Source: Pseudomonadota bacterium (GTDB lineage: Bacteria > Pseudomonadota > Gammaproteobacteria > Pseudomonadales > Moraxellaceae). From it: a stretch of DNA of 36,163 nucleotides. Below, in pieces: positions 1 through 36,163 of the stretch (positions within the stretch are counted from its first letter, which is position 1; each line of letters begins with the position of its first letter). Both the position numbers and the translations under genes were made by a program. Location: assembly GCA_963204705.1 (NCBI GenBank), contig CAUJHL010000049.1, forward strand, positions 1 through 36,163. The letters run 5' to 3'. The notes under the pieces are model-generated. The model made no database searches and was not told the DNA's origin. It was given only the letters and a program-made list of their open reading frames with translations.

Positions 1-86
1 TGATCCCTTCCCGAACTCAGAAGTGAAACCACTTAGCGCCGATGGTAGTGTGGCATTCGCCATGTGAGAGTAGGTCATCGTCAGCT
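1..86 (+). rRNA. rrf: 5S ribosomal RNA, 3' part (5' end outside the window)
   Basis: The opening bases contain the conserved 5S core: CCGAACTCAGAAGTGAAA, then AGCGCCGATGGTAGTGTGG and GAGAGTAGG. About the first 30 nt of the gene lie before the window. The 3' end near base 86 is inferred from pairing expectations and may be off by two or three bases. A strong terminator follows directly, so this is the distal end of an rRNA operon. Confidence 0.95.
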
Positions 87-95
87 CATTATCCC

Positions 96-130
96 AAGCC
101 CCCACTCACATCAGTGGGGGCTTTGTTGTT
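96..130 (+). terminator. Intrinsic terminator of the rRNA operon
   Basis: Perfect 11-bp stem AAGCCCCCACT / AGTGGGGGCTT (96-106 and 113-123) with a 6-nt loop, followed by a T-rich tract (TTTGTTGTTTT). It starts about 10 nt after the 5S 3' end. Confidence 0.93.
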
Positions 131-157
131 TTAACGCAGAATTCATGCACATAATAG

Positions 158-186
158 AAATTGAAAATGGGAGGCAGCGCTTCCCA
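158..186 (-). terminator. Weak possible terminator for the outer-membrane protein gene
   Basis: Read on the minus strand, TGGGA (186-182) can pair with TCCCA (172-168), followed by TTTTCAATTTC. The stem is short with an inner mismatch. It lies about 30 bp past the stop of the minus-strand gene, which is the main reason for suggesting it. Confidence 0.35.
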
Positions 187-212
187 TACGTACATCATGG
201 CTGTAACAAAAC

Positions 213-956
213 TTAGAAATGAATTCCGAGGCCGAGGTAGGGGCCTTTGACATCCAGCTTGGCGTCCGTATGTTCAATATCCTTCAGATTAATATTTTGC
301 TTGCGGTAGCCCAGTTTTAAGCCGATATCCATCGGTAGTGTTTTAACCAGGTCGTAGCGTATTTCTGCCTTAAGATCACTTAAAGAGGATCCCTGATACT
401 GGATTCCCGTTCCTTCTGTATTCACACTGAGACCGGTAAAAGGCAGCTTTACGCTGGCGGCAAGATAGACCAATGGCAAGGTTTCATTAAAAACGATGCG
501 GTCTTTTGTGATCAAATTACTCACCGTAATGTCACCTTTGAGCTGTTTGGCCGCAATACCGGCATCCACACTCACGATATTATCCAGCAATTCATAGTAC
601 AGAATCAGATCGGTTTGTTTGGCACTGAGCGACAGATCAACCGATCCGGCATAAGGCGTATTGTTAAAAACAAAGGCTGCGGTGTTGGTATGTGCGTTAA
701 GCTCAATGGGTACATATCGGAATTTGAGGTTGGGTACGAATGGCAAGGGATGCTCAATGGCAAGTTGAATCGCTGCGGCAGTTTCAGTATCGCCCTTAAA
801 GGACTGTTTCTGGGTTCCTGCCTGTGCAACCTCAAGCTGATTGTCATAGCGCCACGCGTCCGCATCGGCATAGAGCCCATAAATCATGTCGGCATGGGCG
901 GTGAGGTTGGCGGTGAATAGGGGTAAAGCTAGAAGAAATGGAAAAAAGGGCTTCAT
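213..956 (-). CDS. Outer-membrane beta-barrel protein, TIGR04219-like
   Basis: The 247-residue protein starts with a signal peptide (short charged start, hydrophobic run FFPFLLALPLF, probable cleavage after AHA near residue 22). The mature part opens with MIYGLYADADAWRYD and alternates polar and hydrophobic residues as in a small barrel. It ends in aromatic Phe (GLGIHF), a typical BAM-recognised C-terminus. The pattern fits the TIGR04219 family of outer-membrane barrel proteins, whose function is unknown. It stands alone, diverging from the aldehyde dehydrogenase gene. The family call comes from memory of the N-terminal pattern; the outer-membrane location is better supported than any function. 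Confidence 0.85.
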   Translation of the reverse strand: MKPFFPFLLALPLFTANLTAHADMIYGLYADADAWRYDNQLEVAQAGTQKQSFKGDTETAAAIQLAIEHPLPFVPNLKFRYVPIELNAHTNTAAFVFNNTPYAGSVDLSLSAKQTDLILYYELLDNIVSVDAGIAAKQLKGDITVSNLITKDRIVFNETLPLVYLAASVKLPFTGLSVNTEGTGIQYQGSSLSDLKAEIRYDLVKTLPMDIGLKLGYRKQNINLKDIEHTDAKLDVKGPYLGLGIHF

Positions 957-1095
957 GAACGATTCCAGTCAACTGTTAAACGGCCTGTAACGGGTTGGAT
1001 CGGAACAGGAGCATCATTGACAAGTTTACAGTGGATTGTCCCCGCCACCTACTGTAGACCTGATCCAAATACCTTTTGATTCTGGGAATACCCAC

Positions 1096-2547
1096 ATGAA
1101 TTCACCGCACCCATTGGCTTTATCTGCACGCTACCCCCTCTATCTTGCGAACGCTGCTGTAGAGACGGGGGAGTGGCTTGAAGTCACGGATAAATTTCAC
1201 TTGACGGTGGTGAGTGAAGTTGCCATGGCTGGGGCAGCCCAGATGGAGCAGGCGATTGTGGCCGCCAAACAGGCGGAGTCCGCTATGGCCAAACTCAGGA
1301 CTTATGAACGGCAGGCTGTTTTGCGCCATGCAGAACAGCGATTTACCCAGCGTTTTGAGGAGCTGGTATGGATACTGGTGATCGAAGGCGGTAAGCCGGT
1401 TACTGCTGCGCGGGCAGAGGTAAAACGGTTGATCAGTACGTTTGCCCTGGCGGCGGATGCGGTAACCCAGCTGGATCGGGGTAGCGTGATGCCGCTGGAT
1501 GTTACGCCCGCTGCCGGTCAGTATCGGGGTATGGTCCAGCGCGTTCCAGTTGGCGTGTGTGGGTTGATTAGCCCCTTCAATTTTCCCCTCAATTTGGCTG
1601 CTCACAAGGTAGCACCTGCCATTGCAGCTGGCTGCCCCTTTATCCTAAAGCCAGCCAGTTTAACGCCGATCAGTGCGCTCGTGATGGGAGAAGTGCTGGC
1701 AGAAACGGATTTGCCCAAGGGGGCATTTTCGATCCTTCCGAGCCAGCGGCAAGCAGCCGATCGGCTGGTGACGGATGACCGGATTCGCTTGCTCAGTTTT
1801 ACCGGCTCCGATCAGGTAGGCTGGGACATGAAGGCTCGTGCTGGCAGAAAAAAGGTGGTGCTGGAGCTGGGAGGCAATGCGGTAGTCATGCTGGAGCCGG
1901 ATACGGATCTGGATGCCGCAATGGAGCGGCTGATTACCGGCGCTTTTTCGCAAGCAGGCCAAGTCTGTATCAGTGTGCAGCGGATTCTGGTGCATCACTC
2001 AATTTATGAGACATTCCGCCGATTATTTCTGGAGCGTGTCTCAACACTGACACCCGCCGATCCTGCGCTGGAATCGACCGTGATTGGGCCAATGATCAAA
2101 CATCAGGAAGCATTGCGGCTCAAGGGATGGATTGATGATGCCGTTGCTGCAGGGGCGACTCTATTGTGTGGAGGAGAGCTAAATGGGGTCATGCTGGAAG
2201 CAAGTGTGCTGGAGAATGTTCCGGATCATTGCCAGTTGTACCGGGACGAGGCCTTTGGCCCGGTGGTCATTCTGGAGGCTTACGACAACTTTGAGCAGGG
2301 TTTGGCGAGAATGAATGTCACGCGCTTTGGCCTACAGGCGGGGATTTATACGCAGAATGTGAGCCATATGTTGCAAGCATGGGACACCGTGCAGGTGGGT
2401 GGTGTGGTGATTAATGATGTGCCGACTTTTCGGGTGGATAACATGCCCTACGGCGGGGTGGGGGACAGTGGCCTAGGGCGTGAAGGTATTCGCTGGGCCA
2501 TACAGGACATGACGGAAGAGCGGTTGCTGGTGATTCGTGAGCGCTAA
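1096..2547 (+). CDS. NAD(P)-dependent aldehyde dehydrogenase family protein
   Basis: Classical ALDH-fold enzyme oxidising an unidentified aldehyde to an acid or acyl-thioester. The 483-residue protein carries the oxyanion Asn in SPFNFPLNL (about residue 162), KPAS in the cofactor site, the FTGS nucleotide-binding turn, general-base Glu in VLELGGN (about 257) and nucleophile Cys in AGQVCISVQR (about 291). An in-frame TTG at 1036 would add 20 residues with no family character, so the ATG at 1096 is preferred although its ribosome binding site is weak. It is monocistronic, so the substrate cannot be read from neighbours. Glyceraldehyde-, lactaldehyde- or phosphonoacetaldehyde-type substrates are all possible. 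Confidence 0.9.
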   Translation: MNSPHPLALSARYPLYLANAAVETGEWLEVTDKFHLTVVSEVAMAGAAQMEQAIVAAKQAESAMAKLRTYERQAVLRHAEQRFTQRFEELVWILVIEGGKPVTAARAEVKRLISTFALAADAVTQLDRGSVMPLDVTPAAGQYRGMVQRVPVGVCGLISPFNFPLNLAAHKVAPAIAAGCPFILKPASLTPISALVMGEVLAETDLPKGAFSILPSQRQAADRLVTDDRIRLLSFTGSDQVGWDMKARAGRKKVVLELGGNAVVMLEPDTDLDAAMERLITGAFSQAGQVCISVQRILVHHSIYETFRRLFLERVSTLTPADPALESTVIGPMIKHQEALRLKGWIDDAVAAGATLLCGGELNGVMLEASVLENVPDHCQLYRDEAFGPVVILEAYDNFEQGLARMNVTRFGLQAGIYTQNVSHMLQAWDTVQVGGVVINDVPTFRVDNMPYGGVGDSGLGREGIRWAIQDMTEERLLVIRER

Positions 2548-2785
2548 CCCGTATTAGGCGGTGCGATGAAGCTGAGAGGTTTAATCCGTAGAACGCTTTG
2601 AATATTTAAAGAAATTATAGGGCATGAAGGCGATTTTCGTGTTCCCAATACCTGCCGAAGTCTGCCACAATCACTGCACTACCGAAAAATGTGTTGAAGG
2701 TTCGAATGGGTAGATAATTTGAATTGTGTGATTTTTCAAAATGTTCGATTGAATTGGTAGGTTAAGGTCTTCGGGGGAAGCAACC

Positions 2786-3295
2786 ATGAAACTGGTCGTA
2801 GCCGCAATAGCGCTACTGGTCTTGATGTTTGGCTACAATGCCTGGCAAAAGAATACTCATGCTGCGGCTGCAGCGACTCCGGCAGTAAATTCAGCACCTG
2901 CCAATTCCAGTATGGCCTTCACCGAGGCCCGTCAAACCATCGAGATGGGTGGTCGTAGTTTTGATCTGGTGATGCTGATTGAGGCGCCGAGTAGGGCAGG
3001 GTGTGGTGAAGAGCTGGCACGTAAATACTTGCGATTTGGGGAAAAGGAATCCAAGCCTACAGTAATGTGTCTCGATCAGCTCGAACCACGTTATCGCGCG
3101 ATGCTGGATAAACAGCCTGCAGAACTGACGTATTTTCACTTGAGCGATACCAGCATTCCTGCCCGGGCAGTCAGTGTCATTTGGGGGCTCAATGCTGAGG
3201 AATCCCGTACCATTTGCGGAGAGATGCAGCGGGACTTCACTCGTTCGTTCAGTTATGACCCCAATCTGAAAAATATGATCTCGAGCTGCATTTAA
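2786..3295 (+). CDS. Small exported or membrane-anchored protein with four cysteines, unknown function
   Basis: A 169-residue protein preceded by a strong GGGGGAAG ribosome binding site. The N-terminus has one hydrophobic segment (LVVAAIALLVLMFGYNAW, residues 3-20), then an Ala-rich linker to about residue 42. This suggests a signal anchor with a periplasmic domain, though a cleaved signal peptide is possible. The rest is compact and has four Cys (AGCGEE, VMCLDQ, TICGEM, and SSCI at the extreme C-terminus), an even number compatible with two disulfides. I do not recognise the family. It is monocistronic and convergent with rsmB. The 238 bp upstream hold no other gene. Confidence 0.75.
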   Translation: MKLVVAAIALLVLMFGYNAWQKNTHAAAAATPAVNSAPANSSMAFTEARQTIEMGGRSFDLVMLIEAPSRAGCGEELARKYLRFGEKESKPTVMCLDQLEPRYRAMLDKQPAELTYFHLSDTSIPARAVSVIWGLNAEESRTICGEMQRDFTRSFSYDPNLKNMISSCI

Positions 3296-3344
3296 CGTCT
3301 GTACATACCCAATCGCTGCCTCACCCATTTAGTGGGCGAACGGT

Positions 3345-4694
3345 TTAAACCGGGGCAGTGTGCTTGATCAGGCGTGCATAATAAAACCCGTCACCGCCAT
3401 CGGCTGTTGGAAAACATTGACGGCCATTGGGTCGTGTTTCGCCCCAGTGTTCGTCAATCAGCAGCTCCCGCGCATCGGGTGTGCGGGCAAGAAAGTCCGC
3501 AATTTGGGTTTCATTTTCAGCCTTCAGCAGGGAACAGGTAACATATACCAGTACTCCGCCGGGTTTCAGCATGAGCCAGAGATGATCCAGCAGGCGCTTT
3601 TGCAAGGCAATTGTCTGGATGACGTCAGTGGGCTGGCGAAGCAGGCGGATATCGGGGTGGCGGCGGAGTACACCGGTCGCAGTGCAGGGGGCATCCAGCA
3701 AAATGGCATCAAAGGGCTGGGGAGCTGGCCAGGTGGCGGCGTTTGTGGCCTTGTAAGTAATGGGGCACAGTTCCGTCAAATTGAGGCGCTGCACAGTGTC
3801 TTCGACCCGTTTAAGTCGAATCGGGTCAGTGTCGAGTGCGGTCAGGCTTTCTGGCTGAAACCACTCCAGCACATGGGCCGTTTTGCCTCCAGGGGCTGCA
3901 CAGGCATCCAGTACCACTTTGCCATCGAGATTACCAAGCAGGCTGGCGGCCAGTTGCGCATTCGCATCCTGAACGGAAAACCAGCCTTCGACATAGCCGG
4001 GTAATTGCGTGATGGAAACGGACTGTTGCAGGCGGATGCCATCCGGGGTGGAGATTGCCTCGGCCTCGATGCCGGTGCTGCCCAGTAGCTCCAGATAGTG
4101 GGCACGGCTGTACTGCCGACGATTGACCCGCAGGAAAATGGGCGCAGCCCCTCGGAGTGTTTCGGCAAGCGCTGAGGCCTGATCCGGCCAGTCCTGCAGT
4201 AATTGTTGGGATAGCCATTCGGGCAAACTGCTGTGTTGATCCAGTTGGGCGCTTAGCTGGCTTAATTCGCGCTGGAACCGGCGTAGCACCGCATTGACGA
4301 ACCCTGCTGCCTGCGGCTGATTCAGCTGGCGGACAGCATCGATGGTTTCACTCATGGCAGCGTGAGGGGGAATCCGGGTGTAGGCCAGTTGATAACTGCC
4401 ACAGATCAGCGCGGCTTCGACGATGGGGTTGGGAGTCTGGCTGACCATCGGTGCCAGCACTGCGCTGAGGGCAAACCATTGACGGCAACTGCCCAAAACC
4501 AGTTCATGGGCGAGTGCCCGATCTCTTTCGGTGACGGCATCCAGCAAGGCGGGCAATAACACACTCAGGGATTGGCCTCGCACGACTTGTGCCAGTGTCT
4601 GGATTACCTGCGCGCGCAGATTCAGCCCGAAGGTGCGAGGGGAATGTGCCTGTGGGGATTTTGCAGGACGGGAAGCCCGGTTCGGGGATTTCAT
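3345..4694 (-). CDS. rsmB: 16S rRNA (cytosine-967-C5)-methyltransferase RsmB
   Basis: Methylates C967 of 16S rRNA with S-adenosylmethionine. The 449-residue protein has an N-terminal NusB-like RNA-binding domain (about 25-150) and a C-terminal Rossmann methyltransferase. Motif I is DACAAPGGKT (263-272). The two RNA m5C-MTase cysteines are in LDAPCTATG (Cys337) and VYVTCSLL (nucleophile, Cys387). The start at 4694 forms an ATGA overlap with the fmt stop, so the two are translationally coupled; an upstream in-frame extension to 4808 lies inside fmt and has no family resemblance. fmt-rsmB is a very common bacterial pair. The stop lies in a 12-bp palindrome CGGTTTAAACCG (3341-3352). Confidence 0.97.
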   Translation of the reverse strand: MKSPNRASRPAKSPQAHSPRTFGLNLRAQVIQTLAQVVRGQSLSVLLPALLDAVTERDRALAHELVLGSCRQWFALSAVLAPMVSQTPNPIVEAALICGSYQLAYTRIPPHAAMSETIDAVRQLNQPQAAGFVNAVLRRFQRELSQLSAQLDQHSSLPEWLSQQLLQDWPDQASALAETLRGAAPIFLRVNRRQYSRAHYLELLGSTGIEAEAISTPDGIRLQQSVSITQLPGYVEGWFSVQDANAQLAASLLGNLDGKVVLDACAAPGGKTAHVLEWFQPESLTALDTDPIRLKRVEDTVQRLNLTELCPITYKATNAATWPAPQPFDAILLDAPCTATGVLRRHPDIRLLRQPTDVIQTIALQKRLLDHLWLMLKPGGVLVYVTCSLLKAENETQIADFLARTPDARELLIDEHWGETRPNGRQCFPTADGGDGFYYARLIKHTAPV

Positions 4695-5674
4695 GTAAAT
4701 AACATTCCTACGCGAATTTTCTGTGACTGAGCACTCACCGCTGCATCCTGTACTTTGGCTCCCGGCCATTGCAGTTGTGTCAGTCGGAGCTGCTGGCCGT
4801 GGCCACACTGCACGACGATGCCCGTTTTATTGGCTTCCACAACCGTCCCGGGTACTGGCAGTGGCTCAGCATTGAGTTCTGGGGTGAGTTCTGGGCTGTC
4901 TTCTGGCTCAATCAGCTCAGCTGCCCAGATGCGCAGGGTGTGTTCGTCCAGTTGCGTAAAGGCAATCGGCCATGGCTGCAAACCACGAATGTGTCGATCC
5001 AGCAGGTCGGCGGACTGGTTCCAGTCAAGCTGGGCTTCGGCCTTGGTCAGTTTGGCGGCATAGACGGCAGCGGAGCCCTGTTGCGGCTGCGCCTCACGTT
5101 GCTCGGTTGGGAGATGCTGGAGTGTGTCGACGATCGCCTGACCGCCAAGTATCGCCAAACGATCGTGAAGGGTGGCCGAGGTGTCAGTGGCCAGAATGGG
5201 GCAGCGTTCGATCCGCAGGATATCGCCTGTATCCAGTCCTGCATTCATTTGCATGATCGTGATGCCAGTTTCGGTATCGCCCGCAAGAATGGCGCGGTGT
5301 ATCGGGGCAGCACCGCGCCAGCGTGGCAGGATGGAGGCATGGATATTCAGGCAGCCATGGGTCGGAATATCGAGCACAGCCTGCGGCAAAATCAGGCCAT
5401 AAGCAGCCACGACCATGAGATCGGGTGCGAGCTGGGCCAGCTCCAGTTGAGCGGCAAGACCCTCCGGTGTCGAGGCCTTAAAATGCAGTGGTTGGTAGAC
5501 CGGAATGCCATGGGTGAGTGCCAGCGCCTTGACTGCGGAAGCCTGCAGCTTTTGCCCACGGCCAGCCGGCCGATCCGGCTGGGTATACACGGCAATAATG
5601 TCATGCCCTGCGGCAATCAGCGCCGCTAAGGCAGTGGCCGCAAAGTCGGGCGTACCCGCAAAAATAAGTTTCAC
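4691..5674 (-). CDS. fmt: Methionyl-tRNA formyltransferase
   Basis: Formylates Met-tRNA(fMet) with 10-formyl-THF for translation initiation. The 327-residue protein opens with KLIFAGTPDFA, the standard Fmt start, so the GTG at 5674 is chosen over in-frame GTG 5686 and TTG 5725. Catalytic residues are visible: Asn110 and His112 in CLNIHASILPRWRGAAP, and Asp148 in GLDTGDI. The C-terminal tRNA-binding domain follows residue 205. Between the domains is a repetitive EDSPELTPELNAEPLPVP insert, a little longer than usual. The gene overlaps rsmB by 4 bp and lies 62 bp after the response-regulator gene, so it may share that transcript. def, its usual neighbour, is 17 kb away. Confidence 0.97.
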   Translation of the reverse strand: MKLIFAGTPDFAATALAALIAAGHDIIAVYTQPDRPAGRGQKLQASAVKALALTHGIPVYQPLHFKASTPEGLAAQLELAQLAPDLMVVAAYGLILPQAVLDIPTHGCLNIHASILPRWRGAAPIHRAILAGDTETGITIMQMNAGLDTGDILRIERCPILATDTSATLHDRLAILGGQAIVDTLQHLPTEQREAQPQQGSAAVYAAKLTKAEAQLDWNQSADLLDRHIRGLQPWPIAFTQLDEHTLRIWAAELIEPEDSPELTPELNAEPLPVPGTVVEANKTGIVVQCGHGQQLRLTQLQWPGAKVQDAAVSAQSQKIRVGMLFT

Positions 5675-5736
5675 AAAAATCGGCACATCTGGCAAAAAAA
5701 CAGCTCGCAGTATACCGCAGGGCAATCGCTACACGG

Positions 5737-6450
5737 TTATAGCAAATGACGTTTCTGTGCCTCAAAAACGGCTTCGCCCCGGGAGGCGACATTAATCTTT
5801 TTATAAATGCGTTTCACGTGCGTGGCAACGGTATGGGTGGATAATGATAGCAGTGAGGCAATTTCTTTATATAACAATCCCTTGGCTAATAACTGGAGGA
5901 CTTCTCGTTCCCGATCCGACAGGGTAGAGTCGGTTTCGGCAACGGGCTGGGTGTTTTGCAGTGATTGAAAATGGCTGAGCAGTTTGCGGGCAATTTTAGG
6001 GCTAATGGGTGTGCCGCCATCCTGAAGTGCCTGAATGGCAGCGGTAAATTCCATGCCAATTAATTGATCTTTCTGCAAAAAACCATCGGCACCGTACTGA
6101 AAGGCCTGAAAAACGAGGTCGTCATTTCCCCACAGCGACACCACCATTTTTTTACACGCAGGGTAATGCTGATGCAGCCAGCGGATTAATTCAACGCCAC
6201 TGCCATCGGGCAAAGAAAGGTCAATGGTCACTAAATCAGGCGGACAGCGGGTCAGGTCGACATAGGCTTCACTGAGTGTGTGGGAGACTCCGGCCAGTCG
6301 ATAGCGCGGGTGCTGGCGCATGACTTCCGATAAAAATTCGCAAAAGGACACATCGTCGTCGACAATCCAGAGATTGGGCAGGCCTGCAGGGGGCAGCGTA
6401 GGAGCGGGATTTGGCGATACAGGCTCGGCGTCGATATCCTGCTGGATCAT
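5737..6450 (-). CDS. LuxR/NarL-family response regulator
   Basis: A DNA-binding response regulator, 237 residues from the ATG at 6450. The receiver domain shows acidic DDD near residue 31, phospho-acceptor Asp77 in VTIDLSLPDGSG, Ser105 and Lys127 in GFLQKDQL. A LuxR-type helix-turn-helix fills 179-224 (LSDREREVLQLLAKG, then STHTVATHVKRIYKKI). It follows the sensor kinase gene by 22 bp and should be its partner. An in-frame ATG at 6513 would give 21 more residues and a 41-bp overlap with the kinase; both starts are possible because neither has a strong ribosome binding site. A Pro-rich leader precedes the receiver. Target genes are not evident. Confidence 0.9.
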   Translation of the reverse strand: MIQQDIDAEPVSPNPAPTLPPAGLPNLWIVDDDVSFCEFLSEVMRQHPRYRLAGVSHTLSEAYVDLTRCPPDLVTIDLSLPDGSGVELIRWLHQHYPACKKMVVSLWGNDDLVFQAFQYGADGFLQKDQLIGMEFTAAIQALQDGGTPISPKIARKLLSHFQSLQNTQPVAETDSTLSDREREVLQLLAKGLLYKEIASLLSLSTHTVATHVKRIYKKINVASRGEAVFEAQKRHLL

Positions 6451-6472
6451 GTGGGCGGGCTCTCTGCAGGGA

Positions 6473-8698
6473 CTAGGGTTGAGGTGTTGCGGTTGAGGTG
6501 CTACGCATTTCATTCAACTGCACTGTGATGCTTAAACGGTACTCACTGTCTTGTTGCCATTCAAGTTTACCATGCAGGGATTGGACCCGGCGCTTCATAT
6601 TTTGCATACCACGACCACCTCTATCCGAAGGGGCCTTATGAGGATGGTCATTGTGAATTTGCAGGCGCAGCTGACCTTGTGGACTAGAGGTAATCTGCAC
6701 AGCGATGACGCTGGATTGGGCGTGTTTAAGCGCATTAGTGATGCTTTCGCGCAGGATGCGGGTCAGGTGATGGTATTCAAACGCCGTCAAAATCTGGACT
6801 TCATCCACTTCCGCTTGCCAGTCGAGGAGAATGCCCGTTTTAGACAGTCGGCTGCTGGCTTCTACCCGCCAGCTGGCAATCGCCTCGACCAGAGGAACGT
6901 CCACATCGTCCAGACTGCTGAGCAGATGACGCATATCGTCGAGTAATTCCCGTATCAGTGGGCGCTGAGCCTCACTGCTGTGCTGTAACAACGCCAGCAG
7001 TCTGGCCCCCATGTCGTCATGGATGTCGCGGGCGATGCGCTCCCGTTCCAATTTGGCTCCGGTATCCCGTGCCCGTGCGATGGAAAAAGCTAGCTCCGCC
7101 AACTCCTGAAGGGTCCCAGCGAGGACAAGATCCTGGCGCCGAAACAGTCGCTGTCCCTGAGCGGCATGATGCAGGGACAGGCTTTGGCCGGGCATTCGCA
7201 CATCCGGCACCAGTAGGGTTTGGCCACTATCCTCTAATCGTGCTTTGGTGGTGGCTGGTCCGGATTCCAGATACAGCGGACGAAAAACGACCGTAAGAAT
7301 TTCGGCCCATCGTTGCCGGAGCTGATTTTCCTGATCGCTGGTCGGACGGGTGCTGAGCAGCAAGGGCAACACCTCCGGTAGCCACTGTGTCAGGGCTTGC
7401 TCCTGATCCAGTTGCAGAATGGACAGCGCTTTTTGCCGCAGGGGAAAATAAAGCCAGCCTGTCAGGGCAATCGCGAGAGCCAGCGCCATTTCACTGGAGA
7501 GGGAAAGCCAGCTCAGCAGCGCAATATCCAGAACCAGAATGGCGAGGCCACTCAGAAACCATGCCCAGATGGAAAACCACCAGGATTCCAGATCGAATAA
7601 ACGGTAGCGCAAAAGCCCCAGCGACAGCCCCCAGTACATGATCAGGAATGCCCCAAACATCCAGGCCTGACTGACTTCAAGCTGCCAGCCCAGTGCTGCC
7701 GGTATGATCACCAGACTGGCAAACAGTCCTGTCCCAAGCATGATGGATAACAGAAACCAGCGAAAGGCGGCCCGATTGAGTGGATTCTTGCGATGCCGTA
7801 TCCATTGGGCCACTGCGAAGGCAATACCCAGCACAAAGAGCGCCAGTACGCTCAGGTGAAAAAAGCTGGAATCCGGCCACCATTGCAGCGCATCCATCGC
7901 CCAGCAGACTAAACTCAGGCTGATCGTCATCAGTGGGATCGGAACCCTGGGGCTAAGTCGAGAAGGATACGACCACAGCAGTCCAGCGAGGCATCCGGTA
8001 AAGAACAGCGCTCCGAAGTGATTCATTATCGAGAGGCCACGAAAAAGCGACCCATCCAGTATTAGAACCCGGGTACTGTAGACCGCTGCGCTGGGAGCAA
8101 ACAGGATATAGCCCAATCCGGTGAGCGCATAGAGACGGGTAGCCATGGAGTGCTGGCCAAAGCACAGCACGGCGGCACCCGTTAAGGCACCGGCTGCCCC
8201 TACCAGCAACTGAAACCAGTATAAAAAGGGTAGATCTCCCAGACGCCTGTGCTGGCCCGATATGGGAATGGTCTCTCCCGTGGTGGTCACCGCAACCAGT
8301 TCACCCTGCTGGAGTGCTTTGGCCAGTTTCCTCTGGTCTTGCATAAAGGCGTTATACCGTGAATACCCTTCCAGCGTATCGGGCTCTTCGATCAACAGCT
8401 CCGGATAGGCCAGTATTGACCCGCTGGGCGTAGTAAAATGATGAATACTTTCCCAGTGGCGGCTATTACGCTGGAGTTGTAATTCGGGTTTAACGGCTGC
8501 GCCGCTTGCGGGTGTGGCGGCTTCGGAAACCGGCGAGAGCCGAAAGACGGTGGACAGCTCGGGTGCCCTGAGGGCAAGCCGGGTCATTGCCACGCTGAGT
8601 GCAAGGACGGCGATCGCTGATAGCCACAGCAGGGTCTTGGGCGACAATTCAGACCAGAACTCAATCCACAATTCAGACCAGGAAGTCAGAGTGCGCAT
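6473..8698 (-). CDS. Multi-TM NarX-type (HisKA_3) sensor histidine kinase
   Basis: Membrane sensor kinase for the adjacent LuxR-type regulator, 741 residues from the ATG at 8698, preceded by AGGAC; an ATG at 8731 without a ribosome binding site is an alternative. One TM segment lies near residues 22-40, then a roughly 110-residue extracytoplasmic part. About eight or nine TM segments (about 158-420) follow, then a cytoplasmic linker. The HisKA_3 phosphoacceptor is His560 in ARDIHDDMGARL. The ATPase shows an N-box (RESITNALKHA, Asn655) and G-rich GGRGMQNM (694-701). The usual acidic DxG of the ATPase looks altered (IHNDHP). I recognise no named sensory domain in the membrane part, so the signal is unknown. 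Confidence 0.88.
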   Translation of the reverse strand: MRTLTSWSELWIEFWSELSPKTLLWLSAIAVLALSVAMTRLALRAPELSTVFRLSPVSEAATPASGAAVKPELQLQRNSRHWESIHHFTTPSGSILAYPELLIEEPDTLEGYSRYNAFMQDQRKLAKALQQGELVAVTTTGETIPISGQHRRLGDLPFLYWFQLLVGAAGALTGAAVLCFGQHSMATRLYALTGLGYILFAPSAAVYSTRVLILDGSLFRGLSIMNHFGALFFTGCLAGLLWSYPSRLSPRVPIPLMTISLSLVCWAMDALQWWPDSSFFHLSVLALFVLGIAFAVAQWIRHRKNPLNRAAFRWFLLSIMLGTGLFASLVIIPAALGWQLEVSQAWMFGAFLIMYWGLSLGLLRYRLFDLESWWFSIWAWFLSGLAILVLDIALLSWLSLSSEMALALAIALTGWLYFPLRQKALSILQLDQEQALTQWLPEVLPLLLSTRPTSDQENQLRQRWAEILTVVFRPLYLESGPATTKARLEDSGQTLLVPDVRMPGQSLSLHHAAQGQRLFRRQDLVLAGTLQELAELAFSIARARDTGAKLERERIARDIHDDMGARLLALLQHSSEAQRPLIRELLDDMRHLLSSLDDVDVPLVEAIASWRVEASSRLSKTGILLDWQAEVDEVQILTAFEYHHLTRILRESITNALKHAQSSVIAVQITSSPQGQLRLQIHNDHPHKAPSDRGGRGMQNMKRRVQSLHGKLEWQQDSEYRLSITVQLNEMRSTSTATPQP

Positions 8699-9006
8699 AT
8701 AAAAGTCCTGATCGAAATAATGTGCCTGCATCAGCGGGTAGCGTCGAAAGAAAGTCTTTCGGTGCGTGCCATGACAGTATGGATCTCAAGGGATGCATTT
8801 AAACTTATTGATTATAATAGAGTTTGATAGTCGCGTGTTTGATCTAAGACACTTGGACATGCGCGAGTTGGGTATCCTGCCTCAAACTTGATCTTTCGGG
8901 AAACTGCGTTTACCAAGTTTTGCAAAGGGAGTTAAGGCAGGAGCATGCACTGTGGGTGTAGGCGTTGAGTGGCCACACCCACAGAGGGAAGGGCTTTTTT
9001 CAGGCC
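8699..9006 (-). promoter_or_regulatory. Intergenic region upstream of the sensor kinase, with a possible -10 element
   Basis: This 308-bp stretch holds no gene I can support. ATTATAAT at 8811-8818 contains TATAAT on both strands. Read on the minus strand (8816-8811) it could be a -10 about 110 bp before the kinase start, but no convincing -35 is found 16-18 bp away. The stretch also contains the 8950-8984 inverted repeat, next to the stop of the following minus-strand gene. Confidence 0.25.
8950..8984. repeat. Perfect 10-bp inverted repeat downstream of the 9007 gene
   Basis: CTGTGGGTGT (8950-8959) and ACACCCACAG (8975-8984) are exact reverse complements around a 15-nt spacer. It begins 22 bp past the stop of the minus-strand gene ending at 9007, a terminator position, but no T tract follows on the minus strand. 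On the plus strand a run of six T lies 11 nt beyond the right arm. It could be an RNA 3'-end stabilising stem or a protein-binding site. Confidence 0.55.
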
Positions 9007-9546
9007 TTATTGACAGGTTTTTGCCTGAAGCATCACACGCACGGCAGCCAATTGCTGGGTCATATCCTGGGCTGCGGCATTGGGTGCCTGGGATTGTGCA
9101 GCACCTCCAGCAATCTGACTGGCAGAAGAGGCCATTTCACTGGCTTGCTGGATGGCATTGGCATTAAGGCCAACGCCACCTCCGAAAGCACCCAGTAGAC
9201 CACCCGCTTTGCTCAGCAGGCCAGCCGCTTTGCTGACCTGAGTGGCTGGAGCCGCCTGACCAGCACTGGCTGCCAGTTGCTGCTGATAGGTCATTTCAAG
9301 CCCTTTGAGTGCCTTACAGTCCATAGTGGCATAGACCTGCATGGCTTGTGGGTCAACCACGGCTGCAGCGGCAGGCGCAGGTGCCTGAACGGGCTGAGGG
9401 GCAGGCGCTGCACCTTTGACGGCACTGGCAATCTGGGTTGCCTGATTGATCAGGTCAAACATGCCGGCATGAGCAACGGGTGCGCTGAGCAGGGCAGCGA
9501 GGCTCAGACTGATCAGAGCAGAGGAGTGGCGAATAAAAGAAGTCAT
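9007..9546 (-). CDS. Exported Ala/Gln-rich protein with two cysteines, unknown function
   Basis: A 179-residue protein. The ATG at 9546 is preceded by CAGGACG and opens a clear signal peptide (FIRHSSALISLSLAALLSAP, cleavage probably after AHA near residue 27). The mature protein starts with MFDLINQATQIAS, then a Pro/Ala linker of PAPQPVQAPAP type. Next comes a helical stretch with Cys in TMDCKALKGLEM, a Gly-rich low-complexity section (LGAFGGGVG) and a final helix ending KTCQ. The two Cys flank the helical region and could form one disulfide. I do not recognise the family. It is transcribed alone, after the lipoprotein-like gene on the same strand. Confidence 0.75.
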   Translation of the reverse strand: MTSFIRHSSALISLSLAALLSAPVAHAGMFDLINQATQIASAVKGAAPAPQPVQAPAPAAAAVVDPQAMQVYATMDCKALKGLEMTYQQQLAASAGQAAPATQVSKAAGLLSKAGGLLGAFGGGVGLNANAIQQASEMASSASQIAGGAAQSQAPNAAAQDMTQQLAAVRVMLQAKTCQ

Positions 9547-9649
9547 GAATACGTCCTGTAAAGGCAATTTTGATAAAGCACTGCGATAGGAGTATGTGCT
9601 GTCGTGTTTGCGGTAGCTATCGCCAATTCAGGGTACACCATCTCCTTAA

Positions 9650-9671
9650 CCGATCACAGCCCTGTGATCGG
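9650..9671. repeat. 22-bp near-perfect palindrome between two exported-protein genes
   Basis: CCGATCACAG (9650-9659) and CTGTGATCGG (9662-9671) are exact complements with only 2 nt between. A 2-nt spacer is too tight for a normal RNA hairpin loop, though the stem could open slightly. No T tract follows on the minus strand. It lies 33 bp past the stop of the 9704 gene and 104 bp upstream of the 9546 start, so it could be a dimeric-regulator operator for the latter or a 3'-end structure of the former. Confidence 0.6.
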
Positions 9672-9703
9672 AAAGGTCGACAGTCCTGTAGGAAAGGGGA
9701 ATA

Positions 9704-11422
9704 TCAGGAGCCTGCGGGTACCGGGGGTGCCAGTGTAAATGTTCCGGACAGGGTCAGGGTTTTGGACAGTACGTTCTGATCGCTATCCACTGCCTTGACC
9801 AACGTATTGGACAGCGTGATGCTCTTGTAATCCGGGCTTACGGACATGCCGCTGCAATCCGCCGCGAGTGCTGCACGTGCCGGATTGCACTGATAGTTGA
9901 ATTCAAAGGCGCTTGTGGTACCCAGCACTACCGTCATGCTGGTGACGCGACGATTTGCCGTGGCAATCTGCACTTTCATGATGGCGGGGGTGTTGATCGC
10001 CGTACTATCGGTGTATTCCCAAGTGCCCTGTGTCACACCGTCAACGACATTCAGCCGGTTGGCAAAGGTAGACAGTTGCAGGTTGGTGTAGTTTTGTGAA
10101 ACTGGTGAGGGCAAGTCTGTGCCCATCGTGGTAATCCGGAGCACCCCGTTGAGGTACAAAACGGTATCCCCTACACCCAGCTGTGTCTGGTTAAACGTAA
10201 TGGTCTGGCCAGCCGAATCCACCGTCGTACGAGGAGCAGGCGTTGCGGTACTGCTTGCGGGAGGCAGCAGCAGGCAACCCGCGGTAGAGGTAGCCCCACT
10301 GGCCGCGCAGTCATAACTGGCGGGAGTGGTACCATCGGTGCGACTCAGTTTGACGTAGCGTACCGTTTTGCTGCTTTTGACGTAATACACATCCAGTCTC
10401 AGTTTGCGCTGGCTGTCGGCATAACTGTAGAGCCATTCCGCACCATTGTTGACTTCATAAAAATTGGCGGAGTCAAAGACAAAGGCACTCAGGCCGGTAG
10501 CACCCGTGACGCTCAGGCCACCATTGGGGGCAATTGCGGTGGGGTTCACCAGATCGGCAATCGACAGATCCTGCCCTTTGGCAGTGAGAATGGCTTTAAT
10601 CTCAGTAGTGAGAGCCGTGCTGAAATTATTGATCGGATAGGGCAGCAGGAGGGGTAAACCCGTCCGTCCGGGGATAGCCTGACCATCCACATCACCATCG
10701 GTCGTGTCAACGGCGAACGCAGCCAGAAATTTTTCCATGGGGGCGGTTTCGTTGGGCAGAGTCTTGCTGGCAATATTGGCCATGGCAGCCATGGCAACGG
10801 CGTAGGCATCCCGGGCGACAAAGCCGAGCTTGCCCAGATCCGCGTCTTCATTGATGACAGTGGGTGGCTGGGTGATATCCACCCCGACAATACTGCCAAT
10901 TGAACTGTTAGCGCTGAGAATACTGGACTGAGTCAGGGTTGGAGTCAGGCTCAAGGCACGCTGATACGCCGCTTCCGTCAGAGGCGTCAGCGCAATACTC
11001 GACGTGGCTGTCATCTGATAGGCAACATGCAGGGTCGTCGTCAGCGGGACAAAGCGCTTGCTGGCCGTATCGTAATAGGTACTGGTGGCCCGCGGCTTGG
11101 CGGATACCACCACAATCCCCACATCGAGCGGAATATCGCTAAAGGTCACCGAGTCCGCATCGTCCATTGGCAATGTCTGGATCAGACTGTTATCACTGGC
11201 CTTGCGCAATTCCATATCGACATTGCGCAACTGGCCCATACTGGCCACCACGGTCAGATTGCCCTTGGAAACGACGATGGTTTCATCCTTGGAGGCACTT
11301 TGCCGGGGAAGGTCGTTGCCACAACCCGTTTGGGCTACTGTTCCAACAACAAGCAGACAGCCCAGGATCGCCTGTGCCAGACGTGCGCGGCGATAGGAGG
11401 GCAATGACTGTAGTGAACCCAT
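9704..11422 (-). CDS. Large exported protein (probable lipoprotein) with two C-x10-C units, unknown function
   Basis: A 572-residue protein from the ATG at 11422, preceded by GAAGGAACAG. The N-terminus is a basic stretch (SYRRARLAQ), a hydrophobic run (AILGCLLVVGTVA) and QTGC with Cys34. This resembles a lipobox, but Gln at -3 is not canonical, so lipidation is uncertain. Residues about 50-150 form a beta-rich domain (NLTVVASMGQLRNVDMELRK) of the carboxypeptidase-regulatory-like look. A Thr/Ser/Ala-rich, mostly helical middle follows. The C-terminal half has two similar units, each with Cys-x10-Cys (YDCAAS...AGC and YQCNPA...ADC) followed by beta strands. Only these four Cys occur in the last 300 residues. 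I recognise no catalytic motif; an envelope or surface role is inferred. Confidence 0.75.
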   Translation of the reverse strand: MGSLQSLPSYRRARLAQAILGCLLVVGTVAQTGCGNDLPRQSASKDETIVVSKGNLTVVASMGQLRNVDMELRKASDNSLIQTLPMDDADSVTFSDIPLDVGIVVVSAKPRATSTYYDTASKRFVPLTTTLHVAYQMTATSSIALTPLTEAAYQRALSLTPTLTQSSILSANSSIGSIVGVDITQPPTVINEDADLGKLGFVARDAYAVAMAAMANIASKTLPNETAPMEKFLAAFAVDTTDGDVDGQAIPGRTGLPLLLPYPINNFSTALTTEIKAILTAKGQDLSIADLVNPTAIAPNGGLSVTGATGLSAFVFDSANFYEVNNGAEWLYSYADSQRKLRLDVYYVKSSKTVRYVKLSRTDGTTPASYDCAASGATSTAGCLLLPPASSTATPAPRTTVDSAGQTITFNQTQLGVGDTVLYLNGVLRITTMGTDLPSPVSQNYTNLQLSTFANRLNVVDGVTQGTWEYTDSTAINTPAIMKVQIATANRRVTSMTVVLGTTSAFEFNYQCNPARAALAADCSGMSVSPDYKSITLSNTLVKAVDSDQNVLSKTLTLSGTFTLAPPVPAGS

Positions 11423-11762
11423 GGTCTGTTCCTTCATTCTGGGAAAATCGGGCGGTGTCATTCCGCTGAGCTGCTGTGCTGTATGAGGCAGTACTACCTG
11501 CAAAACCTGCCTGCACCTTAGGGAAATAGCCCTCGCCTAAGACTAGCCAGCTTCGCAACATTCCAGCATACGATCAGGAGCAATGAAACACCAGACGTGT
11601 ATCCGAGCGATTGTAAACCATTATGAGGTATCGGCAGGGCTTAACAATTGAGGAAACGCGCTCTTTGCTTTCACTTGGGGGAGCTTGGCGATAGAATCAA
11701 GGCCAGTGGTTTCATTGATAGTGTTCATACAGGCCAGACTGCCTGTTTTTCGGGAAAAAAAC
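11423..11762. other. 340-bp divergent intergenic region
   Basis: This lies between the exported-protein gene (minus) and ilvD (plus) and must hold both promoters. Apart from a weak promoter candidate at 11669-11697 and a short imperfect stem CTTAGG/CCTAAG (11517-11522 and 11536-11541), I see nothing. There is no leader peptide rich in Ile, Val or Leu codons and no T-box-like structure before ilvD. Confidence 0.5.
11669..11697 (+). promoter_or_regulatory. Possible sigma70-type promoter of ilvD
   Basis: TTTCAC (11669-11674), a 17-bp spacer, and TAGAAT (11692-11697). The -10 differs from consensus at one position; the -35 is poor. Transcription would start about 60 bp before the ilvD ATG. Confidence 0.3.
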
Positions 11763-13445
11763 ATGAGTTCTGATAATTCGATCCGCAAGCATTCGTCACA
11801 GGTCGTTGATGGTATCGAATGCGCGCCGGCACGTGCCATGTTGCGGGCTGTCGGTTTTTCCGATGAGGATTTTAAAAAACCGCAAGTGGGCATCGCCTCG
11901 ACCTGGGCGAACGTCACGCCCTGCAATATGCACATTGATGGGCTGGCCCGCGAAGCGGAAATTGGGGTAGATACGGCGGGTGGCAAGGGGGTGATTTTTA
12001 ACACCATCACCATTTCGGATGGCATCGCCAACGGTACCGAAGGCATGAAGTATTCGATGGTTTCCCGTGAAATCATTGCCGATTCGATTGAGGCAGTCGC
12101 AGGATGTGAAGGCTTTGATGGCATCATCGCCATTGGTGGCTGTGACAAGAACATGCCCGGTTGCATCATGGGCATGGCGCGCCTGAATCGTCCTTCCGTA
12201 TTTGTCTATGGCGGTACCATTCAGCCTGGTGGCGGTCATACCGACATTATTTCGGTCTTTGAAGCCGTGGGTCAGCACGCCAAAGGTGAACTGAATGAGA
12301 TTCAGGTCAAACAGATTGAAGAAGTCGCCATTCCCGGCCCCGGTTCCTGTGGTGGCATGTACACCGCCAACACCATGGCGTCCGCCATTGAAGCGCTCGG
12401 CATGAGCCTGCCGGGCTCCAGTGCGCAGGATGCTGTTTCCCATGACAAACACGACGATTGCCGCCGTGCCGGTGCAGCGGTGCTGAATCTGCTGAAAAAA
12501 GACATCAAGCCGCGCGACATCATGACCAAGCCGGCCTTTGAAAATGCCATCAAGGTAGTGATCGCCCTCGGTGGCTCGACCAATGCCGTGTTGCACCTGA
12601 TTGCCATGGCGCGGACGGTCGATGTGGATCTGTCGCTGGATGATTTTGTCCGTATTGGCAAGGAAACGCCACTGCTGGCTGACTTGCGTCCTTCCGGCAA
12701 ATACATGATGAGTGAGCTGGTCGCCATCGGTGGCATTCAGCCGCTGATGAAACGCATGCTGGATCGCGGCATGCTGGATGGCAGCTGCCTGACAGTGACG
12801 GGTGAAACCCTGGCGGACAATCTGGCTAATGTCACAGATTATCCCGCTGGCCAGCAGATCATCATGCCATTCGATGCGCCGATCAAGGCCGATTCGCATC
12901 TGGTCATCCTGAAAGGTAATCTGGCGCCTGAAGGCTCGGTGGCAAAAATCACCGGCAAGGAAGGCCTGCGCTTTGAAGGCACTGCGCGCGTCTACGAAGG
13001 CGAAGAAGGCGCACTGGAAGGCATCCTGAATGGTGAAGTGGTCGCGGGTGATGTGATCGTGATCAAGGGCGAAGGGCCCAAGGGCGGACCCGGCATGCGT
13101 GAAATGCTCTCACCGACCTCGGCGGTGATGGGCAAGGGCTTGGGCAAATCCGTTGCGCTGATTACCGATGGTCGGTTCAGTGGGGGTTCGCACGGATTTG
13201 TGGTTGGACACATTACCCCGGAAGCTTTTGATGGCGGACCGATTGGCCTGATTCAAAACGGCGATCGCATCGTGATTGATGCCGAAACCCGCGAAATCAG
13301 CGTTAATGTGTCCGAGTCGGAAATGGCCAGCCGCCGCGCTGCATGGCAACAGCCCCCTGCAAAATACACCCGCGGGGCACTGGCGAAATATGCCCGTCTG
13401 GTGTCCAGCGCTTCGCTGGGCGCCACCACGGATATTCTGGACTGA
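11763..13445 (+). CDS. ilvD: Dihydroxy-acid dehydratase
   Basis: Dehydrates 2,3-dihydroxy-isovalerate and -methylvalerate to the 2-keto acids in valine and isoleucine synthesis. The protein is 560 residues, typical of the shorter IlvD clade. Iron-sulfur cluster ligands are visible: Cys54 in NVTPCNMHIDG, Cys127 in GGCDKNMPGC, and Cys196 in GPGSCGGMYTANTM. Near the end are GRFSGGSHGFVVGHI and the DRIVIDAE region, both family features. The ATG at 11763 (MSSDNSIRKHS) is used because an in-frame TTG at 11685 adds unrelated sequence. It is first in a likely operon with the DsbA-fold gene and gacS. No attenuator is visible upstream. Confidence 0.98.
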   Translation: MSSDNSIRKHSSQVVDGIECAPARAMLRAVGFSDEDFKKPQVGIASTWANVTPCNMHIDGLAREAEIGVDTAGGKGVIFNTITISDGIANGTEGMKYSMVSREIIADSIEAVAGCEGFDGIIAIGGCDKNMPGCIMGMARLNRPSVFVYGGTIQPGGGHTDIISVFEAVGQHAKGELNEIQVKQIEEVAIPGPGSCGGMYTANTMASAIEALGMSLPGSSAQDAVSHDKHDDCRRAGAAVLNLLKKDIKPRDIMTKPAFENAIKVVIALGGSTNAVLHLIAMARTVDVDLSLDDFVRIGKETPLLADLRPSGKYMMSELVAIGGIQPLMKRMLDRGMLDGSCLTVTGETLADNLANVTDYPAGQQIIMPFDAPIKADSHLVILKGNLAPEGSVAKITGKEGLRFEGTARVYEGEEGALEGILNGEVVAGDVIVIKGEGPKGGPGMREMLSPTSAVMGKGLGKSVALITDGRFSGGSHGFVVGHITPEAFDGGPIGLIQNGDRIVIDAETREISVNVSESEMASRRAAWQQPPAKYTRGALAKYARLVSSASLGATTDILD

Positions 13446-13478
13446 GAAAAAACAGGCGCTGATGAAAGGAGACAGGGA

Positions 13479-14762
13479 ATGTCCTTGAGCCGCCGCTGGC
13501 TGGATCCACTGCGTTCGCGCTGGTGGAAGCGCCGTCGCGTCCGCTCGCCGCGTCTGTCCACCCGGAATGGCCTCAGCCTGCATCTGCGGCTGGATGATCC
13601 CTACAGTTATCTGGTGGTGCAGCTCGTCGAGCAAGTCAATGATTTGCTGGTTGAAAAGCTCAAACCACTGAAACTAGTGCTGCATACCGCATCTGCTGGC
13701 CACGATGGGCCTGTCTGGATGCGTCTTGAGGACTGGCAGCAACATGTGCTGCAGGATGCCGAAACGCTGGCGCATCAGCACCGCTTTATTTTTCAGGCCA
13801 ATGCGGGTTTTCCCGACCCTGCCCAGATGCAGCAGGCTCTGGACATTTTGCGCTATACCGCGTTAACCGGCCAGGATTATCTGCATTTGCTGCAAAACCT
13901 GTTTCACATGGTGTGGCAGCACCAGCAAGGCAAATTGGCCACGCTGCATCAGATGGCACTTAAACGGGCCATGTCGGAAGGCAAGTCGCGAGATTTTGCC
14001 AGCCAGATCATTCAGTTTTCAGAAGCGCCTTTGCCATCTACGTATTGGCAATTTGGGGGCCGGCGCTATCAGGGTATTGATGATGTATTGCGTCTCAGTC
14101 GTCGCCTGAAGAAGCAGCGACTGCTTACCGCCGAGCCGGTGTTGCTGATCAATCATATCGAGTGGGGGGAGCATCTGGTCAGTGACCCGCTCCTGCTGGC
14201 CGATATTCAGGCCCGGCATGCCGAGCTGGAGATGTACGTCGCCTTGGAAGACCCCCTGAGCTGGCTGTTGCTGGACTATCTGCAGCGGGAAATGCTGGAG
14301 TATTACAATATCCGACTCAACGTATTTCCCGTGAGTTATCAGGGCCGTGATCGCTTTGATTGGGAGTTAATGATGCGCCTCTCGCGCCGGATCGGCGTGC
14401 CGTTTGCCCCTTTTTGCCGGCCAGGCCCCAACAGTGTGTTTTTGATGGCATCTGCGCTGGCCTCAAGGAATCCAGAGGAAATAGGAGCACGGCTTTTGAC
14501 GTTACTGAAGCCCATTTGGACGCGCGGAAGGGACGTGGAGTTTCTTCCGCATCAGCAAGAGCTCATCTGTAAGGAAGAGATGGCAGCGGCTGAAACTACC
14601 ACGGAATGGCTGCTGGAAAACGATCGGCGCTGGCAAGCCCTTGGAGTGCCTGAGTTACCGGCGTTTCGTTTGCAGGTTGAGGGCCAGACGGTACATTTTG
14701 GTGGCCTGTATCGGCTCTGGATGCTGGAAGCGCATCTGTCTGACCGGTTGGCACAGCCATGA
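13479..14762 (+). CDS. Duplicated DsbA/HCCA-isomerase-like thioredoxin-fold protein
   Basis: A 427-residue protein; an AAAGGAG sequence lies 12 bp before its ATG. Two segments each show the marks of the DsbA/2-hydroxychromene-2-carboxylate isomerase fold. The first has LRLDDPYSYLVVQLV (37-50) and YWQFGGRRYQGIDDVLRL (189-206). The second has VALEDPLSWLLLDYL (254-268) and VHFGGLYRLWMLEAHL (405-420). The starts resemble the family's SPYSYLA strand-helix, and the ends its FWGQDRL motif. Neither unit has a CxxC, so classic thiol oxidation is unlikely; glutathione-dependent isomerase or transferase chemistry, or a binding role, remains open. The N-terminus is highly basic (SRWWKRRRVRS), without a signal peptide. 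It overlaps gacS by ATGA, so the two are coupled. Confidence 0.75.
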   Translation: MSLSRRWLDPLRSRWWKRRRVRSPRLSTRNGLSLHLRLDDPYSYLVVQLVEQVNDLLVEKLKPLKLVLHTASAGHDGPVWMRLEDWQQHVLQDAETLAHQHRFIFQANAGFPDPAQMQQALDILRYTALTGQDYLHLLQNLFHMVWQHQQGKLATLHQMALKRAMSEGKSRDFASQIIQFSEAPLPSTYWQFGGRRYQGIDDVLRLSRRLKKQRLLTAEPVLLINHIEWGEHLVSDPLLLADIQARHAELEMYVALEDPLSWLLLDYLQREMLEYYNIRLNVFPVSYQGRDRFDWELMMRLSRRIGVPFAPFCRPGPNSVFLMASALASRNPEEIGARLLTLLKPIWTRGRDVEFLPHQQELICKEEMAAAETTTEWLLENDRRWQALGVPELPAFRLQVEGQTVHFGGLYRLWMLEAHLSDRLAQP

Positions 14763-17512
14763 GTGCCCTGCAGACACTGAGAGAAGCCAGCCACCTGTTG
14801 CCGCGCAGCATGCTGATGCGCCGGGTCATGCTCTTTATTCTGATATCGCCCCTGGTTTTAATGGCATTGGGACATGTGACGCTGGTCAATCAGGAGGAGA
14901 ATACCCGACGCTTGATGGCACGCCAACAGGCGGATTTACTGACGGACATTCTGTCGGAATATCTGGTTGAGCATCAGGGCTCTGTGGTTAGTTCTGATAT
15001 ACAGTACGTATTGCAGGGGTTTCTGGGGAGTCAGTCGGATTACAAGGTGGCTGTTTACAATCCCGAAGGCAGTGTTTTGTTTACACGGGAAAAACACTCC
15101 ACGCTGATGGGCAATCACAGCAGGCAAGTAGTGTGGAGCAGCTCCCTTCAGCCCAGCGAATATTTTAACAATAATGAAATGACCAGCTGGCGGCCTCTGG
15201 GTTATGGCTACTGGCTGTATTTGCGCCAGCAAGCGCCAGTTGCGGGAGACATTGGTGGGTTCGGTATTATTGGCTGGCTCTTTCCACTGGTGGTGCTCTT
15301 GTTTACCCTGCTGCCATTTTACTGGGTAAAACGGCTGTTCAATCAGCTGGAGCAATTGGTTTCCTATACCCGTACCCTGGATCAGCAAACGCATTATCAG
15401 GCCTTGCCCAAAATCCAGTATTACCCGGATTTGCTGCCGGTTTACCATGCCATCAATCGGGTAAGCTATCGCTTTCATCAAAAGAACCAGACGCTGATTA
15501 CCCATCGTCAATTCAGTCATCAAATGATTGATCTGTCTTCAGAAACACTGTTTCGTGTCGAACATCACGGTCGGCTGAATTTTATTAACAGTGCGTTTGA
15601 AAGTGCCTCAGGAATGCTGCGGGAACAGGTTCTGGGGCGGGCACCTGCGCAGATTTTTTCCACCGTAGACCCTGATCAGCAGGGCTTGCTCACCCGCTTG
15701 ATGTCATCCCCCCAGCGCCTCAGACTCCTGGTACGCATCACGGGTCAGGCCAAAGTATTTGATCTGGTGTTAACTCCCTATCAGAGTGAACAACGACTGT
15801 TGGCAGGCTATACCGGCATTTTGCATGATGTGACGCACTATCAGCTGGAGCTGGGCGATTTGCGTAAGCAGATCCGTGAAAGCAAACAGCAAATCGCCGA
15901 AAATGACAAAATGATGGCCACCATGAGCCATGAGTTGCGGACTCCGCTGAATGGCATTTTGGGCATGGCACAACTGCTCGGGCAAACGGAACTGAATCAG
16001 GAGCAGCAGGAATACGTTCGTACCCTGCAAAACTCCGGTGAAGCGATGTTGCGGCTGATCAACGATATTCTGGATCTATCGAAGCTCGAAGCCGGCAAAA
16101 TGCTCACCGAGCGCATGAATTTTGATGTGCTCGAGCTGACTGGTGAGGTTTGTGATCTGATGGCCGCGAATGCGGTGCATAAAAAAATCGAGCTGGTTCA
16201 GTTTATTTCGCCCGACTGTCCTCGCTATTTGTCAGGCGACCCATTCCGTATTCGCCAGATTTTGCTGAATCTGGTCAGTAATGCGATTAAATTTACCCAG
16301 CAGGGTTTTGTGGCGGTACAGATTCGTCCAGTAAGTTATTCAGAAGTCTCCGAGCGCATTGGCGTCCACCATACCGCCGTAGAGTCTGCCCAGTGGTTTG
16401 CGTTTGAAGTACGTGATACCGGCATGGGGATTTCCGCTGAACAGCAGAAAGAGTTATTCCAGTTTTTTGCCCAGGCAGATAATACCGTTAGCCGGAAGTT
16501 TGGCGGGACCGGACTGGGACTGGCGATTTCCCGTGGGCTTGCGGAGGCAATGCATGGCGGTGTTAGCCTGTGCAGTCAGCTGGGTGAAGGAACGACGTTT
16601 AGCCTCTATTTGCCACTTTTGGTGCAGTCGGAAACCCGGGTTTATTCACATCCCATCCGTCTGGATCAGACTCAGGTGGCCCTGTTTGAGCCTTTATTAA
16701 TCAATCAGCAGGGGATTGGCGCACTGCTGGCAGCGCTGGAAGTCAAGGTTGATGTCTATGAAAGTCTGAGCCAGCTTAGCTTCGCAGCGGCGCACTTCTA
16801 TGGGAAATCACGTCCTATTCTGTTGATTGATTTCCAGTTGTTAAACGGCAAGCCCTTGTCTGAGTATTTGGTGCAATTCCCCGATCTCAAAAATAGCCAC
16901 TGCATCCTGATGAGTGCGCAGCCAGTTCGCAGTATAGCGACACGGTTAACCGCTGATTTTCAGGGTTTTCTGATCAAGCCAATCCGGTTCGAGCATCTGA
17001 TGGCGGAGCTGGTTCGCGCATCTGAACAGCTGGATCGGGGCGAGGACATGATTCTCCCACTTGGGGCGGAAGGCGAGCAGCAAAAGATGGACGCTTTTTT
17101 CGAGCAGGTGAAACAGCAGGAATCCACACAACCACCCGAACAGATACTGACGGTATTGCTGGCGGAGGACAATCTGGTCAATCAGAAAGTGGCCGGCAAA
17201 ATGCTGCAAAAAATGAATTGTCAGGTATTGATTGCCGCCAATGGACAGATTGCCCTAGATATGCTGAGAGAGCACCCAGAGGTGGATTTGATTTTGATGG
17301 ATTGCCGGATGCCGGAAATGGATGGCCTGGAAGCCACGCGGCGCATTCGCTCAGATTTGAACAGTATTCCGATTGTGGCGCTGACCGCCAATGATACCGA
17401 AGAGGATCGCGAAGCCTGTATGGTTGCGGGGATGGATGATTTTCTGGCCAAGCCGCTCGATCAGTCCAAACTTCGGCAACTGATCGCGCGGTTTCAGCTG
17501 TTGAAAAAATAA
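14759..17512 (+). CDS. gacS: GacS/BarA-type hybrid sensor histidine kinase
   Basis: A 917-residue membrane hybrid kinase. In order: TM1 (about 22-43), periplasmic sensor (about 44-168), TM2 (about 169-190), a degenerate HAMP-like linker, a PAS-like domain (about 252-365), and HisKA with His391 in MATMSHELRTPLNG. The ATPase follows with an N-box (LLNLVSNAIKF), DTGMGIS and GGTGLGLAIS. A pseudo-receiver (about 637-752) lacks a clear phospho-acceptor setting. The last domain is a true receiver (797-915), with Asp848 in LILMDCRMPEMDG and Lys898. BarA/GacS proteins usually end in an HPt domain, which is absent here. The symbol rests on architecture; other tripartite-type kinases are similar. In this family signal output goes to GacA/UvrY, whose gene is not in the window. 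Confidence 0.82.
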   Translation: MSALQTLREASHLLPRSMLMRRVMLFILISPLVLMALGHVTLVNQEENTRRLMARQQADLLTDILSEYLVEHQGSVVSSDIQYVLQGFLGSQSDYKVAVYNPEGSVLFTREKHSTLMGNHSRQVVWSSSLQPSEYFNNNEMTSWRPLGYGYWLYLRQQAPVAGDIGGFGIIGWLFPLVVLLFTLLPFYWVKRLFNQLEQLVSYTRTLDQQTHYQALPKIQYYPDLLPVYHAINRVSYRFHQKNQTLITHRQFSHQMIDLSSETLFRVEHHGRLNFINSAFESASGMLREQVLGRAPAQIFSTVDPDQQGLLTRLMSSPQRLRLLVRITGQAKVFDLVLTPYQSEQRLLAGYTGILHDVTHYQLELGDLRKQIRESKQQIAENDKMMATMSHELRTPLNGILGMAQLLGQTELNQEQQEYVRTLQNSGEAMLRLINDILDLSKLEAGKMLTERMNFDVLELTGEVCDLMAANAVHKKIELVQFISPDCPRYLSGDPFRIRQILLNLVSNAIKFTQQGFVAVQIRPVSYSEVSERIGVHHTAVESAQWFAFEVRDTGMGISAEQQKELFQFFAQADNTVSRKFGGTGLGLAISRGLAEAMHGGVSLCSQLGEGTTFSLYLPLLVQSETRVYSHPIRLDQTQVALFEPLLINQQGIGALLAALEVKVDVYESLSQLSFAAAHFYGKSRPILLIDFQLLNGKPLSEYLVQFPDLKNSHCILMSAQPVRSIATRLTADFQGFLIKPIRFEHLMAELVRASEQLDRGEDMILPLGAEGEQQKMDAFFEQVKQQESTQPPEQILTVLLAEDNLVNQKVAGKMLQKMNCQVLIAANGQIALDMLREHPEVDLILMDCRMPEMDGLEATRRIRSDLNSIPIVALTANDTEEDREACMVAGMDDFLAKPLDQSKLRQLIARFQLLKK

Positions 17513-17529
17513 CAGTGAAAATATACGTT

Positions 17530-17556
17530 AAAAAATAAGGGCTAGGCAGAGCCCTT
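17530..17556 (-). terminator. Intrinsic terminator of the psd-DUF808 unit
   Basis: On the minus strand, AAGGGCT (17556-17550) and AGCCCTT (17543-17537) form a 7-bp stem with a 6-nt loop, followed by ATTTTTT (17536-17530). It begins 22 bp past the stop of the gene ending at 17579. On the plus strand no T tract follows, so it does not serve gacS well. Confidence 0.8.
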
Positions 17557-17578
17557 AAACTTCCAGGTTTATTTGAGG

Positions 17579-18532
17579 CTAATGCACCGGCTGGCCGCGT
17601 ACTTTTTTGATCAGCACGACGATAGCCAAAGCCAATGCCCCGGCAATCACCCCGATCAGCGCGTTATAGCCCATCTGGCTGACTGAGCCCAGGACGGTAT
17701 GCAAGCTGTCACCCCAGTGATCCACGGCCTCTGCCTGATGGTGTAGCCAAGGCAGATTGTGTACCAGAATCCCACCGCCCACCAGAAACATGGCAGCCGT
17801 CCCGGCAATGGACAAAAACCGCATCAGATAAGGCATGCCCTGTACCAGCCAGCGTCCGATGGTCTGTACGGCTGCCCCCCGTTTTTGCATCAGCCACAGG
17901 CCAACATCGTCCATTTTGACAATGGCGCCGACCAGCCCGTAAACGCCTACGGTCATGATGATGGCAATCAGGGACAAAGTGGCGACCTGTGTCAAGAACT
18001 CCTTGCCAGCCATGGTACCCAGGGCAATCACCACAATTTCAGCCGACAGGATGAAGTCTGTGCGCACCGCCCCTTTGATTTGCTCAGACTCTTTGGCCAT
18101 GACCTCTTCGGGTGTGAGCTGAATCAGCTCGCCGGGCGCATGGCCTTCACTGGGATCGTCATGATCGGTAGAGTCGGCATCGTCAATCAGCCGGTGTGCC
18201 AGTTTTTCGACGCCTTCGTAACACAGGTATAGCCCGCCCAGCATCAGCGGAGCCGTCACTAGCCAGGGCAAACCCAATTTTACGGACAAAAAACTCAGCA
18301 AGAGCGCCAGTGGTACCAGGATCAATTTGTTGACAAAAGAGCCCTTTGCCACGCGCCAAACTACCGGCAATTCGCGCTGGGCTGCCATACCGGTAAGTTG
18401 ATTGGCATTCAGTGCCAGATCATCGCCCAGCACTCCGGCAGTCTTTTTGGCCGCAATTTTGGTCATGACCGAGACATCGTCCAGCATGGTGGTGATATCG
18501 TCCAACAGGGTCAGTAAACTGGCGCCAGCCAT
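17579..18532 (-). CDS. DUF808 family inner-membrane protein (YedI-like)
   Basis: A 317-residue integral membrane protein preceded by AGGAGCGAG. The N-terminus MAGASLLTLLDDITTMLDDVSVMTKIAAKKTAGVLGDDLA (given in short: LDDI, LDDVSVMTK, KTAGVLGDDLALN) is the hallmark of the DUF808 family that includes E. coli YedI. About five or six TM segments follow (for example LILVPLALLLSFLSV, VATLSLIAIIMTVGVYGLV, AGTAAMFLVGGGIL, GVIAGALALAIVVLI), with an acidic cytoplasmic loop (DDADSTDHDDPSEGH). Biochemical function is not established for the family. It follows psd by 55 bp and probably shares its transcript. Confidence 0.93.
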   Translation of the reverse strand: MAGASLLTLLDDITTMLDDVSVMTKIAAKKTAGVLGDDLALNANQLTGMAAQRELPVVWRVAKGSFVNKLILVPLALLLSFLSVKLGLPWLVTAPLMLGGLYLCYEGVEKLAHRLIDDADSTDHDDPSEGHAPGELIQLTPEEVMAKESEQIKGAVRTDFILSAEIVVIALGTMAGKEFLTQVATLSLIAIIMTVGVYGLVGAIVKMDDVGLWLMQKRGAAVQTIGRWLVQGMPYLMRFLSIAGTAAMFLVGGGILVHNLPWLHHQAEAVDHWGDSLHTVLGSVSQMGYNALIGVIAGALALAIVVLIKKVRGQPVH

Positions 18533-18587
18533 AACTCGCTCCTGAGAATCAAGTGGAAAGAATGATCATGGATCAACGCAGGGGAAA

Positions 18588-19451
18588 TCAGCGCAGCCGT
18601 CCCATCAGCTGGCCCATGGTAACCAGACCATTCGCCTGTTGGTCGTTCTGCCAGTCCATCATGTTGGGTTCAAACAGCACAATCGCCGTTGAGCCGAGGT
18701 AAAAGCGTCCGAGCTCGGCCCCTTTGGCCAGAAAGAGGTCGTGAAATTGTTGCTGGACACTGCCATTCGGTTCAGCCTTGCCGGTGGCGACGGTTTCGAT
18801 GCCCGCCACAATCAGCGCGCCGACCAGTACCACCGCCATTTTGCGGGTTTTGCCCTGATGCGGCACATCAAATAGGCAGACCATCCGCTCATTGCGGGCA
18901 AACAGCCCTTCGACGTGTTCTGCCGTGGTGCCATTCACCGAAAAGAGCTCGCCGGGTATATACAGTGTTTCGCGCAGGCGACCATCAAAGGGCATGTGTA
19001 CCCGATGGTAATCGCGTGGTGACAGGTAAACGGTCGCGAACTGGCCATTCTGAAATGGTTGAGCCGCCGCCTCACTGCCCAGCAGCTGGCTGGCGGAAAA
19101 ATGCTGCCCCTTGGCTTGAAATACCTGATCGCCAGTAATGGTGCCGATCTGCGAAATCTGGCCATCGGCAGGCGACACCACACTGTTGCTATCTGCATGC
19201 ACAGGACGAACGCCGGGTTTCAGCGCGCGGGTAAAAAAGTCATTAAAACTGGCATAATGGCGCAGGTTTTCTTCGGCAGCGATGGACATATCAATCTGAT
19301 AATGCTGGGCAAAATTGCTGATCAGAGTGTTTTTGATCCATTCGATCCGGCTTGCGGCCAGTTTGCCGGTCATTCTGCTGACCCAGTGCTGGGGCAGGGC
19401 CTGCTGCAGGGCAATAAAACTTTTCTGACGGGTTTGATCAAGCAGGCTCAT
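18588..19451 (-). CDS. psd: Phosphatidylserine decarboxylase proenzyme
   Basis: Converts phosphatidylserine to phosphatidylethanolamine at the inner membrane. The 287-residue proenzyme has the self-cleavage motif LGST, where Gly253-Ser254 is cut and Ser254 becomes the pyruvoyl group. The triad partners Asp96 (SPADG) and His152 (RVHMP) are also present. Length and the [12 protein letters not shown] region match the bacterial type I enzyme. An AGGAG sequence precedes the ATG. Downstream, the DUF808 gene follows closely on the same strand. The gene diverges from dtd across a 278-bp region holding a 13-bp palindrome AAGGAAATTCCTT (19640-19652) of unknown meaning. Confidence 0.97.
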
Positions 19452-19729
19452 GGCGCGGCTCCTGACGGCATAGTGGTGGCTGGAACGATGGATGGGTGAT
19501 CTGCACAGGTTCTGCGGTGGATGTGCACCTATCAGCCACTGCCAAACCCTGAGGTTTAAAAAACTGCATCATAGCCTAGTCCGGGCAGGACTGCCGAATT
19601 CCTCGTTTGGCAATTCGTTGCAGGCTGTGTTTTTTCAGGAAGGAAATTCCTTTAGGTCTTTAAGTGTCTCGATTGGCGTATGCCATACGCCGCAAAGAGT
19701 GGGGCAAGATCACAAATGGAGCGTCAGCT

Positions 19730-20167
19730 ATGCGATTGTTACTGCAACGGGTGAGTCACGCAGAGGTAAAAGTCGAAGGGGCGGTCGTCGGCGGCATTGG
19801 GCCGGGTTTGCTGGTGCTGGCGGGATTTGGCAAAGGGGATAGTGCGGAAGTCGCCGAACGCTTGCTCGACAAACTACTAGCGTATCGTGTGTTCAGTGAT
19901 TCGTCGGGAAAGATGAATCTAAGCCTGACTCAGACCGGTGGTGGTCTGTTACTGGTGTCCCAGTTTACCCTGCTGGCCGAAACGCGTAAGGGCTTGCGGC
20001 CGGATTTTGGCCCAGCCATGCCGCCGGCGGAGGCACGTCAATTGTTTGAGCATCTGGTGCAGACTGCCCAGCGCAAACATCCCGTCGTAGCCAGTGGCGT
20101 ATTTGGGGCGGACATGCAGGTCAGTCTGGTCAACGATGGGCCAGTGACCATACTGCTGGAGGATTAA
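19730..20167 (+). CDS. dtd: D-aminoacyl-tRNA deacylase
   Basis: Hydrolyses D-aminoacyl-tRNAs (and Gly-tRNA(Ala)), a chirality proofreading enzyme. From the ATG at 19730 it is 145 residues, the exact usual length; an in-frame extension to 19664 adds unrelated residues. The start MRLLLQRVSHAEVKVEG, the active-site SQFT (77-80) and the C-terminal Gly-cisPro dipeptide in NDGPVTILLE (137-138) are all present. It is transcribed alone, divergent from psd and convergent with the small gene at 20235. Confidence 0.97.
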   Translation: MRLLLQRVSHAEVKVEGAVVGGIGPGLLVLAGFGKGDSAEVAERLLDKLLAYRVFSDSSGKMNLSLTQTGGGLLLVSQFTLLAETRKGLRPDFGPAMPPAEARQLFEHLVQTAQRKHPVVASGVFGADMQVSLVNDGPVTILLED

Positions 20168-20234
20168 GGCGGATATAAAGGCTAATGATGAAATAGAGCT
20201 GCGAGCGATGTGAGCGAGAGGTGCGTTCAACGGC

Positions 20235-20546
20235 TTAGCGTTGTGACCACTGGACGCCGAGTAATTGGGCGTGGTCATACTGGATCAGACAGGCACTGTC
20301 TCCCAGCGTCATACGTGCTGCAATAGCGGTGGCGTAAGGCGGGGCATGCCCAACGGGAATGGGAAAATACGGAGGAGGGCGATCTGCACCGGAATGCTCA
20401 ACCACCGCTCGGGCTTGAGACAGAGGCATTCCTGCGGTCAGGCTCAGGCACAGCTGCTGCACCTGATGTATGTTATGGATCAGCAAGCTGCTGTAACCCA
20501 CACAAGTCGTCAGCGCAAGAGCGGTTATCAACGACAGGCGCTTCAT
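20235..20546 (-). CDS. Small single-TM or exported hypothetical protein
   Basis: A 103-residue protein if started at the ATG at 20546 (MKRLSLITALALTTCVGYSS), which places a hydrophobic segment at residues 3-22 as a signal anchor or signal peptide. An upstream ATG at 20621 adds 25 Pro-rich residues (DPCPPLTPPGRTG) and has no ribosome binding site. The remainder has one Cys before the predicted helix (QQLCLSLTAG), a Pro-rich patch (RPPPYFPIPVG) and another Cys near the end. I do not recognise a family. It follows the ornithine decarboxylase gene on the same strand by 112 bp. Confidence 0.55.
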   Translation of the reverse strand: MKRLSLITALALTTCVGYSSLLIHNIHQVQQLCLSLTAGMPLSQARAVVEHSGADRPPPYFPIPVGHAPPYATAIAARMTLGDSACLIQYDHAQLLGVQWSQR

Positions 20547-20658
20547 CACCTTTAGCGCCAGTGTCGTCCCTGTCCGCCCCGGTGGAGTCAGTGGCGGGCA
20601 GGGGTCTGAACTTTTGGTCATAGGTGGCTAAACACCGGCGGGAATAGTCCGCTAACGC

Positions 20659-21834
20659 TCAGTCCAGATAATAGGTCCGCAAGGGCGGGAAGCCATTAAA
20701 CTCCACTGAGCTGTACGAGTTGGTGTAAGCGCCCGTCGTCATCCAATAAATGCGGTCACCCACCGCCAGATTTTGCGGTAACTGGTAATGGCTGTGTTCG
20801 TACATGATGTCGGTGGAATCACAGGTAGGGCCAGCCAGCACCACCGTGCCGTAATCGCTGGTACTGTCCATTTTTGGGGTGTAAACCGGGTATTTGATGG
20901 CCTCTCCCAGCGTCTCGATCAGACCCTGAAACAGTCCCACATCCAGATACACCCAGCGATTCAAATCAGTCCGTGACTTGCGTGAAATCAGCACGACTTC
21001 GGAGACCAGCACGCCGGACTCGCCAACCAGCGAACGGCCGGGCTCCAAAATGATTTCGGGCAATTCATCGCCGTAATCGTCGCGCAGATAGCGCAGGATT
21101 TCTTCTGCATAGGTCTGAATCGTATTGACCTCAGAAATATAGTTGGCCGGAAAACCACCGCCCATATTGATCATTTGCAGCTTGATGTTTTCCTCAAGCC
21201 GCATCCAGTCAAACATGTATTTGACTTTGGACAGGGCCGCATCCCAGACAGCAATGTCTTTTTGCTGACTGCCAACATGGAAGGAAATGCCATAGGGCAC
21301 CAGTCCAAGCTTCTTGGCTTGTACCAGCAGATCAATCGCCATGTCCGGGTGGCAGCCAAATTTGCGCGACAGTGGCCATTCTGCAGTTTCGCCACCTTCA
21401 ACCAGAATACGGACAAAAATCTTGGAACCCGGCGCATTGTCGGCAATATTCTGCAAATCTGCTTTGGAATCCGTTGCATAAAGACGAATGCCGCGCTCAA
21501 AGGCATATTTGACATGAGCGGGTTTTTTGATGGTGTTGCCATAGGAAATGCGGTCAGGCTCAACCCCGGCATCGAGTACCCGATTTAATTCAAAAATGGA
21601 GGCACAGTCAAAACTGGAGCCCAGATCCCGCAGCAGGTTGACGACGGGTTCACCGGGGTTGGCTTTCATGGCGTAATGGACTTTGACCATGGGAAAGCAG
21701 GTGATCAGTTCCTGATACTTTTGCCGAATGATTTCGAGATCAACGACCAGAAAAGGTGTTTCCTTGTCTTTCGAAAATTCCTGGATTTTTTGCCATTCTT
21801 CGGGAGAGCAATAATCGTTCAGGCGCATGGGCAT
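20659..21834 (-). CDS. Ornithine (possibly lysine/ornithine) decarboxylase, alanine-racemase fold
   Basis: PLP enzyme making putrescine (or cadaverine) in the cytoplasm. The 391-residue protein has the PLP lysine Lys57 in HYAMKANPGE, His186 in FHVGSQ, a Gly-rich phosphate loop (MGGGFPANY), EPGR (264-267) and catalytic Cys338 in GPTCDSTD contributed by the partner subunit. This is the eukaryote-type group IV decarboxylase, not the large fold-I SpeC/CadA. The CDSTD motif is shared by ornithine and lysine/ornithine enzymes, so the substrate preference is not fixed by sequence. The ATG at 21834 (MPMRLNDYCSPEEW) fits the family; an in-frame ATG at 21942 adds a Thr-rich tail without homology. Confidence 0.93.
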   Translation of the reverse strand: MPMRLNDYCSPEEWQKIQEFSKDKETPFLVVDLEIIRQKYQELITCFPMVKVHYAMKANPGEPVVNLLRDLGSSFDCASIFELNRVLDAGVEPDRISYGNTIKKPAHVKYAFERGIRLYATDSKADLQNIADNAPGSKIFVRILVEGGETAEWPLSRKFGCHPDMAIDLLVQAKKLGLVPYGISFHVGSQQKDIAVWDAALSKVKYMFDWMRLEENIKLQMINMGGGFPANYISEVNTIQTYAEEILRYLRDDYGDELPEIILEPGRSLVGESGVLVSEVVLISRKSRTDLNRWVYLDVGLFQGLIETLGEAIKYPVYTPKMDSTSDYGTVVLAGPTCDSTDIMYEHSHYQLPQNLAVGDRIYWMTTGAYTNSYSSVEFNGFPPLRTYYLD

Positions 21835-22007
21835 ACACTCAGTGGTCGTGAGAAAAAAGGTGGTCAGACTGGTCGCCAAGGGTGGCATAACTGAAATCTG
21901 TTCAGGTGGTGCAAAGATACTGCCAGACCCCAAGTGATTCAAGTCGGGTCATGGTATGGCAGACGTTAAATTGACGTAAAGAGGAGAGTGATTGCGTTGC
22001 CAGGCAC

Positions 22008-22394
22008 TCAGGGTGTGCCAGCAGAGTCAGGATTTTCTGTGGTCAGTGTGCGGTTATTCAGGTCTTGCAGATGAAGCGCTTCGAACACACGGATCAGTTT
22101 GCGTTCGCTGGCCATGGATACATAAGTCTGCAGAATCAGTCCAGCCAATAGGCCAATGCAGCCCCAGAATGCCAGATTGCCCAGTGCGGCCAGCCGCGCC
22201 AGATCGTCGGTACGAATCAGTCCCATGCGAATCTGCTCTGCCAGCAACCCCGGATCCAGATACAGTGGCTTTACCCGATGCACTGCGATCACTGCCCCCA
22301 GCAGTACCGCCCAGCCCAGCCAGCCCAGCCGGTTCCACCAGCGAATCTGGTTGAGGCGGCTGGCAAGATAGCGGTCACGTTCGAGGGGTGTCAT
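22008..22394 (-). CDS. Small two-TM membrane protein coupled to def
   Basis: A 128-residue protein whose ATG overlaps the def stop (ATGA, 22391-22394), so its translation is probably coupled to def. Two hydrophobic segments are visible: [15 protein letters not shown] (about 25-39) and [19 protein letters not shown] (about 71-89). Between them is a short polar loop and after them a charged, cytoplasmic-looking tail. I do not recognise the family and claim no function. The tight link to peptide deformylase may be only transcriptional. Confidence 0.72.
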
Positions 22395-22948
22395 GGTGAG
22401 GAGGCACTCCGGCGAGTGTTTTCTGTAGCAGCCGGCTTTTGTCGACTCAGCTGGCGTTCGCGTTTTTGCATTTTTTCACGAATCCGCTGTTTTTTCAGGG
22501 GGGACAGATAGTCCACAAACAGCTTGCCGTCCAGATGATCCATTTCATGCTGAATGCAGACAGCCAGCAGCCCATCGGCTTCCAGGCTAAACGGCGTGCC
22601 ATCGAGATCCAGGGCATCGATGCGCACGCGCGAAGGCCGGTCTACCTTGTCAAAGACTTCAGGCACGGACAGACAGCCTTCTTCATACGGCACACAGTCT
22701 TCCGTCAGTGGCGTAACGACCGGATTGATGAAGACCTGCGGCTGATTCTTGTCTTCCGTCAGGTCCATCACGATGAGCTGAATATGCTGATCTACCTGTG
22801 AAGCGGCAAGACCGATGCCAGGCGCGGCATACATGGTCTCAAACATGTCATTGGCCAGCTGGCGCAGCGCAGCGTCAAATACGGTGACCGGCCGGGCCTT
22901 GGTTCGCAGGCGCGGATCGGGAAAACTAAGGATGGGTAAAAGTGCCAT
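22391..22948 (-). CDS. def: Peptide deformylase
   Basis: Removes the N-formyl group from nascent proteins, a metal-dependent hydrolase. The 185-residue protein has all three motifs: GIGLAASQ (45-51), EGCLSVP (metal ligand Cys92) and QHEMDHLDG (His134 and His138 ligands, Glu135 general base). The ATG at 22948 ([15 protein letters not shown]) is the family start; the longer frame upstream to 23203 runs into the divergent promoter region and has no homology. In many gammaproteobacteria def is followed directly by fmt; here it is followed by a small membrane protein instead. The C-terminal tail is very basic ([20 protein letters not shown]), as in other Def proteins. Confidence 0.98.
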
Positions 22949-23078
22949 GCACGTCTCACACTGGATGCAACCGACTGGACTTGGGCGATGTAAAGGCTTA
23001 TTGTTGAGCCTGCCAGAGGAACCCAAGGATTCGGTAGTATAGCCTGAACAGGGTTTCTCTCCTATTAGGGAAATGATA

Positions 23079-24248
23079 ATGAGAACATCCATGTTCGCCA
23101 GCGAGACTCTTTCTGTTGCATCCGTCCAGACCCGGACCCAAAAAAGCCGTACTGCGGGCCTATTGAGCGCCTTGGCTCTGACGGTAGGTCTTAGCCTTGC
23201 CATTCCCCAGCTGGCTGCTGCAAAAAATCCACCTCCTGCCGTACGGGCAGATGCGCCGAATGTTTACGTGGTCAAACGGGGAGATACCCTGTGGGATATC
23301 TCCAAGCGTTACTTGCGGGATGCCTGGCGCTGGCCTGAAATCTGGGCGGTGAATCCCCAGCTGAAAAACCCGCATTTGATCTATCCGGGCGATCGCCTCT
23401 TGCTGTGTAAAATCGCTGGAAGAACGGTCGTCGGCGTGGATCAGGGCGATGGCTGCGTGGGTATTGAACGCCGGATGAGCAGTTCGGATAGCTCCTCCTA
23501 CAAACTGGAACCACGGGTGCGCATTGAGCCGCTCGATGTTGCCGTGCCTGCCATTCCTCTGGGTGCCATCAAATCCTGGCTGGTCAATAGCCGGGTCGTC
23601 AGCAATGAAACCCTGAAAAATGCTCCTTATGTGCTGGCCGCCAAGGATCGCCGTGTGATCACAGCCGCTGGCGATACCATTTATGTCCGTGGTGCCAGTC
23701 TGGTTGCCGGGGACAGCTATGGTGTCTACCGTGAAGGTCAGGTCTATGTCGATCCGGAAACCAAGGAATTTCTGGGCCGGGAGGCACGTCTGGTCGCACG
23801 CGGTATTGTGACCGGTGTCAGCGGTGATGTGGCTATGATAGAGCTCACTGATTCCTTCCAGCAGGAAGTGCGGGAAGGCGACCGGATACTGGCTGAATTG
23901 CCTCCGAACATGCCGCCGGTATTTTACCCATCCAATCCCGAAGGTGTACCACCGGGACGCCTGATTCAGGTCATGGATTCGATTGGCAGTGCCGCCGTTG
24001 GCAGTGTGATTGCCATCAACCGGGGAGAGCGCGAAGGCGTAAAAACCGGCAATGTGTTTGCGGTGAATCATCGTGGTGCCCTGGTGCGTGATGACAAAAA
24101 AGGCGATGTCGTGCGACTGCCGTCCGAGCGTGCCGGTTTGGCCATGGTATTCAGCACGTTTGACCGCATGAGCTATGCCTATGTGGTGGAGTCTGACAGC
24201 GTGCTGAAAGTAGGGGATGAAGTAGTTGCCCCGGTGAGCCGCGATTAA
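23079..24248 (+). CDS. Exported LysM-domain protein
   Basis: A 389-residue protein. AGGG lies 8 bp before the ATG at 23079 but only 2 bp before the one at 23073, hence this choice. The N-terminus has a long basic region then a hydrophobic signal core ([22 protein letters not shown], cleavage near residue 48). One LysM peptidoglycan-binding domain follows (about 61-109: [17 protein letters not shown] to YPGDRLLL). A roughly 280-residue beta-rich domain with no motif I recognise makes up the rest. A LysM protein divergent from def and next to dprA is the standard arrangement in Pseudomonas, and this is its likely equivalent. A periplasmic, wall-binding role is inferred. Confidence 0.9.
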
Positions 24249-24313
24249 CCCTTGGGGGCCTTCGTCGTCCGGCTAAGCGCGTGACGGTGGCCCATCACCA
24301 GTAGTATGAAATG

Positions 24314-24343
24314 ACCAGCGTTTTAGAATGCTGGTTTTTTCTT
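24314..24343 (+). terminator. Intrinsic terminator after the LysM gene
   Basis: ACCAGC (24314-24319) pairs with GCTGGT (24330-24335), extended by a G-T and two T-A pairs around a TTAG loop, and leads into TTTTTTTCTTT. It lies 66 bp past the stop, so dprA likely has its own promoter. Confidence 0.85.
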
Positions 24344-24494
24344 TATCCGAGCTCTGCGGTGAAGGATGTGGCCTGGGTGAGCATAAAGAAAAGCGGTACA
24401 CCAAATGCCCATAGACCAACACTCTGTGTTATTCGCAAACAGTGCCACAAGCATCGCCACTAACACACTGCTTTACTAACAAACAGCTTCACCA

Positions 24495-24508
24495 ATAAAC
24501 GTGTTTAT
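24495..24508. repeat. 14-bp palindrome ATAAACgtGTTTAT upstream of dprA
   Basis: Two exact 6-bp arms around a central GT, 50 bp before the dprA start. A nearby AAACGTTT (24530-24537) is a second A/T-rich palindrome. Position and symmetry fit an operator, but no regulator is identified. Confidence 0.4.
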
Positions 24509-24557
24509 CAACAATAAGTCATTATCAAAAAACGTTTAATTTACCGATGAGTACGCA

Positions 24558-25865
24558 ATGAACGACCTACTATCTGAACCGGTTATGCGAGCCGATTTAT
24601 GGGCGGAAGCTGAAGTTAGTCCGTCAGCGCTGATCCGGCAGTCAGACGATACCCCAGCCGATCAAATTGCTCTGTGGGCAGTGGTGCAGTACTCCGTCGT
24701 GGCCTTTGAGCAGCTGGTGCGGCTGTTTGGCTCGGCCGCGGCTGCGCTGGCTGCCCCCGAAAGTGCCTGGCGTGATGCAGGCGTGCATGCTTCTCATCTG
24801 CAACGCTTTCAGGAGTGGGCGAGTCAGGGCGCACTGTTTTCCCGTGTACAGCACAGCGTTCGGCAAATTGAGGGTGGCTTTTATAACCTGCTGGAAAAAG
24901 GCAAACCCGGCTATCCGCGCTGGCTTGAAACAATCGCCGATGCCCCACCCCTGCTCTGGGTACAAGGTGCAACGGAGTGTTTATTGTCCGCACAAGTCGC
25001 ACTGGTAGGCAGTCGTAAGCCTACCGCAGCAGGCAGGCAACATGCACAGGAGTTTGCGGCGGCACTGGCTGGACAGGGCTTTTGTATCAGCAGTGGACTG
25101 GCACAGGGGATTGATGCGGCCGCCCATCAGGGTGCGCTGAGTGTGGCGGGTGGTCGCACACTGGCAGTCATTGGCACAGGCCTTGATCATTGTTATCCGG
25201 TGCAGCATCGCGGCTTGCTGGAAAAAATTGTCCAGTCCGGGGGTGCGATCGTTTCCGAATTTCTGCCAGATACTGCCCCGCTGGCGCACCATTTTCCCCG
25301 ACGAAACCGGCTGATCAGTGGCTTGTCGCTTGGGGTTGTGGTGGTGGAAGCTGCGCTTAAAAGTGGCTCACTGATTACCGCGCGTCAGGCGGCTGAGCAG
25401 GGGCGTGACGTGTTTGCGATTCCCAGCCATATTCACAACAGTCAGGCGGAAGGCTGTCTGCATTTGATTCGCGAAGGGGCCACGCTGGTCTACGATCCAG
25501 TTCAGATTATTGCCAGTCTGGATTTGCCCAAACGCTGGCAGGCCGCTGATGTGCCTGTGCACCAAGTCTTGCCTGCGGAGAATTCGGCAAGTGAACAGGC
25601 CTTTCCACTACTCCCGCCTTTACCCATCCTTTCACAAACAGCGCAGAATGAACCGGCTCCGCACCCAGTGGCGGCAGTCACACAAGCCGTGCCGGCCAGC
25701 CTGCAAAGGCTCTGGCAATCACTGGACTGGGAGGGCCAATCGATGGATCAACTGGTGGAGCGACTGGCTATGCCTGTTCCTGAAGTGGCTGCGCAATTGA
25801 TGGAACTGGAGCTGCTGGGTCTGGTCATGACGCGCGGAGGCTTATACCATTTGTGCCGTGCTTGA
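24558..25865 (+). CDS. dprA: DNA-processing protein DprA (Smf)
   Basis: Binds incoming single-stranded DNA during natural transformation and loads RecA. The 435-residue protein has an N-terminal SAM-like region (about 30-120) and the Rossmann-like core. Core motifs are VALVGSRKPTAAGR, SGLAQGIDAAAH, IGTGLDHCYP, SEFLP, FPRRNRLISGLS, VVEAALKSGSLITA and FAIPSHI; here SHI replaces the more usual GxI/G end. A C-terminal winged-helix domain (about 375-433) follows a Pro/Gln-rich linker. It lies between the LysM gene and tsaC, the usual order in this group. Presence alone does not prove competence, since DprA is kept in many non-transformable species. Confidence 0.97.
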   Translation: MNDLLSEPVMRADLWAEAEVSPSALIRQSDDTPADQIALWAVVQYSVVAFEQLVRLFGSAAAALAAPESAWRDAGVHASHLQRFQEWASQGALFSRVQHSVRQIEGGFYNLLEKGKPGYPRWLETIADAPPLLWVQGATECLLSAQVALVGSRKPTAAGRQHAQEFAAALAGQGFCISSGLAQGIDAAAHQGALSVAGGRTLAVIGTGLDHCYPVQHRGLLEKIVQSGGAIVSEFLPDTAPLAHHFPRRNRLISGLSLGVVVVEAALKSGSLITARQAAEQGRDVFAIPSHIHNSQAEGCLHLIREGATLVYDPVQIIASLDLPKRWQAADVPVHQVLPAENSASEQAFPLLPPLPILSQTAQNEPAPHPVAAVTQAVPASLQRLWQSLDWEGQSMDQLVERLAMPVPEVAAQLMELELLGLVMTRGGLYHLCRA

Positions 25866-25925
25866 CTGACAGGAGATCCGGTCGGTCAGCACTTGCCCTG
25901 CGTTCAACACCGGCTGGATGACGAC

Positions 25926-26501
25926 ATGACAGATTACATGGAGAGTCGCTTGACATTCACTGAAGCAGCCCAGCGACTCAGGGATGGCGAGGTGATGGCT
26001 TACCCCACCGAAGCGGTCTGGGGTTTGGGGGCAGATCCCTTGAATGAATCTGCTGTACTGAGGCTGCTGGCCTTAAAGCAGCGGCCTCCGGAAAAGGGTC
26101 TGATTCTGGCCGCCGGGACACGGCAGCAAGTCGAGCCTTTCTTGGCGCTGCTGAACGACGCCCAGCGGGAGCGCGTGCTGGCAACCTGGCCGGGCCCCTA
26201 TACCTGGCTGTTTCCACGGCCAGATGTGATTCCTGACTGGATTTGTGGTACCCATCAGAGCGTGGCCGTGCGCTGGTCGGCGCATCCGACAGTGATGCAG
26301 TTGTGCCAGGCGTTTGGTGGCTTGGTGGTGTCCACCAGCGCCAATCCTGCCGGAGTGGAAGCTGCCAGAAGTGCGGGCGAAGTACGTCATTTTTTTGGGG
26401 ATGATTTCCCTTTAGTGGCTGGTGAGCTGGGATCAGCACGCATGCCCACACAAATTGGTGATGCTCAGACCGGAGCCATTTTACGCCCCAGCTCGCCCTG
26501 A
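25926..26501 (+). CDS. tsaC: Threonylcarbamoyl-AMP synthase (TsaC/YrdC family)
   Basis: Makes threonylcarbamoyl-AMP from threonine, bicarbonate and ATP for the t6A37 modification of ANN-decoding tRNAs. From the ATG at 25926 it is 191 residues, the short TsaC form without the extra Sua5 domain. Family marks are AYPTEAVWGLGADP near the start, the KQRPPEKGLIL ATP and threonine site, and STSANPAG. An in-frame TTG at 25893 or the ATG at 25938 are alternatives. It follows dprA by 60 bp on the same strand and is probably cotranscribed with it. Confidence 0.95.
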   Translation: MTDYMESRLTFTEAAQRLRDGEVMAYPTEAVWGLGADPLNESAVLRLLALKQRPPEKGLILAAGTRQQVEPFLALLNDAQRERVLATWPGPYTWLFPRPDVIPDWICGTHQSVAVRWSAHPTVMQLCQAFGGLVVSTSANPAGVEAARSAGEVRHFFGDDFPLVAGELGSARMPTQIGDAQTGAILRPSSP

Positions 26502-26540
26502 ACGCGGGAGTGCCTGTCAGGGAGTCGCCAAAAGCGGTAA

Positions 26541-26570
26541 TTGACGCTAGAATAAGCGCCCTTCTTTTAT
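26541..26570 (+). promoter_or_regulatory. Probable sigma70-type promoter of ribB
   Basis: TTGACG (26541-26546), an 18-bp spacer and TTTTAT (26565-26570). The -35 matches consensus at five of six positions. It would give a short leader of about 35 nt before the ATG at 26611. There is no room for, and no sign of, an FMN riboswitch. Confidence 0.45.
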
Positions 26571-26610
26571 GCATGGGCCGGTGTTGACGAGACACGGCAA
26601 TGGGTGCGTC

Positions 26611-27711
26611 ATGGCGCTGAATACGGTTGAAGAGCTGGTCGCGGATATCCGTGCCGGTCGCATGGTCATTTTGATGGACGATGAAGATCGCGAAAATGAA
26701 GGCGATCTGGTCATGGCTGCTAGCCATGTCCGTCCGGAAGACATCAACTTCATGATTACACATGCCCGGGGTCTGGTCTGCCTGACGCTGAGCCGTGATC
26801 GCTGCGCCCAGCTTAATCTGCCCCTCATGGTGCCACGCAGTGGCGCTGCCCATGGCACCAATTTTACCCTGTCCATCGAAGCCGCCGAAGGCGTCAGTAC
26901 CGGCATTTCTGCCGCGGATCGCGCGCGTACTGTGCAGGCAGCGGTATCGCCGATGGCCAAGCCCGCGGATATCGTTCAGCCGGGTCACATTTTTCCCTTA
27001 ATGGCGCAGCCCGGTGGTGTGCTGCATCGTGCCGGACATACCGAAGCTGGCTGTGATCTGGCCCGTTTGGCCGGGGTTGAGCCCGCCGCCGTGATCGTCG
27101 AGATCATGAATGAAGACGGCAGCATGGCGCGTCGGCCCGAGCTGGAACGATTCGCCGAAAAGCATGGCCTGAAAATTGGCACTATCGCCGACCTGATTCA
27201 TTATCGCATTCGCAATGAGCAAACTGTCGAACGCCTGAGCAGCCAGACGCTGGAGACCGAATACGGCCCTTTTACCCTGCATCATTACCGCGAATACGGC
27301 ACTGCCGAAACGCATTTGGCGCTGGTGAAAGGCGATCCTGCCAATGGCGTGAGCACCGTACGCGTCCACAGTTTTAATCCCATGCGGGATTTATTTCAGG
27401 CTCATTTTCAGGGACGCGGAACCTGGAATCTGAATGCCGTGCTGCGGACACTGAGCGACAGTGAGCGAGGCGTGCTGGTCTGGATTGGTAGCCAGCAGAC
27501 CCTGGATATGGGGCAGGCGCTGGCCAGCTTTGAGCAGGATACCCAGCCCGTGGCCAGTGCCCAGCCGTACCGCAGTATTGGCGTGGGGGCGCAAATTTTG
27601 CGCGATCTGGGAGTACGCCAGATGCGACTGCTCAGCTCGCCACTCAAATTTAATGCCCTGTCTGGTTTTGATCTGGAAGTGGTGGAGTATTTGCCACCGC
27701 CGCAAGACTGA
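26611..27711 (+). CDS. ribB: 3,4-dihydroxy-2-butanone-4-phosphate synthase fused to a degenerate GTP cyclohydrolase II domain
   Basis: Makes the four-carbon riboflavin precursor from ribulose 5-phosphate. The 366-residue protein has an intact RibB domain (about 1-200): acidic DDEDRENEGDLV (24-35), the SGAAHGTNFTLSIEA region and HTEAG (143-147). The C-terminal 160 residues align by pattern with GTP cyclohydrolase II (TVRVHSFNPMRDLF, ERGVLVWI, YRSIGVGAQILRDLGV). They contain no Cys at all, so the three zinc-binding Cys of active RibA are gone. The domain is therefore probably not a cyclohydrolase, and a separate ribA should exist elsewhere. Similar fusions occur in Pseudomonas relatives. The ATG at 26611 is preferred over one at 26569. 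Confidence 0.93.
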   Translation: MALNTVEELVADIRAGRMVILMDDEDRENEGDLVMAASHVRPEDINFMITHARGLVCLTLSRDRCAQLNLPLMVPRSGAAHGTNFTLSIEAAEGVSTGISAADRARTVQAAVSPMAKPADIVQPGHIFPLMAQPGGVLHRAGHTEAGCDLARLAGVEPAAVIVEIMNEDGSMARRPELERFAEKHGLKIGTIADLIHYRIRNEQTVERLSSQTLETEYGPFTLHHYREYGTAETHLALVKGDPANGVSTVRVHSFNPMRDLFQAHFQGRGTWNLNAVLRTLSDSERGVLVWIGSQQTLDMGQALASFEQDTQPVASAQPYRSIGVGAQILRDLGVRQMRLLSSPLKFNALSGFDLEVVEYLPPPQD

Positions 27712-27751
27712 CGCCCTCATGGCCGGCTTCCACTACGGTAAATACTAGACG

Positions 27752-27780
27752 GCCTGTGACTGTTCACAGGCAAATTTTTT
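27752..27780 (+). terminator. Intrinsic terminator or attenuator between ribB and ribH
   Basis: GCCTGTGA (27752-27759) and TCACAGGC (27764-27771) form a perfect 8-bp stem with a CTGT loop, followed by AAATTTTTT. It lies 40 bp after the ribB stop and 23 bp before the ribH start. ribH is therefore either read through it or driven by a promoter inside or before the hairpin. Confidence 0.82.
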
Positions 27781-27803
27781 CACGCTCAGTACTCAGGTGA
27801 ACC

Positions 27804-28274
27804 ATGGCAATACAGACGATTGAAGGTCAACTCCATCTCGGCAATGAAGGTCGCTATGCGATTTTGGTCGGCCGTTTTAACAGCTTTGTGGTGGAATCGC
27901 TGCTGGAAGGGGCGCTGGACACCCTGTCGCGCCATGGCGTCACCGAAGACCGGATCACCATTATTCGTGCGCCGGGTGCCTGGGAGCTGCCCGTCGTGGC
28001 CAAAAAAGCCGCGGCGTCCGGCAAGTACGACGCCATTATTGCGCTGGGTGCGGTCATTCGCGGTGGCACCCCGCATTTTGACTACGTGGCGGGTGAATGC
28101 GCCAAGGGTCTGGGCGTAGTGCAGCTTGACAGTGGCCTGCCAGTGATTTTCGGGGTGCTGACCACCGACAGCATTGAGCAGTCCATCGAGCGTGCAGGTA
28201 CCAAAGCTGGCAATAAAGGTGCCGATGCGGCCATTACCGCCATCGAAATGGTCAATCTGCTTAAAGCCCTCTGA
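27804..28274 (+). CDS. ribH: 6,7-dimethyl-8-ribityllumazine synthase
   Basis: Condenses the RibB product with the pyrimidine intermediate to form lumazine, the penultimate riboflavin step. The 156-residue protein has the family motifs [36 protein letters not shown] (with the catalytic His) and FGVLTTDS. An AGGTGA ribosome binding site precedes the ATG. It begins the ribH-nusB-thiL-pgpA run, the same order as in E. coli. Confidence 0.98.
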
Positions 28275-28292
28275 TTTCCAAAGGTTAAGGTA

Positions 28293-28769
28293 ATGCAATT
28301 TCCATCGACGTACCCCGCCCGGCGTAAGGCGCGCCGGTTTGCCTTGCAGGGACTGTACGAATGGCAAATGACCGGCAATCCGGCTCATGAAATCGAAGCC
28401 CGTACCCGGGCCGACAATGCCATGCACAAAGTGGATGTGCCGTATTATCACGAATTGCTGAGTCAGGTGACCCAGCGTCAGGTCGAGCTGGATACCCTGT
28501 TGCAGCCGTATTCGGACCGGCAACTTTCCGATCTGGGACTGGTGGAATGGTCGATTCTGCGGGTGATTGCCTACGAATTGGCTCATCGTGCTGAAATTCC
28601 CTGGCGAGTGCTGATTGACGAAGGCATCGAGCTGGCCAAGCATTTTGGGGCCACCGACAGTCATCGTTACATCAACGGTGTGCTGAATCAGCTGGCGCGC
28701 CAGTTGCGGGCGACAGAAGTCAGTATGGATTTTCCGGCGGACACTGGGCGCGATCCCAAAGCAGATTAA
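28293..28769 (+). CDS. nusB: Transcription antitermination factor NusB
   Basis: All-helical RNA-binding protein that, with NusE (S10), recognises boxA and supports rRNA antitermination. At 158 residues it is close to the family norm. The N-terminal [19 protein letters not shown] is the Arg-rich boxA-binding helix, and [14 protein letters not shown] and [30 protein letters not shown] are the conserved core (each quoted in short form: [17 protein letters not shown]). It starts 18 bp after ribH and ends 11 bp before thiL, so the set is one transcript. Confidence 0.98.
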
Positions 28770-28780
28770 GGCCGGCTGAC

Positions 28781-29734
28781 ATGGTGCCCACTCCTTCAGT
28801 GACGCCACTCGGTGAATTTGACCTGATCGCTGCGTACTTTCAGTCGCGGGCTGGTCAGGTGAGTCAGGGACTGGGCATCGGCGATGATGCGGCACTGCTC
28901 ACGCCACCGCCCGGCCAGCAACTGGTGATCAGCACCGATACGCTGGTGGCAGGCCGCCATTTTCCCCTGACGACGGATGCTTTTTCTATCGGCTGGAAAA
29001 GTCTGGCGGTGAATCTGTCCGATCTGGCGGCGATGGGGGCTGAGGCGACCTCCTTCTTGTTAGCGCTGAGCTTGCCACAACACGATTCGGAGTGGCTGGA
29101 AGCCTTTAGTGAGGGGCTGTTTGCCCTAGCCAATCAAACCGGAATTCAGCTGATCGGTGGTGATACCACGCGTAGTCCAGTGTTATCCCTGACGATTACG
29201 GCACTCGGCTGGGTACCGGCGGGTCAGGCCGTTTGCCGTCAGGGGATGCAACCCGGCGACTTGCTGGTGGTGTCCGGAACGCCTGGAGATGCTGCCTACG
29301 CACTGAAGCATCCCGGCAGTCCCCTGCAGTCGCGTCTGGATCGGCCCCAGCCTCGACTGCGACTCGGTCAGCGTTTACGGGGCCACGCGTCCTCGATGCT
29401 GGATATATCCGATGGACTGGCACAGGATCTGTCGCATTTGCTTAGGGCCAGTGGTACTGGCGCAGTGATTGAGCTGGCAAAACTGCCATTTTCCCCAATC
29501 CTGATGGCGTTGCCGGAAACCGAGCGCTGGGCGTATGCCCTGCAGGGTGGGGATGATTATGAATTGTGCTTTAGCCTGCCCGCAGTGCATTGGCCTGCAG
29601 TATGTCGGGAGAGCCCTGTGCCCCTTACGGTGATCGGCTATAGTACCGCTGAGCCGGGATTGGTGTTGCACCATCACGGGCTTCCGGTTTCTTTACCCAC
29701 CAGGGGATACCAGCATTTTGACTCAGCCGACTGA
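28781..29734 (+). CDS. thiL: Thiamine-monophosphate kinase
   Basis: Phosphorylates thiamine monophosphate to the active pyrophosphate using ATP. The 317-residue protein has the ThiL/PurM-type motifs GIGDDAALL, STDTLVAGRHF, VNLSDLAAMGA, IGGDTTRS, MLDISDGLAQDL and GGDDYELCF, which bind ATP, Mg and substrate. It sits in the nusB-thiL-pgpA order. Its 3' end overlaps the pgpA TTG start by 17 bp. Confidence 0.98.
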   Translation: MVPTPSVTPLGEFDLIAAYFQSRAGQVSQGLGIGDDAALLTPPPGQQLVISTDTLVAGRHFPLTTDAFSIGWKSLAVNLSDLAAMGAEATSFLLALSLPQHDSEWLEAFSEGLFALANQTGIQLIGGDTTRSPVLSLTITALGWVPAGQAVCRQGMQPGDLLVVSGTPGDAAYALKHPGSPLQSRLDRPQPRLRLGQRLRGHASSMLDISDGLAQDLSHLLRASGTGAVIELAKLPFSPILMALPETERWAYALQGGDDYELCFSLPAVHWPAVCRESPVPLTVIGYSTAEPGLVLHHHGLPVSLPTRGYQHFDSAD

Positions 29735-30281
29735 TCGTTCCTTGCCCGTGACCCCTACGCAAGCGTTTAGCCATGCGCAGGCACTTGCCCGGGCAAAGGG
29801 GCTGGAGAAGCTGAGTTATTGGGCAGGGATCGGCTTTGGTAGTGGCTTGTCCCCCAAAGCACCCGGTACGGCAGCCTCTGCAGCGGTATTGGTGCTGGCG
29901 CCGCTATGGCTACTGGTTGGGTTTTGGCCCAGCCTTGCGATAATCGTTGTCATCAGCCTGGTCGGAATTCCGATTTGTGGCAAGACCGCCGAGCTGTTTG
30001 GGGTTCATGATGATGGCCGGATTGTCTGGGATGAATTTGCCGGACAAAGTCTGGTGTTGCTGCCGCTGGTCTGGTATGGGCAGATGACTTTACTGGGTGT
30101 GGTGATTGCCTTTGGCCTGTTTCGGCTGTTTGATATCTGGAAGCCCTGGCCGATCCGTACGCTGGATGAACAGGTACACGGTGGTCTGGGCATCATGCTG
30201 GACGATCTGTTGGCAGGACTCGTGGGTGCGGTCTGCCTGATTGTGTTGATCAAATGTAGTTTGCTTAACAGTTTGCTATAA
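29718..30281 (+). CDS. pgpA: Phosphatidylglycerophosphatase A
   Basis: Dephosphorylates phosphatidylglycerol phosphate in the inner membrane, giving phosphatidylglycerol. The 187-residue protein has the family motifs GFGSGLSPKAPGTAAS, DDGRIVWDEFAGQ (metal-binding acidic residues) and FRLFDIWKPWPI with a Gly-rich end (HGGLGIMLDDLLAG). Several hydrophobic segments lie between. The start is a TTG at 29718 inside the end of thiL with an AGGGGAT sequence upstream; no ATG occurs before the conserved region, and a GTG at 29748 is an alternative. It is the last gene of the ribH operon. Confidence 0.96.
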   Translation: MTQPTDRSLPVTPTQAFSHAQALARAKGLEKLSYWAGIGFGSGLSPKAPGTAASAAVLVLAPLWLLVGFWPSLAIIVVISLVGIPICGKTAELFGVHDDGRIVWDEFAGQSLVLLPLVWYGQMTLLGVVIAFGLFRLFDIWKPWPIRTLDEQVHGGLGIMLDDLLAGLVGAVCLIVLIKCSLLNSLL

Positions 30282-30435
30282 AGGAAACTGTGATTGATGG
30301 TACATTGCTGCGCTTTTTTTATCCCGGCAGGAAGCCCGTAGTCTGCTAATTTATTGATTCACTAAATCCGTACAGGCCCATGATCATTTTTCTCCATTTT
30401 ACCGGTCCCCATCTGGGACAGGAGTCCGTCTCAAA

Positions 30436-31809
30436 ATGACGAATACAGTCATCATTCTGGCTGCGGGAAAGGGTACCCGCATGAACTCCCGCTTACCCAA
30501 AGTGCTGCAGCCCCTGGCTGGGCAGAGTCTATTGTCCCATGTGCTGGGTACCGTGAGGCAGCTCGGGCAGCAGGTCTCGCTGGGGACACCCATTGTGGTG
30601 TATGGGCATGGCGGCAAAGAAGTGCAGGCGAGTTGCGCGGGCCAGCCGCTGGAATGGGTAGAACAGGCAGAGCAAAAAGGCACCGGTCATGCGGTGCAGA
30701 TGGTCTTGCCGGTATTGCCGCAGGATGGGGTGAGTCTGATTCTGTCTGGCGATGTGCCCCTGATGGGCGTTGGCACCCTGCAGCGCCTGATGGATGCTGC
30801 CAGTTCCGGCATGGCCATGCTGAGTGTCCGTCTGGAGAACCCAACGGGTTATGGCCGGATCGTGCGGGATGCCGCGGGTCAGATTCAACGCATTGTCGAG
30901 CAAAAAGACGCCAGCGATGCCGAAAAACAGATCAGCGAAATCAATCCGGGCGTTTACTGCGTGGCTAATGCGCTGCTGCATCGCCTGCTGCCCCGGCTGA
31001 GTAATAACAACGCGCAGGGCGAATATTATCTGACCGATATCATTGGCATGGCAGTGGCGGAGGGTATCGTGATCGGCAGTGCATCGCCAGATCATGAGTT
31101 TGAAATCGAAGGCGTCAATGACAAGGCCCAGCTGGCCCAGCTGGAACGTCGCTGGCAACGTCACCAGGTGGATCAATTGCTCAAACAGGGTGTGACGGTG
31201 ATTGACCCGGCGCGTCTGGATATTCGTGGACGGGTCACAGTCGGCAAGGATGTGCTGCTGGACGTGAATGTCATTTTGGAAGGCGAGTGCCAGCTGGGCG
31301 ATGGTGTTGAAATCGGGGCTGGGTCAATCCTGCGCAATGTTCAGCTCGGCGCTGGAACACAGGTCAAACCCTACACCCTAATGGAAGATGTGCGGATTGG
31401 CCAGAATGCCGAAATCGGTCCCTTTGCCCGCCTGCGTCCGGACACGGTGCTGGCGGATGAGACGCGCATTGGCAATTTTGTCGAAGTGAAAAAAAGTACA
31501 CTGGGCACCGGAAGCAAAGTCAATCATCTGGCCTACATCGGCGATGCGGTCATTGGCTCGCAGGTCAATGTGGGTGCCGGAACCATTACCTGCAATTACG
31601 ATGGGGCCAACAAGCATCAGACCACCATTGAAGATCAGGCGTTTATTGGCTCCAATAGCAGTCTGGTCGCCCCGATTCACATTGGCGCCGGTGCTACCGT
31701 GGGGGCCGGTTCCGTCGTCACCAAAAATGTGCCTGAACACCAGTTGGCGATTGCCCGTGGACAGCAGCGCAATACGGCGAATTTTACCCGCCCTGTAAAA
31801 AACAAGTGA
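30436..31809 (+). CDS. glmU: Bifunctional GlcNAc-1-phosphate uridyltransferase / glucosamine-1-phosphate acetyltransferase
   Basis: Carries out the last two steps to UDP-GlcNAc, the precursor of peptidoglycan and LPS. The 457-residue protein has an N-terminal pyrophosphorylase domain ([48 protein letters not shown]) to about residue 228. A left-handed beta-helix acetyltransferase domain with hexapeptide repeats follows (for example [48 protein letters not shown]). Its start is preceded by AGGAG 11 bp away. It is 10 bp upstream of glmS, an operon matching the pathway. The 154 bp upstream hold no gene; a T-rich run lies near 30311-30321. Confidence 0.98.
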
Positions 31810-31819
31810 GAAAACAACG

Positions 31820-33655
31820 ATGTGTGGCATTGTAGGTGGTATTGCGGAGCGTAATCTGGCCAATGTGCTGGTCGAAGGACTGAAGCGACTGGAGTATCGT
31901 GGCTACGATTCAGCCGGTCTGGCGCTGGTCGATCGGGGGCAGTTGCTGCGCGAACGGCAAGTGGGCAAAGTGGCGATTCTGGAAGAAGCCGTTAAAGCAG
32001 AAAACCTGCATGGGCATCTGGGGATCGCGCACACCCGCTGGGCCACCCATGGTGTACCGAGCGTGGCCAATGCACACCCGCACATGTCCGGGCATATCGC
32101 CGTAGTGCATAACGGCATCATTGAAAATTATCAAGCGCTTAAAGAGGAGCTGCAGTCACAAGGCTATCAGTTTCATTCCCAGACCGATACCGAAGTCGTC
32201 GCGCACCTCGTCCACCGCGCCTATGAGCAAACGCCGAATCTGCTGCAGGCAGTACAATCCATCGTGCCACTGCTGCACGGTGCCTACGCGCTGGGTATCG
32301 TGTCCTCCCATCATGAGAATGAGCTGATTGCCGTGCGCGCGGGCTCCCCCTTGGTGATCGGGGTGGGCATAGGCGAATATTTTATCAGCTCTGATCAGCT
32401 GGCCCTGTTGCCGGTGACCAATCGCTTTATTTATCTGGAAGAGCGCGATGTGGTGCGCCTGACCCGCGACAGCCTGGAAATTTTCCAGAAAGGCGTGCCC
32501 GTCATCCGGGAATCCCACGAGCTGGACGCCGTCCTCACCAACAGTGACAAGGGTGGCTTCAAGCACTACATGCTGAAGGAAATTTACGAACAGCCCGATG
32601 CGATTGCCCGTACCCTGAATCTGGGCCTGAGTGAGCATGGCCTGAAAGACGATTTTCTGGCCAAGGGCGACACTCTGTTGAAGGATATTCAGCAGGTGCA
32701 AATACTGGCCTGTGGCACCAGTTATCACGCGGGGATGGTGGCCAAATACTGGCTGGAACAATTGACCCGAATTCCCTGTCAGGTCGAAATCGCCAGTGAA
32801 TACCGCTATCGCGATCCCGTGGTGATCCCCAATACTCTACTGGTCTGTATTTCCCAGTCGGGTGAAACAGCGGACACGCTGGCAGCCCTCCGCGATGTCA
32901 AGGCACAGTCCAGCGACAGTCGCCCGGTGGTGACGCTGGCCCTGTGCAATGTGCCTACGTCCTCGCTGGTGCGTGAAACCCATCTGAATATCCTGACGCA
33001 GGCCGGGCCAGAAATTGGCGTGGCCTCGACCAAGGCCTTTACCACCCAGCTGGCCGCCCTGATGCTACTGGTGATGAAACTGGGGCAGGTTCAACAGCGA
33101 CTGACTGCAGGGCAACAACAGCAGTTGACTCAGGATTTGCATCAATTGCCGGGTATTCTGAATGCCAGTCTGGGACTGGATCAGGCGATTGAGCGGATGT
33201 CACACGCCTTCGTGGAAAAACGTCACGCGCTGTTTCTGGGTCGTGGCATCGAGTTTCCCATCGCGCTGGAAGGGGCGCTCAAACTCAAGGAAATTTCCTA
33301 CATCCATGCCGAAGGCTATGCGGCGGGCGAGCTGAAACATGGCCCGCTGGCGCTGGTGGATAAGGACATGCCGATCGTGATTCTGGCACCTCAGGATGAC
33401 TGGCTGGAAAAACTCAAATCCAATATGCAGGAAGTGCAGGCACGTGGTGGAGAGCTGTTTGTGTTTGCTGCCAGCAGCGCGGGCATTCAGCCGAGCGAGC
33501 GGGTGCATGTGATTGACATCCCACCAGTCAGCGGCATTGTGGCACCCATAGTGTACAGCGTGCCGGTGCAGCTGTTGTCCTATCATGTGGCGGTGCTGCG
33601 CGGCACTGACGTCGATCAGCCGCGCAATCTGGCCAAGTCGGTGACAGTGGAATAA
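31820..33655 (+). CDS. glmS: Glutamine-fructose-6-phosphate aminotransferase (isomerizing)
   Basis: Makes glucosamine-6-phosphate from fructose-6-phosphate and glutamine, committing carbon to amino sugars. The 611-residue protein starts MCGIVGGIAE, with Cys2 as the glutaminase nucleophile after Met removal. RGYDSAG, HTRWATHG and HNGIIENY follow in the amidotransferase domain. Two SIS isomerase domains come next (ACGTSYHAG, SQSGETADT; GRGIEFPIALEGALKLKE), and the end is NLAKSVTVE. It follows glmU by 10 bp, leaving no room for a glmS ribozyme. Its 3' end carries the conserved attTn7 recognition sequence. Confidence 0.99.
   Translation: MCGIVGGIAERNLANVLVEGLKRLEYRGYDSAGLALVDRGQLLRERQVGKVAILEEAVKAENLHGHLGIAHTRWATHGVPSVANAHPHMSGHIAVVHNGIIENYQALKEELQSQGYQFHSQTDTEVVAHLVHRAYEQTPNLLQAVQSIVPLLHGAYALGIVSSHHENELIAVRAGSPLVIGVGIGEYFISSDQLALLPVTNRFIYLEERDVVRLTRDSLEIFQKGVPVIRESHELDAVLTNSDKGGFKHYMLKEIYEQPDAIARTLNLGLSEHGLKDDFLAKGDTLLKDIQQVQILACGTSYHAGMVAKYWLEQLTRIPCQVEIASEYRYRDPVVIPNTLLVCISQSGETADTLAALRDVKAQSSDSRPVVTLALCNVPTSSLVRETHLNILTQAGPEIGVASTKAFTTQLAALMLLVMKLGQVQQRLTAGQQQQLTQDLHQLPGILNASLGLDQAIERMSHAFVEKRHALFLGRGIEFPIALEGALKLKEISYIHAEGYAAGELKHGPLALVDKDMPIVILAPQDDWLEKLKSNMQEVQARGGELFVFAASSAGIQPSERVHVIDIPPVSGIVAPIVYSVPVQLLSYHVAVLRGTDVDQPRNLAKSVTVE
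33620..33655 (+). other. attTn7 recognition region at the glmS 3' end (apparently unoccupied)
   Basis: The last 36 bases of glmS encode PRNLAKSVTVE and stop, the conserved segment bound by TnsD in Tn7-type elements. Tn7 would insert about 25 bp beyond the stop, near 33680. No Tn7 end repeats or tns genes are seen there; the glmS terminator follows normally. The site call rests on knowledge of the E. coli sequence. Confidence 0.6.
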
Positions 33656-33693
33656 GCGACCGCTGGCCAGCAATTCATACCGGTCTGACCCGT

Positions 33694-33742
33694 AAAAACC
33701 CCGATGCAGCCCATTGTCATGTGTAGGCTTATCGGGGTTTTT
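33694..33742. terminator. Strong bidirectional intrinsic terminator after glmS
   Basis: AAAAACCCCGAT (33694-33705) and ATCGGGGTTTTT (33731-33742) are perfect 12-bp complements, with an inner AGCC/GGCT pairing in the 25-nt loop. Poly-T flanks the stem on both strands, so it can end glmS on the plus strand and anything arriving on the minus strand. Confidence 0.93.
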
Positions 33743-33798
33743 CTTATGTCACGTGGATAAAACCACAGGGGACGGGTGTGATTTGCGCGTTAGTACAC

Positions 33799-34180
33799 TC
33801 AAGGCGTAGCCGGTGCGTCTCCTTTTTGCTCAGGCAAAATCTGGGTCAGACTGCCATCGCCCTTTAGCCAGACCTAACATCTGGCTGATCGCCTGAACGG
33901 ACAGGCCATTGTGATACAACCGTTTGAATCACCGCACGCTGGCCCTTTCCCTGCCTTGAGCCAATCCCACTGCTTTGCCCTCAAGCAGCCCTTCGGCCTT
34001 GTCTTTTTCCATGCCTTCAATGAGCCCTTCGGCATGGGCCTCACTCTGGGCGTAGTCCAGTACGCCTTTCCGGTAGTGGTAATACCTTAGGCTGTCTTCA
34101 TAAGCTTGCCGGTCACGCTGGGGCATATTGGCTAGTTCAAGGGTATTCAAAAAATGAATGAGAATGTCTTTATCACCGAA
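33799..34180 (-). pseudogene. Decayed C-terminal remnant of an Rpn-family recombination-promoting nuclease/transposase
   Basis: The open part (34180-33932) encodes KDILIHFLNTLELANMPQRD, then AYEDSLRYYHYRKGVLDYAQ, then Glu/Gly-rich repeats (EGLIEGMEKDKAEGLLEGKA). That repeat pattern is typical of the C-terminal half of Rpn/PD-(D/E)XK putative transposases. A TGA at 33931-33929 breaks the frame; the same frame then continues as FKRLYHNGLSVQAISQMLGL. A further one-base shift at CCC 33860-33862 would restore GDGSLTQILPEQK and a stop at 33801-33799. Upstream, a TAA at 34183-34181 cuts the frame and the N-terminal nuclease domain is missing. I infer at least two disabling changes plus truncation. 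Confidence 0.6.
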
Positions 34181-34419
34181 TTACCTTCAATGAGTCTCAG
34201 CCCATGAGCGGTATCTCAGGCATCAGTGCGGAACAGGGAGCAATTTATAGCGGACTGAAGATCAGAAAGCCGGTATCCGCAGAGCAGCTGACGGTGTTGT
34301 AGTGGAGCACTTTGATTTTGTCACTAGACAAATCAATTAGTTATACGTTTAAATCTCGAACTCGGGGGCGTCAGCATCAGTAGTGACGCTGCCTAGGCCA
34401 TGTGACCAAGCAGCAGCTT
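34181..34419. other. Non-coding stretch between the Rpn remnant and the AraC-type gene
   Basis: No gene is supported. Near 34184-34215 a different minus-strand frame reads HGLRLIEGNS, which may be more of the Rpn remnant before a frameshift. An inverted repeat GCGTCA/TGACGC (34368-34373 and 34384-34389) lies 31 bp past the AraC-type gene's stop, but no T tract follows on the minus strand, so it is a poor terminator. A 32-codon plus-strand ORF at 34204-34302 has no ribosome binding site. Confidence 0.35.
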
Positions 34420-35412
34420 TTACCCCTCACTTCGGCACTGATTCGGCGTTTTACCCGTCCATTGCTTAAAGGCCCGCTGAAAGGCACTTTGCTCAGAGTA
34501 ACCCAGCAGTAGAGCGATGTCAGCGAGCGTCAGCGAACTGTCGTGCAGGTATTGTTCCGCCAGCGTCTGCCGTACCTGCGCCAGCCGCTGCTGATAGGTA
34601 TAGCCACGTGCCATCAGCCGCCGCTGCAAGGCCCGGGGCGACAGACCAAATTGCTGGGCAACCTGCTCGATCTGAACCTGACCTTCATGCACCGCCTTGA
34701 TCAGGTGCTGCTGCAAGGACTGGTCAAACATATTGGGTTGCGGTAACTCCGCCAGCAATGCCTCTGCCTGCCGGTCCAGAATGATCCTGAGCGCCGCATC
34801 GTGACGCGCCAATGGCAGCGCCAGATACTCCGCCCGAATCTGAATGCCGGTACGCGCGGTATTAAAGGACACCGGACAGCCAAAAAATTGCTGATAGGCA
34901 CGGGTTGAAGCAGGCGGCGCATTCACAAACTTCACGGCGACCAGCGCCAGCGGATTGGGTGCCACCAGCTGGGTCATGATCCGGAACAAAATCCCAATCG
35001 CCGTTTCATCCACCAGTTGCCCCGGACGGCCGGCATCATCGCTCCAGCTAATATCCAGCACACCCATGATGTTGCGGATCTGCATGTGATTGCCATCGTA
35101 GGCAAGGCGGTGGTAATGCTCAAAACGCTGCAGCGCTTCCCCGAGCGTATCGCAGGATAGCCCCAGATAGGCCAGAATCCCGACATGGCCTGGCTCGACG
35201 TTCTGGGCAATCGCCAGCCCTAGCGCAATCCGCCCATCCTGACGGGCGACTTCGTGCAAAATTTGCTGCCAGATAATAAAGGGCATGCGATCGCCCGGCC
35301 CGTATTGCTCACAGGCCTTTGGCGGGCTAATTCCCTGTTGCAGGCAATAGCCCTTGACCAGCCCTGCCAGCGCCCCATGTACCGATCCCTGCGTCAATCC
35401 TGCGCTTAGCAT
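34420..35412 (-). CDS. AraC-family transcriptional regulator with arabinose-binding-type N-terminal domain
   Basis: A 330-residue regulator. Residues about 20-205 match the Arabinose_bd-type N-terminal domain seen in OruR/ArgR-like and related Pseudomonas regulators (for example GHVGILAYLGLSCDTLGEALQRF in short: GILAYLGLSCDTL, FGCPVSFN). The C-terminal AraC domain (about 230-328) has the first helix-turn-helix in IEQVAQQFGLSPRALQRRL and the second in LADIALLLGYSEQSAFQRAF, ending KQWTGKTPNQCR. An AAGGAATTC ribosome binding site precedes the ATG. It diverges from the hydroxylase gene, with paired direct repeats between, so it likely controls that gene and itself. The effector is unknown; lipid or fatty-acid signals are plausible given the neighbour. 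Confidence 0.93.
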   Translation of the reverse strand: MLSAGLTQGSVHGALAGLVKGYCLQQGISPPKACEQYGPGDRMPFIIWQQILHEVARQDGRIALGLAIAQNVEPGHVGILAYLGLSCDTLGEALQRFEHYHRLAYDGNHMQIRNIMGVLDISWSDDAGRPGQLVDETAIGILFRIMTQLVAPNPLALVAVKFVNAPPASTRAYQQFFGCPVSFNTARTGIQIRAEYLALPLARHDAALRIILDRQAEALLAELPQPNMFDQSLQQHLIKAVHEGQVQIEQVAQQFGLSPRALQRRLMARGYTYQQRLAQVRQTLAEQYLHDSSLTLADIALLLGYSEQSAFQRAFKQWTGKTPNQCRSEG

Positions 35413-35441
35413 GGAGAATTCCTTATAAGGTTTACTCGTCG

Positions 35442-35474
35442 TATAATGTCAAACAACCCTGCGGAAAATGTCAA
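35442..35474 (+). promoter_or_regulatory. Divergent control region: TATAAT and two TTGACATT direct repeats
   Basis: A perfect TATAAT (35442-35447, plus strand) lies 81 bp before the hydroxylase ATG. AATGTCAA occurs at 35445-35452 and again at 35467-35474, exactly 22 bp apart (TTGACATT on the minus strand). Direct repeats spaced by about two helical turns are how AraC-family proteins usually bind. The first repeat overlaps the -10. On the minus strand the repeats also supply TTGACA -35 hexamers towards the regulator gene, though the spacing to a -10 is not ideal. Confidence 0.55.
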
Positions 35475-35528
35475 GCCCCCTAATGCACTCTGCGACACAC
35501 TGAATGCAACTGATCAGGAGATACGCAG

Positions 35529-36163
35529 ATGATTCGGGGATTCCTCGTTGGACTGATGACCGCCAATGCGTTTGAATGGGTTGCCCACAAATACGTCCTG
35601 CATGGTACCCCGCGCAAGGGCCAGCCACGCTACAGTCCCAGTCCGGCGAGTATGGCCAGTCACTGGGCCCATCACCGCATGGTGCGCAAATTTGACTTTG
35701 GCGATGAATGCTATGAGCAGGGTCTGAGCCATGAGCGTACCCAGCTGGAAGTACAGTCCCTGATCGTGCTCGCGGGCGTCATGAGTCTGGCCTGGCCGGT
35801 TTCCAAGGGCTTTGTGGCGGCTGCCTGGTACAGCGCGGGCCGCTACTATTATGTCCATAGCCGCTCTCACCTGAACCCCGACTGGGGCCGCAAACGCATT
35901 CCCTGGCATTTTGATCATCACATGAACACCCAGCAGGATGCCAACTGGTGCGTGACCCGCCCCTGGTTTGATTACATCATGGGCACCCGGATTGCCTCCA
36001 GCCGTGAGCTGATGGAGAGCAACCCCCTCGGGATTGCCTTGCCAGAATTCATTGAAGCACCCCTGAATCGCAGCCTGCGGCAATGGTTCCCCAAAGTGTT
36101 TGAAACACTGGAGTCCAATCTGGTCAAGGAAACCCGCCAGCAGGCTGAAGGGTTTGAAGAAGC
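35529..36163 (+). CDS. Fatty-acid hydroxylase/sterol-desaturase superfamily protein, partial (3' end outside the window)
   Basis: The frame stays open from the ATG at 35529 (AGGAG 9 bp upstream) to the window edge, giving 211 codons. Four His clusters expected for this di-iron membrane oxygenase family are visible: His20/His25 (AHKYVLHG), His45/48/49 (SHWAHHR), His110/114 (VHSRSH) and His127/130/131 (WHFDHHMN). Hydrophobic stretches are modest (for example LIVLAGVMSLAWPV). The natural reaction is likely O2-dependent hydroxylation or desaturation of a lipid, but the substrate is unknown. It diverges from the AraC-type regulator, its probable controller. Strand, start and family are firm; the C-terminus cannot be judged. 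Confidence 0.88.
   Translation, partial: MIRGFLVGLMTANAFEWVAHKYVLHGTPRKGQPRYSPSPASMASHWAHHRMVRKFDFGDECYEQGLSHERTQLEVQSLIVLAGVMSLAWPVSKGFVAAAWYSAGRYYYVHSRSHLNPDWGRKRIPWHFDHHMNTQQDANWCVTRPWFDYIMGTRIASSRELMESNPLGIALPEFIEAPLNRSLRQWFPKVFETLESNLVKETRQQAEGFEE

Follow-up and report, generated by a model that had tools for sequence, protein, structure and literature searches.

A tandem kappa-GST/HCCA-isomerase-like protein of Moraxellaceae that lacks the catalytic serine in both halves and is encoded beside a PAS hybrid histidine kinase

In kappa-class GST structures, the aspartate of the [S/N/Q]DR motif takes part in glutathione binding. These proteins (GSTK1; 1r4w, 1yzx, and 3rpn) have a single domain per chain, and their active-site serine has been reported to be critical to the mechanism (PMC2757866). 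The bacterial HCCA isomerase (2imd) is likewise a single-domain protein, a glutathione-dependent isomerase whose serine is part of an SPFS motif. A related fold is found in YjbH (6gho and 6ghb), a ClpXP adaptor (PMC7889195), in which a DsbA-related fold is used for protein binding; in the published cases, YjbH has a CxxC motif and works with Spx and ClpXP in Gram-positive bacteria. In the open literature, we found nothing on a tandem kappa/HCCA protein or on the gene described here.

The gene is located in a 36,163-nucleotide stretch of DNA from a Moraxellaceae genome (hereafter, the window; Table 1). Its reading frame was intact when checked in the sequence, and the AAAGGAG upstream of it reads as a strong ribosome-binding site. 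No export signal was evident by eye in the encoded protein. Promoter and terminator matches in the window occurred at about the level found in shuffled sequence and were set aside.

Table 1. Features of the tandem gene and its neighbours, in window coordinates.
Feature	Positions	Strand	Basis
ilvD, dihydroxy-acid dehydratase, 33 nt upstream of the tandem ORF; start codon uncertain	11685..13445	+	neighbour survey
Ribosome-binding site AAAGGAG, 5' of the tandem ORF	13465..13471	+	sequence
Tandem kappa-GST/HCCA-isomerase-like protein P0001, 427 aa	13479..14762	+	ORF; family alignments
N-terminal kappa/DsbA-like half, residues 30–222, no cis-Pro at the expected place	13566..14144	+	hhalign and PDB profile match
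DDPYS, residues 39–43; D40 at the catalytic-Ser place of kappa GST/HCCA isomerase	13593..13607	+	motif table
D201, matching the [S/N/Q]DR-motif Asp of kappa GST/HCCA isomerase	14079..14081	+	alignment, motif table
C-terminal kappa/HCCA-like half, residues 246–427	14214..14759	+	AF2 model, structure matches, clade-only profile
EDPLS, residues 257–261; D258 in place of the catalytic Ser of RSPYS	14247..14261	+	motif table, tree
P394, cis-Pro position	14658..14660	+	motif table
LYR, residues 410–412, instead of QDR; Asp lost (Y411), Arg kept	14706..14714	+	motif table
ATGA overlap of tandem-ORF stop and kinase start	14759..14762	+	sequence
PAS-HisKA-HATPase-REC hybrid histidine kinase, 917 aa, no Hpt	14759..17512	+	domain and model searches, genome comparison

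Searched as a single sequence, the window protein gave zero matches in Pfam and NCBIfam, and the curated cutoff of PF01323 was not reached; the E-value of this family fades along a series of relatives leading to the window protein (7.4e-28, 9.6e-8, 0.0083, and none). Unlike the single sequence, profiles of the family recover kappa-GST/HCCA matches. A profile of 13 members matched the PDB entries 1r4w (E = 6.8e-16) and 2imd (E = 9e-15) over the C-half, and a C-half profile built from the Moraxellaceae members without the serine alone found 1r4w with an E-value of 3.1e-9. Modeled by AF2, the window C-half (pLDDT 78.7, pTM 0.78) had GSTK 1r4w as its top Foldseek match (E = 1.5e-7) and also matched the HCCA isomerase 2imd (E = 3.8e-6). 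Comparison of the same model by VIA gave Z scores of 15.2 for human GSTK (177 residues, 19% identity), 14.8 for HCCA isomerase, and 13.4 for YjbH, with DsbA proteins ranking below the first two. The modeled C-half has the kappa-type DsbA-like thioredoxin fold with its helical insert, and it shares the cis-Pro position with kappa GSTs; the N-half is assigned to this fold by profile only (98.1% probability with a single-domain HCCA isomerase in hhalign; 2imd at E = 0.0015 in the PDB search). In the latter search, a “lysozyme” entry (5i8l) that ranked above the HCCA isomerase was rejected as spurious, being composed of three short repeat matches, none of which was significant alone. A full-length AF2 model computed from a six-sequence alignment had a pLDDT of 43 and no Foldseek match. 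These comparisons support the assignment of both halves as degenerate kappa-class GST/HCCA-isomerase domains, which belong to the DsbA-like branch of the thioredoxin fold, and they sustain the earlier note's proposal, made from the DNA sequence, that the protein consists of two DsbA/HCCA-isomerase-like domains.

The same note had described the protein as internally duplicated. Profiles of the N-half and the C-half align with a probability of 98.9% over 176 columns (hhalign), controls with column-shuffled or unrelated profiles reach at most 1.5%, and because of these values and the N-half match to the HCCA isomerase, the two halves are judged to be homologous and the duplication real. When the profiles were restricted to the clade without the serine, the alignment of the two halves failed (4.3%), as did the alignments with one HCCA isomerase (2.3% for the C-half and 24.9% for the N-half); that is to say, the profile link among the halves and the HCCA isomerase, as seen in these alignments, depends on intermediate family members. 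Of the two landmarks that had been read as occurring twice, the DDPYS and EDPLS motifs are homologous, but the repeated FGG is not equivalent. In the hhalign alignment, QGIDDVLRL of the N-half (residues 198–206) corresponds to GGLYRLWML of the C-half (residues 408–416), and the FGG of the N-half (residues 192–194) lies approximately 6 residues before the equivalent segment, inside the preceding hairpin.

As previously noted, the CxxC active site of DsbA oxidoreductases is absent from the window protein; its only cysteines are C313 and C364. This absence is not anomalous, because canonical kappa/HCCA members use a serine where CxxC has its N-terminal residue, and the lack of CxxC is normal for the class; the telling absence is that of the catalytic serine. 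A motif table of 50 sampled family members revealed that (i) the N-half has an aspartate (D40) at the catalytic-serine place in all 50 members, and its alignment has no proline at the cis-Pro place; (ii) the residue corresponding to D201 is an aspartate in 46 of the 50; (iii) the catalytic place of the C-half is occupied by serine in 28 members and by aspartate, glutamate or asparagine in the other 22; and (iv) P394, which the alignment defines by position and not by cis geometry, and R412, the arginine of the DR motif, are kept in every member. The window protein has no SPxS serine, D40 and D258 occupying both places; in its C-half the aspartate of QDR is lost, and the N-half counterpart is retained. 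Full-length tandem homologs of the “SPYS” type, from other Pseudomonadales (e.g., L027, L080, and L090), have the same two-domain layout and the same N-half aspartate. They differ in that their C-half keeps RSPYS, WGVP and WGQDR and their scores exceed the PF01323 cutoff, and to judge from these motifs they probably have one active half.

Close relatives of the window protein (45–52% identity) are found in Moraxellaceae such as Alkanindiges, more distant full-length relatives are distributed across Pseudomonadales and sparsely elsewhere in the class, and approximately 64 of 149 Moraxellaceae genomes encode the full-length protein. Most of the Pseudomonadales relatives keep the C-half serine. 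In a 52-member tree, the C-half state without serine appears as one change (branch support 100/100, and present in all 200 bootstrap trees), which places a single loss of this serine within Moraxellaceae, in the subgroup to which the window protein belongs. In most Pseudomonadales, an altered N-half with aspartate for serine and no cis-proline accompanies a C-half carrying a complete kappa active site; one Moraxellaceae lineage, that of the window protein, has lost the C-half serine (to aspartate) and the QDR aspartate as well. Between relatives within this clade, dN/dS is 0.03–0.10, and 91 residues are invariant in its 17-member core. The low dN/dS values show that the protein is functional and under purifying selection, most simply as a binding protein.

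Because both halves have lost residues of the catalytic site, we infer that the window protein is a pseudoenzyme of two fused kappa-GST/HCCA-isomerase domains that would act by binding through its conserved surfaces (probability approximately 0.68). The resulting intramolecular pseudo-dimer, which has no parallel in the single-domain chain of GSTK with its catalytic serine and DR-motif aspartate, would most likely bind a small molecule or another protein. YjbH illustrates that a fold of this type can serve as an adaptor, an analogy that says nothing of kinship. The thiol- or glutathione-sensing role suggested in the earlier note is unlikely in its simple form, since neither half retains the serine that works on the thiol of glutathione, and each is missing a further site residue; the invariance of P394 and R412 may nevertheless leave room for some glutathione-like binding. 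The protein could instead still be an enzyme in which the aspartates reflect a changed chemistry, a reading to which the constancy of D40 and near-constancy of D201, the convergence of the derived-clade C-half on the same xDP motif, and the strong purifying selection would all be congenial. An aspartate near the glutathione thiol would disfavor the thiolate, however, and with the cis-proline wanting in the N-half and the QDR aspartate in the C-half, we regard retained catalysis as very improbable. The protein offers a clean case of an enzyme fold whose catalytic residue disappeared first from one half and afterwards from the second under strong selection.

The gene downstream of the tandem gene had been taken for gacS and the tandem protein for an accessory of the Gac kinase. 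The downstream product shares the generic HisKA-HATPase-REC core with GacS/BarA, but it contains a PAS domain and has no C-terminal Hpt domain, which is present in the true orthologs (L116–L118). Its score against the BarA model is 385 bits (cutoff 890), with 491 of 920 positions covered, compared with 550–573 bits, spanning most of the model, for the true BarA orthologs in the window's relatives. The window genome's own GacS/BarA is encoded on another contig (G000:C34) and shares 57% identity with its BarA counterpart in the related genome G015; its gene (positions 67–2544 of that contig) seems to continue on contig C23. No match to sCache_4 (PF09984) was found in the kinase or in the window genome, and the same was true of most Moraxellaceae searched, including genomes with a true GacS. 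The kinases that adjoin the tandem gene form a separate group, with one copy per genome in 22 of the 149 Moraxellaceae genomes and none elsewhere in the sample of the order. The identification as gacS, and with it the link to the Gac system, is therefore rejected, and the correction draws attention to an uncharacterized kinase family of Moraxellaceae.

The overlap of the tandem-gene stop with the start of the next reading frame is present as reported and recurs identically in G015; such an overlap does not imply that the two products are made in a fixed ratio, as had been supposed. In the window, the tandem gene is probably transcribed in one operon with ilvD and the PAS hybrid kinase gene. 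In genus g5, the gaps between the tandem gene and the kinase gene are 7–29 nt. Contigs allow the distance between the two genes to be read in 10 genomes from five genera: in 7 of these they are direct neighbours, and in the other 3 a single gene, for a periplasmic binding protein, lies between them; contig ends prevent the distance from being resolved in one further genome. The link to the kinase is thus old in a few genera. The earlier note had named homologs usually found away from gacS as an outcome that would refute its reading, and most homologs of the tandem protein do occur away from any such kinase, next to ilvD in Acinetobacter-like genomes, which goes partway to that refutation. The two proteins are found together in 11 of 149 genomes, approximately 10 being predicted for independent occurrence; most genomes with the tandem protein lack the kinase, and the reverse case, a kinase but no full-length tandem homolog, is seen in 11 genomes.

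In some genera the proximity to the kinase could have a functional basis, or it could simply reflect inherited gene order. The tandem protein may help regulate the PAS hybrid kinase, and any action on the kinase is speculative, with the odds clearly against it. In its strongest form, this idea makes the protein a dedicated cytosolic accessory that passes a metabolic or redox signal to the cytoplasmic domains of the kinase. The overlap and short gaps, the proximity in every resolvable genome, and the restriction of the single-copy kinase family to Moraxellaceae are in its favor; co-occurrence at chance level, kinases without a partner, and an adjacency that inherited gene order can explain make it rather unlikely. 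A more elaborate version, in which the N-half is an ancient and distinct aspartate-for-serine site and a single conversion of the Moraxellaceae C-half to the same Asp-Pro state made a half-active enzyme into a two-site sensor or adaptor giving cytosolic input to the family-specific kinase in several genera, is quite improbable.

Two arrangements were noted immediately before kinase genes of this group. In genus g13 (L080, L086, and L088), a phosphonate-type periplasmic binding protein gene directly precedes the kinase gene, which suggests a ligand-binding partner. In G017, a canonical single-domain HCCA isomerase gene (L124:3694-4293) lies just upstream of the kinase gene; as a second pairing this was dismissed as coincidence, another genome of the genus having no such gene at that place.

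The commonest conserved neighbour of the tandem gene is ilvD, which lies directly upstream on the same strand in approximately 16 of 50 sampled loci, compared with 7 direct kinase neighbours. These loci include Acinetobacter-like genomes and other families; the Acinetobacter-like genomes, like those of Alkanindiges, lack the kinase and have the tandem gene near ilvD. The function could accordingly be tied to this Fe-S dehydratase of branched-chain amino acid synthesis, for example in maturing or protecting the enzyme, with the kinase as a later neighbour. We consider this unlikely, since argA, AMP-ligase or other genes occupy the upstream place at many loci, the gaps to ilvD are often 150–350 nt, which leaves co-transcription uncertain, and fmt and rsmB too have stayed in the vicinity, so that general synteny explains the proximity. 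For the binding pseudoenzyme that we prefer, the apparent inclusion of Acinetobacter-like genera in this large bacterial family means that a specific function would be testable in common laboratory strains.

Elsewhere in the window, a 599-aa reading frame adjoining ilvD (9704-11503, minus strand) has no Pfam or NCBIfam match. A second two-component pair is encoded on the minus strand at 5737-8731, where the genes of a NarX/UhpB-type kinase (752 aa) and a LuxR-type response regulator overlap.
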